Shown one piece after another: positions 1-64,000 of a stretch of 64,000 bases of DNA (the first letter of the stretch is position 1; the number at the start of each line of letters is the position of its first letter). Below the pieces are notes generated by a model. The model ran no database searches, had not been told where the DNA came from, and worked only from the letters and a program-made list of their open reading frames with translations. The stretch is from contig NZ_RJUO01000002.1 of assembly GCF_003752365.1 (NCBI RefSeq), positions 744,001 through 808,000 of the forward strand, given 5' to 3'. The stretch is from Frondihabitans sp. PhB188 (lineage in GTDB: Bacteria; Actinomycetota; Actinomycetes; Actinomycetales; Microbacteriaceae). The translations under genes were made by a program, and so were the position numbers.

Positions 1-91
1 TGAGCGCTCGGCCGAGCGGCATGGTCTCGAGGGCGGAGGCCGCAGGGGTTGCGAGGGTCTCGGCGGCGAGGGTCTGGGTGGCGTCGGTCAT
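1..91 (-). CDS. 2-oxoacid dehydrogenase E1 beta subunit, N-terminal part
   Basis: Only the first ~30 codons are in the window; the gene runs off the left edge. The readable product begins MTDATQTLAAET and continues into ETMPLGRAL, which resembles the opening of E1 beta subunits of pyruvate or branched-chain 2-oxoacid dehydrogenases. Its ATG (91-89) overlaps the TGA of the upstream E1 alpha gene in an ATGA junction, so the two subunits are probably made by coupled translation and assemble as an alpha2-beta2 decarboxylase. Identity rests mainly on the neighbour, because too little sequence is visible for a catalytic motif. Confidence 0.75.
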   Translation of the reverse strand, partial: MTDATQTLAAETLATPAASALETMPLGRAL

Positions 92-1248
92 GAGGTCTCT
101 CCGAAGGACGACTCGTAGTTGCTGAGCCACTCCCTCTGCTCGTCGATGCGCGGGTGCCGCTCCGAGTAGACGTGGCGGAACATCGAGTCGTTGTCGGGCT
201 TCTCGAGGGCGAGCGTGCGCTTGCGCACGTCTTCGGCGAGGTCGTTCGCCTCCTCCTCGATCGAGGCGAAGAAGGCGTCGCTCTCGCCGCGGCTGCGCAG
301 GAAGAGCTCGAAGCGGACGATCGGGTCGCGCGCTACCCACGACTGCAGCTCGTCGTCGGTGCGGTACTTCGTCGGGTCGTCGGAGGTCGTGTGGGCGCCG
401 ATGCGGTACGTCATCGCCTCGATGAACCGGGGACCGCCGCCCGCGCGAGCGGCGTCCATGTCGCGGAGCGTCACCGCGTAGCTCGCGAGGACGTCGTTGC
501 CGTCGATCTGCGTGGAGGGGATGCCGAAGCCGGTGCCGCGGAGGTACAGCGGGGTGCGCGACTGCGTGGCCACCGGGACCGAGATGGCCCACTGATTGTT
601 CTGCAGGAAGAAGACCTGGGGCGTCTGGAAGCTCGCGGCGAAGATGAAGGCCTCGTTGACGTCGCCCTGGCTGGTGGCGCCGTCGCCGAAGTAGGTGATG
701 ACGGCGGTGTCGCGCTCGGGGTCGCCGGTGGCGTAGTCGCCGTCGATGGCGACGCCCATCGCGTAGCCGGTGGCGTGCAGCGTCTGCGAGCCGATGACCA
801 GCGTGTAGAGGTGGAAGTTCTGGCGCTCTGCCGGATCCCACCCGCCGTGCGTGTTGCCGCGGAGGAGACGGACGACGTCGACCGGGTCGATGCCGCGGAC
901 CATGCCCACGGCGTGCTCGCGATACGAGGGGAAGAGGTGGTCCTGCGGCCGGGTCGCTCGAGCCGAGCCGACCTGCGCGGCCTCCTGCCCGTGGCTCGGG
1001 ACCCACAGTGCGAGCTGGCCCTGGCGCTGGAGGTTGCCGGCCTCGTCGTCGAAGCGTCGCGTCAGTACCATGTCGCGGTGGAACGACCGGAGGGTGTCGT
1101 CCGAGAGGGCCTCGATCACCGGGAGGAACTCGGCGGTGGCGTCGGAGACCTGGAGGACGCCAGCGGTATCCAGAAGCTGGACGGGAGCGGCGCCCGGGTC
1201 GGACTCTGCTGTCGGGCGCACGCCGTGCCCCATCGCGTCAGATGACAT
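88..1248 (-). CDS. 2-oxoacid dehydrogenase E1 component alpha subunit
   Basis: A 386-residue protein of the thiamine-diphosphate E1 alpha family, which decarboxylates pyruvate or branched-chain 2-oxoacids and passes the acyl group to lipoyl E2. The cofactor motif begins GDGATSQGD at residues 188-196 and closes with the NN of FFLQNNQWAIS about 30 residues later, the usual GDG-N27-NN spacing. SYREHAVGMVRG near residue 110 and RIGAHTTSDDPTKYR near residue 285 are also family-typical. An N-terminal tail of ~45 residues precedes the catalytic domain. It is followed by the E1 beta gene with a 4-base overlap. Substrate (pyruvate versus branched-chain) cannot be fixed from sequence; E2 and E3 lie outside the window. 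Confidence 0.9.
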   Translation of the reverse strand: MSSDAMGHGVRPTAESDPGAAPVQLLDTAGVLQVSDATAEFLPVIEALSDDTLRSFHRDMVLTRRFDDEAGNLQRQGQLALWVPSHGQEAAQVGSARATRPQDHLFPSYREHAVGMVRGIDPVDVVRLLRGNTHGGWDPAERQNFHLYTLVIGSQTLHATGYAMGVAIDGDYATGDPERDTAVITYFGDGATSQGDVNEAFIFAASFQTPQVFFLQNNQWAISVPVATQSRTPLYLRGTGFGIPSTQIDGNDVLASYAVTLRDMDAARAGGGPRFIEAMTYRIGAHTTSDDPTKYRTDDELQSWVARDPIVRFELFLRSRGESDAFFASIEEEANDLAEDVRKRTLALEKPDNDSMFRHVYSERHPRIDEQREWLSNYESSFGETS

Positions 1249-1283
1249 GAGGACGAGCCTATAGGGATGCTCCTCCTCGGAAC

Positions 1284-2348
1284 CTAGAGGCTACGGACAA
1301 CCTCCTGGGCCGCTCCTAGGAGTTTGTCGACAGACGCCGACTCGCCGATCGAGATCCGGATGCCCTCCGGGGCGAAGGCCCTGACCACGATTCCGGCGCG
1401 GTCGAACACCTCTGCGGCGCGCGCCGTGTGCTCGCCGGTGGGGAGCCAGACGAAGTTGCCCTGCGCCCTCGGAACGTCCCAGCCTTGGTCGATCAGGGCC
1501 TGCCGCACCTGATCGCGGAGGCGGACGATGCGCGACACGCGCTCGAGCAGCTCCTCCTCGTGCTCCAGCGAGGCGATCGCGGCCTGCTGGCCCATGGCGG
1601 TGACCGAGAGGGCGATCGCGGTGGATCGCGCGGCGTCGAGAACATAGGCCGGGCCGATGGCATAGCCGATGCGGAGTCCGGCCAGGCCGTAGGCCTTCGA
1701 GAAGGTCCGCAGCACGACGAGGTTGGGGTGCTTCTCGGTGAGCGACTCGCCCTGGACGGCGGTGTCGTCGGTGACGAACTCCGCATAGGCCTCGTCGAGC
1801 ACGACGAGGACCGACTCGGGCACGGCGGCCATGAAGCGCTCGAAGTCGTGGGTCGAGACGACCTCGCCGGTCGGGTTGTTCGGCGAGCAGACGATGACGA
1901 GGCGCGTCGCATCGGTGACGGCGGCGGCCATGGCCTCGAGGTCGTGGCTGCCGTCGGCGCGGTTCGGCACCTGCACGCTCGTCGCGCCGGTCACCGTCAC
2001 GAGGCCGGGGTAGGCCTCGAACGAGCGCCAGGCGTAGACGACCTCGTCACCCGGCTGGGCCGTCGCGAGGAGCAGCTGCGACAGGATCGAGATCGAGCCG
2101 GCACCGGCGTGGACCTCGTCGATGCCGACGCCGAAGCGCTCCGCGAGCACGGAGCGGAGGCCCGACGCCGCGCCGTCGGGGTAGCGGTTGACCTGGAGGC
2201 TGTCGCGGAGCACGTCGAGCACGGCCGGGAGCGGCTCGAACGGGTTCTCGTTGCTCGACAGCTTGAACGCGTGAGCGTCGGCCTGCTTGCCCTGGCGGTA
2301 GGGCGGAAGGGCGGCGATCTCCGGGCGGAGTCGAACGGGAACGGTCAT
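1284..2348 (-). CDS. histidinol-phosphate / aromatic aminotransferase (HisC-Pat type)
   Basis: A 354-residue fold-type I PLP aminotransferase of the HisC family. SSNENPF (31-37) and YPDG (56-59) mark the substrate-binding N-terminal region, SPNNPTGE (155-162) and DEAYAEF (185-191) contact the cofactor, and [15 protein letters not shown] carries the Schiff-base lysine at about residue 218. HisC transaminates histidinol phosphate; the actinobacterial Pat branch uses phenylpyruvate. No other his gene is nearby, which mildly favours an aromatic aminotransferase, but motif reading cannot separate the two. The gene is transcribed away from the downstream plus-strand cluster, and its start lies about 50 bases from that of the holin-like gene. 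Confidence 0.88.
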
Positions 2349-2401
2349 CCCGCAAGACTACGGGCTACCACCGACGGCCCCGGGTCGGCATAGTGGTGCC
2401 C

Positions 2402-2809
2402 ATGCGATTCTTCGTGCGACTGGTGATCAACGCCCTCGCCCTCTGGCTGACCACGTTCCTCCTCGCTCCCCACGTGAGCGTCGACTCCTTCGGCGATAAG
2501 ACCGTCGTGCCGACCGTCCTCACCTACCTGCTCGTGGCCTTCATCTTCGGCCTCGTGAACAGCATCGTCGGCACGGTCATCCGGATCGTCGCCTTCCCCC
2601 TCTACATCCTCACGCTCGGCCTCGTGTCGTTCGTCGTCAACGGCCTGCTCCTCCTCGTCGTCGCCTGGGTCTCCGACGTGATCGGCTTCGGCCTCGACGT
2701 CGAGAACTTCGGCTGGGGCATCCTGGGTGCGCTCGTCCTGGCCATCCTCGGCTGGCTGATCGGCCTCGTGCTCCGCCCCCTGTTCGGCAACGTGCGCGGG
2801 CGAGCCTGA
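2402..2809 (+). CDS. phage-holin-4-like (YvlD-type) small membrane protein
   Basis: About 135 residues, almost entirely hydrophobic, with four likely membrane segments (INALALWLTTFLLA, VLTYLLVAFIFGLVN, VIRIVAFPLYILTLGLVSF, ILGALVLAILGWLIGLV). This matches the Phage_holin_4_2/YvlD family of small bacterial membrane proteins, whose function is poorly defined and which are not phage-derived here. The ATG at 2402 starts MRFFVRLVINA; a GTG at 2393 would add only MVP. It lies 5 bases before the phosphatase gene and may share its transcript. Confidence 0.75.
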   Translation: MRFFVRLVINALALWLTTFLLAPHVSVDSFGDKTVVPTVLTYLLVAFIFGLVNSIVGTVIRIVAFPLYILTLGLVSFVVNGLLLLVVAWVSDVIGFGLDVENFGWGILGALVLAILGWLIGLVLRPLFGNVRGRA

Positions 2810-2814
2810 CCACC

Positions 2815-3369
2815 ATGGCCTTCGAGGTGAGCGCGTTCGACGAGGAGGGCGACACCCCGCCCCTCTTCCGCGTCGTGTTCGTCTGCACGGGAAACATCTG
2901 CCGCTCCCCCATGGCCGAGGTCGTCTTCCGGGCTCGCGTCGAGGAGGCGGGCTTCGGCGACCGCGTGGTCGTCGGCTCTCGCGGAACCGGCGACTGGCAC
3001 GTCGGCGAGCACGCCGACGCCCGCACGGTCGCCGCCCTCCAGAGGCGCGGCTACGATGGTTCTCGGCATCGGGCCCGGCAGTTCGAGGCCGCCGACTACG
3101 ACCGCCACGACCTCGTGGTGGTCTTCGATCGGGGCCAGGAGCGCATCCTCCGCGGCTGGGCTCCGACCGAGGCCGACCGGTCGAAGGTGCAGCTGCTGCT
3201 GAGCTTCGACCGCGACGCGGCCACGGGCGCAGGCGACGGGACGGACGTCCCCGACCCCTACTACTCCGATGCCGCCATGTTCGAGACGGTCCTCGACATG
3301 GTCGAGCACGCGTCGACGGCGCTGTTCCGGCAGATCGAACCAGCACTCCGACAGGGATCCACCACATGA
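2815..3369 (+). CDS. low-molecular-weight protein tyrosine phosphatase
   Basis: 184 residues. The phosphate-binding loop CTGNICRS (C24 to R30, the CX5R signature) sits right after the first strand VVFVC, and the general-acid aspartate is in VPDPYY near residue 144. This is the arrangement of LMW-PTP enzymes, which dephosphorylate phosphotyrosine. It has an extra ~18-residue acidic N-terminus (MAFEVSAFDEEGDTPPLF). The ATG of purB overlaps its TGA (ATGA at 3366), so the two are translationally coupled. The substrate is unknown; in actinobacteria such enzymes often counter tyrosine kinases or act in wall polymer regulation, but none is encoded here. Confidence 0.9.
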   Translation: MAFEVSAFDEEGDTPPLFRVVFVCTGNICRSPMAEVVFRARVEEAGFGDRVVVGSRGTGDWHVGEHADARTVAALQRRGYDGSRHRARQFEAADYDRHDLVVVFDRGQERILRGWAPTEADRSKVQLLLSFDRDAATGAGDGTDVPDPYYSDAAMFETVLDMVEHASTALFRQIEPALRQGSTT

Positions 3370-4745
3370 GCCTTCCTCCCCAGCCTCTCAGCCCGCTCGA
3401 CGGCCGCTACCGTCCAGCCGTCTCCGAGCTCGGCGAGTTCCTGAGCGAGGCCGGCCTGAACCGGGCCCGCGTCCACGTCGAGATCGAGTGGCTGATCGCG
3501 CAGACCGATCGCTCCTTCGCCGGAACTCCGCCTCTCACCGCCGACCAGAAGGCCGCGCTCCGCCAGGTCGTCGCCGACTTCGGCCAGCCCGACATCGACG
3601 AGCTCGCCACCCTCGAGGCCACCACGCGCCATGACGTGAAGGCCGTGGAGTACTACGTCCGCGCCCGCCTCGCCGACCTGGGCCTCGCGTCGATCGCCGA
3701 GCTCACCCACTTCGCCGCCACCAGCGAGGACATCAACAACCTCTCCTACGCGCTCACGGTCAAGCAGGCCGTCTTCGAGGTGTGGCTGCCCCGGTTCGAC
3801 CACGTCATCGCCCTGTTCGCCGGCCTCGCCGAGCAGCACGCCGAGACGCCGATCCTGTCGCACACCCACGGTCAGCCGGCGACTCCGTCGACCGTCGGCA
3901 AGGAGTTCGCGGTCTACGCCTACCGCCTCGGCCGCATCCGCTCGCAGATCGCGGGCTCGGAGTTCCTCGGCAAGTTCTCGGGCGCGACCGGCACGTTCTC
4001 GGCGCACGTCGCCGTCGACCCGGCCATCGACTGGGTCTCCGTCTCGCGCTCGTTCGTGGATGGCCTCGGCCTCACCTGGAACCCGCTGACCACCCAGATC
4101 GAGTCGCACGACTGGCAGGCCGAGCTCTACGACCGCGTGGCCCACGCCAACCGCGTGCTCCACAATGTCGCGACCGACATCTGGACCTACATCTCGATGG
4201 GCTACATCACCCAGATCCCGGTCGCCGGCGCGACCGGCTCGTCGACCATGCCGCACAAGATCAATCCGATCCGGTTCGAGAACGCCGAGGCCAACCTCGA
4301 GCTGTCGAGCGCCCTGTTCTCGTCGCTCTCCGAGACCCTCGTCACGAGCCGCCTCCAGCGCGACCTCACCGACTCGTCGGCGCAGCGCAACATCGGCGTC
4401 GCCTTCGGCCACTCGATGCTCGCCCTCGACAACATCACCCGCGGCCTCGGCGAGATCTCGATCAACGCCGACGCCATGGCCGACGACCTCGACGGCAACT
4501 GGGAGGTGCTCGGCGAGGCGATCCAGACGGTCATCCGCGCCGAGATCACCGCCGGCCGCTCGACCATCAGCGATCCCTATGCGCTGCTCAAGGAGCTCAC
4601 GCGCGGCCACCGCGTCTCGCAGGCCGACCTCGTCGCATTCGTCGAGGGGCTCGACATCGGCGACGCCGCCAAGGCACGGCTGACGGCGCTCACACCCGCG
4701 ACGTACACGGGTCTCGCCGCGTCGCTCGTGAGCTACCTGCGGTAG
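3366..4745 (+). CDS. purB: adenylosuccinate lyase
   Basis: 459 residues. It catalyses two fumarate-releasing steps of purine synthesis (SAICAR to AICAR, adenylosuccinate to AMP). The fumarase/aspartase superfamily signature GSSTMPHKINP lies at about residues 288-298, with TSEDINN near residue 119 and SHTHGQPATPSTVGKE near residue 162. The opening PLSPLDGRY is typical of PurB. It overlaps the upstream phosphatase by four bases and is followed by a palindromic repeat element between convergent genes. Full length, no defects seen. Confidence 0.96.
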   Translation: MSLPPQPLSPLDGRYRPAVSELGEFLSEAGLNRARVHVEIEWLIAQTDRSFAGTPPLTADQKAALRQVVADFGQPDIDELATLEATTRHDVKAVEYYVRARLADLGLASIAELTHFAATSEDINNLSYALTVKQAVFEVWLPRFDHVIALFAGLAEQHAETPILSHTHGQPATPSTVGKEFAVYAYRLGRIRSQIAGSEFLGKFSGATGTFSAHVAVDPAIDWVSVSRSFVDGLGLTWNPLTTQIESHDWQAELYDRVAHANRVLHNVATDIWTYISMGYITQIPVAGATGSSTMPHKINPIRFENAEANLELSSALFSSLSETLVTSRLQRDLTDSSAQRNIGVAFGHSMLALDNITRGLGEISINADAMADDLDGNWEVLGEAIQTVIRAEITAGRSTISDPYALLKELTRGHRVSQADLVAFVEGLDIGDAAKARLTALTPATYTGLAASLVSYLR

Positions 4746-4756
4746 GTGCGCGCGCC

Positions 4757-4768
4757 GAGTTCCTGCGC
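4757..4768 (+). repeat. dispersed 12-mer GCGCAGGAACTC (representative copy)
   Basis: This copy reads GAGTTCCTGCGC. Exact copies of the 12-mer in either orientation begin at 4757, 6412, 29550, 33251, 33482, 37625, 40172, 48162, 48368, 58735, 59775 and 62415. Near copies with one to three changes are at about 11281, 15730, 16032, 21855, 26557, 27814, 31773, 38154, 51803, 53109, 57342, 61799 and 63509. Orientation is roughly balanced and copies occur in genes (in different frames) and between genes. Function unknown. Confidence 0.85.
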
Positions 4769-4777
4769 CCGGCAGAA

Positions 4778-4855
4778 AATTTCAAGGAGATTTTGCTGTC
4801 GCGACGCCCGGCATGCTGATCTGCCGGGGTTGCCGGCGAATTTCTCCTTGAAATT
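4778..4855. repeat. palindromic intergenic element, copy 1
   Basis: A 78-bp element bounded by perfect 13-bp inverted arms, AATTTCAAGGAGA at 4778-4790 and its complement at 4843-4855, with core CATGCTGATC at 4812-4821. It lies between the convergent ends of purB and the small membrane protein gene. An exact 12-mer repeat sits just upstream (4757-4768). Four relatives occur elsewhere in the window. Confidence 0.85.
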
Positions 4856-4892
4856 CGGAGGGGGGCGGCGAGGGGCCTCGGCCGGGGTGAAC

Positions 4893-5183
4893 TCAGTGGC
4901 CGCGGGGGTAGTGGCGGTCGTCGTCGTCGCTCTCGAGCATGCCCTTGATGCGGCCGTTCTCGTCGCGGATCTCGTGCATCTCGGCGTCGTTCGGCTTCGA
5001 GGCGAGCGACAGCATCGCGAGGACGACGACCGCGAGGATGAACGCGATGCAGAGGAAGATGCCGGCGAGGTTCAGCTCGCGCGTCGCCAGGAGCACGATC
5101 AGGCCGGTGAAGACGGCGAACACCGCCGAGAGGCCGAGGAGCTCGGCCGGACGGACGCGTTCGCGGCGGCTGGGTGTGGTCAT
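4893..5183 (-). CDS. small two-helix membrane protein
   Basis: 96 residues from the ATG at 5183. Two membrane segments (LLGLSAVFAVFTGLIVLLA and LAGIFLCIAFILAVVVLAMLSL) are followed by an acidic cytosolic tail (NDAEMHEIRDENGRIKGMLESDDDD). I chose 5183 because that ATG overlaps the TGA of the upstream membrane gene; an in-frame upstream start would overlap that gene by 50 bases. I do not recognise the family. Coupling suggests that it works with the DUF308-like protein. Confidence 0.7.
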   Translation of the reverse strand: MTTPSRRERVRPAELLGLSAVFAVFTGLIVLLATRELNLAGIFLCIAFILAVVVLAMLSLASKPNDAEMHEIRDENGRIKGMLESDDDDRHYPRGH

Positions 5184-5818
5184 GAGGAGTGTGCTCCGTC
5201 GGTGCTGGATTCGTGCGTGCCCGTCTGCCACTTGAGCGACAGGCCCTGAATGATCAGGAAGACGGCGACGAGCGCGCCGTAGGCGCCGACGAAGCCCACC
5301 AGGATCGTCGACGAGGTCAGGGTGCCCTGGATCTTCTCGATGCCGCCGAGCTCTTTCGAGTAGTCGGTCGGCACGATCAGGTAGATCACGGCGAGCAGCA
5401 GGGTCAGTCCCCCGACGATCATCCAGTCGCGCGAGAGGGCGCTCCGGCCGCGACGCCGAAGCCCTGCGACGAGCTCGAGCACGCCGGTGATGAGCGCCCA
5501 GCCGGTGACGACGGCGACGAGCAGCACGAGGCCGCCGGTCGGAACGAGCAGCGCCACGAGCCCGAAGGCGACGCCGACGGCGCCCTGAACGATCGCGATG
5601 AGCCGGCTGCTGGGGTCGGAGAGGAAGCGGTACGACGCGAGGGCGACGATCACGCCGCCCGCCACCGTCGTGGCGCCGAAGGTGGTGAGGCCGATGTTCG
5701 GCGAGTGGTCGTTCACGAAGGTCGTGACCATGCCCAGCACGAGGAGCGGCAGCGCCCGGAGGATGGGGACGGGCCAGTAGCGCGAGTCGCTCGCGGCGTC
5801 TAGCTGGTGGGCCGTCAC
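5180..5818 (-). CDS. DUF308/HdeD-like multipass membrane protein
   Basis: 212 residues with about six membrane segments in the regularly spaced short-loop pattern of HdeD/DUF308 proteins (for example RALPLLVLGMVTTFV, VAGGVIVALASYRFL, AVGVAFGLVALLVP, MIVGGLTLLLAVIYLIVP). The C-terminus is polar and Ser-rich. HdeD-type proteins are linked to acid or envelope stress in other bacteria, but no function is shown for this one. It is the first gene of a two-gene unit; its stop overlaps the next start (ATGA at 5183). Confidence 0.65.
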   Translation of the reverse strand: MTAHQLDAASDSRYWPVPILRALPLLVLGMVTTFVNDHSPNIGLTTFGATTVAGGVIVALASYRFLSDPSSRLIAIVQGAVGVAFGLVALLVPTGGLVLLVAVVTGWALITGVLELVAGLRRRGRSALSRDWMIVGGLTLLLAVIYLIVPTDYSKELGGIEKIQGTLTSSTILVGFVGAYGALVAVFLIIQGLSLKWQTGTHESSTDGAHSS

Positions 5819-5917
5819 GTTTCTTCTTCCGGTGGATTGGGGACGATCGAGTTTACCCCGGGCCGAACCGGCCGCTCGCCGAGGCTGCTCGGCGCCGAGG
5901 GTTCTCGACCGGGCCGC

Positions 5918-6592
5918 TCACCGCACGGCGAGGCGCCACGCGAATCCGACGAGGAACCGGGGGATCCGCCCGCGCATGCTCAGCACCTGGCGCACGAGGT
6001 CGGCCGGGCGGATCCGCAGGACTCCGGCGGCCACGGGCACGACCCCGACGAGCGGACGGTCGGGCCTGGCCACCACCGTCTCGATGTCGTGCTCCGACGC
6101 GAGCGTCGAGACCCGGGTGTAGAGCGTCGTGGTCTGCTGCCACACGCGCAGCCGGCTGCCGCGGATCACCTTGACGCCCTCGACCAGAAGCGGATCGTCG
6201 ACCGGCCCGACGACGAGCCGATAGTACATGCGGCGATCGCCGGGGCCGCCCCGAGGAAGGAGGTCGGCGAATCCGGCGAGCACCGGCCGGGCCGAGAACC
6301 CTTGCAGCCCTCGCGCCGAGCCCCTTTCGACCGTGGAGCGGTAGCCGTCGCGGCCGTCCGGCACGACGCCGACGCGGAGCTCGAGCCCGTCGAGGTCGAG
6401 AACCCGCGAGGGCGCAGGAACTCCGAGCCCCGCCGCCCGTGCCTGGGCGACGATGTCGTCGCCCACCGCATCGGCACGGCCCGGGACGTCGACGGGCTCA
6501 GCGCCGGTGACGGCCGTGACACCGCCGACCATCCGCTCGGTGAACCGGGCCAGGACTGGTGTGGCGCGCTGGGCTGCGGTGGTCAGCGACAT
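5918..6592 (-). CDS. small protein resembling a domain of large GMC/cholesterol-oxidase-like enzymes
   Basis: 224 residues from the ATG at 6592; longer readings upstream are out-of-frame shadow of the hydrolase. Visible features are FTERMVGGV near residue 17 and, in the second half, YYRLVVGPVDDPLLVEGVKV followed by WQQTTTLYTRV. This pattern recalls a domain found inside large actinobacterial proteins that combine a GMC oxidoreductase and an alpha/beta hydrolase; that match is from memory and unverified. The location immediately after a GMC gene and a hydrolase gene fits. It is the last gene of the five-gene operon and overlaps the hydrolase by 10 bases. No signal peptide or membrane segment is clear. 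Confidence 0.55.
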   Translation of the reverse strand: MSLTTAAQRATPVLARFTERMVGGVTAVTGAEPVDVPGRADAVGDDIVAQARAAGLGVPAPSRVLDLDGLELRVGVVPDGRDGYRSTVERGSARGLQGFSARPVLAGFADLLPRGGPGDRRMYYRLVVGPVDDPLLVEGVKVIRGSRLRVWQQTTTLYTRVSTLASEHDIETVVARPDRPLVGVVPVAAGVLRIRPADLVRQVLSMRGRIPRFLVGFAWRLAVR

Positions 6593-7641
6593 GGCGCTAC
6601 CTCTTTCTGTACGGCGGGGTCCTGCGTGGTCGAGCTGTGCGTGCTCGGACGGTCCTCGATCACGGGGCGCCCCTCCGCTGCCGCTCGGACGAAGTCGACG
6701 AGGTCGGCGCGAGCCGCCGGGCCGAGCGGGTACGCCTCGAAGTCGAGGCCGTGCCGGGCCCCGGCGCAGGTGCGGACAGTGACGTCGGCGCCGGCCGCAG
6801 CCGCTCGGCCCATCGCCCATCGGGCGACCGCGGCGGTGTCGACGTACAGGTCGTCCGCGGGGTCGCTGAGCTCGACGAGAGCGGGGATGCCGGCCGGGAG
6901 CGGCCTCGCCGATGCGAGCTCGGCCTCGACGAGCAGGCGCCCGGCGAAGAGCGGGTCGAGCAGCGGCGACGCCGGGCTCGGCGGCCCGGCGACAGGAGCA
7001 CTGCGGTCATGAGTGAGCGCGCGGAGTCGGGAGACCCCGTCCCCTCCCGCGGCCGGATACGGGGCGAGCGCCGGGACCTCCAGCGCGAGTCCGGAGACCG
7101 GCCGGTCGAACGCCGCCAGGAGATCCGCGCTCTGCGCGATGCGGGTGGCGAGCAGCCCGCCGAACGACCAGCCGGCGAGCACGAACGGCGTGTCGTCTTC
7201 GGTCGACGTCGCTGCCCCGACGCGCGCCGCCAGCTCGGACAGGTCGTCAAAGCTCCACACGTCGATGGGGCCGGCATCGGTGAGGCCGTGCGACGGCAGG
7301 TCGAACGACACGACGCGGACGCCCGCCCGGCTCAGCTCGTCGAAGAGCGCGGGGTGGTTGTCGAGCCGGTCGGCGTGGCCGTGCAGGAAGAGCACCTCCG
7401 CCACCTCCGCCCCGCGCGCGGGTACGACGCCGACCCGCACCCGGTGCGCCCCGGACCCGAGGTCGGGCACCGACAGCCAGCCGGTCTCGAGTCGGGGGAC
7501 GACCGAGGCGGGGTCCGCCCGCAGCGTGACGACGCCGGCGGGCGCGGAAGTCGGCCCCGCCTCAGCGACGACCGGCACCGCGAGCGCGACGACGGACGCC
7601 ACCGCGAGCAGGACGCCGAGAGCGCGGCCGAGGCGAGTCAC
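6583..7641 (-). CDS. secreted alpha/beta hydrolase
   Basis: 352 residues from a GTG at 7641 that overlaps the TGA of the GMC gene (GTGA). The N-terminus VTRLGRALGVLLAVASVV is a Sec-type signal peptide ending near AEA. FLHGHADRLDNHP forms the oxyanion region, GWSFGG (about residue 165) is the nucleophile elbow with the catalytic serine, and ARHGLDFEAYP near the C-terminus supplies the histidine. These point to a lipase/esterase-like serine hydrolase acting outside the cytoplasm. Substrate is unknown; the operon partners suggest that it acts on the same lipid, sterol or terpenoid-like compound as the oxidoreductases. Confidence 0.75.
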   Translation of the reverse strand: MTRLGRALGVLLAVASVVALAVPVVAEAGPTSAPAGVVTLRADPASVVPRLETGWLSVPDLGSGAHRVRVGVVPARGAEVAEVLFLHGHADRLDNHPALFDELSRAGVRVVSFDLPSHGLTDAGPIDVWSFDDLSELAARVGAATSTEDDTPFVLAGWSFGGLLATRIAQSADLLAAFDRPVSGLALEVPALAPYPAAGGDGVSRLRALTHDRSAPVAGPPSPASPLLDPLFAGRLLVEAELASARPLPAGIPALVELSDPADDLYVDTAAVARWAMGRAAAAGADVTVRTCAGARHGLDFEAYPLGPAARADLVDFVRAAAEGRPVIEDRPSTHSSTTQDPAVQKEVAPCR

Positions 7642-9284
7642 GCGCCGGCTCGCAGCCGCAGGAGGTCGTCGGCGACGAGTCCGGCCGTGATCCGCTCGGC
7701 GAGCGCGGCGATGGTCAGCGACGGGTTGGCGCCGGTCGAGGTCGGGCAGAGGGCGCCGTCGACGACGTAGAGCCCGGCATGGACTCCGCCGCGACCGTCG
7801 AAGACTCGCCCGCGGGAGTCGCAGGCACCCGCGTCGGCGGTGTCGGCGAGCACGGCGCCGCCGAGAGGGTGGACCGTGATCGGCGTGTACGAGGGCTTCC
7901 CTCGCGCCATCAGAGCGTGCCGGGGGTTGGCGACCAGGGTCGCCTCGGCGTCTTCCGACAGCAGCGCGATGTCGCTGGCCTCGGCGGCGAACACGCCGTG
8001 GGTGCCCGAGTCGCGCCAGACCACGCGCGGTGCTCCGCGGCGGTCGAGGATGATCCGTCCCCGGGAGCCGTCGCCTCCCATGGCGAGCCACACCTGCGAG
8101 TGCTCCAGCGCGCCGCAGCCGGGCGGACAGCCGCCCGCGCGGATGTCGCACCACACCTTCTGGTCGCGCTGCAGCGCGAACCGGGCGCCGAGGATCCGCC
8201 GCAGGATCTCGCCGATGCCGTGCGGGATCGCGCCGTCCTGCACGAGGTGCCCGCCGGTAGGCGTCCGCAGATCGACCATCTCGGTGATGGTCGGGCCGGT
8301 CCGGAAGTCGGGGTCGAGCTGGTCGGCGGCGCCCAGGCCGGTGCGCCGGTCGGTCGAGTTGTAGGCCACGGCGAGCGCGTCTCCGTTGCCCGAGAAGCGG
8401 TCGCCGAGCGCGGGTGAGAGATCGAGCTGGGTGCTGCGGAGGAGGATGCCGGTGGTGCCGATCGCCCCGGCACCGAGGACTACCAGGTCGCAGCTCACCT
8501 CGAACGGGACAACCGTCGCGCGGCGACCGCGCTGCTCGTACCGGCGCCCGCGGACCACCCACCGCCTTCCGGCGTGAGGCGACGGCGCAACGGTATCGAC
8601 CTCGACCCGCGTGACGAGACGGGCGCCGGCCCGGACGGCGGCCGGAAGATAGTTCGTCCAGAGCGTGCCCTTGGCGCCGACATTGCAGCCGGTCATGCAG
8701 TTGCCGCAGAGGGTGCACTGCGGCTGCACGACGCCGTGGGCGTTGAGAGGCTCGGGCCGGGTGAGGTTGATGGCCACGGGCACGCGCGTCGACGCCGTGC
8801 CATGGGCGTCGGCCAGGCTGCCGAGGGCCGCGGCCTTGGCGAACGTCGGACCCTGCCACGTCTCCGGGCGCATCATCGCCCGGACGCGGTCGAACCACGG
8901 GGCCATCGACGCGGCAGTGATCTCGGCGGGCCACCCCTCGGTGAAGACCTCGGGACGCGGCTCGAGCAGCACGTTCGCGTAGATGAGTGAGCCGCCGCCG
9001 AGACCGGAGGCGACGAGCGAGTCGATGTCGCGGCCGAAGGTGAGGTCGAACAGCCCGTCGGGATTCCGCTTGGTCCGAACCGACGACCTCACCTCCGAGA
9101 ATTCGGTCGGGAACTCCCCGGGCAGCCACTCTCGGCCGCGCTCCAGCACGACGAGGTCGCCGTCGGCCACCTGCGGCGCGAGGCGGGCAGCGGCGACGGA
9201 CGCTCCGAAGCCGGAGCCGATCACGACGACCTCGCAGTCGGCAGGCATCGCGTCGCTCGCGAGCCGGGTGAATGGTGCGCTCAT
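7638..9284 (-). CDS. GMC-family flavoprotein oxidoreductase (cholesterol-oxidase-like)
   Basis: 548 residues. VVVIGSGFGASVAAARLA near the N-terminus is the FAD-binding Rossmann motif, and the C-terminal block VHPLGGAVLADTADAGA plus TGANPSLTIAALAERI is the GMC active-site and FAD-contact region. A cysteine-rich stretch CTLCGNCMTGCNVGAKGT (about residues 190-207) is characteristic of the cholesterol-oxidase-like branch. No signal peptide is visible, in contrast to the GMC paralogue upstream. It overlaps the genes on both sides by four bases. GMC enzymes oxidise alcohols using FAD; the substrate here is not deducible. Confidence 0.88.
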   Translation of the reverse strand: MSAPFTRLASDAMPADCEVVVIGSGFGASVAAARLAPQVADGDLVVLERGREWLPGEFPTEFSEVRSSVRTKRNPDGLFDLTFGRDIDSLVASGLGGGSLIYANVLLEPRPEVFTEGWPAEITAASMAPWFDRVRAMMRPETWQGPTFAKAAALGSLADAHGTASTRVPVAINLTRPEPLNAHGVVQPQCTLCGNCMTGCNVGAKGTLWTNYLPAAVRAGARLVTRVEVDTVAPSPHAGRRWVVRGRRYEQRGRRATVVPFEVSCDLVVLGAGAIGTTGILLRSTQLDLSPALGDRFSGNGDALAVAYNSTDRRTGLGAADQLDPDFRTGPTITEMVDLRTPTGGHLVQDGAIPHGIGEILRRILGARFALQRDQKVWCDIRAGGCPPGCGALEHSQVWLAMGGDGSRGRIILDRRGAPRVVWRDSGTHGVFAAEASDIALLSEDAEATLVANPRHALMARGKPSYTPITVHPLGGAVLADTADAGACDSRGRVFDGRGGVHAGLYVVDGALCPTSTGANPSLTIAALAERITAGLVADDLLRLRAGA

Positions 9285-11277
9285 CGGGCGCCTCCTTCGG
9301 TGGGTGCCGCTCGATCGCTGCGGACGGAGTCAGCGATGATCTCGCTCGCGGCTCTCTCGGCCATGGCGAAGATGGTCATGAGGGGAAAGAGCGCGGGGAT
9401 CTCGGGAAAGACGGAGGCGTCGACCACGCGGACCCCGTCGGCCCCGCGCAGACGGAATCGCGAGTCGAGCACGGCCATCGGGTCGCCGTCGCTCCCCATG
9501 CGGGCGCTGCAGCTGGCATGGTGCCCCCACGTGTCGCGCCGGATGAGGTCGTCGAGATCGGAGTCGGACTCGACGTCGGGCCCGGGATACGTCTCGATGT
9601 CGGTGACCCCGTCGGAGAAGCGGAGATGCCGAGCGGTCTCGTTGATGCTCCTCGCCCGGGCGATGCCCTCGCGCATCGCCGCCAGGTCGCGGTCGCTCTC
9701 GGGGCCGCCGCGGCCGTCTCCGAAGTACTTGAAGTTGATCGCCGGGGTGTCGGTGGGGTCGGCCGAGCGGAGGCGGACGGTTCCGTGGTTGCTGGTCGTG
9801 TAGCCGCGCAGCACGGCCCAGTTGAAGTGAGTGCCGCCGGCGAGACCGGCTGCTGCGAAGCCGGGCCGGTAGCCGGTGAAATTGGACGGCGCGCCGAAGA
9901 CGAAGAGCTCCGGATGGTCGGAGCCGCCCGCCACCTTCTGCTTGATGCCAATGAGGATCCCGTTCGAGCGGTAGAGCGCGTTCGGGTCGTCGGCACGCCA
10001 CTGCGCCACGCCGGGGTCGCCGGGAGCGCCGTAGGTGGCGCCGCGCAGCACGGAGAACGGACGGTCGTACTCGGTGACGACCGTCATCTCGTAGCGGTCC
10101 TGGAGGTTCGCGCCGACGCCCGGGAGGTCGAGGACGGGCTCGATGCCGTGCTCGCGCAGGTGAGCCGCGGGGCCGACGCCCGACAGCAGCAGCAGCTGGG
10201 GCGTGTTGAAGGCGCCCGCCGCGACGATCACCTCGCGGCGCACGGTCACCCGCCGTCGAGCCGCCCGCCGCTCGGCGTGGGACAGCCTGCGCTGACGGGG
10301 ACTCGCCGCGTAGGCGTTCGGCGCCAGCAGGACGTCGAGCCCGACCGCCCTCGGCCGCGAGCCGCCCTCGTCGAACACGATGCGCTCCACGAGCGCGTCG
10401 GTCTGAAAGAACAGGGTGCCGGCCAGACGGGGCGCCGCCTCGAGGAGCCGCTCGCGGGCGCCGTAGCGGCGGCCGTCGCGCGTGGACTGAGGCACGAGGG
10501 TCGCGCCCTCACGGAGCGATTCGATGGCGAGAGGGTCGTTGGGGTCGAACAGGGTGCCCCCGACACGGCCGTTGACCGCGTCGACCGCCGTGGCGGGCCC
10601 CGCCTGACCGGCCGTGTCGACCACGGCCGCCGTGACGATCCGCGCCAGCACGGGGTCTTTCGCGAGAAGCGTCGCCGGTGACGTCTCGATGGGAAGCCAC
10701 TCCCGCACCCGGCGCTCGAACGGCGCCATTCCGAGGGCGTTCCAGCTGGGATCGCCGATCGCCCGGCCGATGCGGTCCCAGTCGTCGTTCTCGGGCGCCA
10801 GCATGAGCATCGCGTGGTGCGCGGTGCACCCGCCGAGGGTCGACGCCCGAGGGTAGAGCACGCCGTCCTCCTCCCGGACGAACGCGGAGCCGTGCAGCGC
10901 GCGGTCGGTGTAGTGCCGGACGTGGAAGTCCCAGCTCATCTCGGGATCACTCGACGCGAACAGGTGGAAGGCGGGGATCGAGTACACGTCGCGTCGGTCT
11001 TCGCCGGCCCCGCCTCGACGACGAGGACGCTGTGACCCGCCTCGGCGAGACGGACGGCGACCGGGCCGCCGCCTGCTCCTGCGCCGATGACGACGTAGTC
11101 GAACTCGTCGCGGTCGGCGAGGGCGTTCGTGTCGGTCACCGGGCGGCGCGGGCCGGCGTCGACGCGCGGGGTGAACCCCGGCTGCGCCGACGCGACCCCT
11201 GCGACGGCCGCGGCGGCGCCGATCGCGCCGACCCCGGCGGCCACGAAGCCGCGGCGGGTGACGGTGGGGCGGGTCAC
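9281..11277 (-). pseudogene. Tat-signal GMC oxidoreductase with a 1-base frameshift
   Basis: Start GTG at 11277, in a GTGA overlap with the membrane gene. The N-terminus contains TRRGFVAAGVGAIGAAA, a twin-arginine signal, then FDYVVIGAGAGGGPVAVRLA, the FAD-binding motif. The first frame reads HSVLVVEAGPAKTD and then leaves GMC-like sequence, while the conserved continuation DVYSIPAFHLFASS is in the next frame. The switch falls at the four-C run 11008-11011; one extra C there would join the halves into about 665 residues. Downstream GMC blocks (GGCTAHHAML, GAFNTPQLLLLSGVGP, GVGANLQDR, CSARMG) are intact. Either a recent inactivating deletion or a sequencing error in a homopolymer. Confidence 0.8.
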
Positions 11278-12404
11278 CGCGAGTTCCTGCTGTCGAGACC
11301 GAGGCCGAGCGCCGCGACGGCGGCCGACAGAGCGAACAGCACGAGGACGACCCCGGCGAAGGGGAGCGGAGCCACGACGACGAACGCGAGCCCGACGGCG
11401 ACGAGGATGCCGAGCCGGGTCGACGTCGCCTCGCGCCGGAGGACGATGTCGACGACGGCCGGGACAGCGAGGGACAGCGCCGCCACGACCGTGGCCGCCG
11501 TCGCACCGCCGAGCACGGCCGCGGCTACCGTGGCGATCAGCAACCCGCAGTACTCGAGGACCCGGTGGGTGCGGGGCCGCACGTCGCTCAGCAGAGCCAC
11601 GACGATCGCCGCGCACAGGCACGCGACGCCCAGCAGGAGACCCGGCCACGGCGAGCGCGGCTCGAGGAGGCCGGCCACGGCCGGGATGCCGCCCAGCGCG
11701 ATCTGCGCGACGAGCACGACCGACGCCGTCAGCCGCATCAGCGGCCACAGGCGCTCGTAGGTGGGGCGGTCGACCCGTCGCGCCCCGATCAGGACGGCGA
11801 GGGCGGTGAATCCGGCGAGCGTGGCGACGTCGGCCCCGTCGACCGCCGGGCCGTCGTGGGTGAGCGGGTGCACGGCGAGAGCCGCGGTGAGGGGAATCAG
11901 GATCGTCGTCGACACGACGACGGTGCGCGACAGGCCGACGGCGCTGGTCCACCAGACGCCGGCGAGTGCGGCCACGATCCCGGCCAGCGGAAACACCCCG
12001 TAGACGTGCGCGATCGCCGACCAGACGAAGGCGAGCCACTGCGTCGCCGCGAAGTGGACAGGCGAGCGGAACCACAGGGCGAGCACGGCGTTCACTGCGA
12101 CGATGGCGACGAGCGCGACCAGCAGGCCGCCGCCGATCCCGGCCAGGGTCGACCCGGCCGACAGGGCGAACGCGGATGCCACCCCGGCCCACCCGGCGAG
12201 GGCCCGGGCGCTTTCGACCTGGCCCCGGGACGCGAGGAGCCGCCCCCGCACGACGAGCGCCGCCGTCGCAGCGGCCAGGACGGTGGGAATCACCCATCCC
12301 GCGAGAAGCGGCAGCGCCTCGCCGACGAGGAGCACGACCGCCGATACCGCGATGGCGGCGGCGACCGTGGTGACGGCGAGGTGCCGTGAGGTGGGTGTGG
12401 TCAT
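11274..12404 (-). CDS. polytopic membrane protein of unknown function
   Basis: 376 residues from the ATG at 12404 (an ATG 18 bases upstream is also possible). About ten to twelve hydrophobic segments alternate with short Arg-rich loops (for example LAVTTVAAAIAVSAVVLLVG, LLVALVAIVAVNAVLALWF, VLVAQIALGGIPAVAGLL). I do not recognise a family. It is the first gene of the operon that continues with the Tat-exported GMC enzyme, overlapping it by GTGA. It could be a transporter or an electron-accepting membrane partner, but this is only context. Confidence 0.65.
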   Translation of the reverse strand: MTTPTSRHLAVTTVAAAIAVSAVVLLVGEALPLLAGWVIPTVLAAATAALVVRGRLLASRGQVESARALAGWAGVASAFALSAGSTLAGIGGGLLVALVAIVAVNAVLALWFRSPVHFAATQWLAFVWSAIAHVYGVFPLAGIVAALAGVWWTSAVGLSRTVVVSTTILIPLTAALAVHPLTHDGPAVDGADVATLAGFTALAVLIGARRVDRPTYERLWPLMRLTASVVLVAQIALGGIPAVAGLLEPRSPWPGLLLGVACLCAAIVVALLSDVRPRTHRVLEYCGLLIATVAAAVLGGATAATVVAALSLAVPAVVDIVLRREATSTRLGILVAVGLAFVVVAPLPFAGVVLVLFALSAAVAALGLGLDSRNSR

Positions 12405-12581
12405 GACGGACGAGTCTACCAAAATGCAGAGTGTCAGATATTACAGATCGGAGAAGGATGCACCGGGCGAAGACGGACGCACAGCGCGCCGGAGGCGCCT
12501 TCCCAGCCTTCCCCGCTACGTTCGCGATATCTGTACCGGAGCACCTGCTCGAACCCGCGACTGAGAAGTCGATCCCCAGTC
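12405..12581. promoter_or_regulatory. divergent intergenic region between GMC operon and desaturase
   Basis: 177 bases separating two divergent starts. It is visibly more AT-rich near 12420-12450 than its surroundings and contains the inverted pair CAGATAT (about 12435) and ATATCTG (about 12527). Promoters for both directions must lie here or within the gene ends, but no convincing -35/-10 pair can be assigned by eye. Confidence 0.4.
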
Positions 12582-13736
12582 ATGGGAGATGACTTGTCCG
12601 TCCTCGATTCCCCCACGGTCGCCGACCCCGTGCCGACCCGGGTCCGCAACAGCGCCGAGCTTCCGGCCGGCTTCCGCGGCACCACCTCCGGCGCCACGTC
12701 GAAGCCCATCAGCACCTACACCGCCCTGCTCTCGCGCGTGCGGGACGCCGGCCTCCTCGAACGCCGCACCGGCTTCTACATCGGCATGTTCGTGGTCGTC
12801 ACCCTGCTGCTCGCCGCCGCCGTCGCCGGGTCGTTCCTGCTCGGCGACAGCTGGTTCCAGCTCCTGATCGCCGGCGGCATCGGCCTGCTCTTCACGCAGT
12901 ACGCCTTCCTCGCTCACGAGACGGCGCACCGCCAGGTGTTCTCGTCGGGCGTCGTCTCCGACCGGGTCGGCCGAATCCTCGCGTCGGGCGTCGTCGGCAT
13001 GAGCTACGCCTGGTGGACCTCGAAGCACACCAAGCACCACGGCAACCCGAACACGATCGGGCGCGACACCGACATCGACTACGACACCGTGTCGTTCCTC
13101 GAGCAGGACGCCGTCAAGCAGCGCGGCCTCAGCCGCCTGTTCACGCAGAAGCAGGGCTACGCCTTCTTTCCCATCCTGCTGTTCGAGGGCGTGAACCTCC
13201 ACCTGCTCTCGTACCGCACGCTCTTCGGGCGCGGCAAGGTCGACAAGCGCTGGCACGAGATCGCCATGGTCACGGTGCGCTTCACCGTCTACCTCGGCCT
13301 GATCTTCTGGTTCCTCCCGGTCGGCATGGCGTTCGCCTTCGTCGGCGTGCAGCTCGCGATCTTCGGCCTCTACATGGGCTCGGCCTTCGCGCCGAACCAC
13401 ATCGGCATGCCGATCATCCCCGAGGGCAGCCGCGTCGACTTCCTGTCGAAGCAGGTCCTCACCTCGCGCAACATCACCGGCGGCGGCTTCATGACCTTCG
13501 CGATGGGCGGCCTCGACTACCAGGTCGAGCACCACCTCTTCCCGAGCATGGCCCGACCGCACCTCCGCAAGGCCTCGAAGATGGTGCGCGAGCACTGCCT
13601 CGAGCACGGCGTCCCCTACACCCAGAACAGCCTGCCGCAGGCGTTCGGCACCGTCATCCGCTACCTCAACCGCGTCGGCCTCGCCGCGCGTCGCCCGTTC
13701 GACTGCCCGATGGCGGCGGAGCTCCGCCCACGCTGA
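12582..13736 (+). CDS. membrane fatty-acid (acyl-lipid/acyl-CoA) desaturase
   Basis: 384 residues with the three histidine boxes of integral-membrane desaturases: HETAH near residue 112, HTKHH near residue 148 and QVEHHLFP near residue 311. Four hydrophobic segments lie in two pairs between them. These di-iron enzymes introduce double bases into acyl chains using oxygen and are commonly cold-responsive. The order and spacing resemble linoleoyl-CoA/delta-6-type desaturases of actinobacteria, but regiospecificity cannot be read. It is monocistronic and divergent from the GMC operon. Confidence 0.9.
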   Translation: MGDDLSVLDSPTVADPVPTRVRNSAELPAGFRGTTSGATSKPISTYTALLSRVRDAGLLERRTGFYIGMFVVVTLLLAAAVAGSFLLGDSWFQLLIAGGIGLLFTQYAFLAHETAHRQVFSSGVVSDRVGRILASGVVGMSYAWWTSKHTKHHGNPNTIGRDTDIDYDTVSFLEQDAVKQRGLSRLFTQKQGYAFFPILLFEGVNLHLLSYRTLFGRGKVDKRWHEIAMVTVRFTVYLGLIFWFLPVGMAFAFVGVQLAIFGLYMGSAFAPNHIGMPIIPEGSRVDFLSKQVLTSRNITGGGFMTFAMGGLDYQVEHHLFPSMARPHLRKASKMVREHCLEHGVPYTQNSLPQAFGTVIRYLNRVGLAARRPFDCPMAAELRPR

Positions 13737-13762
13737 TCGCCTCCAGCATCTAGGGTCGAGTC

Positions 13763-14137
13763 ATGGCCGCCCTCGACGAACTCCGCACCGCGGAGGCGCG
13801 CCGCATGCTCGGCCTCGAAGACGGCACGGCTCTCCGCGCGCGGGCCGAGGCGTGGCTCGCCCAGGGCCTGATCTCGCCCAGCCTCGAGCTCCTCGCCGCC
13901 AGCTACGATCTGACCGACGGCGAGGCCCTGCGCCTCCTGCGCTCGGCCGCGGTCGAGCTCGACGTCGTGTTCGCGACGACGCAGAAGGCCCGCTCGCACT
14001 ACCTGACGGCGTCGATGTCGACCCTGACGACGGCCGAGGGAGTCGGCGGCATCGTCGCGGTCTCGAACGGGGTCACCGACGAGCTGACGGCGCGCGCCCG
14101 CCGGGCTCTGGCCCGGGTCTTCGGGCGCAGGAGCTGA
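13763..14137 (+). CDS. hypothetical helical protein
   Basis: 124 residues, mostly helix-forming and acidic at the N-terminus (MAALDELRTAEARRMLGLED), ending in the basic stretch RARRALARVFGRRS. No signal peptide, membrane segment or motif is recognised. It follows the desaturase by 26 bases and may share its transcript. Codon use is like its neighbours, which supports a real gene. Confidence 0.55.
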   Translation: MAALDELRTAEARRMLGLEDGTALRARAEAWLAQGLISPSLELLAASYDLTDGEALRLLRSAAVELDVVFATTQKARSHYLTASMSTLTTAEGVGGIVAVSNGVTDELTARARRALARVFGRRS

Positions 14138-14153
14138 CCGACTGCATGGTGAT

Positions 14154-14612
14154 CTACTGCTCCGTGGCCTCGACCCACCAGGTGAGCTCGTCGTCGATGT
14201 GCAGGTCGCGCCGCAGCTCGCCGTCCTTCACGTGCAGCACCTCGAAGTCGAGGTCGTAGAGGCTGCCGGTGGTGAGCCTGCCGGTGAGACGCAGGTGGGG
14301 CAGGAACTCGCCCGACCCCACGTCGTTGACGGTGTTCTCGACGCCGGCGATCCTCGACACGTCGATCGACGCCGCCTTCCACACGGGGTCGCACCCGGCG
14401 TAGAAGAGCACCCTGCCGCCGTCGACGACGGCGGTGAGGAACGACTCGCCGACGATCGCCAGCTCACGGTCGCCGTGCACGGCCTCGAGGCTCCGGAGCA
14501 CGATGCGGGTCGCGAGCGGCGCCAGCAGGTGCTTGGGCTCGGCGGTCGGGTGCAGCTCGGCGACCTCCGCCTGGCGGGCGAGGGCTTCGTGATCATGCGC
14601 TGTAGTGGCCAT
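14154..14612 (-). CDS. hypothetical cytosolic protein
   Basis: 152 residues with no membrane segment. The second half reads as alternating strands (RLTTGSLYDLDFEVLHVKDGELRRDL), somewhat like small beta-rich sensor or PH-like domains, but I do not recognise a family. It is convergent with the preceding gene and divergent from the aldo/keto reductase gene; its ATG is followed upstream by about 90 bases shared with that gene's promoter. Confidence 0.55.
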   Translation of the reverse strand: MATTAHDHEALARQAEVAELHPTAEPKHLLAPLATRIVLRSLEAVHGDRELAIVGESFLTAVVDGGRVLFYAGCDPVWKAASIDVSRIAGVENTVNDVGSGEFLPHLRLTGRLTTGSLYDLDFEVLHVKDGELRRDLHIDDELTWWVEATEQ

Positions 14613-14699
14613 GCGCGAGACGGTAGACCTCGCGACCGGGCAGGCGTCGGTCGGGGTACGCCCGGCCCGACGACGCCTGCCGGGTCTAGCGTCCCCCTC

Positions 14700-15731
14700 A
14701 TGGACTATAGAAACCTCGGCAACTCAGGAACCATCGTGTCGGAGCTGACACTCGGGACCATGACCTTCGGCGCAGAAGCCGACGAGCAGACCTCCCACCA
14801 GATCCTCGACACCTTCGTGGAGCACGGCGGCACGTTCGTCGACACCGCCGACGTGTACTCGTCGGGTGTCTCGGAGTCGATCATCGGCTCCTGGCTCGCC
14901 GCGCACCCCACCGAGGCGCAGCAGATCGTGCTCGCCACCAAGGGCCGCTTCCCGATGGGCGACGGCCCCAACGACCTCGGCCTCTCGCGCCGCCACCTCC
15001 GCACCGCCCTCGACGCCTCGCTCACCCGCCTCGGAGTCGAGCACATCGACCTGTACCAGATGCACGCGTGGGACGCCCTGACCCCCATCGACGAGACGCT
15101 GCGCTTCCTCGACGACGCCGTCGCCGCCGGCAAGATCGGCTACTACGGCTTCTCGAACTACCTCGGCTGGCAGCTCACCAAGGCCGTGCACCGCGCCGCG
15201 GCCCTCGACCTCGTGCCGCCGGTGACGCTGCAGCCGCAATACTCCCTGCTCGTGCGCGACATCGAGCACGAGATCGTCCCCGCCTCGCTCGACGCGGGCA
15301 TCGGCCTTCTGCCCTGGTCGCCCCTCGGCGGCGGCTGGCTCACCGGCAAGTACAAGCGCGACGAGTCGCCCACGGGAGCCTCGCGCCTCGGTGAGAACCC
15401 GGCCCGCGGCATGGAGGCGTGGGAGGCCCGCAACGGCGACCAGCGCACCTGGGACATCCTCGACGCCGTCCAGGCGACCGCTAAGGACCACGACGCGACG
15501 GCATCGCAGGTCGCCATCGCCTGGCTCCTCGAGCAGCCCGCCGTGACGAGCGTCATCCTCGGCGCGCGCACGGTCGACCAGCTCGTCGACAACCTCGGCG
15601 CGAGCGGCCTCGGACTGAGCGCCGGCGACGTGGCCACGCTGTCGGCGGCGAGCGCCCCGGCGGCCGACGACTACCCGTACGGGGTGGCCGGCGTCGCGCA
15701 GAGGGTCAGGAAGATCGGGGGCGGGCGCTAG
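14700..15731 (+). CDS. aldo/keto reductase
   Basis: 343 residues from the ATG at 14700 (MDYRNLGNSGTIVSEL). It is an NADPH-dependent aldo/keto reductase of the YajO/YghZ-like type. GGTFVDTADVYSSG carries the catalytic Asp and Tyr, LATKGRFPMG the catalytic Lys, and HIDLYQMHAWD the active-site His region. SVILGARTVDQLVDNL near the C-terminus is the cofactor-binding segment. The physiological substrate is unknown. Monocistronic; it ends next to a near copy of the dispersed 12-mer. Confidence 0.92.
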   Translation: MDYRNLGNSGTIVSELTLGTMTFGAEADEQTSHQILDTFVEHGGTFVDTADVYSSGVSESIIGSWLAAHPTEAQQIVLATKGRFPMGDGPNDLGLSRRHLRTALDASLTRLGVEHIDLYQMHAWDALTPIDETLRFLDDAVAAGKIGYYGFSNYLGWQLTKAVHRAAALDLVPPVTLQPQYSLLVRDIEHEIVPASLDAGIGLLPWSPLGGGWLTGKYKRDESPTGASRLGENPARGMEAWEARNGDQRTWDILDAVQATAKDHDATASQVAIAWLLEQPAVTSVILGARTVDQLVDNLGASGLGLSAGDVATLSAASAPAADDYPYGVAGVAQRVRKIGGGR

Positions 15732-15765
15732 TTCCTGCGCCCTCGGGTCTCGCAGGATCGCGCCG

Positions 15766-16572
15766 TCAGGCGCCGCCGAACCTCTCGGTGCGGATCAGGG
15801 CGGGGTCGTGGCCGAGCTCGACGAGCGACGCCGCGACCGCCGCCACGAACCCGTTGGGGCCGCAGACGAACACGGACGCGCCCGGCGGCAGCACGAGGCT
15901 CTCGATCACGGCGGTGTCGAGCCGGCCGGGCGGGCGCGACGACCCGGGCGGCGCGACGCGGGTGTACACGCGGTCGACCGTCGCCGTTCCTGCGGCCTCG
16001 AGCGCAGCGAGCTCGGTGCGGAAGTACTCGGACGCAGGAACTCGCATGGAGTACACGAGCCGGAACTCGGCGGCGCTCGTCGCGCTCGCGGCCCGCGCCC
16101 GCAGCATGGCCATGAGCGGCGCCACGCCCGAGCCGCCGCCGATCAGCTGCACGGGAGCGGGGTCGGCCTCGTGCCACACGAACCACCCGCCGATCGGGCC
16201 GCGGATCTCGACCGGGTCGCCGACCTCCAGCCCGTCGACCAGGTAGGGCGACACCTCGCCGTCGGCGAGCTTCTCGACGGTGAGCTCGACCTCGTCGGCG
16301 GCGAGCGCGTGCCCCGCGGGGCCGCGGCTCGGAACGGCCGACAAGGAGTACGAGCGGACGGCCTGGTAGCCGTCGTCGGCGGTCAAGCGCACGTCCACGT
16401 GCTGCCCGGGGAGCACGTCGGGGCCGCCCGACCCGCCCGACCCGGCAGAACCGCCGGACCCGCCCGACCCGTCAGAACCGCCGGACCCGTCGATGCGGAG
16501 GCGGATCGTGCGAGCGCTGCTCGTCTCGGACCGGGCGCCGACGCAGACCGCCCGGCGCCAGGTACCCGTCAC
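15766..16572 (-). CDS. FAD/NAD(P)-binding reductase of the ferredoxin-reductase type
   Basis: 268 residues from a GTG at 16572 overlapping the TGA of the molybdenum enzyme (GTGA). RSYSLSAVPS binds the flavin, GPIGGWF contacts FAD, GGGSGVAPLMAML is the NAD(P) phosphate loop and VFVCGPNGFVAAVA is the C-terminal nucleotide-binding block. Near residues 24-45 there is a Gly/Ser/Asp low-complexity stretch inserted in the first beta-barrel strand region, encoded by a GC-rich repeat. It is the likely electron-transfer partner of the sulfite-oxidase-like protein. Confidence 0.85.
   Translation of the reverse strand: MTGTWRRAVCVGARSETSSARTIRLRIDGSGGSDGSGGSGGSAGSGGSGGPDVLPGQHVDVRLTADDGYQAVRSYSLSAVPSRGPAGHALAADEVELTVEKLADGEVSPYLVDGLEVGDPVEIRGPIGGWFVWHEADPAPVQLIGGGSGVAPLMAMLRARAASATSAAEFRLVYSMRVPASEYFRTELAALEAAGTATVDRVYTRVAPPGSSRPPGRLDTAVIESLVLPPGASVFVCGPNGFVAAVAASLVELGHDPALIRTERFGGA
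16421..16496. repeat. GC-rich repeat encoding a Gly/Ser linker
   Basis: Imperfect tandem units of the type GACCCGCCGGACCCG / CCGCCCGACCCG inside the reductase gene. They encode runs of GSGG on the minus strand and probably vary in copy number between strains. Confidence 0.7.
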
Positions 16573-17147
16573 GAGTAGCGCTCCTCCTTCCACGGGTCGC
16601 CGTGGGAGTGGTAGCCGAGGCCCTCCCAGAACCCGGGGGTGTCCGTGGGCATCGTCTGGATGCCCTGGACCCACTTCGCGCTCTTCCAGAAGTAGAGGTG
16701 CGGGATGAACAGGCGCGCCGGCCCGCCGTGGTCGGGGGCGAGCGGCTGACCGTCGAAGGTGTGCGCGATCCACGCCTTGCCCCCGAGGAGGTCGGCGAGC
16801 GGCACGTTCGTCGTGTAGCCGCCGTAGCTGCGGGCCATGGCGAACTCGTGCTCGGTGTCGAGGCCGTCGAACAGGGTGTCGAGAGAGACCCCGCGCCAGC
16901 GCGTGCCGAGCTTGGTCCAGCTCGTCACGCAGTGGATGTCGGTCGTGACGTCCTCCTGCGGGAGGGCCAGGAAGTCGTCCCAGCTGAGCGACTTCGCGCC
17001 GTTCTCCGTCGCGATCTGGAGCTCCCAGCGCTTGATGTTCGGCGTCGGCCCGGCCGAGAGCACCGGGAAGCCGCGCTCCAGGTACTGGCCCGGTGGCAGA
17101 TCCGAGGCGGCCTTGCGGCGACTCGCGGTACCGGTGAAACCGACCAA
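16569..17147 (-). CDS. sulfite-oxidase-like molybdopterin oxidoreductase
   Basis: 192 residues from a TTG at 17147, chosen because a strong AGGAGG lies five bases upstream and the protein then begins at the conserved LPPGQYLERGFPVL. The molybdenum-ligating cysteine is in TDIHCVTSWTKLGTRWRGV. SYGGYTTNVPL and GGPARLFIPHLYFWKSAKWV are further family blocks. No Tat signal, so a cytosolic enzyme. Such short sulfite-oxidase-like proteins are widespread in actinobacteria; substrate is uncertain. It is coupled to the flavin reductase downstream. Confidence 0.88.
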   Translation of the reverse strand: MVGFTGTASRRKAASDLPPGQYLERGFPVLSAGPTPNIKRWELQIATENGAKSLSWDDFLALPQEDVTTDIHCVTSWTKLGTRWRGVSLDTLFDGLDTEHEFAMARSYGGYTTNVPLADLLGGKAWIAHTFDGQPLAPDHGGPARLFIPHLYFWKSAKWVQGIQTMPTDTPGFWEGLGYHSHGDPWKEERYS

Positions 17148-17261
17148 GGGGGCCTCCTCGACGTGGGTGGGACCAGCCTGGCACCTCGTGACCCGCGAAG
17201 GAAGGGACGGAACGGTCGGTCTCACCCTCCGGGGTGATGCGGCCCGACGGTCGGGCGTGAA

Positions 17262-17267
17262 TACAAT
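17262..17267 (+). promoter_or_regulatory. -10 box TACAAT, probable leaderless promoter
   Basis: TACAAT ends five bases before the GTG start at 17273, so transcription would begin at or next to the start codon. No clear -35 is seen. Confidence 0.4.
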
Positions 17268-17272
17268 GTGAT

Positions 17273-18523
17273 GTGCTGGACCGAGACCCTGCAACAACGA
17301 GTGTCGCCGTAGCCGAGCCCCTGACATCGCCGTCGCGTCTGCTCACAGCAGCGAGACGGCTCCCGTGGTGGGGCGCAGTCCTCGCTCTCTACGGCCTTTC
17401 GCGCGTCTTCTCGACGGCGATCCTCTTCGTGCTCTACCGGGTCGCCGCCACCGCTCCCGGCCAGTACGCCGACGGCTACGTCGACGGCGGCTCGTCGAAG
17501 GGGTTCTTCGGGTTCCTCGGAACGATCTGGGATGCCCGCTACTACGTGCAGATCGCCCAGCACGGCTATCCGCACCAGCTGCCGGTCGCGACGGACGGCA
17601 GCGTGCAGCCCAACGCCTGGGCCTTCCTGCCGGCCTTCCCGTGGGCGACCCGGATCCTGGCCCAGATCACCGGCTGGGACACCGCCGCCGTCGGGGTCGG
17701 GGTCGCGACGGTGTTCGGCGCCCTCGCCGCGCTCATGCTCCACCGCCTGCTGCGCCTCCGGGTCGACGAGCTCGGCGCGCTGTGGGGCACCGTCTTCTTC
17801 GTCTTCGGGCCGATGGCGTTCGTGCTGCAGGTCGGCTACGCCGAGAGCATGTTCCTCTTCCTCATGTTCACCGGGCTGTGGGCGCTGATGACCCGGCGGT
17901 ACGTGACTCTGATGTGGTGCGGGGTGGTCGCGGCCTTCACTCGACCCGGAGCACTCGCGCTCGCGCTCGCGCTGCTGGTCGTGGTCGTCGTGCGGTTCTG
18001 GAAGGAGCGCGACGACTTCCCGAAGACCGAGCGGGCGTCGGCCGTGTTCGCCGGCGTCGTCATGGGCGCCGCCGGGCTCGCCTGGCCGCTCATCGCGGCG
18101 GGCATCACCGGCGACCCCGACGCCTACCTGAAGACCGAGATGTCGTGGTGGGTGCAGGTGCTCGGCTTCGAGCCGAAGTTCGTGCCGCTGACGCCGTGGT
18201 TCATCATGCTGGTCCACTTCCTCGGCATCCTGGGCGCCGTCGTCGTGCTCGCGATCGCCGCTCTCTGGATCTACGGCATGCGCAAGCCGTCGCTCCGCCG
18301 GCTCGGGCTCGAGGTCCGGGCCTACCTGACGTCGTTCGCGCTGTACCTGCTGGCGGTCTTCCTCCCGCAGCAGAGCATCGCGCGGCTCATCATGCCGCTG
18401 GCGCCGCTCGTCGCCGTCGACAGCATCACGCACCGGCCCGCGCTGCGGCGGATGGTGCTCGCGTCGGCGCTGGCGTTCCAGGTGTCGGCGGCGGTGACGC
18501 TCTGGCTGACCGGACCTCCGTGA
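17273..18523 (+). CDS. PIG-V-like mannosyltransferase, multipass membrane protein
   Basis: 416 residues with about nine membrane segments. GTIWDARYYVQIAQHGYP near residue 82 is the PIG-V-type signature, with an acidic residue early in a long extracytoplasmic loop and NAWAFLPAFPW after it. These are GT-C fold enzymes that use polyprenyl-phosphate mannose to glycosylate lipids or proteins outside the membrane. The start is a GTG just downstream of a TACAAT box. It is divergent from the molybdenum oxidoreductase and stands alone. The acceptor is unknown. Confidence 0.75.
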   Translation: MLDRDPATTSVAVAEPLTSPSRLLTAARRLPWWGAVLALYGLSRVFSTAILFVLYRVAATAPGQYADGYVDGGSSKGFFGFLGTIWDARYYVQIAQHGYPHQLPVATDGSVQPNAWAFLPAFPWATRILAQITGWDTAAVGVGVATVFGALAALMLHRLLRLRVDELGALWGTVFFVFGPMAFVLQVGYAESMFLFLMFTGLWALMTRRYVTLMWCGVVAAFTRPGALALALALLVVVVVRFWKERDDFPKTERASAVFAGVVMGAAGLAWPLIAAGITGDPDAYLKTEMSWWVQVLGFEPKFVPLTPWFIMLVHFLGILGAVVVLAIAALWIYGMRKPSLRRLGLEVRAYLTSFALYLLAVFLPQQSIARLIMPLAPLVAVDSITHRPALRRMVLASALAFQVSAAVTLWLTGPP

Positions 18524-18590
18524 CCGTGGACCCCGCATTACGGCACGCGCGCAGCGTCGCTGCCGGGGGCGGACGCCGCTTCCGGGGGGT

Positions 18591-19067
18591 CTAGGCCCGC
18601 GCGGCCGACTCGACGGCGGCGCGGCGGCCTGCCGTGAGCCCGGCCTCGACGCGCTCGAGCAGCCGGAGCACCCGCGCGCCCTCGACGGGGTCGACCTCGT
18701 CGCCCAGCGCCTCGGCGATCAACGCCGACCGGGCGGCGCGCAGGCGATCGAGGTTGGCGTCGGCGGCCGCCGTGTGCCACAGCTGCACGCGCCGGGCGTC
18801 CGACGGATCGGGCCGGCGCTCGACGAGGCCCCGTGCCTCGAGCGTCCTGAGGGCCGCGCTGAGATTGCTGCGCTGAAGGCCTGTCCCGACAGCGACGTCG
18901 CTGGGGCTCGACCCGGGATTGCGGTGGATGTAGCGGATGACCATCTGCTCCGAGCCGACGAGCTCGACGACGTCGTCCGGAAACCCGTGCGTCTGGATCT
19001 CGCGGGCGACCGTCACCACGAAGTCTGCGAGGTCGGCCCAGGGAGCGTCGTCGGCCAGGGTGTTCAC
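18591..19067 (-). CDS. MarR-family transcriptional regulator
   Basis: 158 residues from a GTG at 19067. The winged helix is clear: NPGSSPSDVAVGTGLQRSNLSAALRTLEARGLVERRPDPSDARRVQLWHT (described here as residues ~50-100). It is divergent from the Bcr/CflA exporter, with an inverted repeat AGTTATA/TATAACT in the 41-base gap, so it very probably represses the exporter and itself and responds to a small toxic ligand. Confidence 0.88.
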   Translation of the reverse strand: MNTLADDAPWADLADFVVTVAREIQTHGFPDDVVELVGSEQMVIRYIHRNPGSSPSDVAVGTGLQRSNLSAALRTLEARGLVERRPDPSDARRVQLWHTAAADANLDRLRAARSALIAEALGDEVDPVEGARVLRLLERVEAGLTAGRRAAVESAARA

Positions 19068-19090
19068 GCCTCGATCTTAGGCGCTCCATC

Positions 19091-19108
19091 AGTTATAGTT
19101 TTATAACT
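19091..19108. promoter_or_regulatory. MarR operator overlapping leaderless exporter promoter
   Basis: AGTTATA and TATAACT form inverted arms across 19091-19108, directly against the exporter ATG at 19109. The same bases contain TATAGT (19094-19099), a good -10 nine bases before the ATG, so binding would block the promoter. Confidence 0.65.
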
Positions 19109-20329
19109 ATGACTGCTACTTCGACCGACACCGCCGCCCGCGCTCTGCCGACCGGCCACCGCGGCCTCACGCCGAGGCTTCTCGTCGTCCTCGCCCTGCT
19201 CTCCGCCCTCGCCCCGTTCGGCACCGACCTCTATCTGTCGGCGTTCCCGATCATGACGCGCGAGCTCGACACCACGGCCACGGCCGTCCAGCTCTCGCTG
19301 ACCGCCTTCCTCGTGGGCATCGCCGTGGGCCAGCTCCTCTTCGGCCCGCTCTCGGACCGCGTCGGACGATTCCGCCCCCTCCTGATCGGCGCTCTCGTCT
19401 GCGTCGCGGCGAGCGCCGTCGCCGCGCTCGCCCCGACCGTCGGAATCCTGATCGCCGCTCGCTTCGTGCAGGGGCTGACCGGCGCCGCGGGCATGGTCAT
19501 CGGCCGCGCGATCATCTCCGATCTCGCCACCGGCAAGGCGGCGGCCAAGGCCTTCAGCCTGATGATGATCGTCGGCGGCGTCGCCCCTGTCGTCGCCCCG
19601 CTGGTCGGAAGCCTCCTGGTGTCGAGCATCGGCTGGCGCGGCATCCTCTGGGTGGTCTTCGGGATCGTGGGCGCGAGCTGCGTGGCGGTGGCGCTGGTGG
19701 TCCGCGAGTCGCACACCCCCGACAGGCGGCGGGCCGCACGGGAGAGCACGGCCCCCGCCGGGTGGGGTGCGCTGCGGTCAAGGGAGTTCCTGGGCTACAC
19801 CCTGGCTTTCGCGTTCGCCTTCGCGGTGATGATGGCGTACATCTCGGCCAGCCCCTTCGTGTACCAGGTGATGATCGGTCTCTCGGCACCGGCGTACGGC
19901 GCGCTCTTCGGGATGAACGCCGTGGGGCTCGTGGCGATGAGCGCCGTCGCGGCGAAGCTCGCCGCCACCCGGCCGGAGCGCTCGCTCGTGCGGGTCGGCC
20001 TCCTGCTGATCCTGGCGGCGGCCGTCGCGATCCTGGTGCTCGTCGTCACCGGCGCACCGGTCGCCCTGCTGCCGATCCCCCTGTTCGTTGCCGTGACGAG
20101 CCTGGGCCTCGTACTCGGCAATGCGACGGCGCTCGCGCTGGGTGCGGTTCCGAGGGCGGCAGGAACCGGCTCGGCCGTCCTCGGGGCCCTCCAGTTCGGG
20201 CTCGCAGCCCTCGTCTCGCCCCTCGTCGGACTCGGCGGGGAGCACACCGCGCTGCCTCTCGCCATCGTCATGACGAGCTCGGCCGTCGTCGCTGTCGCCG
20301 CGTTCCTGGTGGTCGGCCGCCGGCGCTGA
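19109..20329 (+). CDS. Bcr/CflA-type MFS drug exporter
   Basis: 406 residues with 12 predicted membrane segments. LSAFPIMTRELDTTATAVQLSLT and the motif-A loop GPLSDRVGRFRPLL are typical of the Bcr/CflA branch of drug:H+ antiporters, as is GLTGAAGMVIGRAIISDL at the fourth-fifth helix. It is divergent from a MarR repressor with a shared operator. The transcript is probably leaderless. Substrate unknown. Confidence 0.9.
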   Translation: MTATSTDTAARALPTGHRGLTPRLLVVLALLSALAPFGTDLYLSAFPIMTRELDTTATAVQLSLTAFLVGIAVGQLLFGPLSDRVGRFRPLLIGALVCVAASAVAALAPTVGILIAARFVQGLTGAAGMVIGRAIISDLATGKAAAKAFSLMMIVGGVAPVVAPLVGSLLVSSIGWRGILWVVFGIVGASCVAVALVVRESHTPDRRRAARESTAPAGWGALRSREFLGYTLAFAFAFAVMMAYISASPFVYQVMIGLSAPAYGALFGMNAVGLVAMSAVAAKLAATRPERSLVRVGLLLILAAAVAILVLVVTGAPVALLPIPLFVAVTSLGLVLGNATALALGAVPRAAGTGSAVLGALQFGLAALVSPLVGLGGEHTALPLAIVMTSSAVVAVAAFLVVGRRR

Positions 20330-20436
20330 GGCTTCGCCCCCTCGATGCGGGCGTTGCCGGATCGGGCGAGGCGTGGTGCACTGGGAGAGCGTGCGAAGTG
20401 GGACGCCCCTTGACCCGCGACGCCCGATCGGACCCC

Positions 20437-21477
20437 ATGACCCCTCGCCGCACCCGCTCTCTCGCCCGGCGCCTCGCCGCCGTCGCCATCGTCGGCGCGG
20501 CTGTGGCCGTGGTCGTGTCGGCCTGCACCTCGGGCTCGACGACCAGCGAGCCCACGCCGAAGGAGACCCCGACGCCCACCCCGACGACGATTCAGGCCGA
20601 GTCGAACCAGACGCTGTACGCCGGAGGGCTGTACGTGCAGACGGACAGCCTCGCCGCCCGCGCGGCCGTCACCCTGCGTGACAAGGGCGACGACACTGCC
20701 GCCACCGCGGCCGAGGAGATCGCGAAGACGTCGACGGCGATGTGGCTCGGCGACCAGTACTCGGTCGCCGAGGTGAAGAAGGTCGTCGCGAAGAACGTCG
20801 CCGCCGCCGAGAAGGCCGGCACGACGCCCGTCTTCGTGCTCTACGCCATCCCCAACCGCGACTGCGGCGACTACTCGGCCGGCGGCTGGTCGGAGAAGGA
20901 GTACCCGGTCTGGACTCAGGCGGTCGCCGACACGCTCGAGGGCCACCGCGCCGTCGTCATGGTCGAGCCCGACTCGCTCGCGATGCTCACCAACTGCCCC
21001 GACGAGACCGAGCGGCGGCTCCCGCTCGTGAAGCAGGCCGTCGAGCAGCTCGCGGCGGCGAAGGTCCCCGCCTATCTCGACGCCGGCAACAGCCACTGGG
21101 TCCAGCCCTCCGTCATCGCCGAGCGACTCGAGAAGGCCGGCATCGCCGACGCCCGCGGCTTCTTCACGAACGTCGCCAGCTTCTATCCGGTCGACGACGA
21201 GCGCGCCTTCGCCGAGAAGGTGTCGGCGCTGACCGGCGACTCGCACTACGTCATCGACGTGTCGCGCAACGGCCAGGGCTGGAAGGGCACCTGGTGCAAC
21301 CCGTCGGGAGTCGGACTCGGGCAGGCGCCGCACGTGACCTACGGGACCACCGGGCTCGACGCGCTGCTCTGGATCAAGACGCCGGGCATCAGCGACGGCT
21401 CGTGCAACGGGGGGCCGAAGGCGGGCGTGTGGTTCTCGTCGTACGCCGAGCGCCTGGTTGCGCTGCGACGGTCGTAG
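20437..21477 (+). CDS. glycoside hydrolase family 6 lipoprotein (endoglucanase-like)
   Basis: 346 residues from the ATG at 20437. A signal peptide with lipobox VVSAC indicates a membrane-anchored lipoprotein; a Thr/Pro linker (TPKETPTPTPTT) follows. GH6 blocks are present: VLYAIPNRDCGDYSAGG, VMVEPDSLAMLTNC with the catalytic acid Asp, YLDAGNSHWVQP, and GTWCNPSGVGLG. GH6 enzymes are inverting beta-1,4-glucan hydrolases. No carbohydrate-binding module is attached, which is unusual for a cellulose degrader and suggests action on short or soluble glucans at the cell surface. Confidence 0.9.
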   Translation: MTPRRTRSLARRLAAVAIVGAAVAVVVSACTSGSTTSEPTPKETPTPTPTTIQAESNQTLYAGGLYVQTDSLAARAAVTLRDKGDDTAATAAEEIAKTSTAMWLGDQYSVAEVKKVVAKNVAAAEKAGTTPVFVLYAIPNRDCGDYSAGGWSEKEYPVWTQAVADTLEGHRAVVMVEPDSLAMLTNCPDETERRLPLVKQAVEQLAAAKVPAYLDAGNSHWVQPSVIAERLEKAGIADARGFFTNVASFYPVDDERAFAEKVSALTGDSHYVIDVSRNGQGWKGTWCNPSGVGLGQAPHVTYGTTGLDALLWIKTPGISDGSCNGGPKAGVWFSSYAERLVALRRS

Positions 21478-21504
21478 GTCGCGCCGGGCCTCTAGAATCG
21501 GTCG

Positions 21505-21837
21505 GTGATCGTCGCCGCCATCGTCCTCTTCGTGTTCGCCGCCGTCGTGATGGGCACGACCGTTCTGGCGGCGGCCGGCGTCGTCAAGCTCAACGGGGCG
21601 GTCGGCATCAGGATCGGGCACTTCCTCGACTCGCAGGACGCCTGGGAGGCCGGGCACCTGAAGGCGCTCCTCCCCGTGACCGTCGGCGGGCTCGTCGCCG
21701 TCGCGGGCGGGCTCGTCGCCCTGCAGCCGGCGCCGTCCGCCGGGCTCGTCGTGGTCGCGTACGTGCTGCTGTTCGCGTTCCTCACGTGGGGGATCGTGCG
21801 GGGCAACGCGGCGGCGGCCGACGCGCCGTCAGCCTGA
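21505..21837 (+). CDS. SdpI/YhfL-like small membrane protein
   Basis: 110 residues from a GTG. Three membrane segments surround the motif LNGAVGIRIGHFLDSQDAWEAGH, which matches the SdpI C-terminal pattern (GIRT..tL.s...W...h). SdpI gives immunity to a cannibalism toxin in Bacillus; isolated copies in actinobacteria have no known role. It sits between the GH6 gene and the PadR/DHA2 unit. Confidence 0.6.
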   Translation: MIVAAIVLFVFAAVVMGTTVLAAAGVVKLNGAVGIRIGHFLDSQDAWEAGHLKALLPVTVGGLVAVAGGLVALQPAPSAGLVVVAYVLLFAFLTWGIVRGNAAAADAPSA

Positions 21838-21873
21838 GGGTCGGCGGCGGCCGGCCAGTTCCTGCACCCGAGA

Positions 21874-21908
21874 TTGACAGGTGAGAGTACTTACGCGAGA
21901 GTAGTCGC
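21874..21908 (+). promoter_or_regulatory. promoter/operator region of padR-exporter unit
   Basis: TTGACA at 21874-21879 is followed by GAGAGTACTTACG and a second GAGAGTAG before the ATG at 21909. The repeated GAGAGTA could be the PadR site. The -10 is not clear. Confidence 0.4.
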
Positions 21909-22487
21909 ATGTCGTCCATCCGCCTGTTCATCCTCGACGCCTTCGAGCGCTACGGGGAGATGCACGGGCACCAGCTCCGCCTGCAGGCGGAGCAGGAGCG
22001 GATCTCGCTGTGGACCGACGTCAGCGTCGGCGCGCTGTACGGCGCCCTCAAGCGGCTGGCGTCCGACGGGCTGCTGACCGAGGTGCGGACGGAGCGCGAG
22101 GGCAACTTCCCCGAGCGTCAGGTCTACGCCATCACCGAGAGCGGCCGGGTCGCTCTGACGCAGCTGCGCCGGTCGACCCTGCTCGAGGTCGTCCACCGCC
22201 CCGACCCGTTCGACCTGGCACTCGCCCGGCTCGACCCCGAGCGCCTTGACGAGCTCCCGCGTACGATCCAGGAACGCGCCGTCGCCCTCGAGAAGCTGCT
22301 CGCCGACACCGTCGCGAACAACGAGCGAGCCAAGCCCTGGCTCTCGACCGGCGAGGAGTTCGTGATCGCTCACGGTGAGCACCGACTGCGGTCGGAGATC
22401 GACTGGCTGCGCTCACTCCAGCAGCACCTTCCGGCGATCGTCGCCGACGAGAAGTCGCGCGTCGAACCCGACCGGGCCACCCCCTGA
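21909..22487 (+). CDS. PadR-family transcriptional regulator
   Basis: 192 residues. The N-terminal winged helix is typical: LFILDAFERYGEMHGHQL, then VSVGALYGALKRLASDGLLTEV and RQVYAITESGRVAL. The C-terminal half is the helical dimerisation part. It is 58 bases upstream of a DHA2 exporter on the same strand, a common autoregulated pairing. A TTGACA box at 21874-21879 and repeated GAGAGTA units (about 21883 and 21897) lie just ahead of its start. Confidence 0.9.
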   Translation: MSSIRLFILDAFERYGEMHGHQLRLQAEQERISLWTDVSVGALYGALKRLASDGLLTEVRTEREGNFPERQVYAITESGRVALTQLRRSTLLEVVHRPDPFDLALARLDPERLDELPRTIQERAVALEKLLADTVANNERAKPWLSTGEEFVIAHGEHRLRSEIDWLRSLQQHLPAIVADEKSRVEPDRATP

Positions 22488-22545
22488 CTCCTCACCCTCC
22501 CCCTGTTCTCCTCTCCCCTGCTGTTCCAGAAAGGCTCCACCGACC

Positions 22546-24336
22546 ATGACCACCGCCCCCGCGGCCGCCACAGCCGGCGCTCCCGCAATCCCCAAGACGG
22601 CGTGGCGATCCCTCGTCGTGCTGCTCATGGGCATGTTCATCGCCCTGCTCGACACGACCATCGTCAACGTCGCGCTCCCCACCATCCGCACCTCGCTCGA
22701 CGCCTCCGAGTCGACGATCTCGTGGATCATCTCGGGCTATGCGCTCGCGTTCGGCCTCGCCCTCATCCCCGCCGGCCGCATCGGCGACCGCATCGGACAC
22801 AAGTGGGTGTTCTTCAGCGGCATCGCGCTGTTCACCGCCGCGTCGTTCGCCTGCGGGATCTCGCAGACCGACGAGCAGCTCGTCATCTTCCGCGTCATCC
22901 AGGGTCTGGCCGGCGGCATCTACGTGCCTGCCGTGACCGCGTTCATCCAGCTGCTCTTCCCGCCCCAGGCCCGCGGCAAGGCGTTCGCCATCATGGGCAG
23001 CGTCATCGGCGTCTCGTCGGCCCTGGGCCCGATCGTCGGCGGCCTCCTGATCCAGGCGTTCGGCGACACGGACGGCTGGCGGACCGTGTTCTACGTGAAC
23101 CTCCCCATCGGCGTCGCGACGTTGATCCTCGCTGCGATCTGGCTGCCGAAGCGCGACAGGTCGGCACCGCGTCCGCCAGCCGGGCTCGACTGGATCGGCG
23201 TGATCCTGGTCTCGGCCGCACTCGTCGCTCTGCTCGTGCCGCTGATCCAGGGCCAGCAGGCGGGGTGGCCGATCTGGACCTACCTCACCATCGCCGGCGG
23301 AGTCGTGCTCCTCGCGCTGTTCGGCCTGTGGGAGGTGCGCGTCTCGCGCAGCGGGCGTTCGCCGCTCGTCCCGCCGTCGCTCTTCCGCCACCCGCAGTTC
23401 ACCGGCGGCCTGATCCTCGCACTCGTCTACTTCGCGGCGTTCACCAGCATCTTCTTCACGATCTCGCTGCTGTGGCAGACGGGTCTGCAGCACACGGCCC
23501 TCGAGTCGGGTGCCGTCACGATCCCGTTCGCCGTCGGCTCCATCCTCGGCTCGTCGCAGAGCAACCGCCTGTCGCAGCGCCTCGGCCGCACTGTCCTGAT
23601 CATCGGCACGGCGCTCGTCGCGATCGGCCTCATCGTGATCTGGCTGCTGCTCGTCAACGTGTCGGGCCAGGACCTCACGAGCTGGATGCTGCTCGCGCCG
23701 CTCTTCGTGGCGGGCCTCGGCAACGGTCTGTTCATCGCCCCGAACGCGCAGTTCATCGTCGCGACCGTCGACCGCAAGGACGCCGGCTCGGGCTCCGCGG
23801 TGATCTCGGCCATCCAGCGCATCGGCTCGGCGATCGGCATCGCCGTGATCGGCTCGGTGCTGTTCGGCACCTTCGTCTCACCCACCGCCGGCAAGCCGAC
23901 CTCGAACACGCCCGCCGCTATCGCAGCAGTGAAGCGAGACGTCCTCGACCAGCTCGCGACCAACTTCACCTCGGCCTCCGCCCACGCCATGCTCGTTAGC
24001 GCCATCTTCGCCGTCGCGGCCTTCGTCCTCGTCTTCGCGCTGCCGAAGCGCGTCGGGTTCGGCGGCGGCCACGGGGGCGGGGCGCCTGCCGGGAAGGGTG
24101 CCGATGCACCTGCCGGCGGTGCGGACGGCTCACGGCCTGACGACGGGGACGGCGCGTCGGCGAAGGTGGCCGAGCCCGTCGGGGCCGGTGCGCCCCACCA
24201 CGGGGCGCACGCCGCTGATCCCGCGCATCCTGCCGAGCCCGTGCACACGGGAAACGGCGCTCACGCCGGCACTCCGCACCACGGCGACCACGCGGCCGAC
24301 GTCGAACCCGACGCCGGATCTCCCGCCGCCCGCTGA
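22546..24336 (+). CDS. DHA2-family (EmrB/QacA-type) 14-helix MFS exporter with His-rich tail
   Basis: 596 residues. LLDTTIVNVALPTI is the signature of motif D1 in the DHA2 branch, GRIGDRIGHKWVF is motif A and GPIVGGLLIQAFG is motif C. Fourteen membrane segments end near residue 500. A ~90-residue cytosolic tail follows, rich in His, Ala, Gly and Pro (clusters HHGAHAAD, HTGNGAHAG, HHGDHAAD), not usual for this family. The PadR gene upstream probably controls it. A strong hairpin follows the stop. Confidence 0.9.
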   Translation: MTTAPAAATAGAPAIPKTAWRSLVVLLMGMFIALLDTTIVNVALPTIRTSLDASESTISWIISGYALAFGLALIPAGRIGDRIGHKWVFFSGIALFTAASFACGISQTDEQLVIFRVIQGLAGGIYVPAVTAFIQLLFPPQARGKAFAIMGSVIGVSSALGPIVGGLLIQAFGDTDGWRTVFYVNLPIGVATLILAAIWLPKRDRSAPRPPAGLDWIGVILVSAALVALLVPLIQGQQAGWPIWTYLTIAGGVVLLALFGLWEVRVSRSGRSPLVPPSLFRHPQFTGGLILALVYFAAFTSIFFTISLLWQTGLQHTALESGAVTIPFAVGSILGSSQSNRLSQRLGRTVLIIGTALVAIGLIVIWLLLVNVSGQDLTSWMLLAPLFVAGLGNGLFIAPNAQFIVATVDRKDAGSGSAVISAIQRIGSAIGIAVIGSVLFGTFVSPTAGKPTSNTPAAIAAVKRDVLDQLATNFTSASAHAMLVSAIFAVAAFVLVFALPKRVGFGGGHGGGAPAGKGADAPAGGADGSRPDDGDGASAKVAEPVGAGAPHHGAHAADPAHPAEPVHTGNGAHAGTPHHGDHAADVEPDAGSPAAR

Positions 24337-24349
24337 TCTCCGCATGACG

Positions 24350-24384
24350 AACCGCCCCCGAGCTCAGGCCCGGGGGCGGTTTCG
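24350..24384. terminator. intrinsic terminator hairpin
   Basis: AACCGCCCCCG (24350-24360) and CGGGGGCGGTT (24371-24381) form a perfect 11-bp stem with a 10-base loop, ending in TTTCGTC. It lies between the convergent DHA2 exporter and NlpC/P60 genes and could serve both. Confidence 0.75.
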
Positions 24385-24411
24385 TCTGCACCCGGGAGAG
24401 CCGGTGCGCGG

Positions 24412-25620
24412 CTAGCCGGCGATGCGCACGAAGTGGTGCGGGGCGTCCCAGATGGGGCGGACGCTGACGTAGCCGCCCGGCTTCGGAGCGTCGAGGATCA
24501 TGCCGTTGCCGGCGTAGATGCCGTCGTGGTCGTCGCTGTCGAAGACCACGAGGTCTCCCGGAACGGCCTCGCTCTGCGAGATAGTGGTGCCGGCGGCGTC
24601 CTGCGAGGGGACGTAGTGCGGCAGCGAGATGCCGAACTGCGCGTAGACGTACATGATCAGGCCCGAGCAGTCGAACGAGCCGGGGGTGTCGCCGCCGTGC
24701 ACGTACGGCGTGCCGAGGTACTGCAGCGCGACCTGGTAGACCTCGGCGCGGTCGAGCTTGGCGTACTTCGGCTTGGCGAGGTAGTCGGCGGCGGTGGGGC
24801 CGGTCCACTCGTAGATGCCGAGCTTCTGGCGGGCCGCGATGGCCGAGACCTCGTAGTCGACGACCGAGGTGGCGCCGTACGAGTCGCGGCCGGAGACGGT
24901 GTTCAGGACGCCGGTGGCGACGTCGTACGTCTGGCTGCCGGCGGCGACGACAGTGGTCGTGCCGGTCGGGGAGGCGTAGGCGGCGGTCTGTGCGGACTTC
25001 AGGACGGGCAGCACGGAGGTCGCCAGGATGCCGCAGACGACACCGACGATCGCGCCGCGACGGGCGGCCAGGGCGATGCGGGCCCCGCGGCGGCCGGCTG
25101 GGGCGGCGATCGCCGGACGCTGAGCCGGACGGGAGACGACGACGCGGGAGCGCCCGGTCGGCTCGACGGCGGAGGGCACGAAAGTCTGGCGGCGGCCCGC
25201 GACGACGCTGCTGGGGATGCTGGCGGCGAGCCCCGAGAGGGGAAGCGGGGCGGTGGTGGCCGCAGGTGCGACCGGGGCGACCGCGGCCGGCGCAACGACC
25301 GGCGAGACCGGGGCGGGAGCCACGGCGGCTGCAGGTGCCACGATCGGCGACACGGGCGCAGCAGCCACGACCGGCGAGACCGGGGCGGGATCCGAGGCAG
25401 AGCCCGACATGAGCTCAGCGGCGGCCGCAGCCTCGCGAGCGGCACGGGCGGCGCGACGCGGGCTGATGACCGGATCGATGCTGAATGGGGCCCCGGCAAG
25501 GGCGGAGGCAGACGACGCGACGGCCGCACGACGGCCCGAGCGCTTCGGTTCGGCGGCGATCCGGACTTCGACCGAGGGTCCGGTGGTGCGGGGCTCGGGA
25601 GTCGGGTCGATCGTGTGCAT
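24412..25620 (-). CDS. NlpC/P60 peptidoglycan endopeptidase, membrane-anchored
   Basis: 402 residues. The C-terminal ~110 residues are an NlpC/P60 domain: FDCSGLIMYVYAQFG carries the catalytic Cys, DHDGIYAGNGMILDAPKPGG the His region. A single membrane segment (ARRGAIVGVVCGILATSVLPV) sits near residue 190. Before it is a ~180-residue cytosolic part of low complexity, rich in Pro, Ala and Val (repeats of APVSPVVA). The topology is therefore type II with the hydrolase outside. Role: cleavage of stem peptides during growth or division. Confidence 0.9.
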   Translation of the reverse strand: MHTIDPTPEPRTTGPSVEVRIAAEPKRSGRRAAVASSASALAGAPFSIDPVISPRRAARAAREAAAAAELMSGSASDPAPVSPVVAAAPVSPIVAPAAAVAPAPVSPVVAPAAVAPVAPAATTAPLPLSGLAASIPSSVVAGRRQTFVPSAVEPTGRSRVVVSRPAQRPAIAAPAGRRGARIALAARRGAIVGVVCGILATSVLPVLKSAQTAAYASPTGTTTVVAAGSQTYDVATGVLNTVSGRDSYGATSVVDYEVSAIAARQKLGIYEWTGPTAADYLAKPKYAKLDRAEVYQVALQYLGTPYVHGGDTPGSFDCSGLIMYVYAQFGISLPHYVPSQDAAGTTISQSEAVPGDLVVFDSDDHDGIYAGNGMILDAPKPGGYVSVRPIWDAPHHFVRIAG

Positions 25621-25688
25621 CGGAGTCCACCCTAGGGGGAATCCGGCCCGAGGCCAACCTCTGATCCTGGGCGTTCGTTATCTTCCTG

Positions 25689-26687
25689 TTATCCACCCAC
25701 AGGATGATCTCGATCATCCGAGAGGGTCTCTCTCAGGAAGGTCACCGACGCCTCGAAGGCATCACGCGACTCCGGCAGGTGCGCGTGGAACTGGTACTCG
25801 TGCGGCATCCCGGTGCCCTCCGGCCAGAAGAGAGTCGACACCGGCACGCCCAGCTCGCCGAGGCGCTGCGCGAACGGCTTCGACTGCGAGGCGGTCAGCG
25901 GGTCGGCGTCGCCGCCCGACACGAAGGTCGCCGGGTAGCGCTCCGTCACCGCCCGGATGGTCGACATCTCAGGAGCCCCACGGCGCGACCCCGTGTACGC
26001 CCAGAGCGCCTTCGCGAAACCCCACGCGATCACCCCGCGCCGATCGTCGACCGCTCCGACGTCGTAGATCCCGCAGTGGAGGACGAGCGCGCGCAGCTGC
26101 CCCGGCCGCAGCGGCGGCGTCACGCCCACCTCGGCGGCGTACTTCGAGTTCGTGACGACCGCCGCGACCTGGCTGGCCAGCTGCGCCCCGGCGGAGTCGC
26201 CCGCGAGCACGATGCGCTCGGGGTCGACGCCCAGCTCGGCGGCGTTGGCGACGAGGTGCCGCAGCGCGTCCGAGATCTGCCTGACGGGAGTCGGATACCC
26301 GGCCTCCGGCGCGATCGTGTAGTCGACGCTCACGGTCGTGAACCCCTCCGCGGCCAGCGCCTGCACGTAGGGCGTGACATGCGAGCGCGTGCCCGAGACC
26401 CAGGCGCCGCCGTGGATCCACACGATCGTGGGCCTGGCGACCACTTCGCCGAGCGGCCGATGCAGGTCGTAGCGGGTCTTCTCACGCGCCGGGCCGTACC
26501 GGATCCCGAAGCGGTCGACGACGGGGCCCGCCGTCGAGTACAGCCGCATCTCCCGGGCGCAGGAACCGGCATCCCGGTCGAACAGCCACCGTATCGCCGC
26601 CACCGCGGGCAGCGGCGACACCAGTTCGACCACGGCCACCGCGGCGCCCGCGGCTGCCGCCGCCACCCCCCACCCGAGCTTGCTCAT
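25689..26687 (-). CDS. alpha/beta hydrolase (HSL-type esterase)
   Basis: 332 residues from the ATG at 26687. An N-terminal hydrophobic segment (LGWGVAAAAAGAAVAVVELV) likely anchors it. HGGAW forms the oxyanion hole and GDSAGAQLASQ the nucleophile elbow, the hormone-sensitive-lipase pattern; GGDADPLT and GMPHEYQ supply the Asp and His. Substrate unknown. A near copy of the dispersed 12-mer lies in its coding sequence (about 26557). Adjacent genes are not overlapping. Confidence 0.85.
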   Translation of the reverse strand: MSKLGWGVAAAAAGAAVAVVELVSPLPAVAAIRWLFDRDAGSCAREMRLYSTAGPVVDRFGIRYGPAREKTRYDLHRPLGEVVARPTIVWIHGGAWVSGTRSHVTPYVQALAAEGFTTVSVDYTIAPEAGYPTPVRQISDALRHLVANAAELGVDPERIVLAGDSAGAQLASQVAAVVTNSKYAAEVGVTPPLRPGQLRALVLHCGIYDVGAVDDRRGVIAWGFAKALWAYTGSRRGAPEMSTIRAVTERYPATFVSGGDADPLTASQSKPFAQRLGELGVPVSTLFWPEGTGMPHEYQFHAHLPESRDAFEASVTFLRETLSDDRDHPVGG

Positions 26688-26782
26688 CGCCCCAGTCTGC
26701 CGGTGCGAACCTCCGAGCGGCACCGGCCCCAGGGCTGCGGCCTGGGGCGGGCGCCGCTTCATCGGGTCCGCCGCCGACGCGG

Positions 26783-27502
26783 TCAGGCGCGCGCGGCTGC
26801 CAGCTCCGGGTACAGCGCCTCGAGCGGCGCGGCGAGGCCGGCCTTCACCTGGGCGCTGATCTCGTCGGCCAGGACCTCGTGCTCGCCGGCGACGAGCCCG
26901 TCGTAGGCCACGCGGACCACGTCGGACGCCTCGCCCATCTCGGCGTCGATCCCCTCGGTCATCGGGGTCGCCGTGTAGCCGAGGTGCAGGCCGAGCACGT
27001 GCGTGCCCTGGCCGGCGAGCTCCAGGCGGAACGAGTTGGTCGCCGACCAGAACGCGGCCTTCGTCGCCGAGTAGACGCCGCTGATGCCGATCCAGCTCAG
27101 GACGGAGTGGACGTCGATCAGGCCCCCGCCGCCGTGTGCCGCGAGGACCGGCGCGAACGCGCGGACGACCTCGACAGCGCCGAAGAAGTTCGTCTCGAAG
27201 AGGGCGCGGACGCTCTCCATCGGGCTGGTGAGCAGCGAGTTCTCGGTGCGGCTGGAGATGCCGGCGTTGTTGACGACGATCGTGGTGTCGGAGGCCGCGT
27301 CGGCGGCGGCGCGGACCGACTCGGGGTCGGTGACGTCCAGGCGGAGCGGCACGATGCGGGCGTCGCCCCAGTCGCGGGGCGTGCGGGCGGTGGCGTAGAC
27401 CTTGCTGGCACCGCGCTCGAGGGCCTGCGCGACGAACTGCTCGCCGAGGCCTCCGTTCGCACCGGTGACCAGGACGACTGCATTGGTGAATTCGACGGAC
27501 AT
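26783..27502 (-). CDS. short-chain dehydrogenase/reductase
   Basis: 239 residues. TGANGGLG near residue 13 binds NAD(P), NNAG near residue 88 is structural, and YSATKAAF supplies the catalytic Tyr and Lys. It is a classical SDR; substrate unknown. The HxlR-type regulator gene lies upstream on the same strand, and a candidate operator lies in the gap. Confidence 0.9.
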   Translation of the reverse strand: MSVEFTNAVVLVTGANGGLGEQFVAQALERGASKVYATARTPRDWGDARIVPLRLDVTDPESVRAAADAASDTTIVVNNAGISSRTENSLLTSPMESVRALFETNFFGAVEVVRAFAPVLAAHGGGGLIDVHSVLSWIGISGVYSATKAAFWSATNSFRLELAGQGTHVLGLHLGYTATPMTEGIDAEMGEASDVVRVAYDGLVAGEHEVLADEISAQVKAGLAAPLEALYPELAAARA

Positions 27503-27530
27503 GAGAACTCCTTGCGTGGGGTGGGCTGAC

Positions 27531-27543
27531 TTGCTTAGTGCAA
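27531..27543. promoter_or_regulatory. candidate HxlR operator upstream of SDR gene
   Basis: TTGCTTAGTGCAA, inverted TTGC/GCAA arms around TTAGT, in the short gap ahead of the SDR start. Confidence 0.4.
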
Positions 27544-27559
27544 CCCAGCCGGGCAGGAG

Positions 27560-28051
27560 CTATTCCGGATTCGTGCGGGCGCCGTGGCCGGGGTAGGCAT
27601 CGGTCGTCTCGAACGTCACGTCGTCGATGCCCAGAGCCGCGCCGTCGGCCGTGACGAACGCGACCGACGCCGGTGCTCCGCCGTCGATGGTGCGGCGGAC
27701 GACGGTCGGGCCGGCGGCGCGGGGCTCGTACTCGTCGCCCCACTGCTGCAGGGCGGCGAGGACCAGCGTGAGGTCGGCTCCCGCGCGCGTCGGGTGGTAG
27801 CTCGGGCGGGTGCGAGTTCCTGCGTCTCGATACGCCCTTCGCTCGAGGACCCCGCCGTCGACGAGCCGCTCGAGCCGGTCGGTCAGGACGTTGCTGGCGA
27901 TGCCGAGCGCCGCCTGGATCTCGGCGAACCGCGAGCGCCGGTACATCAGGACCTCGCGGAGGATCAGGAAGCTCCAGTGGTCGGCGATCAGGACGAGGGC
28001 GCGCTCGATCGAGCAGTACGGAGTGACCGGGGTCAACTCGGGGCGCGCCAT
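27560..28051 (-). CDS. HxlR-family transcriptional regulator
   Basis: 163 residues. The HxlR winged helix is clear: CSIERALVLIADHWSFLILREVL, then RFAEIQAALGIASNVLTDRLERLVDGGVLERR and SYHPTRAGADL. The ~50 C-terminal residues form an extra segment. A near copy of the dispersed 12-mer falls inside the wing (RDAGTRTR). It starts one base after the stop of the LysR-type HTH gene and probably controls the SDR downstream. Confidence 0.88.
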   Translation of the reverse strand: MARPELTPVTPYCSIERALVLIADHWSFLILREVLMYRRSRFAEIQAALGIASNVLTDRLERLVDGGVLERRAYRDAGTRTRPSYHPTRAGADLTLVLAALQQWGDEYEPRAAGPTVVRRTIDGGAPASVAFVTADGAALGIDDVTFETTDAYPGHGARTNPE

Positions 28052-28052
28052 G

Positions 28053-28400
28053 TCAGCGCCCCTGCCGCTTCTTGAACGGCTTGGGCTCGCCCTTCAGCAC
28101 CTTGCCGCGGCCGACGCCCTTCGATGCCTTGGCCTTGCCGCCGGCGGGCTTCGGCTCGGGCGGGGGCGGCGTCGAGGGCTTGGCGAGCTCCTCGTAGGCA
28201 TCCGCGAGCGCCTGCTGGCCGGCGCGGGTCAAGCGCGGCACGGCCTCGCTGCGGTCGAACAGCGCCTTGCCGTACTCGGCCTCGATGGCGGCCAGCGACG
28301 AGTTGAGCTTCTGGCGCGAGATGTCCAGGATCTGGGCCGCGCGAGGGAAATGGAGCTCTTCCGCCGCGACGACGAAATGGCGGAGCTGCGCGATCTTCAC
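28053..28400 (-). CDS. LysR-type HTH domain protein with basic tail
   Basis: 115 residues. Residues 1-60 are a LysR-type winged helix (MKIAQLRHFVVAAEELHFPRAAQILDI then QKLNSSLAAIEAEYGKALFDRS). There is no inducer-binding domain; the rest is a Pro/Lys/Gly-rich basic tail (KPAGGKAKASKG...KPFKKRQGR). A full LysR regulator is ~300 residues, so this is either a specialised DNA-binding stub or nucleoid-like protein. It is followed directly by the HxlR gene. Confidence 0.75.
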   Translation of the reverse strand: MKIAQLRHFVVAAEELHFPRAAQILDISRQKLNSSLAAIEAEYGKALFDRSEAVPRLTRAGQQALADAYEELAKPSTPPPPEPKPAGGKAKASKGVGRGKVLKGEPKPFKKRQGR

Positions 28401-28503
28401 GGCGTCAGCCTAGGCGCACCCGTCGGGTGTCGGAGCCTGGCGGGGACTGGCTCTCGTCGACGACGACCCCCTGCTCGACCTCCCCGGGCTCGTGCTGGGG
28501 CTG

Positions 28504-29361
28504 CTACTCGCTCGCCGATCCGGCCGGGTTCGCCTTGCGGCTGCCGTCCGAGGCAGGCACGCCGCCGGTCTGCACGGGCACGCCGTCGACCTGTGCGCCG
28601 TACTCGGGCGTGTAGGTCTTGCTGTCGCGGAACGTGTCGACGAACGTCTGCAGCCGCGAGTCGTCGGCGCTGTCGACCCGCAGCTGGTGACCCCACGCGC
28701 TGATCACGATCTTCGACGGGAGGTCGTCCGACGCCCACGGGCTGAGGTCGACGTAGCGGTTGGCCTGGCCGGTGACGTTCTGCTCGGTCTCCTCGATCAT
28801 CGTCTGCCTGCCGACGAACGCGGTGAGCTGCTTCACCTGGTCGGCGGGGAGGTCGGGGTCGTACGTGATCCAGACGGCGCCGTGCTCGAGGTTGTGCACG
28901 GCGCGCTCGGTCGGCACGGGCTTCGTGTACACGCCGGCGTTCATCCAGATGGCATCGTGCGGCCCGCCGACGGGCGGCGTCACGCTGTACGTCACGGGTC
29001 CGGTGACGTGGTCGTGCTCGAGAGCGCCGGCGTGGTCCTTGCCGTCACCGGGCCAGCCGGTGGTGTCCCAGGCCAGCACTCCGTCGATGCCGGAGTCGTC
29101 GGCCACCGGAGTCGCCTTCGCCTCGGCGACCTTGGTCGTGCCCGGCACCGCCGCCGGGATGACCTGAGTCGACGCCGCCCCGGTGTCGGCCGCCTTGTTG
29201 CCGTCGATCGTGCTCACGAAGATCAGCACGATGACGATCGCCGTCGCGACAGCCCCGGCGATGATGAAGATCAGGCGCCGACGCTGCTGCGCCTCCTCCT
29301 GCTTGCGGAGGGCTTCCGCCTTCGCCCGACGCTCCGCCGACTTCTCTGCTTTCGTGGCCAC
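28504..29361 (-). CDS. DUF3105 membrane-anchored protein
   Basis: 285 residues. A Lys/Arg/Glu-rich cytosolic N-terminus precedes one membrane segment (RRLIFIIAGAVATAIVIVLIF), and the rest is outside. YSVTPPVGGPHDAIWMNAGVY and ERAVHNLEHGAVWITY are the DUF3105 hallmarks, with conserved His residues that could bind metal. Function unknown. Divergent from the DUF3060 lipoprotein. Confidence 0.85.
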   Translation of the reverse strand: MATKAEKSAERRAKAEALRKQEEAQQRRRLIFIIAGAVATAIVIVLIFVSTIDGNKAADTGAASTQVIPAAVPGTTKVAEAKATPVADDSGIDGVLAWDTTGWPGDGKDHAGALEHDHVTGPVTYSVTPPVGGPHDAIWMNAGVYTKPVPTERAVHNLEHGAVWITYDPDLPADQVKQLTAFVGRQTMIEETEQNVTGQANRYVDLSPWASDDLPSKIVISAWGHQLRVDSADDSRLQTFVDTFRDSKTYTPEYGAQVDGVPVQTGGVPASDGSRKANPAGSASE

Positions 29362-29461
29362 CCGCCGACGCTAGCAGGCGACGTTCTGACGCAACCCGTT
29401 AGGGTTTTCGGGGCCTTCGGCACCCCGCAGGCGCACGCACCACCAGAAAGCACCTCGAACC

Positions 29462-29860
29462 ATGCGCTCCACCAGGATCACCCTCCCCCTCGCCCTCGCC
29501 GCCGCAGCCCTCGCGCTCGCGGGCTGCGCCTCGTCCACCCCGGATTCGGGCGCAGGAACTCCGACCGCCGCCGCCACGGCCCCCGCCTGCGTCGACGGCG
29601 TCATGACCATCCCCGCCTCGGCGCCCAAAGCCGTCAACGCCACCTCCGACTGCGCGTCGGTCGTCGTCTCCGGCTCGCACAAGATCGTCAGCCTCCGCAC
29701 CGTCACGTCGGTCGAGGTCAGCGGCTCCGACAACACGGTGACCGTCGACTCCGCCGCGTCGATCACGACCTCGGGCGACGGCAACACCGTCTACTTCGGC
29801 GCCACCCAGAAGCCGAAGACCAGCGACACCGGCACGAAGAACACCATCGGCGAGCGCTGA
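29462..29860 (+). CDS. DUF3060-like lipoprotein
   Basis: 132 residues. Signal peptide with lipobox ALAGC, then a short linker and repeating short strands (VVVSGSHKIVSL, VEVSGSDNTVTV, ITTSGDGNTVYF) that look like a small right-handed beta structure, as in DUF3060 proteins. An exact dispersed 12-mer is within the linker (29550-29561, reading GAGT). Function unknown. Confidence 0.75.
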   Translation: MRSTRITLPLALAAAALALAGCASSTPDSGAGTPTAAATAPACVDGVMTIPASAPKAVNATSDCASVVVSGSHKIVSLRTVTSVEVSGSDNTVTVDSAASITTSGDGNTVYFGATQKPKTSDTGTKNTIGER

Positions 29861-29948
29861 GCCGGTGATCTCCTCGCCGCGGCCGGCGCCTCCGGGTGCC
29901 GACCGCGGCACGTGCCCGGAACCGTCACGAAACACTCCGGTCACAAAG

Positions 29949-29967
29949 TGTTGACAGACTCACCATC
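29949..29967. promoter_or_regulatory. TGTTGAC site upstream of uricase gene
   Basis: TGTTGACAGACTCACCA starts 19 bases before the ATG, preceded by CGAAACACTCC at about 29928. The same combination (GAAACAC, then TGTTGAC) precedes the xanthine dehydrogenase operon, suggesting a shared operator. Confidence 0.45.
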
Positions 29968-30861
29968 ATGGCCATCATCCTCGGAGACAACCAGTACGGA
30001 AAAGCGGAGTCCCGCGTCGTCCGCATCGTCCGCGACAGCCCGCGCCACGAGATCCGCGACCTGAACGTGTCGACCGCCCTGCGCGGTCCGTTCGCCCCCG
30101 CGTACCTCGAGGGCGACCAGGCGAACGTGCTCCCCACCGATACCCAGAAGAACACGGCGTACGCCTTCGCGAAGACCAAGGGCGTCGACACGATCGAGCA
30201 GTACGGGCTCGAGCTCGCGCGCCACTTCGTGCACGACATCGACCCCGTCGAGGGCGCCCGGATCGAGATCGAGGAATACGAGTGGGAGCGCGCCGTCGTC
30301 GACGGCACCGAGCACGACCACACCTGGCTCCGCCGAGGGCAGGAGGTGCGAACCGCCGCGATCACGGTCGATGCGACCGGCGAGTACGTGATCGGCGGCC
30401 TGAAGGACCTCGTGCTGCTCAAGTCGACCGGATCGGAGTTCCACGGCTTCCTCAAAGACGAGTTCACGACTCTGCCCGAGGTCACCGACCGGATCATGGC
30501 GACCGCACTCGAGGCCCGGTGGCGCTTCTCGTCGGTCGACGTCGACTGGAACGCCGTCTACCCGGCGATCAAGGCTCTCATGGTGAAGGAGTTCGCGACT
30601 CTGCACTCCCTCGCGCTCCAGCAGACGCTCTTCCACATGGGCACCGCCGTCATGGAGGCGTTCCCGTTCATCGCCGAGGTGCGTCTGAAGGCCCCGAACA
30701 AGCACCATTTCGACTACGACATCGGCCGCTTCGGTGTCGAGAACAAGGGCGAGGTCTTCTGGGCGGCCGACCGCGCCTACGGGCTGATCGAGGCGACGCT
30801 GATCCGCGACGACGCCCCTCCGGCGAACGACGCGTGGCGCTCCGCGGCGGGTCTGGCATGA
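29968..30861 (+). CDS. urate oxidase (uricase)
   Basis: 297 residues from the ATG at 29968. It oxidises urate to 5-hydroxyisourate with oxygen, without a cofactor. DNQYGKAESRVVRI, VLPTDTQKNTAYAFAK and LKSTGSEFHGFLKDEFTTL are uricase signatures; NKHHFDYDIGRFGVENKGEVF contains the C-terminal catalytic region. It is coupled by ATGA to the guanine deaminase gene. HIU hydrolase and OHCU decarboxylase lie just beyond, completing allantoin formation. Confidence 0.96.
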   Translation: MAIILGDNQYGKAESRVVRIVRDSPRHEIRDLNVSTALRGPFAPAYLEGDQANVLPTDTQKNTAYAFAKTKGVDTIEQYGLELARHFVHDIDPVEGARIEIEEYEWERAVVDGTEHDHTWLRRGQEVRTAAITVDATGEYVIGGLKDLVLLKSTGSEFHGFLKDEFTTLPEVTDRIMATALEARWRFSSVDVDWNAVYPAIKALMVKEFATLHSLALQQTLFHMGTAVMEAFPFIAEVRLKAPNKHHFDYDIGRFGVENKGEVFWAADRAYGLIEATLIRDDAPPANDAWRSAAGLA

Positions 30862-31379
30862 GCGGCTCGGACGGAACGGACACCGGCATGACGACCGCCG
30901 TCGAGCCCGACGCGGTCGACGCCGGCTATCTGGCGCAGGCCATCGAGCTCGCGAAGCAGAACGTCGCCGACGGCGGCGGCCCCTTCGGAGCCGTCATCGT
31001 GCGCGACGGAGCCGTCCTCGCCACCGGGCAGAACCGGGTGACGCGCGACCTCGACCCGACGGCGCACGCCGAGGTCAGCGCGATCCGGGCCGCGTGCCAG
31101 GTCGTGGGCGACTTCTCCCTCGCCGGAGCCACCCTCTACACGTCGTGCGAGCCGTGCCCGCTGTGCCTCTCGGCGTCGCTCTGGGCCCGTCTCGACCGGG
31201 TCGTCTTCGCGGCCGACCGCTACGACGCCGCCCGCGGAGGGTTCGACGACCTCGCGTTCTACGAGCTGTTCGCGACGCCTCGCTCCGAGTGGAGCATGGC
31301 CATCGACACGGCCCGGCCCGAGAACGCCGCGGCGCCGTTCGACGCGTGGCTCGAGGCAGACGCCCGCACCGACTACTGA
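30858..31379 (+). CDS. guanine deaminase, cytidine-deaminase fold (GuaD-like)
   Basis: 173 residues from the ATG at 30858 overlapping the uricase stop. THAEVSAIRAAC supplies the zinc His and catalytic Glu, and CEPCPLCLSA the two zinc cysteines. Length and ending resemble the B. subtilis-type guanine deaminase, which converts guanine to xanthine and so feeds xanthine dehydrogenase. Other nucleobase deaminases share these motifs; the operon decides the call. Confidence 0.85.
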   Translation: MSGSDGTDTGMTTAVEPDAVDAGYLAQAIELAKQNVADGGGPFGAVIVRDGAVLATGQNRVTRDLDPTAHAEVSAIRAACQVVGDFSLAGATLYTSCEPCPLCLSASLWARLDRVVFAADRYDAARGGFDDLAFYELFATPRSEWSMAIDTARPENAAAPFDAWLEADARTDY

Positions 31380-31389
31380 CCCGCCTCAT

Positions 31390-31468
31390 AAATTCAAGGA
31401 GATTTCCGGCTCGGGCGCGCGCCGATCGGCATGGCCCGGCTCGCCGCCAGCACAATCTCCTTGAATTT
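31390..31468. repeat. palindromic intergenic element, copy 2
   Basis: 79 bp with perfect 15-bp inverted arms, AAATTCAAGGAGATT at 31390-31404 and its complement at 31454-31468. The core CATGCCGATCGG reads on the minus strand. It lies between convergent guanine deaminase and HIU hydrolase genes. Confidence 0.88.
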
Positions 31469-31526
31469 CCGGGCCGGGGTGGCTGCCGCGCCGGGCCTGG
31501 AGTCAGCTGCCGCGCGGCACCTATGA

Positions 31527-31853
31527 TCAGCTGCCGCGATAGGTGCTGTAGGCGAAGGGACTCAACAGCACCGGCACGTGATAGTGCGACGACTCATCCG
31601 CGAGGTCGAAGTCGATGGTGATGCTCGGGTAGAAGGTCGGCGTGCTCGAAGCGGCGAAGTACGCCCCGGTAGCGAATACGAGCCGGTACGCGCCGGGCGC
31701 GAGGCGCTCGGGGCCGAGCTCGGGAACGCGGCCGTCGGCATTCGTGATGCCGGTGGCGATCGGTGAGCCGTCGAGTTCCTGCAGCTGGATCTCGATCCCG
31801 GCGGCGGGCCGGCCGAGCGACGAGTCGAGCACGTGCGTGGTGACGTGGCTCAT
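31527..31853 (-). CDS. 5-hydroxyisourate hydrolase
   Basis: 108 residues, transthyretin-like. VTTHVLDSSLGRPA at the N-terminus and the C-terminal SPFAYSTYRGS are the two family signatures, the latter with the terminal YRGS catalytic tetrapeptide. It hydrolyses the uricase product to OHCU. Coupled by ATGA to the OHCU decarboxylase upstream. Confidence 0.96.
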   Translation of the reverse strand: MSHVTTHVLDSSLGRPAAGIEIQLQELDGSPIATGITNADGRVPELGPERLAPGAYRLVFATGAYFAASSTPTFYPSITIDFDLADESSHYHVPVLLSPFAYSTYRGS

Positions 31854-32326
31854 GCGGCACCCCCGAACAGCGTCTCGAGACGCAGCAGGGCGATGTCGCG
31901 CAGCTGCTCGCCGACGATCTCGAGCTCGGCGTCGTCGTCGAGCACGATGCGGCGGCGGAGCTCCGACAGCACCTCGGCGCGCGAGCGCCCGGCGGCGCGG
32001 ATGAGGAAGACACGCCCGAAGCGCTCCTCGTACGCGGCGTTGCCTTCGGCGAGCGCCTCGGCGATTGTCTCGTCGGAGGCGTCGGGCGCCTGCTGCTCCG
32101 ACCGGCTGAAGTTCGCCGACGCCGACGTGCCGGTCGGCTTCTCGCCGATGCGCGGGTGCGACGCCATCGCCTCGTCGATCTCGTCCGGGCTGAGCGGCGT
32201 GGCGGCATCGTGGGCCGCCTGGCGGAGGGCCGGCCAGTCGGCGTAGGGCGATCCGGCACCGACCTCGCGGGCGAATCGGGACACGTGGAGGGCCGCGCTG
32301 AGGTCGGCCTCGGAGACGTCGATCAT
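31850..32326 (-). CDS. OHCU decarboxylase
   Basis: 158 residues from the ATG at 32326. It converts OHCU to (S)-allantoin. ASHPRIGEKP is the family signature with the catalytic His, and Gln-rich SEQQAPDASDETIAEALAEGNAAYEERFGRVFLI (residues ~75-108) is highly conserved, as is SRAEVLSELRRR. It is the first gene of a two-gene operon, divergent by 19 bases from the nucleotidyltransferase gene; GTTGACC lies in that gap on its strand. Confidence 0.95.
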   Translation of the reverse strand: MIDVSEADLSAALHVSRFAREVGAGSPYADWPALRQAAHDAATPLSPDEIDEAMASHPRIGEKPTGTSASANFSRSEQQAPDASDETIAEALAEGNAAYEERFGRVFLIRAAGRSRAEVLSELRRRIVLDDDAELEIVGEQLRDIALLRLETLFGGAA

Positions 32327-32345
32327 GGTGTGGTCAACTGTAGCC

Positions 32346-32918
32346 ATGCCCGAGCTGCCCGCCCCGTCGCTGCACGGGATCGTGCTCGCCGCCGGGGCCG
32401 GAAGCCGCATGGGCATGCCGAAGGCGCTCGTGCGCGAGGATGACGGGACGCCGTGGCTCCACCTCGCCTGCGGTCTGCTGCGCGATGCGGGCTGCGACCC
32501 CGTCACGGTCGTTCTGGGGGCGCGCGCCGACGAGGCGACCGCGCTGCTGCCTCCCGGCGCCCGGCACGTGTTCGCCGCCGACTGGGAGTCCGGGCTCGGT
32601 GCGAGCCTGCGGGCGGGGCTGGCCGCCGCGGGCGACGCCGACGCCGTGCTCGTCACGCTCGTCGACCTCCCCGACCTGCCCGTCTCGGTCGCGCGACGCG
32701 TCGTCGAGGCCGGCACTGCGGCGGCGGCCCTCCGCCAGGCGGTGTTCGACGGCCGCCCGGGCCACCCCGTGCTCATCGGCCGGGATCACGTGCCGCAACT
32801 AGCCGCCGCCCTGGTCGGCGACCGCGGAGCCCGCCCCTACCTCATGGCGCACGGCGTCGTCGAGGTGGAGTGCGGCGACCTCTCCACCGGCGCCGACGTG
32901 GATGCCCGGCCGTCTTGA
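32346..32918 (+). CDS. MocA-like molybdenum cofactor nucleotidyltransferase
   Basis: 190 residues. LAAGAGSRMGMPKALV near residue 15 is the nucleotide-binding signature of the MobA/MocA family; VTLVDLPDLPVSVARRV holds the metal-binding Asp and GRPGHPVLIGRDH the substrate region. MocA makes the CMP form of the cofactor used by xanthine dehydrogenases, which fits the adjacent operon. Divergent from the OHCU decarboxylase gene with almost no gap. Confidence 0.85.
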   Translation: MPELPAPSLHGIVLAAGAGSRMGMPKALVREDDGTPWLHLACGLLRDAGCDPVTVVLGARADEATALLPPGARHVFAADWESGLGASLRAGLAAAGDADAVLVTLVDLPDLPVSVARRVVEAGTAAAALRQAVFDGRPGHPVLIGRDHVPQLAAALVGDRGARPYLMAHGVVEVECGDLSTGADVDARPS

Positions 32919-32983
32919 GGCCGCAACCGCAACCGGCGACCGGCGACCCGCCGGGCCCGGAAACACCCCCGAAACAGCGATGA

Positions 32984-33000
32984 TGTTGACTCGGTGAACA
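32984..33000. promoter_or_regulatory. inverted repeat TGTTGAC/GTGAACA at xdh operon start
   Basis: TGTTGACTCGGTGAACA, a near-palindrome ending one base before the ATG at 33002, preceded by GGAAACACCCC at 32959. Related to the sites at the uricase gene and at 41967-41983. Confidence 0.5.
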
Positions 33001-33001
33001 C

Positions 33002-33817
33002 ATGGACCTCGTCGGCGTAACTCAGATCACGGTGCCCCGCACCCGCGGCGACGTCGTGCTCTCGGCCGGCGTCCGGCCGCTGGGCGGCGGCTCGTGGCTG
33101 TTCTCCGAGCAGCAGCCGGAGGTGACCGGCCTCGTCGACCTCATGGCGCTGGGCTGGGAGCCCGTCGTCGAGACCCCCGACACCCTGACCATCGCCGCCA
33201 CCTGCCTGATCCGGGAGCTCACCGAGATCCCGCTGCGACCCGAGTGGCCGGCGCAGGAACTCGTCCGACTCTGCGCGGACTCCCTCCTGATGAGCTTCAA
33301 GATCTGGAACATGGCCACCGTGGGCGGCAACGTGTGCACAGCCCTCCCCGCGGGCGCGATGACGTCCCTGCTGGCGGGGCTCGACGCGGTCGCCGTCATC
33401 TGGGACGCCGAGGGAGGCGAGCGCCGGGCGGCGGTGGCCGAGTTCGTGACCGGGGTGCGGACCACGGCGATGGGGCCGGAGGAGTTCCTGCGCTCGATCG
33501 AGATCCCGGTGAAGTCGCTCGAGGCGAGGGTCGCCTTCCGGCGCATCGCCCTCTCGAACCTGGGGCGGTCGGGCACGCTGGTGATCGGACGCCAGGACGC
33601 CGACGGCGCAGTGGTCGTCACAGTGACCGCGTCGACGCCGGCTCCCGTGCAGCTGCGGTTCGACGGCGTGCCGACCGCCGCCGAACTGGCGCATGCCCTG
33701 GACGGCATAGACGTCTGGTACGACGACCCGCACGGCGCTCCCGACTGGCGGGAGGCCGTGTCGCGGCTGTACGCCGAGCAGATCCGGGTGGAGCTTTCGG
33801 CTGGAGGTGCCGCATGA
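33002..33817 (+). CDS. xanthine dehydrogenase FAD-binding subunit
   Basis: 271 residues. The FAD-binding CoxM/XdhB fold is recognised by RPLGGGSWLFSE near the N-terminus and MATVGGNVCTALPAGAM near residue 105, then PEEFLRSIEIP. It passes electrons from the [2Fe-2S] domains to NAD. It contains two exact copies of the dispersed 12-mer (33251 and 33482). Its TGA overlaps the ATG of the large subunit. Confidence 0.88.
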   Translation: MDLVGVTQITVPRTRGDVVLSAGVRPLGGGSWLFSEQQPEVTGLVDLMALGWEPVVETPDTLTIAATCLIRELTEIPLRPEWPAQELVRLCADSLLMSFKIWNMATVGGNVCTALPAGAMTSLLAGLDAVAVIWDAEGGERRAAVAEFVTGVRTTAMGPEEFLRSIEIPVKSLEARVAFRRIALSNLGRSGTLVIGRQDADGAVVVTVTASTPAPVQLRFDGVPTAAELAHALDGIDVWYDDPHGAPDWREAVSRLYAEQIRVELSAGGAA

Positions 33818-36516
33818 GGTTCGAGGTCAACGGCGAGGAGCTCGAGACGACGGCCGAGCCGGGGCAGGTTCTCAGGACGCTCCTGCGAGAGCACGAGCAC
33901 TACGAGGTCAAGAAGGGCTGCGACGCCGGCGACTGCGGCGCGTGCAGCGTCCTGGTCGACGAGCAGCCCGTTCACTCGTGCATCTACCCCGCGCATCGGC
34001 TCGAGGGCAAGAGCGTAACCACCGTGGCCGGTCTCGGAACCCCCGAGGCGCCGCACCCGCTGCAGCAGGCGTTCGTCGATGGCGCGGGACTGCAGTGCGG
34101 CTTCTGCACCGCCGGGATGGTCGTGACGGCCTCGACCTTCACGGAGGACGACCTCGACGACCTCCCGCGCAAGCTCAAGGGCAACATCTGCCGCTGCACC
34201 GGCTACCGCGCGATCCGCGACGCGATCCAGGGCGTGACGAACGTCGAGACGGCCGCCGCCGGCGACGCAGCCGGCCGCTCGGTGAAGGCGCCCGCCGGGA
34301 TGCGCGTCGTGACCGGACGCGAGCAGTACACGCTCGACTTCACGACGCCGACGAAGCTGCTGCACCTCGCCGTCCTGAAGAGTCCGCACGCGTCGGCGCG
34401 CATCCTCTCTCTCGACACGTCGCGGGCCGAGGCGATGGAGGGGGTGCACGTCGTCTTCACGCACCGCGACTCGCCCGCGACGCTGTTCTCGACCGGCCGC
34501 CACGAAGACCGCAACGACGATCCCGACGACACGCTCGTCATGGACCCGGTGATCCGGTTCCGCGGGCAGCGCGTCGCCGCCGTCGTCGCCGACACCGTGC
34601 GCATCGCCGAGCTCGCCCTGCGCGAGATCGACGTCGAGTACGAGGTGCTCGACGCCGTCTTCGATCCGCACGAGGCCCGGCTCCCCGGCGCGCACCTGGT
34701 GCACGGCGAGAAGGGCCCCGAATCGCGCATCTCGGAGCCCGGACGCAACGTCGTCGCCCAGCTTCACGGCTGGCACGGCGACGTCGACACGGCTCTGGCC
34801 GAGGCGCACGCCGTCGTCGAGGGCACCTGGCAGACCCAGCGCGTCTCGCACGCGGCTCTCGAGACGCACGCCACGCGGGGCTGGATCGACGACGACGGCC
34901 GACTCGTGCTCCGCACCAGCACCCAGGTGCCCTTCCTGATCCGCGACGAGATCGCGCACATCTTCGGCCTGCCGCAGGATCGCGTGCGCGTGTTCGCCGC
35001 CCGGGTCGGCGGAGGCTTCGGAGGCAAGCAGGAACTCCTGACGGAAGACCTCGTGACGATGGCGGTCCTGCGCACCGGGCGCACCGTCCAGTACGAGTAC
35101 ACCCGCGACGACGAGTTCACCATCGCGACTGTCCGGCACCCGATGACCGTCAAGGTCACGGCCGCCGCCGACAGCGACGGCCTCCTGACGGCCCTCGCGG
35201 TCGACCAGCTCATGGACACCGGCGCCTACGGCAACCACGGGATCGGCGTGATGTTCCACAGCGTCGGCGAGTCGATGGCGGTCTACCGGGCACCGAACAA
35301 GCGCGTCGACGCCGAGTCGGTCTACACGAACAACCCGCCGTCGGGCGCGTTCCGCGGCTACGGACTCGGCCAGGTGATCTTCGCGGTCGAATCGGCCATG
35401 GACGAGCTCGCCCGCAAGCTCGACATCGACCCGTTCGAGTTCCGGCGCCGCAACGTCATCGTGTCGGGCGGGCACCTCACGGTGGTCGACCCGCTCGACG
35501 CCGAAGACCTGCTGTTCGGCAGCTACGGCCTCGACCAGTGCATCGACCTCGTCGAGAACGCCCTGAACTCGCCGCCCCCGGCCGACTCGGGCTCGCTCAC
35601 CGGCGAGACCCCCGTGCCCGTGGGCGACGAATGGGCCATCGGCACCGGCGTCTCGGTCGCGATGATCGCCACTGCTCCCCCGCGCGGGCACTTCGCCGAC
35701 ACGACGGTCGAGCTGAACGCCGACGGCACGTACTCGATCGGCGTCGGAACAGCCGAGTTCGGCAACGGAACCACGACCGTCCACACGCAGCTCACCGCGA
35801 CGGTCCTCGAGACGACGCCCGACCGCATCGTGGTCAGGCAGTCCGACACCGACGTCGCCCGCTACGACACCGGCGCCTACGGGTCGGCCGGCGTCGTCGT
35901 CGCGGGCAAGGCCCTGCACGCCGCCGCGACGAAGCTCAAGGCGGCGATCCTCGAGCGCGTGCCCGGCACCCTCACCGCCGACGGCGTGCTGGTCGGCGAT
36001 CGGCTCGTCACCCCGGCGGAGCTCCTCGCCGGCGGGCCGCTGGTCGCCGACGGCAGCCACAACGGCACGCCCCGGTCGGTCGCGTTCAATGTGCACGCGT
36101 TCAGGGTCGCCGTCGACACCACGACCGGCGAGGTGCGGATCCTGCGCTCGATTCAGGCCGCTGATGCCGGCACCGTCCTGAACCCGGAGCAGCTGAGGGG
36201 CCAGATCGAGGGCGGCACGGCGCAGGCCATCGGGACCGCGCTCTACGAGGAGGTGCTGCTCGACGGCGCCGGCACCGTGACCACGCCGGCGTTCCGCAGC
36301 TACCGCGTGCCCCGGTTCGCCGACATCCCCGTCACCGAGGTGCACTTCGCGTCGACCCACGACGACACCGGCGTGCTGGGCGCCAAGAGCATGAGCGAGG
36401 CGCCGTACAACCCCGTCGCGCCCGCGCTCGCCAACGCGATCCGCGATGCGATCGGCGTGCGGCCCTTCGAGCTGCCGATGTCACGCGACCGCATCTGGCG
36501 GCTGCTGCACGGCTAG
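33814..36516 (+). CDS. xanthine dehydrogenase, fused Fe-S and molybdopterin subunit
   Basis: 900 residues from the ATG at 33814. Residues 1-150 are the small-subunit type: GCDAGDCGACSVLVDEQPVHSC gives the plant-type cluster (split across residues ~33-54), and QCGFCTAGM with ICRCTGY the second cluster. From ~165 on it is the molybdenum subunit: GGGFGGKQE, SGAFRGYGLGQ and, near the C-terminus, GAKSMSEAPYNPVAPALANAI with the catalytic Glu. In many bacteria these are separate genes; here they are one polypeptide with FAD on another. It oxidises hypoxanthine and xanthine to urate. Confidence 0.92.
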   Translation: MRFEVNGEELETTAEPGQVLRTLLREHEHYEVKKGCDAGDCGACSVLVDEQPVHSCIYPAHRLEGKSVTTVAGLGTPEAPHPLQQAFVDGAGLQCGFCTAGMVVTASTFTEDDLDDLPRKLKGNICRCTGYRAIRDAIQGVTNVETAAAGDAAGRSVKAPAGMRVVTGREQYTLDFTTPTKLLHLAVLKSPHASARILSLDTSRAEAMEGVHVVFTHRDSPATLFSTGRHEDRNDDPDDTLVMDPVIRFRGQRVAAVVADTVRIAELALREIDVEYEVLDAVFDPHEARLPGAHLVHGEKGPESRISEPGRNVVAQLHGWHGDVDTALAEAHAVVEGTWQTQRVSHAALETHATRGWIDDDGRLVLRTSTQVPFLIRDEIAHIFGLPQDRVRVFAARVGGGFGGKQELLTEDLVTMAVLRTGRTVQYEYTRDDEFTIATVRHPMTVKVTAAADSDGLLTALAVDQLMDTGAYGNHGIGVMFHSVGESMAVYRAPNKRVDAESVYTNNPPSGAFRGYGLGQVIFAVESAMDELARKLDIDPFEFRRRNVIVSGGHLTVVDPLDAEDLLFGSYGLDQCIDLVENALNSPPPADSGSLTGETPVPVGDEWAIGTGVSVAMIATAPPRGHFADTTVELNADGTYSIGVGTAEFGNGTTTVHTQLTATVLETTPDRIVVRQSDTDVARYDTGAYGSAGVVVAGKALHAAATKLKAAILERVPGTLTADGVLVGDRLVTPAELLAGGPLVADGSHNGTPRSVAFNVHAFRVAVDTTTGEVRILRSIQAADAGTVLNPEQLRGQIEGGTAQAIGTALYEEVLLDGAGTVTTPAFRSYRVPRFADIPVTEVHFASTHDDTGVLGAKSMSEAPYNPVAPALANAIRDAIGVRPFELPMSRDRIWRLLHG

Positions 36517-36690
36517 GCGGGCGCCGGCGTCGCCGGCGCCGGCCGTCGCCGTCGCCGAGAGGTCGCTCGTTGTACGCCTCAACGTTTTTCGCGACAATCA
36601 GCGACCCCTCGGCGGCCTTGGGGGCGGGGGCGACGGGCGGGGCGGGGCGGCCGACGACGGGACGAGGCTCTGACACGGCAGACTGGCCCC
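36517..36690. other. intergenic stretch with G-rich tract
   Basis: 174 bases between xanthine dehydrogenase and the methyltransferase. The first part is GC-palindromic (GGCGCCGGCGTCGCCGGCGCCGG), perhaps a terminator stem without a T-run. 36620-36650 on the plus strand has five or more G-runs of 3-5 bases and could form a G-quadruplex. Confidence 0.5.
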
Positions 36691-37449
36691 ATGCGCGAAT
36701 TCGACGACCTCGTCACCGAGGCAGCCGCGGTGTCGGTCGACGGGTGGGACTTCTCGTGGCTCGACGGCCGAGCCACCGAGGAGCGCCCGAGCTGGCACTT
36801 CTTCGAGGCCCTCGGCTACCGGATGGCGGGCGCGACCGCATCCCTCGACATCGACACCGGCGGCGGCGAGGTCCTGGCCGGCCTGCCGACGATCCCGCCG
36901 CTCGCCGCCGCAACCGAGTCGTGGCCGCCGAACCTCGCCAAGGCGACAGCGCTCCTGCGTCCGCGCGGCATCGTGGTCGTCGCCGGTCCTGAGCAGCCGC
37001 CGCTCCCCTTCGCCGACGCGACCTTCGACCTGATCACCGCGCGCCACCCCGTCGAGCCCTGGTGGAGCGAGATCGCCCGCCTGCTCTCGCCCGGGGGCGC
37101 CTACTTCGCGCAGCACGTCGGCCCGCACTCGGTGTTCGAGCTCGTCGAGTTCTTCCTCGGGCCGCAGTCCGAGTCCGTCCGCCGCGGCCGGCACCCCGAC
37201 GACGACACGGTCGCCGCCCAGGCCGCCGGGCTCGAGATCGCCGACCTTCGCTACGAGCAGACCCGGATCGAGTTCTTCGACATCGGCGCGGTGGTCTACT
37301 TCCTGCGCAAGGTGATCTGGATGGTCCCCGGCTTCACGGTCGAGGCCCACCTGCCGAAGCTCCGCGAGCTCGACGCCCTGATCCGGGCAGACGGCCCGTT
37401 CGTCGCCTACTCGACCCGCTACCTGGTCGACGCCCGCAAGCCGCTCTAG
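36691..37449 (+). CDS. class I SAM-dependent methyltransferase
   Basis: 252 residues. ATASLDIDTGGGEVL is motif I, LPFADATFDLITARHPVEPWW is motif IV and LLSPGGAYFAQHVG motif VI of UbiE/SAM-type methyltransferases. Substrate unknown. It overlaps the end of xdhC by four bases in convergent orientation and interrupts the purine island, so a role in that pathway is not implied. Confidence 0.82.
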   Translation: MREFDDLVTEAAAVSVDGWDFSWLDGRATEERPSWHFFEALGYRMAGATASLDIDTGGGEVLAGLPTIPPLAAATESWPPNLAKATALLRPRGIVVVAGPEQPPLPFADATFDLITARHPVEPWWSEIARLLSPGGAYFAQHVGPHSVFELVEFFLGPQSESVRRGRHPDDDTVAAQAAGLEIADLRYEQTRIEFFDIGAVVYFLRKVIWMVPGFTVEAHLPKLRELDALIRADGPFVAYSTRYLVDARKPL

Positions 37450-38486
37450 CGGATCGCCCGCACTCCGCGACGTTGGTGGATCGACCCCGTCGTCGTCGCG
37501 AGCGCGGCCGCCGAGGCGTTGTTGCGCGCCGCGATGACCTCCGCCAGGATCGAGATCGCCGTCTCCTCCGGCGTCGACGCTCCGAGGTCGAGGCCGATCG
37601 GAGACCTCAGCCGGGCGATATCGGGCGCAGGAACTCCGCGCTCCCTCAGCGATGCCACGCGTCGATCGTGCGTGCGCCGCGACCCCATCGCACCCACGTA
37701 GAAGGCCGGCGACTCGAGCGCCAGCTGGATGGCCAGGGCGTCGAACCGCGCGTCGTGCGACAGGACGCAGACGACCGACCGCTCGTCGAGGTCCAGCGTC
37801 GGCAGCACCCGCTGCGGCCAGCCGACGATCACCTCGGCGCCGGGGAAGCGCTCCTGCGTCGTGAACAGCTCGCGCGGGTCCGTGACCACGACCCGGTAGC
37901 CGAGCACGCGGGCCGCGGCGGCGAGCGCCGTCGAGAACTCCATGGCGCCGATGATGACGAAGACGGGCGAGGCCGTCGCGACCTCGAAGAACAGCTCGAC
38001 CTGCGCCCCGTCGCAGTCGAGGGTGGTGAGGGCGGACTCCCCGAGCGCCACACGGGCGCTGAGCTCGGCGGCGATGCGCTCGCTCCACCCGCCGGGGACG
38101 ACGCCGCTGACCACCGTGACGGCGCCGGCTGCTCGGCCGGCCGCGGCAGACCCGAGTTCCTGCATCAGGGGGTGCGCGGACTCGACCCGCTCGATGCGGA
38201 TGCGGAGCTGGCCGCCGCAGGTGAGTCCGACCGAGAACGCGGTCTCGTCGTCGACGCCGTACTCGACGGTGCGCGGTCGCCCGTCGGCGAGGACCTCCTC
38301 GGCCTCGGCGACCACGGCGGCCTCGACGCAGCCTCCGGCGATGGAGCCGATGACGACCTCGCCGTCGTAGGCCATCGAGGTGCCGACCGTGCGCGGGGCG
38401 CTGCCCTCGATCGACACGGCCGTCGCGACCGCGAGCGTGCGGCCCGCGGCGAGCGCGGAGAGCAGGCGGTCGGCGATCTCGAACAT
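37446..38486 (-). CDS. XdhC-family molybdenum cofactor insertion protein
   Basis: 346 residues. The XdhC_CoxI domain at the N-terminus shows SIEGSAPRTVGTSMA and GGCVEAAVVAEA with the conserved Cys; the C-terminal Rossmann part has PVFVIIGAMEFSTAL and FYVGAMGSRRTHDRRVA. XdhC binds molybdenum cofactor, promotes its sulfuration and delivers it to xanthine dehydrogenase. It is in opposite orientation to the enzyme genes. Exact dispersed 12-mer at 37625. Confidence 0.92.
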   Translation of the reverse strand: MFEIADRLLSALAAGRTLAVATAVSIEGSAPRTVGTSMAYDGEVVIGSIAGGCVEAAVVAEAEEVLADGRPRTVEYGVDDETAFSVGLTCGGQLRIRIERVESAHPLMQELGSAAAGRAAGAVTVVSGVVPGGWSERIAAELSARVALGESALTTLDCDGAQVELFFEVATASPVFVIIGAMEFSTALAAAARVLGYRVVVTDPRELFTTQERFPGAEVIVGWPQRVLPTLDLDERSVVCVLSHDARFDALAIQLALESPAFYVGAMGSRRTHDRRVASLRERGVPAPDIARLRSPIGLDLGASTPEETAISILAEVIAARNNASAAALATTTGSIHQRRGVRAIR

Positions 38487-38543
38487 CTCCCCAGGGTCGC
38501 ACGGCGCCGTTTCGGCGGTGTTACGTGTCGCGCCCCCTTCTCG

Positions 38544-38621
38544 AATTTCAAGGAGATCCGGCGGGCGGACGACGGCGCCATGCGGATCGGGGGTCGTTGG
38601 GGCGAAAATCTCCTTGAAATT
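38544..38621. repeat. palindromic intergenic element, copy 3
   Basis: 78 bp with perfect 14-bp inverted arms, AATTTCAAGGAGAT at 38544-38557 and its complement at 38608-38621, core CATGCGGATCGG. This is the only copy between divergent starts (xdhC and the amidohydrolase). Confidence 0.85.
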
Positions 38622-38627
38622 TGAGGA

Positions 38628-38735
38628 TGGCGCGGGCGGGGAGGGGGGGGGCGGACGGCCGCGGGCGGGGAGGGGGGCGGCCGCGGGCGGGCGGGCGGAC
38701 GGCGGGCGAGCGGACGGCAGGCGGTCCGGCGGCGA
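38628..38735. repeat. G-rich low-complexity tract
   Basis: Runs of 3-9 G on the plus strand, for example GGGCGGGGAGGGGGGGGGC, in two near-repeats (38635-38660 and 38663-38690). A strong G-quadruplex candidate upstream of the amidohydrolase start. Confidence 0.7.
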
Positions 38736-38774
38736 CGACACATCGCCGACACATGGCGGTGCCACGATGGCGGC

Positions 38775-40154
38775 ATGGCCCAGACGCAGACCCCGACTCC
38801 CGCCCCGACCCTGCGAATCAGCGGGGCCGTGCGCACCGTCGTCGACGAGGACACCGAGCGCGACGGCGACCTGCTCGTGCGGGACGGCTTCGTCGTGGGC
38901 GCAGACGGCGACGGCACGGACGGCGAAGACAGGGACGGCGACGGCACAGACTGGGACGGCACAGTCGAGACCCTCGACGCGACCGACGCCGTGGTCACGC
39001 CGGGCCTGATCAACGCGCACCACCACCTGCTCCAGAGCGCCTTCAGGACGCTGCCGGGCACGCGCGGGGTCCCGATGGCGACATGGCTTCCGACGATGGC
39101 CGCCGCCTACGCCGACGCGGGCATAGACGCCTCGCTGCTTGCCGCGTCGGCCGCCGCCGGGGTGGCCGAGGGGCTCCTGAACGGCGTGACCACCGTCGCC
39201 GACCACCACCTGAACTGGCCGCTCGAGGCCTCCGTCGACGACCTGACGGCCGTGGCCCGGGCGACCGCCGACGCCGCGGCGCGACTCGGCGGGCGCCTCG
39301 TCTTCGTGCGGGGCTCGGCGCGCGACGCCGCCACGGACGCCGCGGAGTCGGCCGAGGCGATCGTGCGCGCGCTCGTTCCCGGCGCGGTCGGCGGCGTGCG
39401 GGCCGACGGAATGCTCCAGGTCGCGGTCGGACCGGCCGGCGTGCACAGCGACTCCCGCGAGACCTTCGAGGCGCTCGGCGAGATCGCTGCTCGGCACGGC
39501 CTGCGCCGGCGCACCCAGGCCAACGAGCAGGTCGACACGGCGATCGCGCTCGAGCGCTACGGGAGGCGGCCGATCGATCTGCTCGACGAGTGGGGCTGGC
39601 TCGGGCCCGACGTCACCGTGGCGCACCTCTGCGACGTGACGCCCGACGAGATCGCTCGACTCGCCGCAGCCGGCGTGACCGCGACTCACGCGCCGGGCTG
39701 CGATCTGCCGATGGGCTGGGGCATCTCACCCGTGGCGGCCCTGCGCGAGGCGGGCGCGCCGGTCGGGCTCGGCACCTCGGGCGGCGGCTCGAACGACGCC
39801 GGGCACCTGCTCGCCGACGCGCGCCTCGCGATGCAGGTGGCACCGCTCGTCGGCCCGCCGCTCTCGGCGCGCGCCGTGCTCGGCATGGCCACCGCCGGCG
39901 GAGCACGCGGTCTCGGGCGGCCCGAGCTCGGCCACCTGCGGCCGGGAGCCGCCGCCGACCTGTGCGTGTGGGACATCGGCGGGGTGGCCGATGCCGGAGT
40001 CGCCGACCCCGTCGCGGGGCTGCTGTGGGCGTCGCCGGGGAGGCGTCCGCGGCACGTCGTGGTCGCCGGCCGGGTGGTCGTGCGCGACTACGCCCTGGTG
40101 AACGCCGACGAGCGGGAGCTGGTGGCGGCGGTGCGGGCGCGCGTCGGGCGCTGA
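38775..40154 (+). CDS. 8-oxoguanine-deaminase-like amidohydrolase with altered metal site
   Basis: 459 residues of the ATZ/TRZ amidohydrolase family, closest in layout to 8-oxoguanine and related purine deaminases. The first metal motif is present (INAHHHLLQ near residue 80) and AHLCDVTPDEI keeps a His. However the usual THLAE becomes TQANE, and the usual LGVDGSASND becomes LGTSGGGSND, so the strand-5 His and the catalytic Asp are replaced by Gln and Ser. The rest of the fold is well conserved. Near residues 43-63 there is an Asp/Gly-rich insertion (GADGDGTDGEDRDGDG). It may have a changed chemistry or be regulatory or inactive. Confidence 0.75.
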   Translation: MAQTQTPTPAPTLRISGAVRTVVDEDTERDGDLLVRDGFVVGADGDGTDGEDRDGDGTDWDGTVETLDATDAVVTPGLINAHHHLLQSAFRTLPGTRGVPMATWLPTMAAAYADAGIDASLLAASAAAGVAEGLLNGVTTVADHHLNWPLEASVDDLTAVARATADAAARLGGRLVFVRGSARDAATDAAESAEAIVRALVPGAVGGVRADGMLQVAVGPAGVHSDSRETFEALGEIAARHGLRRRTQANEQVDTAIALERYGRRPIDLLDEWGWLGPDVTVAHLCDVTPDEIARLAAAGVTATHAPGCDLPMGWGISPVAALREAGAPVGLGTSGGGSNDAGHLLADARLAMQVAPLVGPPLSARAVLGMATAGGARGLGRPELGHLRPGAAADLCVWDIGGVADAGVADPVAGLLWASPGRRPRHVVVAGRVVVRDYALVNADERELVAAVRARVGR

Positions 40155-40266
40155 GCGCGGCGGTGAGCGGCGAGTTCCTGCGCCCGTGGACACCGCGAAG
40201 CGGCACCCGCACACCGCCGCGGCCCGAGACTCGCGCCGCGTCGCCGGGTCGACCGCGCCGGACGGA

Positions 40267-41226
40267 CTAGAGCTCGAGCACCAGCCGCGGGCACGCCGCC
40301 CGCGACACGCACACGTACATGACCTCGTTCGCCGCCTGCTCGTCGGGCGTGAGGATCGAGTCGCGGTGGTCGACCTCGCCTTCGAGCACGACGGTCTCGC
40401 AGGTGCCGCAGGTGCCCTCGCGGCAGCTCGACAGCACGAGGGCGCCGGCCTCCTCGGCGACGTCGAGAACCGACCGGTCGGGCGGCACGGTGACGGTGAC
40501 GCCGGTGAGCGCCAGCTCGACCTCGAAGGCCTCCTGCAGCACCGGCTCGCCGACCTCGCGCGGCGCGAACCGCTCGACGACGAGCTGGCGCCCCGCGGCG
40601 GCCTTCTCGATCGCCTCGATGAGCCGGGTGGGTCCGCAGCAGAACGTGGTCGTGAACGGCTTCATGCCGGTGAAGAGCGCGTCGAGGTCGAGCCGCCGGC
40701 CCTCGTCGGCGGCGTACACGTGCGTCTCGGCGTCGGGCAGCTCGTCGAGCAGGGCCATCGTCGAGCGCGAGCGTCCGGCGTAGTGCACCTCGTACGACAC
40801 CCCGGCACGCTCGGCCGCGGCGGCCATCGACGAGATCGGCGTGATGCCGATGCCGCCGGCGACGAGCACGTACGACGTGCCGTGCACGGGCTGGAACTCG
40901 AAGTGGTTGCGCGGCCCGGCGACGGTCAGCCGGTCGCCGGCCTGGACGCCGGAGTGCAGCCACTCGCTGCCGCCGCGGCCGTCGGGCTCGCGGAGCACGC
41001 CGATGCGCCAGCTCTCGCTGCGGCCCGGCTGCGGCGGCCCCGAGAGGGAGTACTGGCGCACGTCGCCGTCGGGCAGGACGACGTCGATGTGCGAGCCGGC
41101 GTTCCAGCCGGGAAGCGAGAGGCCCGCCACTGGTGCGAGCTCGAATAGGTCGATGCCGTCGGCTCCGCGGGTGCGGGAGGCGACGACGACCTCGAACTGG
41201 GTCTCGTGGAGATCGGGATGGTTCAC
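40267..41226 (-). CDS. PDR/VanB-type flavin reductase with C-terminal [2Fe-2S] domain
   Basis: 319 residues from a GTG at 41226 overlapping the regulator stop (GTGA). Order: flavin barrel with RQYSLSGPP, NAD domain with LVAGGIGITPISSMA and CCGPTRLIEAIEKAA, then plant-type ferredoxin with SCREGTCGTCETVV and VCVSRA. Such proteins normally feed electrons to Rieske oxygenases (vanillate or phthalate demethylases). No oxygenase is encoded in the window, so its partner is missing or it serves another enzyme of the module. Confidence 0.88.
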   Translation of the reverse strand: MNHPDLHETQFEVVVASRTRGADGIDLFELAPVAGLSLPGWNAGSHIDVVLPDGDVRQYSLSGPPQPGRSESWRIGVLREPDGRGGSEWLHSGVQAGDRLTVAGPRNHFEFQPVHGTSYVLVAGGIGITPISSMAAAAERAGVSYEVHYAGRSRSTMALLDELPDAETHVYAADEGRRLDLDALFTGMKPFTTTFCCGPTRLIEAIEKAAAGRQLVVERFAPREVGEPVLQEAFEVELALTGVTVTVPPDRSVLDVAEEAGALVLSSCREGTCGTCETVVLEGEVDHRDSILTPDEQAANEVMYVCVSRAACPRLVLEL

Positions 41227-41846
41227 AGCGACTGCGGCTTCTCTTTGACGACGATGATTCGGTAGCCGCTCTCGTCGGCGGCCTTCCAGCGGTGCGGGGT
41301 GCCGCCGACGAAGTACAGCGAGTCGCCGGGCGTCAGGGTGCGGGGCGCGTCGTCGCCGAGGTCGACGATGACGGTGCCGTCGAGCACGTGCACGAACTCG
41401 TCTTCGGCGTGCGCGAAGTAGTCGCCCGGGTCGACGTTCGTGCCGACGAGCTCCATCGGCGAGAAGCCGCGGTGGCCGTGCGTGAGCATGCGGCCGTCCG
41501 ACTCGCCGTAGCGGCCGTGCGACCCCTCGCCGGCGCGGACCAGCACGATCCCGGGCTGGTCGACCGGCGCGTCGTCGTCGTCGGCGAGCAGCTCGACCTG
41601 CGATGAGCCCAGGGCCCGCGCGATGCGCTCGAGCGACACCATGCTGGGCCGGGCCAGGCCGCGTTCGAGCTGCGACAGGAAGGGGTGCGACAGGTCGGCG
41701 GCGGCCGCGAGCTGCACGAGGGTCAGCTTGCGGTCGCGACGGAGTCCTCGGATCCGGCGCCCGACGAGCAGCGCCTGCCGGTCGACGGCAGGGACTGCGG
41801 CATCGGCGACTGTGTCGCTGTCGGTCGTGGTGACGGGGTCCTCCAA
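41223..41846 (-). CDS. XRE-cupin transcriptional regulator
   Basis: About 207 residues. An XRE helix-turn-helix (GRRIRGLRRDRKLTLVQLAA then HPFLSQLERGLARPSMVSLERIARAL) is followed by a cupin domain (GDYFAHAEDEFVHVLDGTV, LTPGDSLYFVGGTPHRW). The start is uncertain: no ATG or GTG lies near the conserved N-terminus; TTG at 41846 and GTG at 41882 are candidates. Such regulators bind small amines or acids through the cupin. Two inverted repeats lie between it and the divergent deaminase gene. Confidence 0.85.
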   Translation of the reverse strand: MEDPVTTTDSDTVADAAVPAVDRQALLVGRRIRGLRRDRKLTLVQLAAAADLSHPFLSQLERGLARPSMVSLERIARALGSSQVELLADDDDAPVDQPGIVLVRAGEGSHGRYGESDGRMLTHGHRGFSPMELVGTNVDPGDYFAHAEDEFVHVLDGTVIVDLGDDAPRTLTPGDSLYFVGGTPHRWKAADESGYRIIVVKEKPQSL

Positions 41847-41908
41847 GGTCGAGGGGCAGTAGCGCCGTGACGTGTGTACCACGGCGTACCGGCGGCCGCA
41901 GCCGCAAT

Positions 41909-41932
41909 TAACACGTCGAAACGACCGTGTTA
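41909..41932. promoter_or_regulatory. inverted repeat TAACACG/CGTGTTA
   Basis: Perfect 7-bp arms (41909-41915 and 41926-41932) ten bases apart, in the divergent region between the XRE-cupin gene and the deaminase operon. Candidate operator. Confidence 0.55.
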
Positions 41933-41966
41933 CGTCGTGGAAACGCGGCGTCCGTAGATTCAATCA

Positions 41967-41983
41967 TGTTGATCTCATCAACA
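41967..41983. promoter_or_regulatory. perfect palindrome TGTTGATCTCATCAACA
   Basis: 7-bp arms around CTC, 20 bases before the GTG start of the deaminase at 42003. Half-site TGTTGA recurs ahead of uricase and xanthine dehydrogenase genes. Confidence 0.6.
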
Positions 41984-42002
41984 TTCTGACGAAAGCGTAC
42001 CA

Positions 42003-43304
42003 GTGCCCTTCCTCCCCCGCCGCCTCACCCTCCTGCAGAACGCGACCCTGCCCGACGGCTCCGTCGTCGACGTGACGATCGACGGCGAGACCGTGACCCG
42101 AATCGAGGCGGCGCGGGCCGCGGGCGTGCCAGCCGACCCGGGCGCCGCCCTCGACCCCGGTGCCGCTCTGGATCCCGGTGCCGCCCTCGACCCCGGTGCC
42201 GTCCTGGACCTCAGCGGCCACGTTCTCCTCACCGCGCCCGCCGAGCCGCACGCCCACCTCGACAAGGCCCTCTCGTGGGAGGCCATCCGGCCCCCGATGG
42301 GCGACCTCGTCTCGGCGATCACGGCCTGGCGCGAGTACGCCCGCACGATGACCGTCGACGACATCGCCGACCGGGCCCGCGAGCAGCTCCTCCGCATGCT
42401 CGGCCAGGGAACGACCGCTGTCCGCACCCACGTCGACATCCTGCTGGGCGACCAGCCCCTCCGCGGCGCCCAGGCCCTGGTCCAGGTGCGGCAGGAACTC
42501 GCCGGCCTCGTCGACCTGGAGCTCGTCGCGCTGGCCGGCCCCGACGTGCCCGACTCCGCCGTCGAGGCCGCCCTCGACCTGGGCGTCGACCTCGTCGGCG
42601 GGTCGTCGCACCTGGCGCCCGACCCGAGCGCCGACCTGCAGCGCCTCCTCGCCATCGCCGCCCGGCGCGGGGTCGGCGTCGACCTGCACACCGACGAGTC
42701 GCTCGCCGGCGCGATCACGCTGGGCGAATTCGCCGAGACGGTCGTGGACTGGACCGTCACCGTCAGCGCCGGCCACTGCGTGCGGCTCGGAACGGTCGAC
42801 GCCACCACCCGCGACGACCTCATCGCCCTGGTCAAAGCCGCCGACATCGGCATCATCGCCAACCCGATCACCAACCTCTACCTGCAGGGCTGGGAGCACC
42901 CGGTCTCCACCCCGCGCGGACTCACCGCGGTGCGCGAGCTGCTCGACGCCGGGGTGCGCCTCGGTGCCGGGGCCGACAACGTGCGCGACCCGTTCAACCC
43001 GCTCGGCCGCAGCGACGCCCTCGAGACCGCCATGCTGCTGGTCACGGCGGGCCACCTCACCATCGACGAGGCCTACGCGGCGGTCAGCGACGGGGCGCGG
43101 TCGGTGATGGGCCTGGCCCCGGCGGGTGCGGTCGTCGGCGGGCGCGCCGAGTTCCTGGCGGTCCGCGGTTCTTCGCTGGCCGACGTCACGGCCAACGCGC
43201 CCGCGGACCGGTACGTGATCCACGCCGGGCGGCTCGTCGCCCAGAGCCGCACCACCAGCGACATCGCAGCACCCCACCTCACGGAAAGCACGGTGACAGC
43301 ATGA
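42003..43304 (+). CDS. CodA-like cytosine/creatinine-type deaminase
   Basis: 433 residues from a GTG. It keeps all amidohydrolase ligands: EPHAHLDKAL, DLHTDE (the CodA HxxE), SAGHCVRL and LGAGADNVRDPFNPLGR with the catalytic Asp. The last block is characteristic of cytosine deaminases, which also include creatinine and isoguanine deaminases. Four 6-residue repeats DPGAAL lie between strand one and the metal motif. It is first in an operon with a FAD oxidase and a creatininase-family protein. Substrate is likely a cyclic amidine. Confidence 0.82.
   Translation: MPFLPRRLTLLQNATLPDGSVVDVTIDGETVTRIEAARAAGVPADPGAALDPGAALDPGAALDPGAVLDLSGHVLLTAPAEPHAHLDKALSWEAIRPPMGDLVSAITAWREYARTMTVDDIADRAREQLLRMLGQGTTAVRTHVDILLGDQPLRGAQALVQVRQELAGLVDLELVALAGPDVPDSAVEAALDLGVDLVGGSSHLAPDPSADLQRLLAIAARRGVGVDLHTDESLAGAITLGEFAETVVDWTVTVSAGHCVRLGTVDATTRDDLIALVKAADIGIIANPITNLYLQGWEHPVSTPRGLTAVRELLDAGVRLGAGADNVRDPFNPLGRSDALETAMLLVTAGHLTIDEAYAAVSDGARSVMGLAPAGAVVGGRAEFLAVRGSSLADVTANAPADRYVIHAGRLVAQSRTTSDIAAPHLTESTVTA
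42135..42206 (+). repeat. 18-bp tandem repeat (four units) in deaminase gene
   Basis: Units GACCCGGGCGCCGCCCTC, then three variants of GACCCCGGTGCCGCCCTC, encoding DPGAAL four times in frame. Probably variable in length between strains. Confidence 0.85.
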
Positions 43305-44644
43305 CCACTCCTGACGCGAAGCGACACATGCCCTACCCCCTCGAAGAACTGATCGCCGAGCTGCGCGAGCTCCTCGGCGAGCGCGGCGTCTCCGTCGAGC
43401 TCGCGGCCCGCGAGAGGGCCTCCGTCGACGGCTCCCGTCTCTCCCCGGTCATCAGCGCCCAGCTGCCGCTCGGCCTCGCCGACGTCGTCGCCTACCCGAC
43501 CTCGGCCGACGAGATCGCCGTCGTCGTCGGCGCGGCCTCGCGTCTCGGGGTGCCGATCACCCCGCGCGGCAAGGGCACCGGCAACTACGGCCAGGCCATC
43601 CCGTTCACCGGCGGGCTCGTGCTCGACATGACGAAGGCCCGCGCCGTCGTCTCGGTCGGCGACGGCGAGCTCACGGCCGAGGCGGGTGCCACGATGGTGT
43701 CGCTCGAGCAGGCCGCGAACAAGGCCGACCAGCAGATCCTGATGTACCCGTCGACGGCGCAGTCGTCGCTCGGCGGCTTCCTCGCCGGAGGCTCCGGCGG
43801 CACCGGCTCGATCAAGCACGGCTCCAACCACCAGGGCTTCGTGAAGGCGCTCGACATCGTCCACGCCGACGGCACCGGCGAGATCGTGCACGTCGAGGGC
43901 GACGAGGCCCAGAAGTACGTCCACAACTACGGCACCGCCGGCATCATCGTGCGCGCCACCATCGCCCTCGAGCAGCTGCAGGACTGGCGCGGCTTCTTCG
44001 CCAGCTTCGACTCGTTCGAGCAGCTCCTCCCGCTGATGCGGGCCTTCGGCGAGCTCGACCCGCTTCCCCGCCTGACATCGGGCGACCTGTCGACGCTGGC
44101 CGACGCCCTGCCCGACGACCCGGCCATCCCGGCCGGACGCGCGTCGCTCCGCGCGATCCTCGACGTGTCGACCGTCGACGCCGCCACGGCACTCGTTGAG
44201 GCGGCCGGCGGTCGCGTCGAGGACGTCCGCGAGGGCCCCCAGACCTCCATGAAGATCAGCATGATGTCGTACAACCACCCCATCGAGTGGCTGCAGAAGG
44301 CCTACCCCGACACGTACTTCCACGTCGAGGTGTCGGGCGATCCGCTGATCGACCGGATCGACGAGGTGCACGCCGTCTACCCCGGCGGCATGCTCCACAT
44401 CGAGACGGCGCACGGCCGCCCGATCGGCATGCTCGCCGGCCGGTACTCGTCGCCCGAGGAGGTGTTCGCCGGCTTCGACCGGCTCGCCGAGCTCGGCGTG
44501 GGCTACCACAACCCGCACCAGTGGTTCGTCGACTTCGAGCCGGCCCGCACCCGCGAGCTCGCCAGGACGACCGACCCGAACGGCCTGCTCAACCCGGGCA
44601 AGCTCGTCGACGCCACCCTGGCGACGGGGGCGAAGGTCTCGTGA
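43301..44644 (+). CDS. FAD-linked oxidase (VAO/PCMH family)
   Basis: 447 residues from the ATG at 43301, overlapping the deaminase stop (ATGA). The FAD_binding_4 domain shows VVAYPTSADEIAVVV, RGKGTGNYGQ and the pyrophosphate loop SSLGGFLAGGSGGTGS. The C-terminus ends DPNGLLNPGKL, typical of glycolate-oxidase-like enzymes. No signal peptide. It probably oxidises an intermediate made by the deaminase/creatininase pair. Substrate unknown. Confidence 0.85.
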   Translation: MTTPDAKRHMPYPLEELIAELRELLGERGVSVELAARERASVDGSRLSPVISAQLPLGLADVVAYPTSADEIAVVVGAASRLGVPITPRGKGTGNYGQAIPFTGGLVLDMTKARAVVSVGDGELTAEAGATMVSLEQAANKADQQILMYPSTAQSSLGGFLAGGSGGTGSIKHGSNHQGFVKALDIVHADGTGEIVHVEGDEAQKYVHNYGTAGIIVRATIALEQLQDWRGFFASFDSFEQLLPLMRAFGELDPLPRLTSGDLSTLADALPDDPAIPAGRASLRAILDVSTVDAATALVEAAGGRVEDVREGPQTSMKISMMSYNHPIEWLQKAYPDTYFHVEVSGDPLIDRIDEVHAVYPGGMLHIETAHGRPIGMLAGRYSSPEEVFAGFDRLAELGVGYHNPHQWFVDFEPARTRELARTTDPNGLLNPGKLVDATLATGAKVS

Positions 44645-45435
44645 GCCGCGATCTCGTCCACCTCACCGGGCCGTCGCTCGCCACGACGCTGACCGAGTCG
44701 TCGGTGCTGGTGCTGCCCACCGGCGCGATCGAGCACCACGGCCCGCACCTGCCGCTCTCGACCGACTGGCTGATGGCCGACATGATTGGCCGCGGCGTGG
44801 TCGAGGCGGCGGCCCAGGCCGGTCAGGACGTCTGGCTGCTGCCCTCGCTCGCCTACACGAAGTCGGACGAGCACCACTGGGCCCCTGGCACGATGTGGCT
44901 GAACGCCGACACGCTGCTCCAGACGGTCGTCGACATCGGCCGCTCGATCCTCGCCACCAACGCCCGCACGCTCGTCTTCTACAACGGGCACGGCGGAAAC
45001 ATCGCCCTGCTCCAGGTGGCGCTGCGCGAGCTGCGTCGCCGCTTCGGCCTCCGCACCTTCCTGATGGGGTCGAACATGAAGGGCGGCGACGGGGTGGACG
45101 GGCCGGACGAGCACGGGTTCGGCGTCCACGGTGGTCACAGCGAGACGTCGATGATCCTGCACCTGCGACCCGACCTCGTCGACATGACGAAGGCAGAGCG
45201 CTGGATCCCCGAGCACATGCTCGACCTGGAGTACGTGAAGTTCAACGGCGGCCCCGTGCACTTCGGCTGGCTGTCGAACGACTTCGGCGAGGCCGGGGTG
45301 GTCGGCGACGCCTCGCAGGCGAACGCCGAGTGGGGCAAGGTGCTGTACGACACGGCGATCGAGGCGGGGGTCGCCTCATTGGCAGAGATCGCGCGCTTCG
45401 CGCACCCGGCGCTCGAGCCCGGCACGCTCTCGTGA
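44641..45435 (+). CDS. creatininase-family amidohydrolase
   Basis: 264 residues from a GTG overlapping the FAD oxidase stop (GTGA). LPTGAIEHHGPHLPLSTD, FYNGHGGNIALLQ and HGGHSETSMIL contain the metal ligands of the creatininase family. Members open lactam rings (creatinine, formamidopyrimidines) or trim peptides. The operon suggests ring opening of an N-heterocycle. Followed by two tiny overlapping ORFs. Confidence 0.87.
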   Translation: MSRDLVHLTGPSLATTLTESSVLVLPTGAIEHHGPHLPLSTDWLMADMIGRGVVEAAAQAGQDVWLLPSLAYTKSDEHHWAPGTMWLNADTLLQTVVDIGRSILATNARTLVFYNGHGGNIALLQVALRELRRRFGLRTFLMGSNMKGGDGVDGPDEHGFGVHGGHSETSMILHLRPDLVDMTKAERWIPEHMLDLEYVKFNGGPVHFGWLSNDFGEAGVVGDASQANAEWGKVLYDTAIEAGVASLAEIARFAHPALEPGTLS

Positions 45436-45566
45436 CGGACCCGGCCGCCACGGCATCAGCGCCGACTATCGTCGCGATCCCGGACGAGGCCTGGGCCCTG
45501 CTCGTCGACTGGCTGCCGGCGAACGACGACCCCGATCGGCCGCAGATCACGCTGTCGACGTGGTGA
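45432..45566 (+). CDS. small ORF 1 downstream of creatininase
   Basis: 44 residues from a GTG overlapping the creatininase stop (GTGA). Sequence contains IPDEAWALLVDWLPANDDP, an amphipathic helix-like segment. No family recognised. The position and codon use favour a real gene; see also the next ORF, with which it could form one frameshifted product. Confidence 0.5.
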   Translation: MTDPAATASAPTIVAIPDEAWALLVDWLPANDDPDRPQITLSTW

Positions 45567-45673
45567 CGCCGACGCAGCTCACCTTCTGGTCGTCGAGCGA
45601 CGACACGGCGTCGCGGCGCGTCGAGTTCGCCCTCGGCGCCGACGGCTGGGTGCGGCGGCACCTCGCCGGCTGA
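45563..45673 (+). CDS. small ORF 2 downstream of creatininase
   Basis: 36 residues (VTPTQLTFWSSSDD...GWVRRHLAG) from a GTG that overlaps the stop of small ORF 1. Third-position G/C is high, as in real genes. Either a separate short protein or the second half of one ~80-residue protein split by a frameshift. Confidence 0.4.
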   Translation: MTPTQLTFWSSSDDTASRRVEFALGADGWVRRHLAG

Positions 45674-45695
45674 GCCGGATTGCGGCCCGGAGCCG

Positions 45696-46112
45696 TCAGG
45701 CCGAGCGACGCGGCGGCACCACGATCGGCACCAGGTGCTCGACATGGCGGAAGTCTCCTGGATTGAGAGTCGCCAACGACGCCCCCAGCTCGTACGCGGT
45801 CGCGGCGATCATCAGGTCGCGGGAGCGCGCCTTGCCGGGCGCGTGGGGGTGCGTGACCTCCATGAGCTCGGCGTGGAACGTGGCTGTCGCGTCGGTGTAG
45901 GGAAGCCACTGCATCCTCGCATTGGCGAGTCGAGCCAAGAGCGACCGGCGCTCCGCGTGCGCGACCGCCGAAGTGGCGACGGCCACACCGACCACCGCCG
46001 ATCCCACTGCCGCCAGCGCCTCCGCGAAGAGCCCGGCCCCACCCGGCCCGGAGACCATGCTCTTCGGACACGTCGGCTCCGTCGCGGCGACAGTCCTCTC
46101 CATGGTGAACAC
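45696..46112 (-). pseudogene. PIN-domain (VapC-like) protein, N-terminally incomplete
   Basis: The C-terminal two thirds match a PIN toxin: RSRDLMIAATAYELGASLATLNPGDFRHVEHL contains the central acidic residue and the final TxNxxDF block (about residues 95-130). The N-terminus expected to carry the first catalytic Asp (LLDTN-like) is missing; instead it reads MFTMERTVAATEPTCPKSMVSGPG. No VapB antitoxin is adjacent. Probably a truncated remnant or a gene with an unusual N-terminus. Confidence 0.55.
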
Positions 46113-46170
46113 GCTTGCATTCGCGTGTTTCGCCCCGAGACTCCGGGCATTTCGGGCCGGTAAAACTCTC

Positions 46171-46176
46171 TAAAAT
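46171..46176 (+). promoter_or_regulatory. -10 box TAAAAT, probable leaderless allantoinase promoter
   Basis: TAAAAT ends six bases before the ATG at 46183. Confidence 0.45.
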
Positions 46177-46182
46177 GGGCGA

Positions 46183-47517
46183 ATGGCCCCCACAGAGTCC
46201 CCCGTCGACCTCGTCGTCCGTGCTTCTCGAGTCCTCGTCGAGGGGGCGTTCCGGCCCGCCGCGGTGAGCGTCACCGGCGGGCTGATCACGGCGATCGACG
46301 ACATCGACACCGTGCTGACGGCCCTGGAAGACCGCACGCTTCCCGAGGGGCAGGTGCTGATCCCCGGAATCGTCGACAGCCACGTGCACGTCAACGAGCC
46401 CGGCCGCACCGACTGGGAGGGCTTCGCGTCGGCCACGACGGCGGCGCTCCGCGGGGGCGTGACGACGATCGTCGACATGCCGCTGAACAGCATCCCGCCG
46501 ACGACCACCGTCGAGGCGCTCGATCTGAAGCGCGCGGCCGCCGAGCCCCAGGCCCGCGTCGACGTCGGATTCTGGGGCGGCGCGATCCCGTCGTCGCTCG
46601 GCGCCCTCCGCCCGGTGCACGACGCCGGGGCCTTCGGCTTCAAGGCGTTCCTGTCGCCGTCGGGCGTGGACGAGTTCCCGCACCTGTCGACCGAGCAGCT
46701 GCACGCCGCGATGGAAGAGATCGCCGCGTTCGACGGCCTCCTCATCGTGCACGCCGAAGACCCGGACACCCTCGAGCACTCCCCCGCCCCCGAGGGCGCG
46801 TCGTACTCCGCGTTCGTCCGGTCGCGGCCCGACGCGAGCGAGCAGTCGGCGATCGACCACGTGATCGACGCGGTCCGGCGCACGGGCGGCCGGGCGCACA
46901 TCCTGCACCTGTCGTCGGCGGCCGCTCTGCCCGCCATCCGCGCGGCGAAGGCCGAGGGCCTGCGCCTCACCGTCGAGACCTGCCCCCACTACCTGTCGTT
47001 CGACGAGGAGCACATCCCCGACGGCGGCACCCAGTACAAGTGCTGCCCGCCGATCCGCGACGCCGCGAACCAAGACGCCCTGTGGGAGGCCCTCGTCGAC
47101 GGCACCATCGACCTCGTCGCCAGCGACCACTCCCCCTCGACCGCGGCGCTGAAGTTCGCGGGCAACGGCGACTTCGACCTCGCCTGGGGCGGCATCTCGG
47201 GCCTGGAGCTCAGCTTCCGCGCCGTCTGGACCGGCGCCGCCGCACGCGGGATCCCGCTCGAGTCGGTGGTCCGCTGGATGTCGACCGCCACCTCCGACCT
47301 CGTCGGGCTCTCCGACCGCGGCCGCATCGCCGTCGGTACCCAGGCCGACCTCGTCGCCTTCGACCCCGACGCGGCCTTCACCGTCGATGCCGCGCGCCTC
47401 GCCCACAAGAACCCCGTGAGCGCGTTCGACGGCAGCGAGCTGCGCGGCTCGGTCGAGACGGTGTGGCAGCGCGGCGTCGTGGACGCCGGCGGGCGGCTCG
47501 TGGTGCGGCCGGCGTAG
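46183..47517 (+). CDS. allantoinase
   Basis: 444 residues. DSHVHVNEPGRTDWEGF carries the first metal His pair, FKAFLSPSG the carbamylated Lys, IVHAEDP and HILHLSSAAA the other His ligands and VASDHSPS the catalytic Asp. EPGRTDWEGF and the CPHYLSF block separate allantoinase from dihydroorotase and hydantoinase. It opens allantoin to allantoate, the substrate of the amidohydrolase encoded at 48395-49633. Confidence 0.93.
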   Translation: MAPTESPVDLVVRASRVLVEGAFRPAAVSVTGGLITAIDDIDTVLTALEDRTLPEGQVLIPGIVDSHVHVNEPGRTDWEGFASATTAALRGGVTTIVDMPLNSIPPTTTVEALDLKRAAAEPQARVDVGFWGGAIPSSLGALRPVHDAGAFGFKAFLSPSGVDEFPHLSTEQLHAAMEEIAAFDGLLIVHAEDPDTLEHSPAPEGASYSAFVRSRPDASEQSAIDHVIDAVRRTGGRAHILHLSSAAALPAIRAAKAEGLRLTVETCPHYLSFDEEHIPDGGTQYKCCPPIRDAANQDALWEALVDGTIDLVASDHSPSTAALKFAGNGDFDLAWGGISGLELSFRAVWTGAAARGIPLESVVRWMSTATSDLVGLSDRGRIAVGTQADLVAFDPDAAFTVDAARLAHKNPVSAFDGSELRGSVETVWQRGVVDAGGRLVVRPA

Positions 47518-47543
47518 CCGCCTTCCGGCAGCCGGGCGCGGCG

Positions 47544-48395
47544 CTACTCCAGCTCGCCGAGCTCGTCGTACAGCGCCGTGATGGCCGCGACACGGGTACG
47601 CCCAGCGCGAGAATCGGCACCGAGCACCGCGGCGGCGAGCAGGTTCGCGAGGCTCATCGGGGCCGCGTACGAGTCGAAGGCCGAGATGCCGTCGACCGGG
47701 CAGGGCAGCACGACAGTGTCGGGCGTCACCGGCAGGCGCAACGCCGGGTCGGCGAGCACCACCAGCGGCACCCCGCGCGACTGCAGCGCCGCGACCACGG
47801 CGGCGAACCCCGCCGGACGCCGCCGGAACCCGACGAGCACGACGACGTCACGGGCGTCGAGCCCGGCGAGCTCCTCGCCCACCGACTGGCCCGGCGCCGG
47901 AGCGACGCGCACGCGGGGCCTCGCCTGAGCGAGCTGCTGCCGAAGGTGCAGGGCGACCGGGTAGCTGTTGCGGAAGCCGGCGACGACGACCTCGCGCGCG
48001 GCGGCGATCATGCCGGCGGCGGTCTCCAGGCGCCCGTCGGCGAGCCCGGCGACCATGCGCTCGAGGGCGGCCTGCTCGCTGCGGAGGTGCTCCGCCAGGT
48101 CGCCGGTGGGGCCGGTGGCGACGGGCACGCCCCGTCCGCGGAGGGCTCTGGCCTGGTCGCGGAGTTCCTGCGCGTCGGCATAGCCGAGGCTCCTGAAGAG
48201 GCGGGACACCGTCGCCTTCGAGACCCCGCTGCTGTCGGCGATCTCGGTGGCCGAGAACACGGCGAGGTCGGCCACGTGCTCGAGCATGAAGTCGGCGGCC
48301 ACCCGCTCGCGGGCTGTCAGCTCGGCGTAGGCCTCGCGGATCCGGCCCTCGATGTCGTCAGAACCGGGCGCAGGAACTCGGGGCCCCTCCGTCAT
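47544..48395 (-). CDS. RpiR-family transcriptional regulator
   Basis: 283 residues. N-terminal HTH_6 (ELTARERVAADFMLEHVADLAVFSATEIA, then SKATVSRLFRSLGY) and a C-terminal SIS domain (VVVAGFRNSYPVALHLRQQLAQ). In actinobacteria RpiR-SIS regulators commonly sit with allantoin genes. It follows the allantoate amidohydrolase with a 1-base stop/start overlap and is convergent with allantoinase. Exact dispersed 12-mers at 48162 and 48368 lie in it. Confidence 0.88.
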   Translation of the reverse strand: MTEGPRVPAPGSDDIEGRIREAYAELTARERVAADFMLEHVADLAVFSATEIADSSGVSKATVSRLFRSLGYADAQELRDQARALRGRGVPVATGPTGDLAEHLRSEQAALERMVAGLADGRLETAAGMIAAAREVVVAGFRNSYPVALHLRQQLAQARPRVRVAPAPGQSVGEELAGLDARDVVVLVGFRRRPAGFAAVVAALQSRGVPLVVLADPALRLPVTPDTVVLPCPVDGISAFDSYAAPMSLANLLAAAVLGADSRAGRTRVAAITALYDELGELE

Positions 48396-49633
48396 CACGC
48401 CGCGTACGTCGCCGCGTACGCCCTGACCGCCGCCTCGAACGCGTCGAGCGCCACGGCGACGTCCGCCTCGGTCACTGTCTCGTCGGGGTGATGGCTGATG
48501 CCGCCTCTGCCGTTGCGGATGAAGAGCATCGCCCAGTCGGTGAGGTCGGCCACCGCCATGGCGTCGTGCCCGGCCTTCGAGAAGAGCACCATCGGGTCGG
48601 GCTCGCCGGTCGTCGCGGTGATCCCCGCGCGGATGACGTCTCGCAGGTGGGGCGCGGCCACGACGGCGGGGGCGCCGTGCGTCTGCTCGTCGGCGAAGGC
48701 CAGCCCGCGCCGGGTGCAGATCTCGGCCGCGACGTCCTGGATCTGCGCCCACACGGCGTCGCGCACGTCGTCGGTCTCGGCCCGGAGGTCGAGGCTGAAC
48801 TCGACGCGGCCGGGGATCACGTTGACCCCGCCGGGGAACGCCTGCAGGCGGCCGACGGTGGCGATGGCGCCCGCCTCACGGGCCAGCTGCTCGACGGCGA
48901 GCACGACCTCGGAGGCGCCGGCGAGCGCATCGTGGCGGCGGTGGAACGGGACTCCCCCGGCGTGGCCGGCCTCGCCCGTCATGGTGAGGGCGAAGCGGCG
49001 GGCGCCGGCGATCGACGAGACGACGGCCAGGGGCAGGTCGGCCTCTTCGAGGTAGGGGCCCTGCTCGATGTGCGCTTCGAGGTAGCCGACGACGTCATCC
49101 GAGCGGTACGCGGCGTCGCCGACCTTCGCCGGGTCGAGGCCGAACTCGACGAACGCCTCGCGGAGGGTGGTTCCGCTCTTGTCGGCGAGCGTCCACCACT
49201 GGTCGTCCCAGGTGCCGGCGACGGCGCGGGAGCCGAGCAGCGCGGTGCCGAATCGGGTGCCCTCCTCGTCGCCGAATGCGAGCACGTCGATCGCGAACGG
49301 GAGCGTCGCGTCGCTCTCGCGGAGGCGGTCCACGACGGCGATGGCGAGCATGACGCCGAGGATCCCGTCGAAGCGGCCGGCGTTCGGAACGGTGTCGAGG
49401 TGCGAGCCGAGGAGCAGCGTCGGCAGGCCCGGGGTGGCGCCCTCGAGGCGGCCGCGCTGGTTGCCGGCGGCGTCCATCCACGTGGTCATGCCGGCCTCCT
49501 GCATCCAGTGGCCGGCCTGCAGGTTGACGGCGGCGTGCTCGGGCGAGAGGTAGACGCGCTCGATGCCGGTGCGCGTCGACGACTGGTTGGCCAGCGCGTC
49601 GCAGCGGTTCAGGATCGTCTTCGCGTCGATCAC
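48395..49633 (-). CDS. allantoate amidohydrolase (M20 family)
   Basis: 412 residues from a GTG at 49633 overlapping the aminotransferase stop. LLGSHLDTVPNAGRFDG and GDEEGTRFG hold the metal ligands, EAHIEQGPYLEE and SIAGARRFALTMTGEAGHAG mark the lid domain of the AllC/ureidoglycolate branch. It releases ammonia from allantoate to give (S)-ureidoglycine, the donor for the aminotransferase. N-carbamoyl amino-acid hydrolases share motifs; context decides. Confidence 0.88.
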   Translation of the reverse strand: MIDAKTILNRCDALANQSSTRTGIERVYLSPEHAAVNLQAGHWMQEAGMTTWMDAAGNQRGRLEGATPGLPTLLLGSHLDTVPNAGRFDGILGVMLAIAVVDRLRESDATLPFAIDVLAFGDEEGTRFGTALLGSRAVAGTWDDQWWTLADKSGTTLREAFVEFGLDPAKVGDAAYRSDDVVGYLEAHIEQGPYLEEADLPLAVVSSIAGARRFALTMTGEAGHAGGVPFHRRHDALAGASEVVLAVEQLAREAGAIATVGRLQAFPGGVNVIPGRVEFSLDLRAETDDVRDAVWAQIQDVAAEICTRRGLAFADEQTHGAPAVVAAPHLRDVIRAGITATTGEPDPMVLFSKAGHDAMAVADLTDWAMLFIRNGRGGISHHPDETVTEADVAVALDAFEAAVRAYAATYAA

Positions 49634-50865
49634 AAGGCACCCCCGTCGGCGTAGACGTCGTAGGCCGCCCCGACACCGCCGCCGGCCGTGATCGAGACGC
49701 CCCCGCGGCGCAGGACCGACTCCAGCGCGCTGAGCGTCGTGAGCACGGTGTCCTTCCGGGCGTTGTAGCCCATGGTGCCGACGCGCCACACCTTGCCGTG
49801 CAGGGGGCCGAACGAGGTGCCGATCTCAATGCCGAAGTCGTTCAGCATGGCCGCGCGGGCCGCGTCGCCGTCGATCCCGTCGGGGATCACGACCGCGGTG
49901 ACGTTGTTCATGCGGTGCTCCAGGTCGCCGAACACCTCGAGGCCGAGCCCCTGGAGACCGGCGAGCATGGCCGAGCCGTGCAGCGCGTGGCGCGCCACGG
50001 CGTTGTCGATGCCCTCGTCGACGAGGAGGCGTGCGCACTCGCGAGCGCCGTAGAGCATCGAGGTGGCCTCGGTGTGGTGGTTGAGGCGCTGGGGGCCCCA
50101 GTAGTCGAAGATCATCGCGAGATCGAAGTAGTTCGAGCGGATCGGGTGGGCGCTCACGGCGTCGCCGTCGGTGCGGATGCCCGCCTCGATCGACTTGCGC
50201 GCAGTGATGACGTCGACGGCCTTCGCGGAGAACGTGACGGGGGCCGAGCCGGAGGGTCCGCCGAGGCACTTCTGCAGGCCGGCGGTCACCGCGTCGAGGC
50301 CGAGCTCGTCGGTGCGGAAGGTGTTGCCGGCGAGCGACGCCGTGACGTCGGTGTAGAACAGCACGCCGTGCTTCTCGCACAGCTCGCCGATGCCCTCCAG
50401 CGGCTGGGCGACCGTCGTCGACGTGTCGCCGTGCACGACGGCGAGCAGCTTCGGCTTCACGGTCTCGAGCGCCTCGGCGATGGCCGACAGCGGGAAGACC
50501 TCGCCCCACGGCACCTCGATGACGTGCACCTCGGCGCCGCAGCGCTCGGCGATCTCTCGCAGCAGGTGGCCGAAGCGGCCGAAGATCGGCACGAGCACCC
50601 GGTCGCCGGGCTCGATCAGCGACACGAGCGCCGCCTCGATGCCGGCGCGCGACGTGCCGTCGACGAGCAGGGTCTGCTCGTTTTGCGTCTGGAAGACCTC
50701 CCGGTAGAGGGCCTGCGTCTCGTCCATCGCGGACGTCATCCACGGGTCGTACTGGCCGACGAGCTGGGCCGACATGGCGCGCAGCACGCGCGGGTCGGCA
50801 TTGATCGGGCCGGGGCCCATCAGGAGGCGGGCGGGCGGGTTGATCGACTGGAAGGACTGTTTCAC
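49630..50865 (-). CDS. ureidoglycine/alanine-glyoxylate aminotransferase (PucG-like)
   Basis: 411 residues, class V PLP aminotransferase. LLMGPGPINADPRV opens the fold, LVDGTSRAGIEAALVS is a conserved active-site region, LFYTDVTASLAG binds the cofactor and AGLQKCLGGPSG bears the Schiff-base Lys. EHRMNNVTAV resembles the PucG substrate segment. In the pathway it would transfer the amino group of (S)-ureidoglycine to glyoxylate, giving glycine and oxalurate. It is first in the operon to allantoate amidohydrolase and RpiR. Confidence 0.88.
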   Translation of the reverse strand: MKQSFQSINPPARLLMGPGPINADPRVLRAMSAQLVGQYDPWMTSAMDETQALYREVFQTQNEQTLLVDGTSRAGIEAALVSLIEPGDRVLVPIFGRFGHLLREIAERCGAEVHVIEVPWGEVFPLSAIAEALETVKPKLLAVVHGDTSTTVAQPLEGIGELCEKHGVLFYTDVTASLAGNTFRTDELGLDAVTAGLQKCLGGPSGSAPVTFSAKAVDVITARKSIEAGIRTDGDAVSAHPIRSNYFDLAMIFDYWGPQRLNHHTEATSMLYGARECARLLVDEGIDNAVARHALHGSAMLAGLQGLGLEVFGDLEHRMNNVTAVVIPDGIDGDAARAAMLNDFGIEIGTSFGPLHGKVWRVGTMGYNARKDTVLTTLSALESVLRRGGVSITAGGGVGAAYDVYADGGAL

Positions 50866-50933
50866 CAGGCCAGTCTACGGAACAACTGTTTCATGCGGGT
50901 AAACGTTTCGGCGAGCGAGCAGGCGGGCGGGGT

Positions 50934-50992
50934 GCGAGATGGCCCTCGCCGGCGCATCGCGGCGGGCAACGCGACGCCGAGGGCCATCTCGC
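50934..50992. repeat. large hairpin with 15-bp arms GCGAGATGGCCCTCG
   Basis: Perfect inverted arms at 50934-50948 and 50978-50992 with a 29-base GC-rich middle that can itself pair partly (GGCGCATCGC / GCGACGCC). Flanking GGCGGGC/GCCCGCC extends the stem. It lies between the amidase stop and the aminotransferase start, both on the minus strand. It may terminate the upstream transcript or be another mobile palindrome. Confidence 0.8.
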
Positions 50993-51049
50993 CCGCCGGC
51001 ACGCACGGAAACGCGGCGGGGCGGCGCCGTGGAGAGAGTACCCGGGGCG

Positions 51050-52642
51050 TCAGGCCAGACCGGCGGCGAGAGCGACCAGCGCGAGGTCGGTACCGCGCGG
51101 GCCGACGAGGCACAGGCCGACGGGTCCGCCGGGCACGGTCATCAGGGGCGCGCTCACGGCGGGGTAGCCGCCGATGCCGGCGATGCAGGTGAGTCCGAGC
51201 GTCTGCGAGCGCAGCACGTCGAACTCGGCAGGCGTGGAGGACAACGACGGCGCCGCCGACGCGGCGCTCGGAAGCAGCAGGATCCGCCCGTCCAGCACCT
51301 GGTCGAGCTGCTCCCGCTGCTGCGCGAGGTCGGCGCGCGCGTCGGCCTCCTGAGAGGCTGTGACGCTGCGGCCGAAGTGGAAGCGCGACTCGACGTCGGG
51401 CGCGAGCGACCCCGGGTTCGCCGTGATCCAGTCGCCGTGCGACTTCCACGCCTCGGCGGCCTGCACGATGCGGAACAGCTCGTACAGGTGTGCAATGTCG
51501 CCGAGCTCGACCTCCTCGGGCTCCAGCCCGAGAGCCGGGAGCACGGCCCAGAACGCCTCGCGCACGTCGGGCGTGACCGACGAGAGCAGGCGCGGGTCGA
51601 CGACGAAGCGCGGCTCCACGTCGCGCTGCAGCACGGCGGCTCCTGCCGAGACGCCGGTCAGCGTCGCGGCGGCGGCCCGCCCCAGAAGCCCGGCGTCGCG
51701 CGTCAGCCAGCCGACGGTGTCGAACGTCGGAGCGAGGGGCAGCACGTCGGTCTTGCGCACGGCGCCGTGCGAGGTCCGCAGACCCCACAGGCCCTGATAC
51801 GACGCAGGAACCCGGATGCTCCCGCCTGTGTCGGTGCCGAGCCCGATGCTGGCGTGCCCGAGCGCCACCGCCGAGGCGGGCCCGCTCGTCGAGCCGCCCG
51901 AGATGGCGCCCGGCACCACGCCGTTCGGCGGAGTGCCGTACGCGGAGTTGCGGCCGGCGATGCTGTAAGCGAACTCGTCGGTCTGGGCGATCCCGATGAG
52001 GGAGGCTCCGTCGTCGAGCAGCGCCTGGACGGCAGGAGAGTTGAACTGCTGATCGGCCTGGCCCTCGAGGTACGCGGGTACGCCGGCGCCGATGCGCACG
52101 CCCGCGACGGCGAACAGGTCTTTGACGGCGACTGTCTCGCCGAGCAGCGACCCCTCGTCGGCGCCGGCGACGAGGGGTGCGCCGACGACGCGCCAGATCC
52201 TGGTGTCGAAGATGGGAGAGGGGGCATGCACCTGCGCCGTGGCGATGCGCCACGCGTGGTCGTGCCAGGAGCGGCGCCAGAGCTGGGTGACGACGCCGCG
52301 GCCTCCGGCGGCGGGTGCGTTGACCGACACCACGACGGCGTTCGAGGGGTCGACGACCCGGACGTGCAGCTCGACGATGCGGCGCAGCGGCACGGCCGAC
52401 CGACGCGCACGGAACCCCGTGATGGCGTCATGGCCGCGCAGGAGTCCTCCGGCGTCGGCCCGGAGCGCGTCGGGGTCGTTCTCGAACGCGTCGGAGAGCG
52501 CCTCCTGGTCGTTGGCGGCGAGGGCCGCCTCGTACGCGTCGAAGGCCTCGAGCAGCCCGTCGGGGAGCTCGCCCTGCACGGTGGTCGGCTCAGTTGTGCG
52601 TGACGGCTCAGTTGTGCGTGACGGCTCAGTTGTCAAAATCAC
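51050..52642 (-). CDS. AtzH/HpxZ-domain amidase fusion
   Basis: 530 residues from a GTG at 52642. Residues ~22-140 are a SnoaL/AtzH (DUF3225)-like domain (LLEAFDAYEAALAANDQEAL ... GVVTQLWRRSWHDHAWRIATAQVH in parts). From ~150 it is an amidase-signature enzyme: VKDLFAVAG with the Lys, SGGSTSGPASAVALG with the cis-Ser and GTDTGGSIRVPAS with the nucleophile Ser. AtzH/HpxZ domains accompany amidases of cyanurate and purine-ureide breakdown, so an oxalurate- or oxamate-type substrate is plausible. The N-terminus has TTEPSR repeats. Confidence 0.85.
   Translation of the reverse strand: MILTTEPSRTTEPSRTTEPTTVQGELPDGLLEAFDAYEAALAANDQEALSDAFENDPDALRADAGGLLRGHDAITGFRARRSAVPLRRIVELHVRVVDPSNAVVVSVNAPAAGGRGVVTQLWRRSWHDHAWRIATAQVHAPSPIFDTRIWRVVGAPLVAGADEGSLLGETVAVKDLFAVAGVRIGAGVPAYLEGQADQQFNSPAVQALLDDGASLIGIAQTDEFAYSIAGRNSAYGTPPNGVVPGAISGGSTSGPASAVALGHASIGLGTDTGGSIRVPASYQGLWGLRTSHGAVRKTDVLPLAPTFDTVGWLTRDAGLLGRAAAATLTGVSAGAAVLQRDVEPRFVVDPRLLSSVTPDVREAFWAVLPALGLEPEEVELGDIAHLYELFRIVQAAEAWKSHGDWITANPGSLAPDVESRFHFGRSVTASQEADARADLAQQREQLDQVLDGRILLLPSAASAAPSLSSTPAEFDVLRSQTLGLTCIAGIGGYPAVSAPLMTVPGGPVGLCLVGPRGTDLALVALAAGLA
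52587..52634. repeat. 18-bp tandem repeat at amidase start
   Basis: GGCTCAGTTGTGCGTGAC twice and a partial third copy. On the minus strand it encodes TTEPSR units and the last copy overlaps the stop of the acetamidase gene, suggesting that repeat expansion extended the N-terminus. Confidence 0.85.
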
Positions 52643-53690
52643 TCACCCGGATCCTGGCGTGGACGCCCTTGACCAGGTCGACGACCTGGGAGATGTTGAA
52701 GTCGGTCGCCGCCGACAGGTACGCGTAGGCGAGCGCCTCGTCCATTCCGAAGCGCGCCTTCAGGAGCGACAGGGCCGCGCGCACGCAGTTCTGCACCGCG
52801 ACGTCGAGGTCGTCGTCCATTCCGGTCGGCACCAGGAACTCGGGAGTCTCGGCCAGCGGACCGGCGATCTCGCCGAACGCGGCGATCGCGTCCGCCTTCT
52901 TCACCAGGTCGAGCCGGACCGTCACACGCAGGGACGCCTCCATGGCGGTGAGGGCCACCTCGCCGTCGCCCTGCGCGAAGTGCGGGTCGCCGACGTAGGC
53001 GAGGGCGCCGGGCACCTGGACGGGAAGGTGGAGCGACGTGCCCTCGACGAGGAGGTTGATGTCGATGTTGCCGCCGTGGGCGCCGGGCGGGACGGAGTGG
53101 GGGCGGGAAGTTCCTGCGACCGCTACGCCCATGATGCCGAGGAAGGGCCGGAGCGGGAACCGGACCGTGTGCTCGGCGCCGGCCGTGCGGGGCATCGTGC
53201 CGAAGCCGTCGTCGGTCGCCCGCGCGAACACCGAGACGTTGAGGCCGCCGCGGGGGAGCTCGTCGGGCAGAGCGCCGCGGCCGTGGCGGTTCGAGATGAC
53301 GCCGTACGGCACGCGGGGGGTGGCGGTGATCAGGGTCATCGTGAGGAGGTCGCCGGGCTCGGCACCCTCGACGGCGATCGGCCCGGTGACGACGTGCGGC
53401 CCGTCGACGGCGGGGTCGCGCCGGCCCGTCGACGCGGCGATCTCGACGGCGTCGGTCAGGACGTCGGAGGCGGGCACTCCGTGCTCGGCGAAGAAGCCGA
53501 TGGGGTCGCGGCCCTGGTCTTCGAGGATTCCCTCGTGGCTCAGCGTGTCGATCGTCACCTCGGTGCCGGGCGCGACCGTCAGGACGGCCTCGTCGGCGCC
53601 GCAGGGCAGGCGGCCCCACAGCGTGTTGGCGGCGGAGGCGGGCAGGTAGGCCGAGGCGGGGATCGGGCCGGCGCCGGGCTGCAGGATCAT
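52626..53690 (-). CDS. acetamidase/formamidase family protein
   Basis: 354 residues. The FmdA/AmdA all-beta family is recognised by TEVTIDTLSHEGILEDQGRDP in the first strand set (residues ~44-64), GPHVVTGPIAVEGAEPGD, PPGAHGGNIDI and GDPHFAQGDGEV. These enzymes release ammonia from short amides such as formamide. It is upstream of and overlaps the AtzH-amidase gene by 17 bases, so both likely act at the end of purine nitrogen release. Confidence 0.9.
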   Translation of the reverse strand: MILQPGAGPIPASAYLPASAANTLWGRLPCGADEAVLTVAPGTEVTIDTLSHEGILEDQGRDPIGFFAEHGVPASDVLTDAVEIAASTGRRDPAVDGPHVVTGPIAVEGAEPGDLLTMTLITATPRVPYGVISNRHGRGALPDELPRGGLNVSVFARATDDGFGTMPRTAGAEHTVRFPLRPFLGIMGVAVAGTSRPHSVPPGAHGGNIDINLLVEGTSLHLPVQVPGALAYVGDPHFAQGDGEVALTAMEASLRVTVRLDLVKKADAIAAFGEIAGPLAETPEFLVPTGMDDDLDVAVQNCVRAALSLLKARFGMDEALAYAYLSAATDFNISQVVDLVKGVHARIRVSDFDN

Positions 53691-53817
53691 GCTCCGACCC
53701 TAGCGGGCGGATGTTTCGTGCCTTCGACCGCGAGCGTCCGCTGGGCATTCCTGATGAGAACGCCGCGAGCGGGGCCCACCCCAGCTTCCTCATTGCGACG
53801 CCTCCTTACCGTCGAGC

Positions 53818-56043
<2,226 letters not shown>

Positions 56044-56137
56044 TTCCGTGACGTTTTGCGGTGTGTGCACGTCTGATCGTCAGCGGCACACCGACCGCCT
56101 CCTGACACACGGCTAGAAAGACGAGCAGAATTCGCTC

Positions 56138-57334
56138 ATGAATTTCCCCGGCTCCTCGCGGCACGACTCCGACACGACTCCCACCCCGACCTTCCACGCC
56201 GACGACACCGTCAGCCGAGGCATGAAGATCGCCGGCGCGTGGGGATGGCGAATTCTCGTCCTGATCGCCTGCCTGGCCGTCGGCGGGCTCCTGATCTCCG
56301 AGCTCAAGGAGATCGTGGTGCCGTTCCTGATCGCGCTCCTGATCTCGGCGCTGCTGCAGCCGCTGGTCAAGCTCCTCGAGAGGCACCGCTGGCCCAAGTG
56401 GCTGGCCATCGTGGTGACGCTGCTGGCGGCGATCGTCGTGTTCGGCGGCCTGATCCTGCTCGTGGTGCTCCAGGTGCGCGCCGGTCTGCCGGCGCTCGAG
56501 AAGGAATCCGTCTCGCGCTTCAACGTCGTGAAGGACTTCCTCGCCGGGCCGCCCTTCAACCTCACCAGCAAGGATTACAACTCGGTCATCGACAGCGCCA
56601 CCAGCGCAATCCAGGACAGCTCGAAGAGCCTGCTCTCGGGCGTCGCCGCGTTCGGCCTGGGCGCCGGCCACTTCGTCGCCGACGGCCTGCTGACCATCTT
56701 CGCCACCATCTTCATGCTGATCGACGGCGACGGCGTGTGGCGCTGGGTCACCCGCCTCTTCCCGCGTCGCGCGCGTGCCGCGGTCGACGGTGCCGGCCAC
56801 TCCGGCTGGATCACCCTCACCACGTTCGTCCGCGTGCAGATCTTCGTGGCTGCGGTCGACGGCCTCGGCGTCGGGCTCTTCGCGTTCTTCCTCGGCCTGC
56901 CCCTGGCCGTGCCGATCGGCGTGCTGGTCTTCCTCGCCTCCTTCATCCCGGTCGTCGGAGCCATCGTCTCGGGCGCCTTCGCCGTGGTGATCGCCCTGCT
57001 CTTCATCGGCCCGCTCCAGGCGCTCATCATGCTCGGCGGCGTGATCCTCGTGCACCTCCTCGAGGCGCACGTTCTGCAGCCGCTGGTCATGGGCAACGCC
57101 GTCAAGGTGCACCCGCTGGCCGTCGTGTTCGCCGTGGCCGGAGGCTCGTACGTCGCCGGCATCCCCGGCGCCCTGTTCGCCGTGCCGACCATCGCCGTCA
57201 TCAACGTCATGGTCACCTACGTCGCGCGCGGAAAGTGGCGCGACGGGGTCTCGTCCCAGCGAGACGAGGAGGACGCCGCCGACGAGGTGGTGCCGCAGAC
57301 CGAGGGCACTCCGGCGAAGAACGCCGGGGCATAG
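56138..57334 (+). CDS. AI-2E family transporter
   Basis: 398 residues. Eight membrane segments in the AI-2E (TqsA/YdiK) pattern: IVVPFLIALLISALLQPLV near the N-terminus, then a ~70-residue soluble part, and FLASFIPVVGAIVSGAFAVVIALL with HLLEAHVLQPLVMGNAVKVHPLAVV in the C-terminal half. The family includes Na+/H+ antiporters and putative signal exporters; substrate unknown. The soluble tail is acidic. Confidence 0.9.
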   Translation: MNFPGSSRHDSDTTPTPTFHADDTVSRGMKIAGAWGWRILVLIACLAVGGLLISELKEIVVPFLIALLISALLQPLVKLLERHRWPKWLAIVVTLLAAIVVFGGLILLVVLQVRAGLPALEKESVSRFNVVKDFLAGPPFNLTSKDYNSVIDSATSAIQDSSKSLLSGVAAFGLGAGHFVADGLLTIFATIFMLIDGDGVWRWVTRLFPRRARAAVDGAGHSGWITLTTFVRVQIFVAAVDGLGVGLFAFFLGLPLAVPIGVLVFLASFIPVVGAIVSGAFAVVIALLFIGPLQALIMLGGVILVHLLEAHVLQPLVMGNAVKVHPLAVVFAVAGGSYVAGIPGALFAVPTIAVINVMVTYVARGKWRDGVSSQRDEEDAADEVVPQTEGTPAKNAGA

Positions 57335-57392
57335 ACCGCGGGGCGCAGGAACGGCGACCCCACCACCGCCGCAGGCCCCGCCCCGTCGACGC

Positions 57393-58031
57393 CTACTGCT
57401 CGCGCGCCCGCCGTGCCGCACGACGCCGCTCGCGCCACGAAGGCCGTGGCGCCGCCGCGACGGCCTCCGACGCGGCTGCGGCTTCGGCGCGGCGGCGGCT
57501 CCGGCGTTCCTGCCACCGTCGCACTTCGGCGTCGGGCTCCCGCAGCGGCGTGACGACCGGCGGCCCGCCCGTCAGCTGGCGGCGGGCCTCGACGATCCGG
57601 GCGTTGAAGTCCGCGATCGTCGCGCGCACCGACGCCTCGGTGCCCATCGTGTCGAGGAGCCCGTCGAGCTGCTCGTTCTCGGTGCGGAGCGACAGCGCCG
57701 GGGGCGCCACGCCCGAGAGGCCCTCGCGCTCGATCTTGGCCTTGATCCACCAGTCGGGATCGTGGGTCGACGAGAGGCCGGGGAGCGGCTTGCCGGCGAG
57801 CGGCGAGTTGTCGAACTCGCCGGCGTCGATGGCGCGGTCGAGAGCGGTCTTCGCGATCGAGCGGAGCTCGTCGGCGGTCGGGGCGCGGCGCTGCTCGACG
57901 GGGATGTCGCGTTCCAGACGGTAGCGGGCCGCCGCGAGCGAGGGGTCGCGCTTCGCGGTCTCGCGCACGACCTCGTCTCGGCGCACCGGAGTGGGGCGCC
58001 GGGTGGGCGGAGTCTGCTGGTCGTCGGCCAT
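57393..58031 (-). CDS. DUF1992 (DnaJC28-like conserved domain) protein
   Basis: 212 residues. FDNSPLAGKPLPG and HDPDWWIKAKIEREGL are DUF1992 hallmarks; the C-terminus is a strongly basic coiled-coil-like region (EVRRWQERRSRRRAEAAAA). Function unknown. A GTG nine bases upstream (58040) is an alternative start. Confidence 0.85.
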   Translation of the reverse strand: MADDQQTPPTRRPTPVRRDEVVRETAKRDPSLAAARYRLERDIPVEQRRAPTADELRSIAKTALDRAIDAGEFDNSPLAGKPLPGLSSTHDPDWWIKAKIEREGLSGVAPPALSLRTENEQLDGLLDTMGTEASVRATIADFNARIVEARRQLTGGPPVVTPLREPDAEVRRWQERRSRRRAEAAAASEAVAAAPRPSWRERRRAARRAREQ

Positions 58032-58066
58032 CCCCTTCACGCTACGCCGGGTCGGGCGTCCGCACC

Positions 58067-58579
58067 TCAGGCGAACAGCACCGGCTGCGCTGCGGGCACG
58101 GCCTTCTCGAGCCCGAGCAGGTACTCCTTGCGCTCGATCCCCCCGCCGAACCCGGTCATCGCCCCGTTGGCGCCGATCACGCGGTGGCACGGGACGACGA
58201 TGCTCAGCGGGTTGCGCCCGTTGGCGAGGCCCACCGCCCGCACGGCCCTCGCGTTGCCGAGGCGCGCGGCGATCCGCCCGTACGTCCAGGTCTGGCCGTA
58301 CGGGATCTGCCGCAGCTGGTTCCAGACGGCGAGCTGGAAGTCGGTGCCGACCGGGGCCGTCGGCATGTCGAACTCGCGCCGATCGCCGTCGAAGTACTCG
58401 CCGAGCTGCTCGGTCGCGGCCGCGAAGACGCCGTCGCCGGCCGCCACCCGATCGCCGTAGGTCTCGACGGAGGGGGCGTGACGGTGGTCGACCATGTAGA
58501 GGGCCCGGAGGGCGTCGTCGGTGGCGATCAGCGTGAGGGCTCCGATGGGGGAGTCGATCTCGGTCCAGGTGGTGGTCAT
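58067..58579 (-). CDS. ogt: methylated-DNA-[protein]-cysteine S-methyltransferase
   Basis: 170 residues. VVPCHRVIGANG holds the acceptor cysteine (about residue 130); IPYGQTWTYGRIAARLG is the DNA-binding helix-turn-helix. It repairs O6-alkylguanine by suicidal transfer. Coupled by ATGA to the AlkA-type glycosylase upstream, forming an alkylation-repair operon. Confidence 0.95.
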   Translation of the reverse strand: MTTTWTEIDSPIGALTLIATDDALRALYMVDHRHAPSVETYGDRVAAGDGVFAAATEQLGEYFDGDRREFDMPTAPVGTDFQLAVWNQLRQIPYGQTWTYGRIAARLGNARAVRAVGLANGRNPLSIVVPCHRVIGANGAMTGFGGGIERKEYLLGLEKAVPAAQPVLFA

Positions 58580-60105
58580 GCGAGCTTCTCCGAGGTGTCG
58601 AGGACGACGTCGTGCGTCGGGATGGAGTTGACGGCGTGCGGGCTAAGGGCCCAGAGGTACTGCACGACGTAGGCCCGCCAGGGGGACCACGCGCGCGAGG
58701 CGGCCTCGAGGGCGGGGCCGGTCGACGGGAGGCCGAGTTCCTGCGCCGCCTTCTTCACCCCGAGGTCGCTCCCGACGAACGCGTCGGGGTCGCCCAGGGC
58801 GCGCATCGCGATGGTCTCGATGGTCCAGGGGCCGATGCCGGGGAGGGCCGCGAGCGAGGCTCGGGCCTCGGCCCAGTCGGCTCCGGCGTCGAGGCGGACG
58901 GCGCCGGAGGCCAGCGCTGTGGCCATTCCGCGGAACGTGCGCTTGCGCGACTCCGGCATGCCCAGGGCGCCCTCGAGATCGGTCGAGGAGACGAGCGCCT
59001 CGGCGGTCGGGAACAGGTGCGTGAGTCCGCCGTCCGGGTCGTCGATCGGCTCGCCGAACCGCGCGACGAGGCGCTGCGCGTGGGTGCGGGCCGCGGCGGT
59101 CGAGACCTGCTGGCCCAGCACGGCACGGAGCGCCATCGCCTCGGGATCGAGGTAGCGCGGCACCCGGCGGCCGGGCGCGAGCTCGACGAGCGGGCGGAGG
59201 TGCTCGTCGGCGGCGAGCGCGGCCATCACCGCCTCGGGATCGGCGTCGAGGTCGAGCAGGCGGCGCACGCGGCTGACCGCCGCCGACAGATCGCGGACGT
59301 CGCTGAGTCGCAGGGTCATGGGGAAGGCCGTGCCCACGGGCCTCCGGATCGACACGATGCCCCAGCCGCGCGGGAGGCGGAGGGTGGAGCGGTAGGCGCC
59401 GTCTCGGAACTCCTCGACGCCCGGCACGCCGGTCGCCACGAGGTGGCCGATGAGGTTCGACGGGTCGAGCGGCTGACGGAACGACAGGCGCAGCGATACG
59501 ACGCCCGAGCGCGGTGCGGAGGCTTCCTGACCCGCGCTGGCGCGGAGCTCGCTCGGGGTCGATGCGTAGGTGGCGCGCACGACGTCGTTGAAGGCGCGGA
59601 TCGACGAGAACCCCGCGGCGAAGGCGATGTCGCTCATCGGCAGGTCGGTCGACTCGAGGAGGGTCCGGGCCGACTGGGCACGCTGCGCCTGGGCGAGGGC
59701 GAGCGGCCCGGCGCCGAGCTCGTCGAGCAGCAGCCGCTCCACCTGCCTGACGCTGTAGCCCAGGGTCGATGCGAGCGCAGGAACTCCCTGCCGGTCGATG
59801 AGTCCGTCCGCGATCAGCCGCATCGCCCTCGCCACCGTGTCGGAGCGCACGTTCCACTCGGGCGAGCCGGGCACCGCGTCCGGCCGGCAGCGCTTGCAGG
59901 CGCGGAACCCTGCCGCCTGCGCCGAGGCCGCAGACGGGTGGAAGACCATGTTCTCGTCTTTGGGCGTGCGCGCCGGGCAGCTCGGCCGGCAGTAGATGCC
60001 GGTGCTCAGGACCGCCGTGTAGAAGAAGCCGTCGAAGCGCGCGTCGCGGCTGCGGACTGCTCCGCGTCGGGCCGCGTCGTCGAGAGCTGCGTGCTGCGGG
60101 TTCAT
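58576..60105 (-). CDS. Ada-AlkA fusion: zinc/AraC HTH domain plus 3-methyladenine glycosylase
   Basis: 509 residues from the ATG at 60105. Residues 1-85 are an Ada-type zinc domain (GIYCRPSCPARTPK and ACKRCRPD supply four cysteines), ~90-190 an AraC helix-turn-helix (VPALASTLGYSVRQVERLL), and ~210-500 an AlkA domain with HhH-GPD LPGIGPWTIETIAMRALG then PDAFVGSDLGVKKA. Damage sensing, gene activation and base excision are thus in one protein, the usual actinobacterial form. Two exact dispersed 12-mers lie in it (58735, 59775). Confidence 0.94.
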   Translation of the reverse strand: MNPQHAALDDAARRGAVRSRDARFDGFFYTAVLSTGIYCRPSCPARTPKDENMVFHPSAASAQAAGFRACKRCRPDAVPGSPEWNVRSDTVARAMRLIADGLIDRQGVPALASTLGYSVRQVERLLLDELGAGPLALAQAQRAQSARTLLESTDLPMSDIAFAAGFSSIRAFNDVVRATYASTPSELRASAGQEASAPRSGVVSLRLSFRQPLDPSNLIGHLVATGVPGVEEFRDGAYRSTLRLPRGWGIVSIRRPVGTAFPMTLRLSDVRDLSAAVSRVRRLLDLDADPEAVMAALAADEHLRPLVELAPGRRVPRYLDPEAMALRAVLGQQVSTAAARTHAQRLVARFGEPIDDPDGGLTHLFPTAEALVSSTDLEGALGMPESRKRTFRGMATALASGAVRLDAGADWAEARASLAALPGIGPWTIETIAMRALGDPDAFVGSDLGVKKAAQELGLPSTGPALEAASRAWSPWRAYVVQYLWALSPHAVNSIPTHDVVLDTSEKLA

Positions 60106-60269
60106 GCCTCCATCGTCGCACCCGGAGCCGGGGACGACTAGCGAGAATGCGACACGGCTGTACCGAGGCAGCGAGTACCTCCGGCACGCGTCGCACACCG
60201 TGACGCGGCCGTCCGCCGGTGGACTCGATCGCGGGCCGCGACTAGCCTCGCGAACGACGAAGGAGTCCG

Positions 60270-60791
60270 ATGACCGACAGCACCGCCCCGCCCCACGGGA
60301 GCGACCCCGCCCGCACGAAGACCCTCGAGTGGCACGACCCGGCCATCACGGCCGAGGCCGCCAAGACCATGACCGGCCTCGACTTCCTCCGCGCGATCAT
60401 CAGCGGCGAGCTGCCTCCCCCGCCGATCCTGTCGGGGTTCAATGCGACGCTGGCCGCGGCCGACGAGGGCTCGGTGGAGTTCCGCTGCGCCCCCGACGAA
60501 TCGCACTACAACCCGATCGGAACCGTCCACGGCGGCTACGTGTGCACGATGCTCGACTCGGCCCTCGGCTGCGCCGCCCAGTCGACACTTCCGGCCGGCA
60601 CCGGCTACACCTCGCTCGAGATCAAGGTGAGCTACCTGCGTCCGCTGTTCGCCGACTCGGGCCAGGTGACGGTCACCGCCCGCGTCACGAAGCCGGGCAC
60701 CCGCGCCGCCTTCGCCGAGGGCGAGGTGCGCGACTCCGACGGCAAGCTGATCGCCACCGCCACCGGCACCCTGCTGGTCTTCAGCGTGTAG
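60270..60791 (+). CDS. PaaI-type hotdog thioesterase
   Basis: 173 residues. NPIGTVHGGYVCTMLDSALG is the hotdog active-site helix region with conserved His and Asp, and SLEIKVSYLRP the central strand. It hydrolyses an acyl- or aryl-CoA of unknown identity. A GTCCGATG start region with AAGGAG (60258-60263) supports the ATG. Confidence 0.9.
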   Translation: MTDSTAPPHGSDPARTKTLEWHDPAITAEAAKTMTGLDFLRAIISGELPPPPILSGFNATLAAADEGSVEFRCAPDESHYNPIGTVHGGYVCTMLDSALGCAAQSTLPAGTGYTSLEIKVSYLRPLFADSGQVTVTARVTKPGTRAAFAEGEVRDSDGKLIATATGTLLVFSV

Positions 60792-60792
60792 A

Positions 60793-60821
60793 TTTTCGTA
60801 TAGACGACATCTATACGAAAA
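60793..60821. promoter_or_regulatory. 29-bp perfect operator palindrome of the HTH-MNT/HEPN operon
   Basis: TTTTCGTATAGA (60793-60804), spacer CGACA, and its exact complement (60810-60821). It starts two bases after the thioesterase stop codon and ends 11 bases before the GTG of the HTH-MNT gene. TATAGA may double as a -10. Almost surely the autoregulatory site of the HTH domain. Confidence 0.85.
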
Positions 60822-60832
60822 GCGAGAACCGC

Positions 60833-61297
60833 GTGACGCCTCCGAATGCCGCACTGCTGATCCGGCGTGCCCGCGAAGACATCGGCCAGTCGCAATCCGA
60901 GCTGGCCGCCTCCGCGGGCATCCAGCAGCCCACGATCTCGGCCTACGAATCGGGCTCGAAACGGCCCCGCCCGGAGACGCTCGCGAAGATCCTGCGCGCG
61001 GCCCGTCTCCGCCCGAGCGTCGCGCTCCACGTCCTCGCCGACGACGTCCGGTCCGCTGCTGCCGCCCACGGGCTCGCCGACGTCCGCGTCTTCGGCTCTG
61101 TGCTCGACGGCACCGACACCGAAGACAGCGACATAGACCTGCTGGTCCGCACGACGGCGGCGACCACCCTCTTCGACCTGGGCGCGTTCGGGGCCGCGGT
61201 CGAGAGCCTCACGGGGTTCCACGCCGACGTCCTGACGGACTCGCAGGCCGAGGCGACCTTCCTGCGGCACGTGCGAGAGCGCGCCGAGCGGCTGTGA
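60833..61297 (+). CDS. HTH-fused MNT-type nucleotidyltransferase antitoxin
   Basis: 154 residues from a GTG. Residues ~5-65 are an XRE helix-turn-helix (AREDIGQSQSELAASAGI then PTISAYESGSKRPRPETL). Residues ~78-150 are a minimal nucleotidyltransferase: FGSVLDGTDTEDSDIDLLV with the GS and DxD catalytic residues, and FHADVLTD with a third Asp. In MNT/HEPN systems this protein AMPylates the HEPN toxin. The fusion to a DNA-binding domain would couple neutralisation and repression. Downstream gene overlaps by GTGA. Confidence 0.9.
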   Translation: MTPPNAALLIRRAREDIGQSQSELAASAGIQQPTISAYESGSKRPRPETLAKILRAARLRPSVALHVLADDVRSAAAAHGLADVRVFGSVLDGTDTEDSDIDLLVRTTAATTLFDLGAFGAAVESLTGFHADVLTDSQAEATFLRHVRERAERL

Positions 61298-61701
61298 GCG
61301 ACTCGTTCACCCCGCGACCCCGTGTTCCCCGCGACGGTCCCGGGGTCGACCGCTGGCCCGCGATCGAGGCCGCCCTGCGCGGCCTCCTGGGCGAGTGCGA
61401 GGCGGTCGTCGCGCGCGGCCGCGACGAGTTCGACGCCGTGCACAGCCTGACGTTCCGGGCCTCTGAGGCCGTGATCATCCACTTCCACGACCTGGTCGGC
61501 AGCCGCGTGCCGAGGGAGCGGCTCGACCGGCTTCCCGTCGGGCTGCCGCTCAGCGCGATCGCCGCGACGCGCAACGTCCTGGCGCACAACTACCGCGCTG
61601 CCGACACGGCCATCGTCTGGGCGGTCATGGTGCGCGACCTCCCCGACGCGATCCGCGCCCTCGTCGATGAAGCCGAGCCGTCTGCCAAGATCGACGGATG
61701 A
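61294..61701 (+). CDS. HEPN-domain toxin (HepT-like)
   Basis: 135 residues from a GTG. The HEPN motif RX4HXY is exact in RNVLAHNY near residue 94: Arg and His form the RNase site and Tyr is the known AMPylation target in HepT. The rest is helical. It forms the toxin partner of the upstream HTH-MNT protein. Its TGA overlaps the ATG of the amidotransferase gene. Confidence 0.88.
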   Translation: MSDSFTPRPRVPRDGPGVDRWPAIEAALRGLLGECEAVVARGRDEFDAVHSLTFRASEAVIIHFHDLVGSRVPRERLDRLPVGLPLSAIAATRNVLAHNYRAADTAIVWAVMVRDLPDAIRALVDEAEPSAKIDG

Positions 61702-62414
61702 CCGCACGACCCCGCCTGCTCCTCGTCGACGTCAGCGATCGCGAGAGGGCCGACCCGGCCTACGGAGCCACCCTCCGCGAGCTCACCGCGAGCATTGCGA
61801 GCGCAGGAACGCGGGCCGGCTTCGCCGTGCACCGCGTCGCCGCCGACTCCGCCGATCTGGCCGCCGAGCTCGCCGCCGCCGACGCGGTCCTCCTCACCGG
61901 GGGTGAAGACGTCGACCCGGCCCTGTACGGAGGCCCGGCCGACTATCCCGGTCGCGACGAGGTGTTCGCCGACGCCGACCGCGCGCAGACGGCGCTGGTG
62001 CGCGACGCCGTCGCCGCCGGGACCCCGGTCGTCGGCATCTGCCGCGGCATGCAGGTCGTCAACGTCGCCCTCGGCGGCGACCTCGTGCAGCACCTGCACG
62101 ACGGCGGCCACGTCGCCTCAGGGCCGGCCGACGCGCCCATGCTCTCGCACGCCGTCGCCATCGAGCCCACCAGCGACCTGGCCCGGATCGTCGGCGCCAC
62201 GGCGCTCCAGGTGCAGAGCTCGCACCACCAGGCGGTCGCCACTCCCGGCACCGGCCTGCGGGTGGTCGCCCGCGCGCTCGACGGCACGGCGGAGGCCGTC
62301 GAGCACGAGTCGGCGCCGGTGTGGGCGGTGCAGTGGCATCCCGAAGACGCGGGCTCGACCGGGAGCGTGCTCGACGACCTCCTGGCGGCGGCGCTTCGGG
62401 CGGTGCGCCGCTAG
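61698..62414 (+). CDS. class I glutamine amidotransferase-like hydrolase (PuuD-type)
   Basis: 238 residues. LLTGGEDVDPALYG and VVGICRGMQVVNVALGGDLVQHL (nucleophile Cys in GICRG) identify the gamma-glutamyl-GABA hydrolase family; SSHHQAV and VQWHPEDA supply the His and Glu of the triad. It would release glutamate from gamma-glutamyl compounds. Translationally coupled to the toxin-antitoxin pair (ATGA), which is unexpected. Followed by an exact 12-mer and palindromic copy 4. Confidence 0.9.
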   Translation: MTARPRLLLVDVSDRERADPAYGATLRELTASIASAGTRAGFAVHRVAADSADLAAELAAADAVLLTGGEDVDPALYGGPADYPGRDEVFADADRAQTALVRDAVAAGTPVVGICRGMQVVNVALGGDLVQHLHDGGHVASGPADAPMLSHAVAIEPTSDLARIVGATALQVQSSHHQAVATPGTGLRVVARALDGTAEAVEHESAPVWAVQWHPEDAGSTGSVLDDLLAAALRAVRR

Positions 62415-62432
62415 GAGTTCCTGCGCCCTCAG

Positions 62433-62511
62433 AAATTCAAGGAGATTCTCGGTCGCGGCGATGGGCGCATGCCGATCGGGGCGGCGCCGGAGCGAGAATC
62501 TCCTTGAATTT
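62433..62511. repeat. palindromic intergenic element, copy 4 (best conserved)
   Basis: 79 bp with perfect 18-bp inverted arms, AAATTCAAGGAGATTCTC at 62433-62450 and its complement at 62494-62511, core GCATGCCGATCGG at 62468-62480. It lies between convergent amidotransferase and metallo-hydrolase genes, six bases after an exact 12-mer copy. Confidence 0.92.
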
Positions 62512-62521
62512 CGGGAGCGGG

Positions 62522-63163
62522 TCAGAGGGTGACTGTCTCGCCGATCGCGGGCGACATCATCGGCGTGCCGGTGAGCCCGCTCTCGCCGAGCCACTGGTCC
62601 ATCGAGCCGCGGCCGGCCTCGCTGAGCATGAGGTCGTGGATCTGCACGGTGCGGGTCGGCTTCACGGCGCGCACGTAGTCGACGGCGCCCTGCGTGGTGA
62701 CCCAGGGCCCACTGGTGGGGAGCAGGAGCGACTCGACCGGCACGCCGGGCTCGAGGTAGGCGTCGCCGGGGTGGAAGACGGCCGAGTCGACGAGGTACCC
62801 GACGTTCTGCATGAGCGGCATGTCGCTGTGGATCGACGCGTGGTGCTCGCCGAACACCGCGATGTCGAAGCCGGCCTCGGTGAACGAGTCGCCCGTCGAG
62901 ACGGTGACGACGCGGCCGTCGTGGCCGCCCAGCGGTGAGGTGACCGACTCGGGGCCGTAGACGGTGAGCTCGGGCTGCACGTCGAGCGCGGCGCTCAGGA
63001 TGCCGGCGTCGAAGTGGTCGGGGTGGTCGTGCGTGATGAGCACGGCGGCGGCACCCGAGACGAGCTCCGCAGCGTTCGGGGTATAGCTGCCTGGGTCGAT
63101 GACGAGGTCGCCCTCGCCTTTCGAGAGGACGACCGTGGCGTGCGTGTGCTTGGTGAGCTCCAT
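62522..63163 (-). CDS. MBL-fold metal-dependent hydrolase (UlaG-like)
   Basis: 213 residues. The metal motif is ITHDHPDHFD near residue 44, with FGEHH and HPGDAY providing further ligands. It resembles UlaG-type beta-lactamase-fold hydrolases. Divergent from a MarR gene with a shared operator, so it is likely repressed by it and induced by a small ligand. Confidence 0.88.
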   Translation of the reverse strand: MELTKHTHATVVLSKGEGDLVIDPGSYTPNAAELVSGAAAVLITHDHPDHFDAGILSAALDVQPELTVYGPESVTSPLGGHDGRVVTVSTGDSFTEAGFDIAVFGEHHASIHSDMPLMQNVGYLVDSAVFHPGDAYLEPGVPVESLLLPTSGPWVTTQGAVDYVRAVKPTRTVQIHDLMLSEAGRGSMDQWLGESGLTGTPMMSPAIGETVTL

Positions 63164-63169
63164 GCACCG

Positions 63170-63194
63170 AACTATACAGGTTGACTGTATAGTT
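63170..63194. promoter_or_regulatory. MarR operator between MBL and marR genes
   Basis: AACTATACAG (63170-63179) and its exact complement (63185-63194), spacer GTTGA. TATAGT occurs in both directions, each only 6-7 bases from a start codon, so the palindrome contains both -10 boxes. Confidence 0.75.
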
Positions 63195-63199
63195 GCGCC

Positions 63200-63658
63200 A
63201 TGAGCAGCGCCGCCAGCCGCCCCGAAGGCGACAGCCCCTTCACCCTCGAAGACGCCGACAACCTCCGCCGCTCGGTGGGAACGATAGTCCGAGCCGTCCG
63301 CGACCGGACCACCGACGAGTCCGACGGCCAGATCGAGACCCTCGGCTTCCTGATGCGCGACGGCGCGCAGAGCATCGCGCACCTGGCCCGCCGCCGGGCC
63401 GTGCGGCACCAGAGCATGAGCTCCATCGTCGCCGACCTCGAGAACCGGGGGCTCGTCGCCCGCGACCCCGACCCGGCCGACGCGCGCGGCGTGCTGATCT
63501 CGCTCACGGGCGCAGGAACTGCCGTGGTCACCGAGTCACGCGAGACCCGCTCCGTCGTGCTGCGGGACGCCGCGATGCGGGCACTCGTCGGCGAGGACCT
63601 CGCGCTCCTCGCGCGCCTCCCCGCCCTGCTCGACGCCCTGTCGGCTGAGCTCGCCTGA
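63200..63658 (+). CDS. MarR-family transcriptional regulator
   Basis: 152 residues. IETLGFLMRDGAQSIAHLARRRAVRHQSMSSIV and ENRGLVARDPDPADARGVLISLT (in parts) form the winged helix. Divergent from the MBL hydrolase with a perfect palindromic operator, so it is autorepressing. A near copy of the dispersed 12-mer encodes GAGT in the wing's end. It is convergent with the next gene, with palindromic copy 5 between. Confidence 0.9.
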   Translation: MSSAASRPEGDSPFTLEDADNLRRSVGTIVRAVRDRTTDESDGQIETLGFLMRDGAQSIAHLARRRAVRHQSMSSIVADLENRGLVARDPDPADARGVLISLTGAGTAVVTESRETRSVVLRDAAMRALVGEDLALLARLPALLDALSAELA

Positions 63659-63667
63659 CCCGTCTGC

Positions 63668-63746
63668 AAAATCAAGGAGATCGGCCGCCGAAGATGCCCG
63701 GGATCCGCCCCACGTTCGGTGCGGCAGACCAGATCTCCTTGAAATT
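63668..63746. repeat. palindromic intergenic element, copy 5
   Basis: About 79 bp with 10-bp perfect inner arms TCAAGGAGAT at 63672-63681 and its complement at 63733-63742; the left arm has lost two T relative to other copies and the core is more diverged (GATGCCCGGGATCC). The stop codon of the next gene lies at its right edge. Confidence 0.8.
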
Positions 63747-64000
63747 ACGAGGACGTGCCGCGGCGGCGGAGCGCGCCGTGCCCCGGCAGCAGCGTCCAGT
63801 CGGCGTAGCGGCCGGCGAGCTCGGCGGCGAGCTGCGAGGCGGCGCGCACGTCGGAGTGGAACATCGGGTGCAGAGACTGGGGGCCTACGCGGCGCGAGAC
63901 CGCGTGGCCGGTGACGAGGGCGTCGCCGGTCGCCACGGCACGGGCGTCGACGAGCTCGTACAGCGTGTGGCCCGGCGTGTGGCCGATCGACGGGACGGCG
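63745..64000 (-). CDS. MBL-fold hydrolase, C-terminal part
   Basis: The gene runs off the right edge; 84 codons are visible. IGHTPGHTLYELVDARAVATGDAL (in parts) and LLPGHGAL match the second half of metallo-beta-lactamase-fold hydrolases, with two metal-binding His. The stop codon TAA is inside the right arm of palindromic element 5. The ATG-initiated reading at 63936 is internal to this protein. Confidence 0.8.
   Translation of the reverse strand, partial: AVPSIGHTPGHTLYELVDARAVATGDALVTGHAVSRRVGPQSLHPMFHSDVRAASQLAAELAGRYADWTLLPGHGALRRRGTSS

What the first reader, a model, noticed from the sequence alone, without database searches (positions are those of the whole stretch)
62433..62511. Family of five ~79-bp palindromic intergenic elements
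Copies at 4778-4855, 31390-31468, 38544-38621, 62433-62511 and 63668-63746 share length (78-79 bp), inverted arms built on TCAAGGAGAT (10-18 bp perfect) and, in four copies, a central CATGCNGATC. The centre of the 31390 copy is inverted relative to the arms-only frame, so orientation is defined. Base composition of the arms (AT-rich) differs from the host. The constant length and conserved centre argue against ordinary terminators; a non-autonomous mobile palindrome (REP or MITE type) or a protein-bound structural element is more likely. AAGGAGAT also resembles a ribosome-binding site, which may matter in RNA form.
Basis: seen in the sequence. Interest (0 to 1): 0.88.

Follow-up and report, generated by a model that had tools for sequence, protein, structure and literature searches.

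The report
Palindromic repeats partnered with nuclease genes
Five repeated DNA palindromes in this actinobacterial window belong to a scattered family whose end sequences match those bracketing a resident gene for a DNA-binding nuclease, which suggests a previously undescribed kind of tiny mobile element and its helper enzyme.

Summary
The host genome holds 24 copies, not five; sister species G004 and G285 carry 50 and 94 exact copies of the same architecture. Each copy is two inverted arms at near-constant spacing plus an asymmetric centre, CCGATCSGCATGA. Left and right halves do not covary within species, so a double-stranded, protein-bound site fits better than a hairpin.

The new finding is a partner. 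Genes encoding an AbiEi-like winged helix plus DUF559 (Vsr-like) nuclease carry such palindromes on both sides: 22 of 49 genes tested (20 of 47 without the two that gave the clue) versus 0 of 800 control intervals. In seven genomes dispersed copies carry a resident gene's arm type; in several others none was found. Between lysE and rpoB the unit is present in three sister species with three arm types and absent in four. Two near-identical copy pairs with unrelated flanks mark the ~90-bp palindrome as the copied unit.

I infer REP/RAYT-like non-autonomous elements with an unrelated enzyme; no RAYT was found. Binding, cleavage and transposition are untested.

The parts
4778..4855 (-). palindromic element 1 (strand = direction in which the centre reads GATCNGCATG); convergent gene junction (adenylosuccinate lyase + / unnamed -)
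31390..31468 (+). palindromic element 2; convergent junction (deaminase + / transthyretin-like HIUase -)
38544..38621 (-). palindromic element 3; between divergent genes (XdhC family - / amidohydrolase +); best-scoring copy of the model in the genus search
62433..62511 (-). palindromic element 4 (the reported one); convergent junction (peptidase C26 + / metallo-hydrolase -); no element recognisable at the orthologous junction of two sister species
63668..63746 (+). palindromic element 5; convergent junction (MarR + / unnamed -); sister species G285 has an element with its own arm type at the same junction

Best explanation
The palindromes are short (~80-90 bp) non-autonomous mobile elements. 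Each consists of two inverted recognition arms held about six helical turns apart, with an asymmetric central motif (CCGATCSGCATGA). Their trans-acting partner is a protein with an N-terminal AbiEi-like winged helix and a C-terminal DUF559 / Vsr-like PD-(D/E)XK nuclease, whose gene is in many cases itself bracketed by two copies of the same element. Proposed working: the winged helix binds the cognate arms; two protomers facing each other bring their nuclease domains to the middle; cleavage starts copying or re-insertion of the palindrome, mostly outside genes where it does little harm. Shown here: the bracketing, the shared arm type between gene and dispersed copies in seven genomes, near-rigid spacing, lack of covariation, an empty site for the gene-bearing unit, and two near-identical copy pairs with unrelated flanks. 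Inferred: binding of arms by the winged helix, cleavage at the centre, and that this protein (rather than another) moves the element.
For: (1) 22 of 49 AbiEi-DUF559 genes tested have the same facing inverted 12-mer pair (40-110 bp apart, up to 1 mismatch) within 500 bp on both sides; 0 of 800 control intervals do. Two of the 22 (L225, L218) gave the clue, so the independent count is 20 of 47; one more (L254) rests on a self-complementary 12-mer. An earlier narrower run gave 15 of 33 vs 0 of 600, a k=11 variant 21 of 49 vs 0 of 800. (2) Dispersed copies have the arm type found beside a resident gene in the host, G285, G201, G246, N. aerilata, N. lichenicola (roughly; only 2 copies) and, for one of its two types, G132. 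(3) The gene sits between lysE and rpoB in host, G285 and G201, each with a different arm type; the same flanks are only 5, 14, 32 and 116 bp apart in G246, G087, G004 and G150. (4) The best-matching pair spacings on the two sides agree within 1 bp in 20 of the 22 genes; in the other two they differ by 11 bp, one helical turn; extra tandem sites are mostly 19-21 bp apart. (5) No left/right covariation. (6) Two near-identical copy pairs with unrelated flanks. (7) Exact copies of the AAGG arm class vary from 0 to 94 within the genus, control 0 in all 18 genomes; G201 and G246 have other arm types. (8) Invariant E194, Q211, D221, E231, H238, D247, R250 over 29 proteins; PDB profile hits 3hrl E=5e-14 and the mobile intron protein 3r3p E=9e-5. 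(9) AbiEi antitoxins are known to bind paired inverted repeats (PMC7319586, passages read).
Against: 27 of 49 genes fail the bracketing test. In G004 (50 exact copies), G273, G185 and G236, and for the AAGG-type copies of G132, no AbiEi-DUF559 gene with matching arms was found among those examined; not every gene was examined. In G201 the sites lie on one side of the gene only, and in G246 the facing partner arms have degenerated. DUF559 itself is in 18 of 18 genomes, with or without dispersed copies. Interiors within a genome are only about 44-58% identical (medians) while arms are nearly invariant, which plain transposition followed by neutral decay does not predict. No target-site duplication was visible. 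Gain or loss between strains could not be tested. Pfam assigns AbiEi_4 only below its cut-off. The single-sequence structure model failed (pLDDT 36.5). The arm-protein correlation does not single out the winged helix.
Confidence: 0.62

Rival explanations
1. Host-adopted binding sites: the AbiEi-DUF559 protein (or a derived regulator) binds dispersed sites at gene ends as a road-block terminator, insulator or chromosome-organising factor. The sites are kept by selection for host function and are not mobile now.
For: Arms nearly invariant while interiors are 44-58% identical within a genome (selecting copies by arm exaggerates this); near-rigid phasing; enrichment at convergent junctions in host (14 of 24 vs 13 of 66 window baseline, p=3e-5) and G285 (18 of 29); one junction occupied in both host and G285.
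Against: Exact copies of one arm class from 0 to 94 within one genus; no element at the orthologous 62433 junction in two sister species; two near-identical pairs with unrelated flanks; G004 shows no convergent enrichment (6 of 28, p=0.48); the partner unit is itself present or absent at one site.
Confidence: 0.2
2. Defence or toxin-antitoxin-like module: the protein is a nuclease with an AbiEi-type regulator, and the palindromes are its operators and self-recognition or immunity marks.
For: AbiEi-like domain in Pfam and PADLOC, and a PADLOC 'homing endonuclease' model hit for the host protein; AbiEi autoregulates through inverted repeats (PMC7319586, passages); Rpn nucleases once annotated as transposases were reported as phage-defence toxin-antitoxin proteins (PMC10327210, start of abstract seen).
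Against: Operators alone do not explain 18-94 dispersed exact copies; no second gene is apparent inside the host unit.
Confidence: 0.1
3. Ordinary bidirectional intrinsic terminators or an RNA hairpin family.
For: Position at gene ends; the arms can pair; RNAalifold pairs the arms, 11 of 15 pairs with two-sided changes; at offset +1 a slight excess of interior pairing (z=2.7); Naasia outer positions 1-8 p=0.03.
Against: No within-species covariation at the symmetric register (0.467 paired vs 0.487 shuffled), interiors fold no better than chimeras (-19.7 vs -19.4, sd 0.4), none in the outer arm over all 61 copies (positions 1-8 p=0.18), though nearly invariant arm cores leave that test little power; constant length with unpaired interior; some copies in divergent or codirectional gaps; the same sequences bracket one gene family.
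Confidence: 0.05
4. Classical REP/REPIN elements moved by a RAYT (Y1 tyrosine transposase).
For: Inverted doublets at fixed spacing, extragenic, bracketing a candidate mobiliser gene, as reported for REPINs (PMC3116915, passages).
Against: PF01797 absent in 18 of 18 genomes while 5 of 14 control genomes ring; no covariation expected of a hairpin.
Confidence: 0.03

Closest known systems
REPIN / REP sequences with RAYT (TnpA-REP)
   Same: Many short extragenic inverted doublets of fixed spacing; dispersed copies of the same type as those bracketing a mobiliser-type gene; species-specific families; often downstream of or between convergent genes (PMC3116915 passages; PMC3733652 abstract).
   Different: Partner is a winged-helix plus Vsr-like nuclease, not a Y1/HUH transposase (0 of 18); halves show no within-species covariation; a third, asymmetric central motif is conserved.
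AbiEi antitoxin operators (type IV toxin-antitoxin)
   Same: N-terminal AbiEi-like winged helix; paired inverted repeats next to the gene; multiple sites (PMC7319586 passages).
   Different: C-terminal part is a DUF559 nuclease; repeats lie on both sides of the gene and at tens of other loci; about 50 bp lie between the two arms in the host element, against gaps of 3 and 13 bp reported there.
EDxHD / Vsr-like homing endonucleases (I-Bth0305I type)
   Same: Profile match of the nuclease part to PDB 3r3p, 'mobile intron protein'; host protein matches a PADLOC 'homing endonuclease' model.
   Different: Not inside an intron or gene; bracketed by its own palindromes; associated with dispersed non-coding copies. 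That 3r3p is I-Bth0305I is recalled, not from a call.
MITEs of insertion sequences
   Same: Short non-autonomous elements with inverted ends matching those of a larger gene-bearing unit.
   Different: No DDE or HUH transposase apparent in the host unit, no target-site duplication seen, a ~90-bp palindrome at each end instead of a single terminal repeat.

Membership tests
REP/REPIN-RAYT | Y1 (HUH) tyrosine transposase partner | tested here: not met
   PF01797: 0 of 18 genomes; control rings in 5 of 14
REP/REPIN-RAYT | units that form hairpins | tested here: not met
   no within-species covariation at the symmetric register or in the outer arm over 61 copies; a slight excess at offset +1; invariant arm cores are uninformative
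REP/REPIN-RAYT | GTAG or CGTC tag | not tested
   not searched for
REP/REPIN-RAYT | extragenic inverted doublets at conserved distance, many copies | tested here: met
MITE of a known IS | ends match those of a transposase-bearing element | tested here: inconclusive
   ends match a nuclease-bearing unit; genome-wide IS search not done
MITE of a known IS | target-site duplication | tested here: inconclusive
   none visible in the near-identical pairs, but these are few
DUF559 (PF04480) family | profile match above cut-off | tested here: met
   host gene 27.3 bits, N. aerilata gene 40.9 bits, cut-off 20.6
AbiEi_4 (PF13338) | profile match above cut-off | tested here: not met
   20.5 and 22.6 bits against cut-off 25: resemblance only
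PD-(D/E)XK / Vsr-like nuclease | conserved catalytic acidic residues and fold | tested here: inconclusive
   invariant E194, D221, E231, H238, D247 over 29 proteins, PDB profile hit 3hrl; fold not modelled successfully
Type IV toxin-antitoxin | adjacent AbiEii (nucleotidyltransferase) toxin gene | tested here: inconclusive
   no second gene apparent inside the host unit; neighbours beyond it and other units not examined for this
Known RNA family | Rfam match at gathering score | tested here: not met
   0 matches in the window

The most novel reading that the evidence does not exclude
A new superfamily of bacterial mobile DNA: a winged-helix plus Vsr-like nuclease that moves ~90-bp bipartite palindromes without any HUH, DDE, serine or tyrosine recombinase. 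Its recognition arms change together with the enzyme, so each species accumulates its own set of copies, and it may sometimes carry other genes between two elements (G285, L368).
Probability: 0.4. Interest if true: 0.93.

Novelty: new variant of a known kind. Interest (0 to 1): 0.82.

Why it matters
DUF559 was found in all 18 genomes searched here and is almost uncharacterised: 14 papers in the searched library mention the name, and titles and abstract openings show none about repeats. Finding that many of these genes sit between cognate palindromes, and that such palindromes are scattered through genomes, gives them a testable DNA target, explains a class of intergenic repeats, and offers a second, enzyme-unrelated instance of the REP/RAYT logic. 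Because gene groups have their own arm types, it is also a natural set for learning how winged-helix specificity changes.

Tried and rejected
RNA/terminator reading: folding of all 24 host copies on both strands, RNAalifold, covariation and chimera tests, Rfam: rejected. RAYT: PF01797: rejected. Early rough gene calls were unreliable; contexts come from a codon-trained caller. Viral contigs: 6 hits of the host arm pattern, not examined further; no relative of the N. aerilata protein. Plasmids: 3 weak Tsukamurella hits. Mantel test: arm distance correlates with protein distance (rho 0.32-0.46) but not more with the winged helix than with the rest. AlphaFold without an alignment failed and no fold search was made. 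Species tree of the rpoB fragment is well supported only for G201+G285, so gain versus loss of the lysE-rpoB unit stays open. Second host arm type (CGGCAACTCAGG) in the window: 13 hits with up to 2 mismatches (one exact), within chance.

Rows dropped before the 49-gene count: eight loci duplicating others, L222 fragments, a second fragment of L248, two weak hits (L231, L234), and L297 (same gene as L230). Loci with a DUF559 hit in which the two seed proteins found no full-length relative (L214, L215, L223, L237, L244, L249, L252, L253) and the weaker matches were not tested. In one search only pairs of equal length were compared. The 56304 false pair was dropped from the 24 host copies.

Full report
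CHECK OF THE OBSERVATION. The arm TCAAGGAGAT with one mismatch allowed occurs 13 times in the window, 1.37 expected, 0 of 100 shuffles as many. In the whole host genome (3.79 Mb, 10 contigs) both exact 10-bp arms face each other 11 times, reversed-pattern control 0, and 24 copies are found with looser arms. Of these, 18 span 70, five 71 and one 69 bp from TCA to TGA.

ANATOMY. Copies share two inverted arms, a near-constant spacing and an asymmetric centre, consensus CCGATCSGCATGA. Sister species have the same architecture with other arms: G285 has ATCGAAGGGGAT, G004 TTGAAGGAGAA, G201 CATATGGACGGAGAT and a second type, G246 AATTGCGAGGAGAT. Named relatives are Naasia aerilata, N. sp. SYSU D00057, N. 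lichenicola, Cryobacterium sp. BB307 and Pseudolysinimonas yzui. The central GATC lies 26-28 bases from the AAGG (AGG) of the left arm in 17 of 24 host, 21 of 29 G285, 24 of 28 G004 and 16 of 23 Naasia copies; most of the rest have no GATC there.

NOT A HAIRPIN. If the element worked as RNA or single-stranded DNA, left and right halves of one copy should fit each other better than halves of different copies of the same species. They do not. Interior pairing at the symmetric register is 0.467 against 0.487 shuffled over 54 copies; of seven offsets, +1 shows a slight excess (0.497 vs 0.462, z 2.7). Interiors fold to -19.7 kcal/mol on average against -19.4 (sd 0.4) for chimeras. Outer arms over all 61 copies show none (positions 1-8, p 0.18); Naasia alone has p 0.03 there. 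Arm cores are nearly invariant and so uninformative. RNAalifold does pair the arms with two-sided changes, but its alignment mixes species with different arms, where both arms differ together, as expected of two copies of one binding site. Rfam: 0 matches in the window.

WHERE COPIES LIE. With a codon-trained gene caller, host copies lie between convergent genes in 14 of 24 cases (window baseline 13 of 66 junctions, p 3e-5). G285 has 18 of 29 convergent. G004 has only 6 of 28 and is mostly between codirectional genes. Divergent gaps hold 7 of the 80 copies with both neighbours called. The window elements are at convergent junctions in four cases and a divergent one in the fifth.

THE PARTNER GENE. 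Two genes bracketed by a pair of elements, one in N. aerilata and one in the host (G000:C4), turned out to be of the same kind: AbiEi-like winged helix plus DUF559. I then searched PF04480 in 18 genomes (found in 18 of 18) and scanned flanks for inverted pairs. Final test: 22 of 49 genes have the same facing inverted 12-mer pair on both sides within 500 bp; 0 of 800 random 900-bp intervals from the window and 23 Microbacteriaceae loci that themselves hold dispersed copies. Without the two genes that gave the clue it is 20 of 47. Best-matching spacings on the two sides agree within 1 bp in 20 of the 22 and differ by 11 bp in the other two; genes with several sites have more chances to agree. 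Some genes have additional tandem sites mostly 19-21 bp apart. Gene groups have their own arms, for instance CACGGATCAGGAG, CTCAGCAGG, TGTGCAGGA, CGGCAACTCAGG. Two of three loci from other families of the same order also show equal-spaced inverted pairs on both sides. Close relatives were rare in the wider phylum sample (E<=1e-30 in 3 of 149 genomes, the host included).

GENE AND DISPERSED COPIES MATCH. In the host, G285, G201, G246, N. aerilata and N. lichenicola (two dispersed copies, outer arm type similar) the dispersed copies have the arms found beside a resident gene. In G132 the resident type TGACCAAATGCAGGAGA forms full elements that alternate with AAGG-type elements at both dispersed loci I read, L073 and L080. 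In G201 the sites are on one side of the gene only, and an arm of its second type lies beside a frameshifted DUF559 gene; in G246 the facing partner arms have degenerated. In G004, G273, G185 and G236, and for the AAGG type of G132, no matching bracketed gene was seen among those examined, so these may be orphans or served by an unbracketed or unexamined gene. Exact counts of the AAGG class: host 18, G285 94, G004 50, N. aerilata 13, G273 8, G185 5, G132 5, G236 5, G308 2, G036 1, G262 1, none in the other seven; control 0 in all 18. G201 and G246, at 0 here, have other arm types. The identity of G-numbered genomes with named species rests on equal contig lengths.

POSITION OF THE UNIT. The host unit (element, gene, element) lies between lysE and rpoB, 1254 bp between the lysE stop and a conserved CTTATAC. 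The same junction holds a related gene in G285 and G201. In G246, G087, G004 and G150 these two landmarks are 5, 14, 32 and 116 bp apart (alignment ends with positions). The three orthologous units carry three different arm types, each matching its own genome's dispersed copies. At the reported 62433 junction no element is recognisable in G004 (short gap) or G285 (unrelated sequence); at 63668 G285 has one with its own arms.

MOBILITY. In G004 two copies 649 bp apart are 94% identical inside with flanks 25% identical; in G285 two inverted copies are 90% identical inside with flanks 45% identical. Identity stops near the arm ends, so the ~90-bp palindrome is the copied unit. No target-site duplication was visible. 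Most copies are old: median interior identity over pairs of equal length is 0.44 (host), 0.51 (G285) and 0.58 (G004), against flanks 0.36, 0.39 and 0.30. Arms stay nearly invariant; selecting copies by their arms exaggerates this, but interiors so diverged next to intact arms still suggest continuing selection on the arms. This is the main point that a plain transposon reading does not explain.

MECHANISM. AbiEi antitoxins bind paired inverted repeats (PMC7319586, passages read). The C-terminal part matches PDB 3hrl (E 5e-14) and the mobile intron protein 3r3p (E 9e-5) by profile and keeps E, D, E, H, D invariant. I therefore propose facing protomers on the two arms, nuclease domains at the conserved centre, and cleavage-initiated copying. 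Binding, cleavage and movement are inference. Arm distance correlates with protein distance (Mantel rho 0.32-0.46, 17 genes) but does not single out the winged helix.

COMPARISON AND NOVELTY. It works like REPIN/RAYT (PMC3116915 passages; PMC3733652 abstract), but the RAYT partner is absent and the hairpin feature is not met. Searches for DUF559 with palindromic, with inverted repeat/transposon/AbiEi/Vsr, with transposase, and alone, for REPIN/RAYT in actinobacteria, for Microbacteriaceae repeats, for Vsr-like homing endonucleases and for Rpn nucleases listed no paper that describes this in the titles and abstract openings shown; only open-licence PMC papers are covered and some lists were capped. 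I rate it a new variant of a known kind (dispersed palindromes with a trans-acting partner), with a real chance that it is a separate class.

Noticed in passing
L368 (G285:C1:40500-44500), elements 1194-1258 and 2258-2322: Two near-identical inverted elements bracket a 277-aa membrane-protein gene (weak, below-cut-off CPBP protease matches) instead of a DUF559 gene, as if a cargo unit.
   Followed up: partly
L073 1276-1692 and L080 1390-1692 (G132): Tandem arrays in which complete elements of two arm types (TCAAGG and TGCAGG) alternate at about 100-115 bp intervals.
   Followed up: partly
L166 and L167 (G285:C1 about 4,198,857 and 26,084): The same element with the same surroundings occurs near both ends of one 4.23-Mb contig: assembly overlap or terminal repeats.
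   Followed up: no
L206 1290-1440 and 2429-2559; L230; L228: Some DUF559 genes are bracketed by iteron-like arrays of several sites, often at 19-20 bp spacing, rather than simple pairs.
   Followed up: partly
L171 1435-1519 and 3509-3593 (G285) versus window 62433 and 63668: Both species have two elements around the same peptidase C26 / metallo-hydrolase / MarR region but only one at the same junction: possible insertion hotspot.
   Followed up: partly
window 50928-50998: 33-nt inverted repeat (82% complementary, 5-nt loop) between two minus-strand genes, unrelated to the family; probably a terminator.
   Followed up: no
window 38868-38951: 15-bp period repeat (GACGGCGAC...) inside the amidohydrolase gene next to element 3.
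   Followed up: no
window 25242-25398: Imperfect 27/72-bp repeats inside the minus-strand gene 24412-25620.
   Followed up: no
L291 (G000:C2:705500-709500): A second host AbiEi-DUF559 gene has its own palindromes (CGTCGGCAACTCAGG), spaced 77 and 88 bp on the two sides; its dispersed copies were not searched genome-wide.
   Followed up: partly
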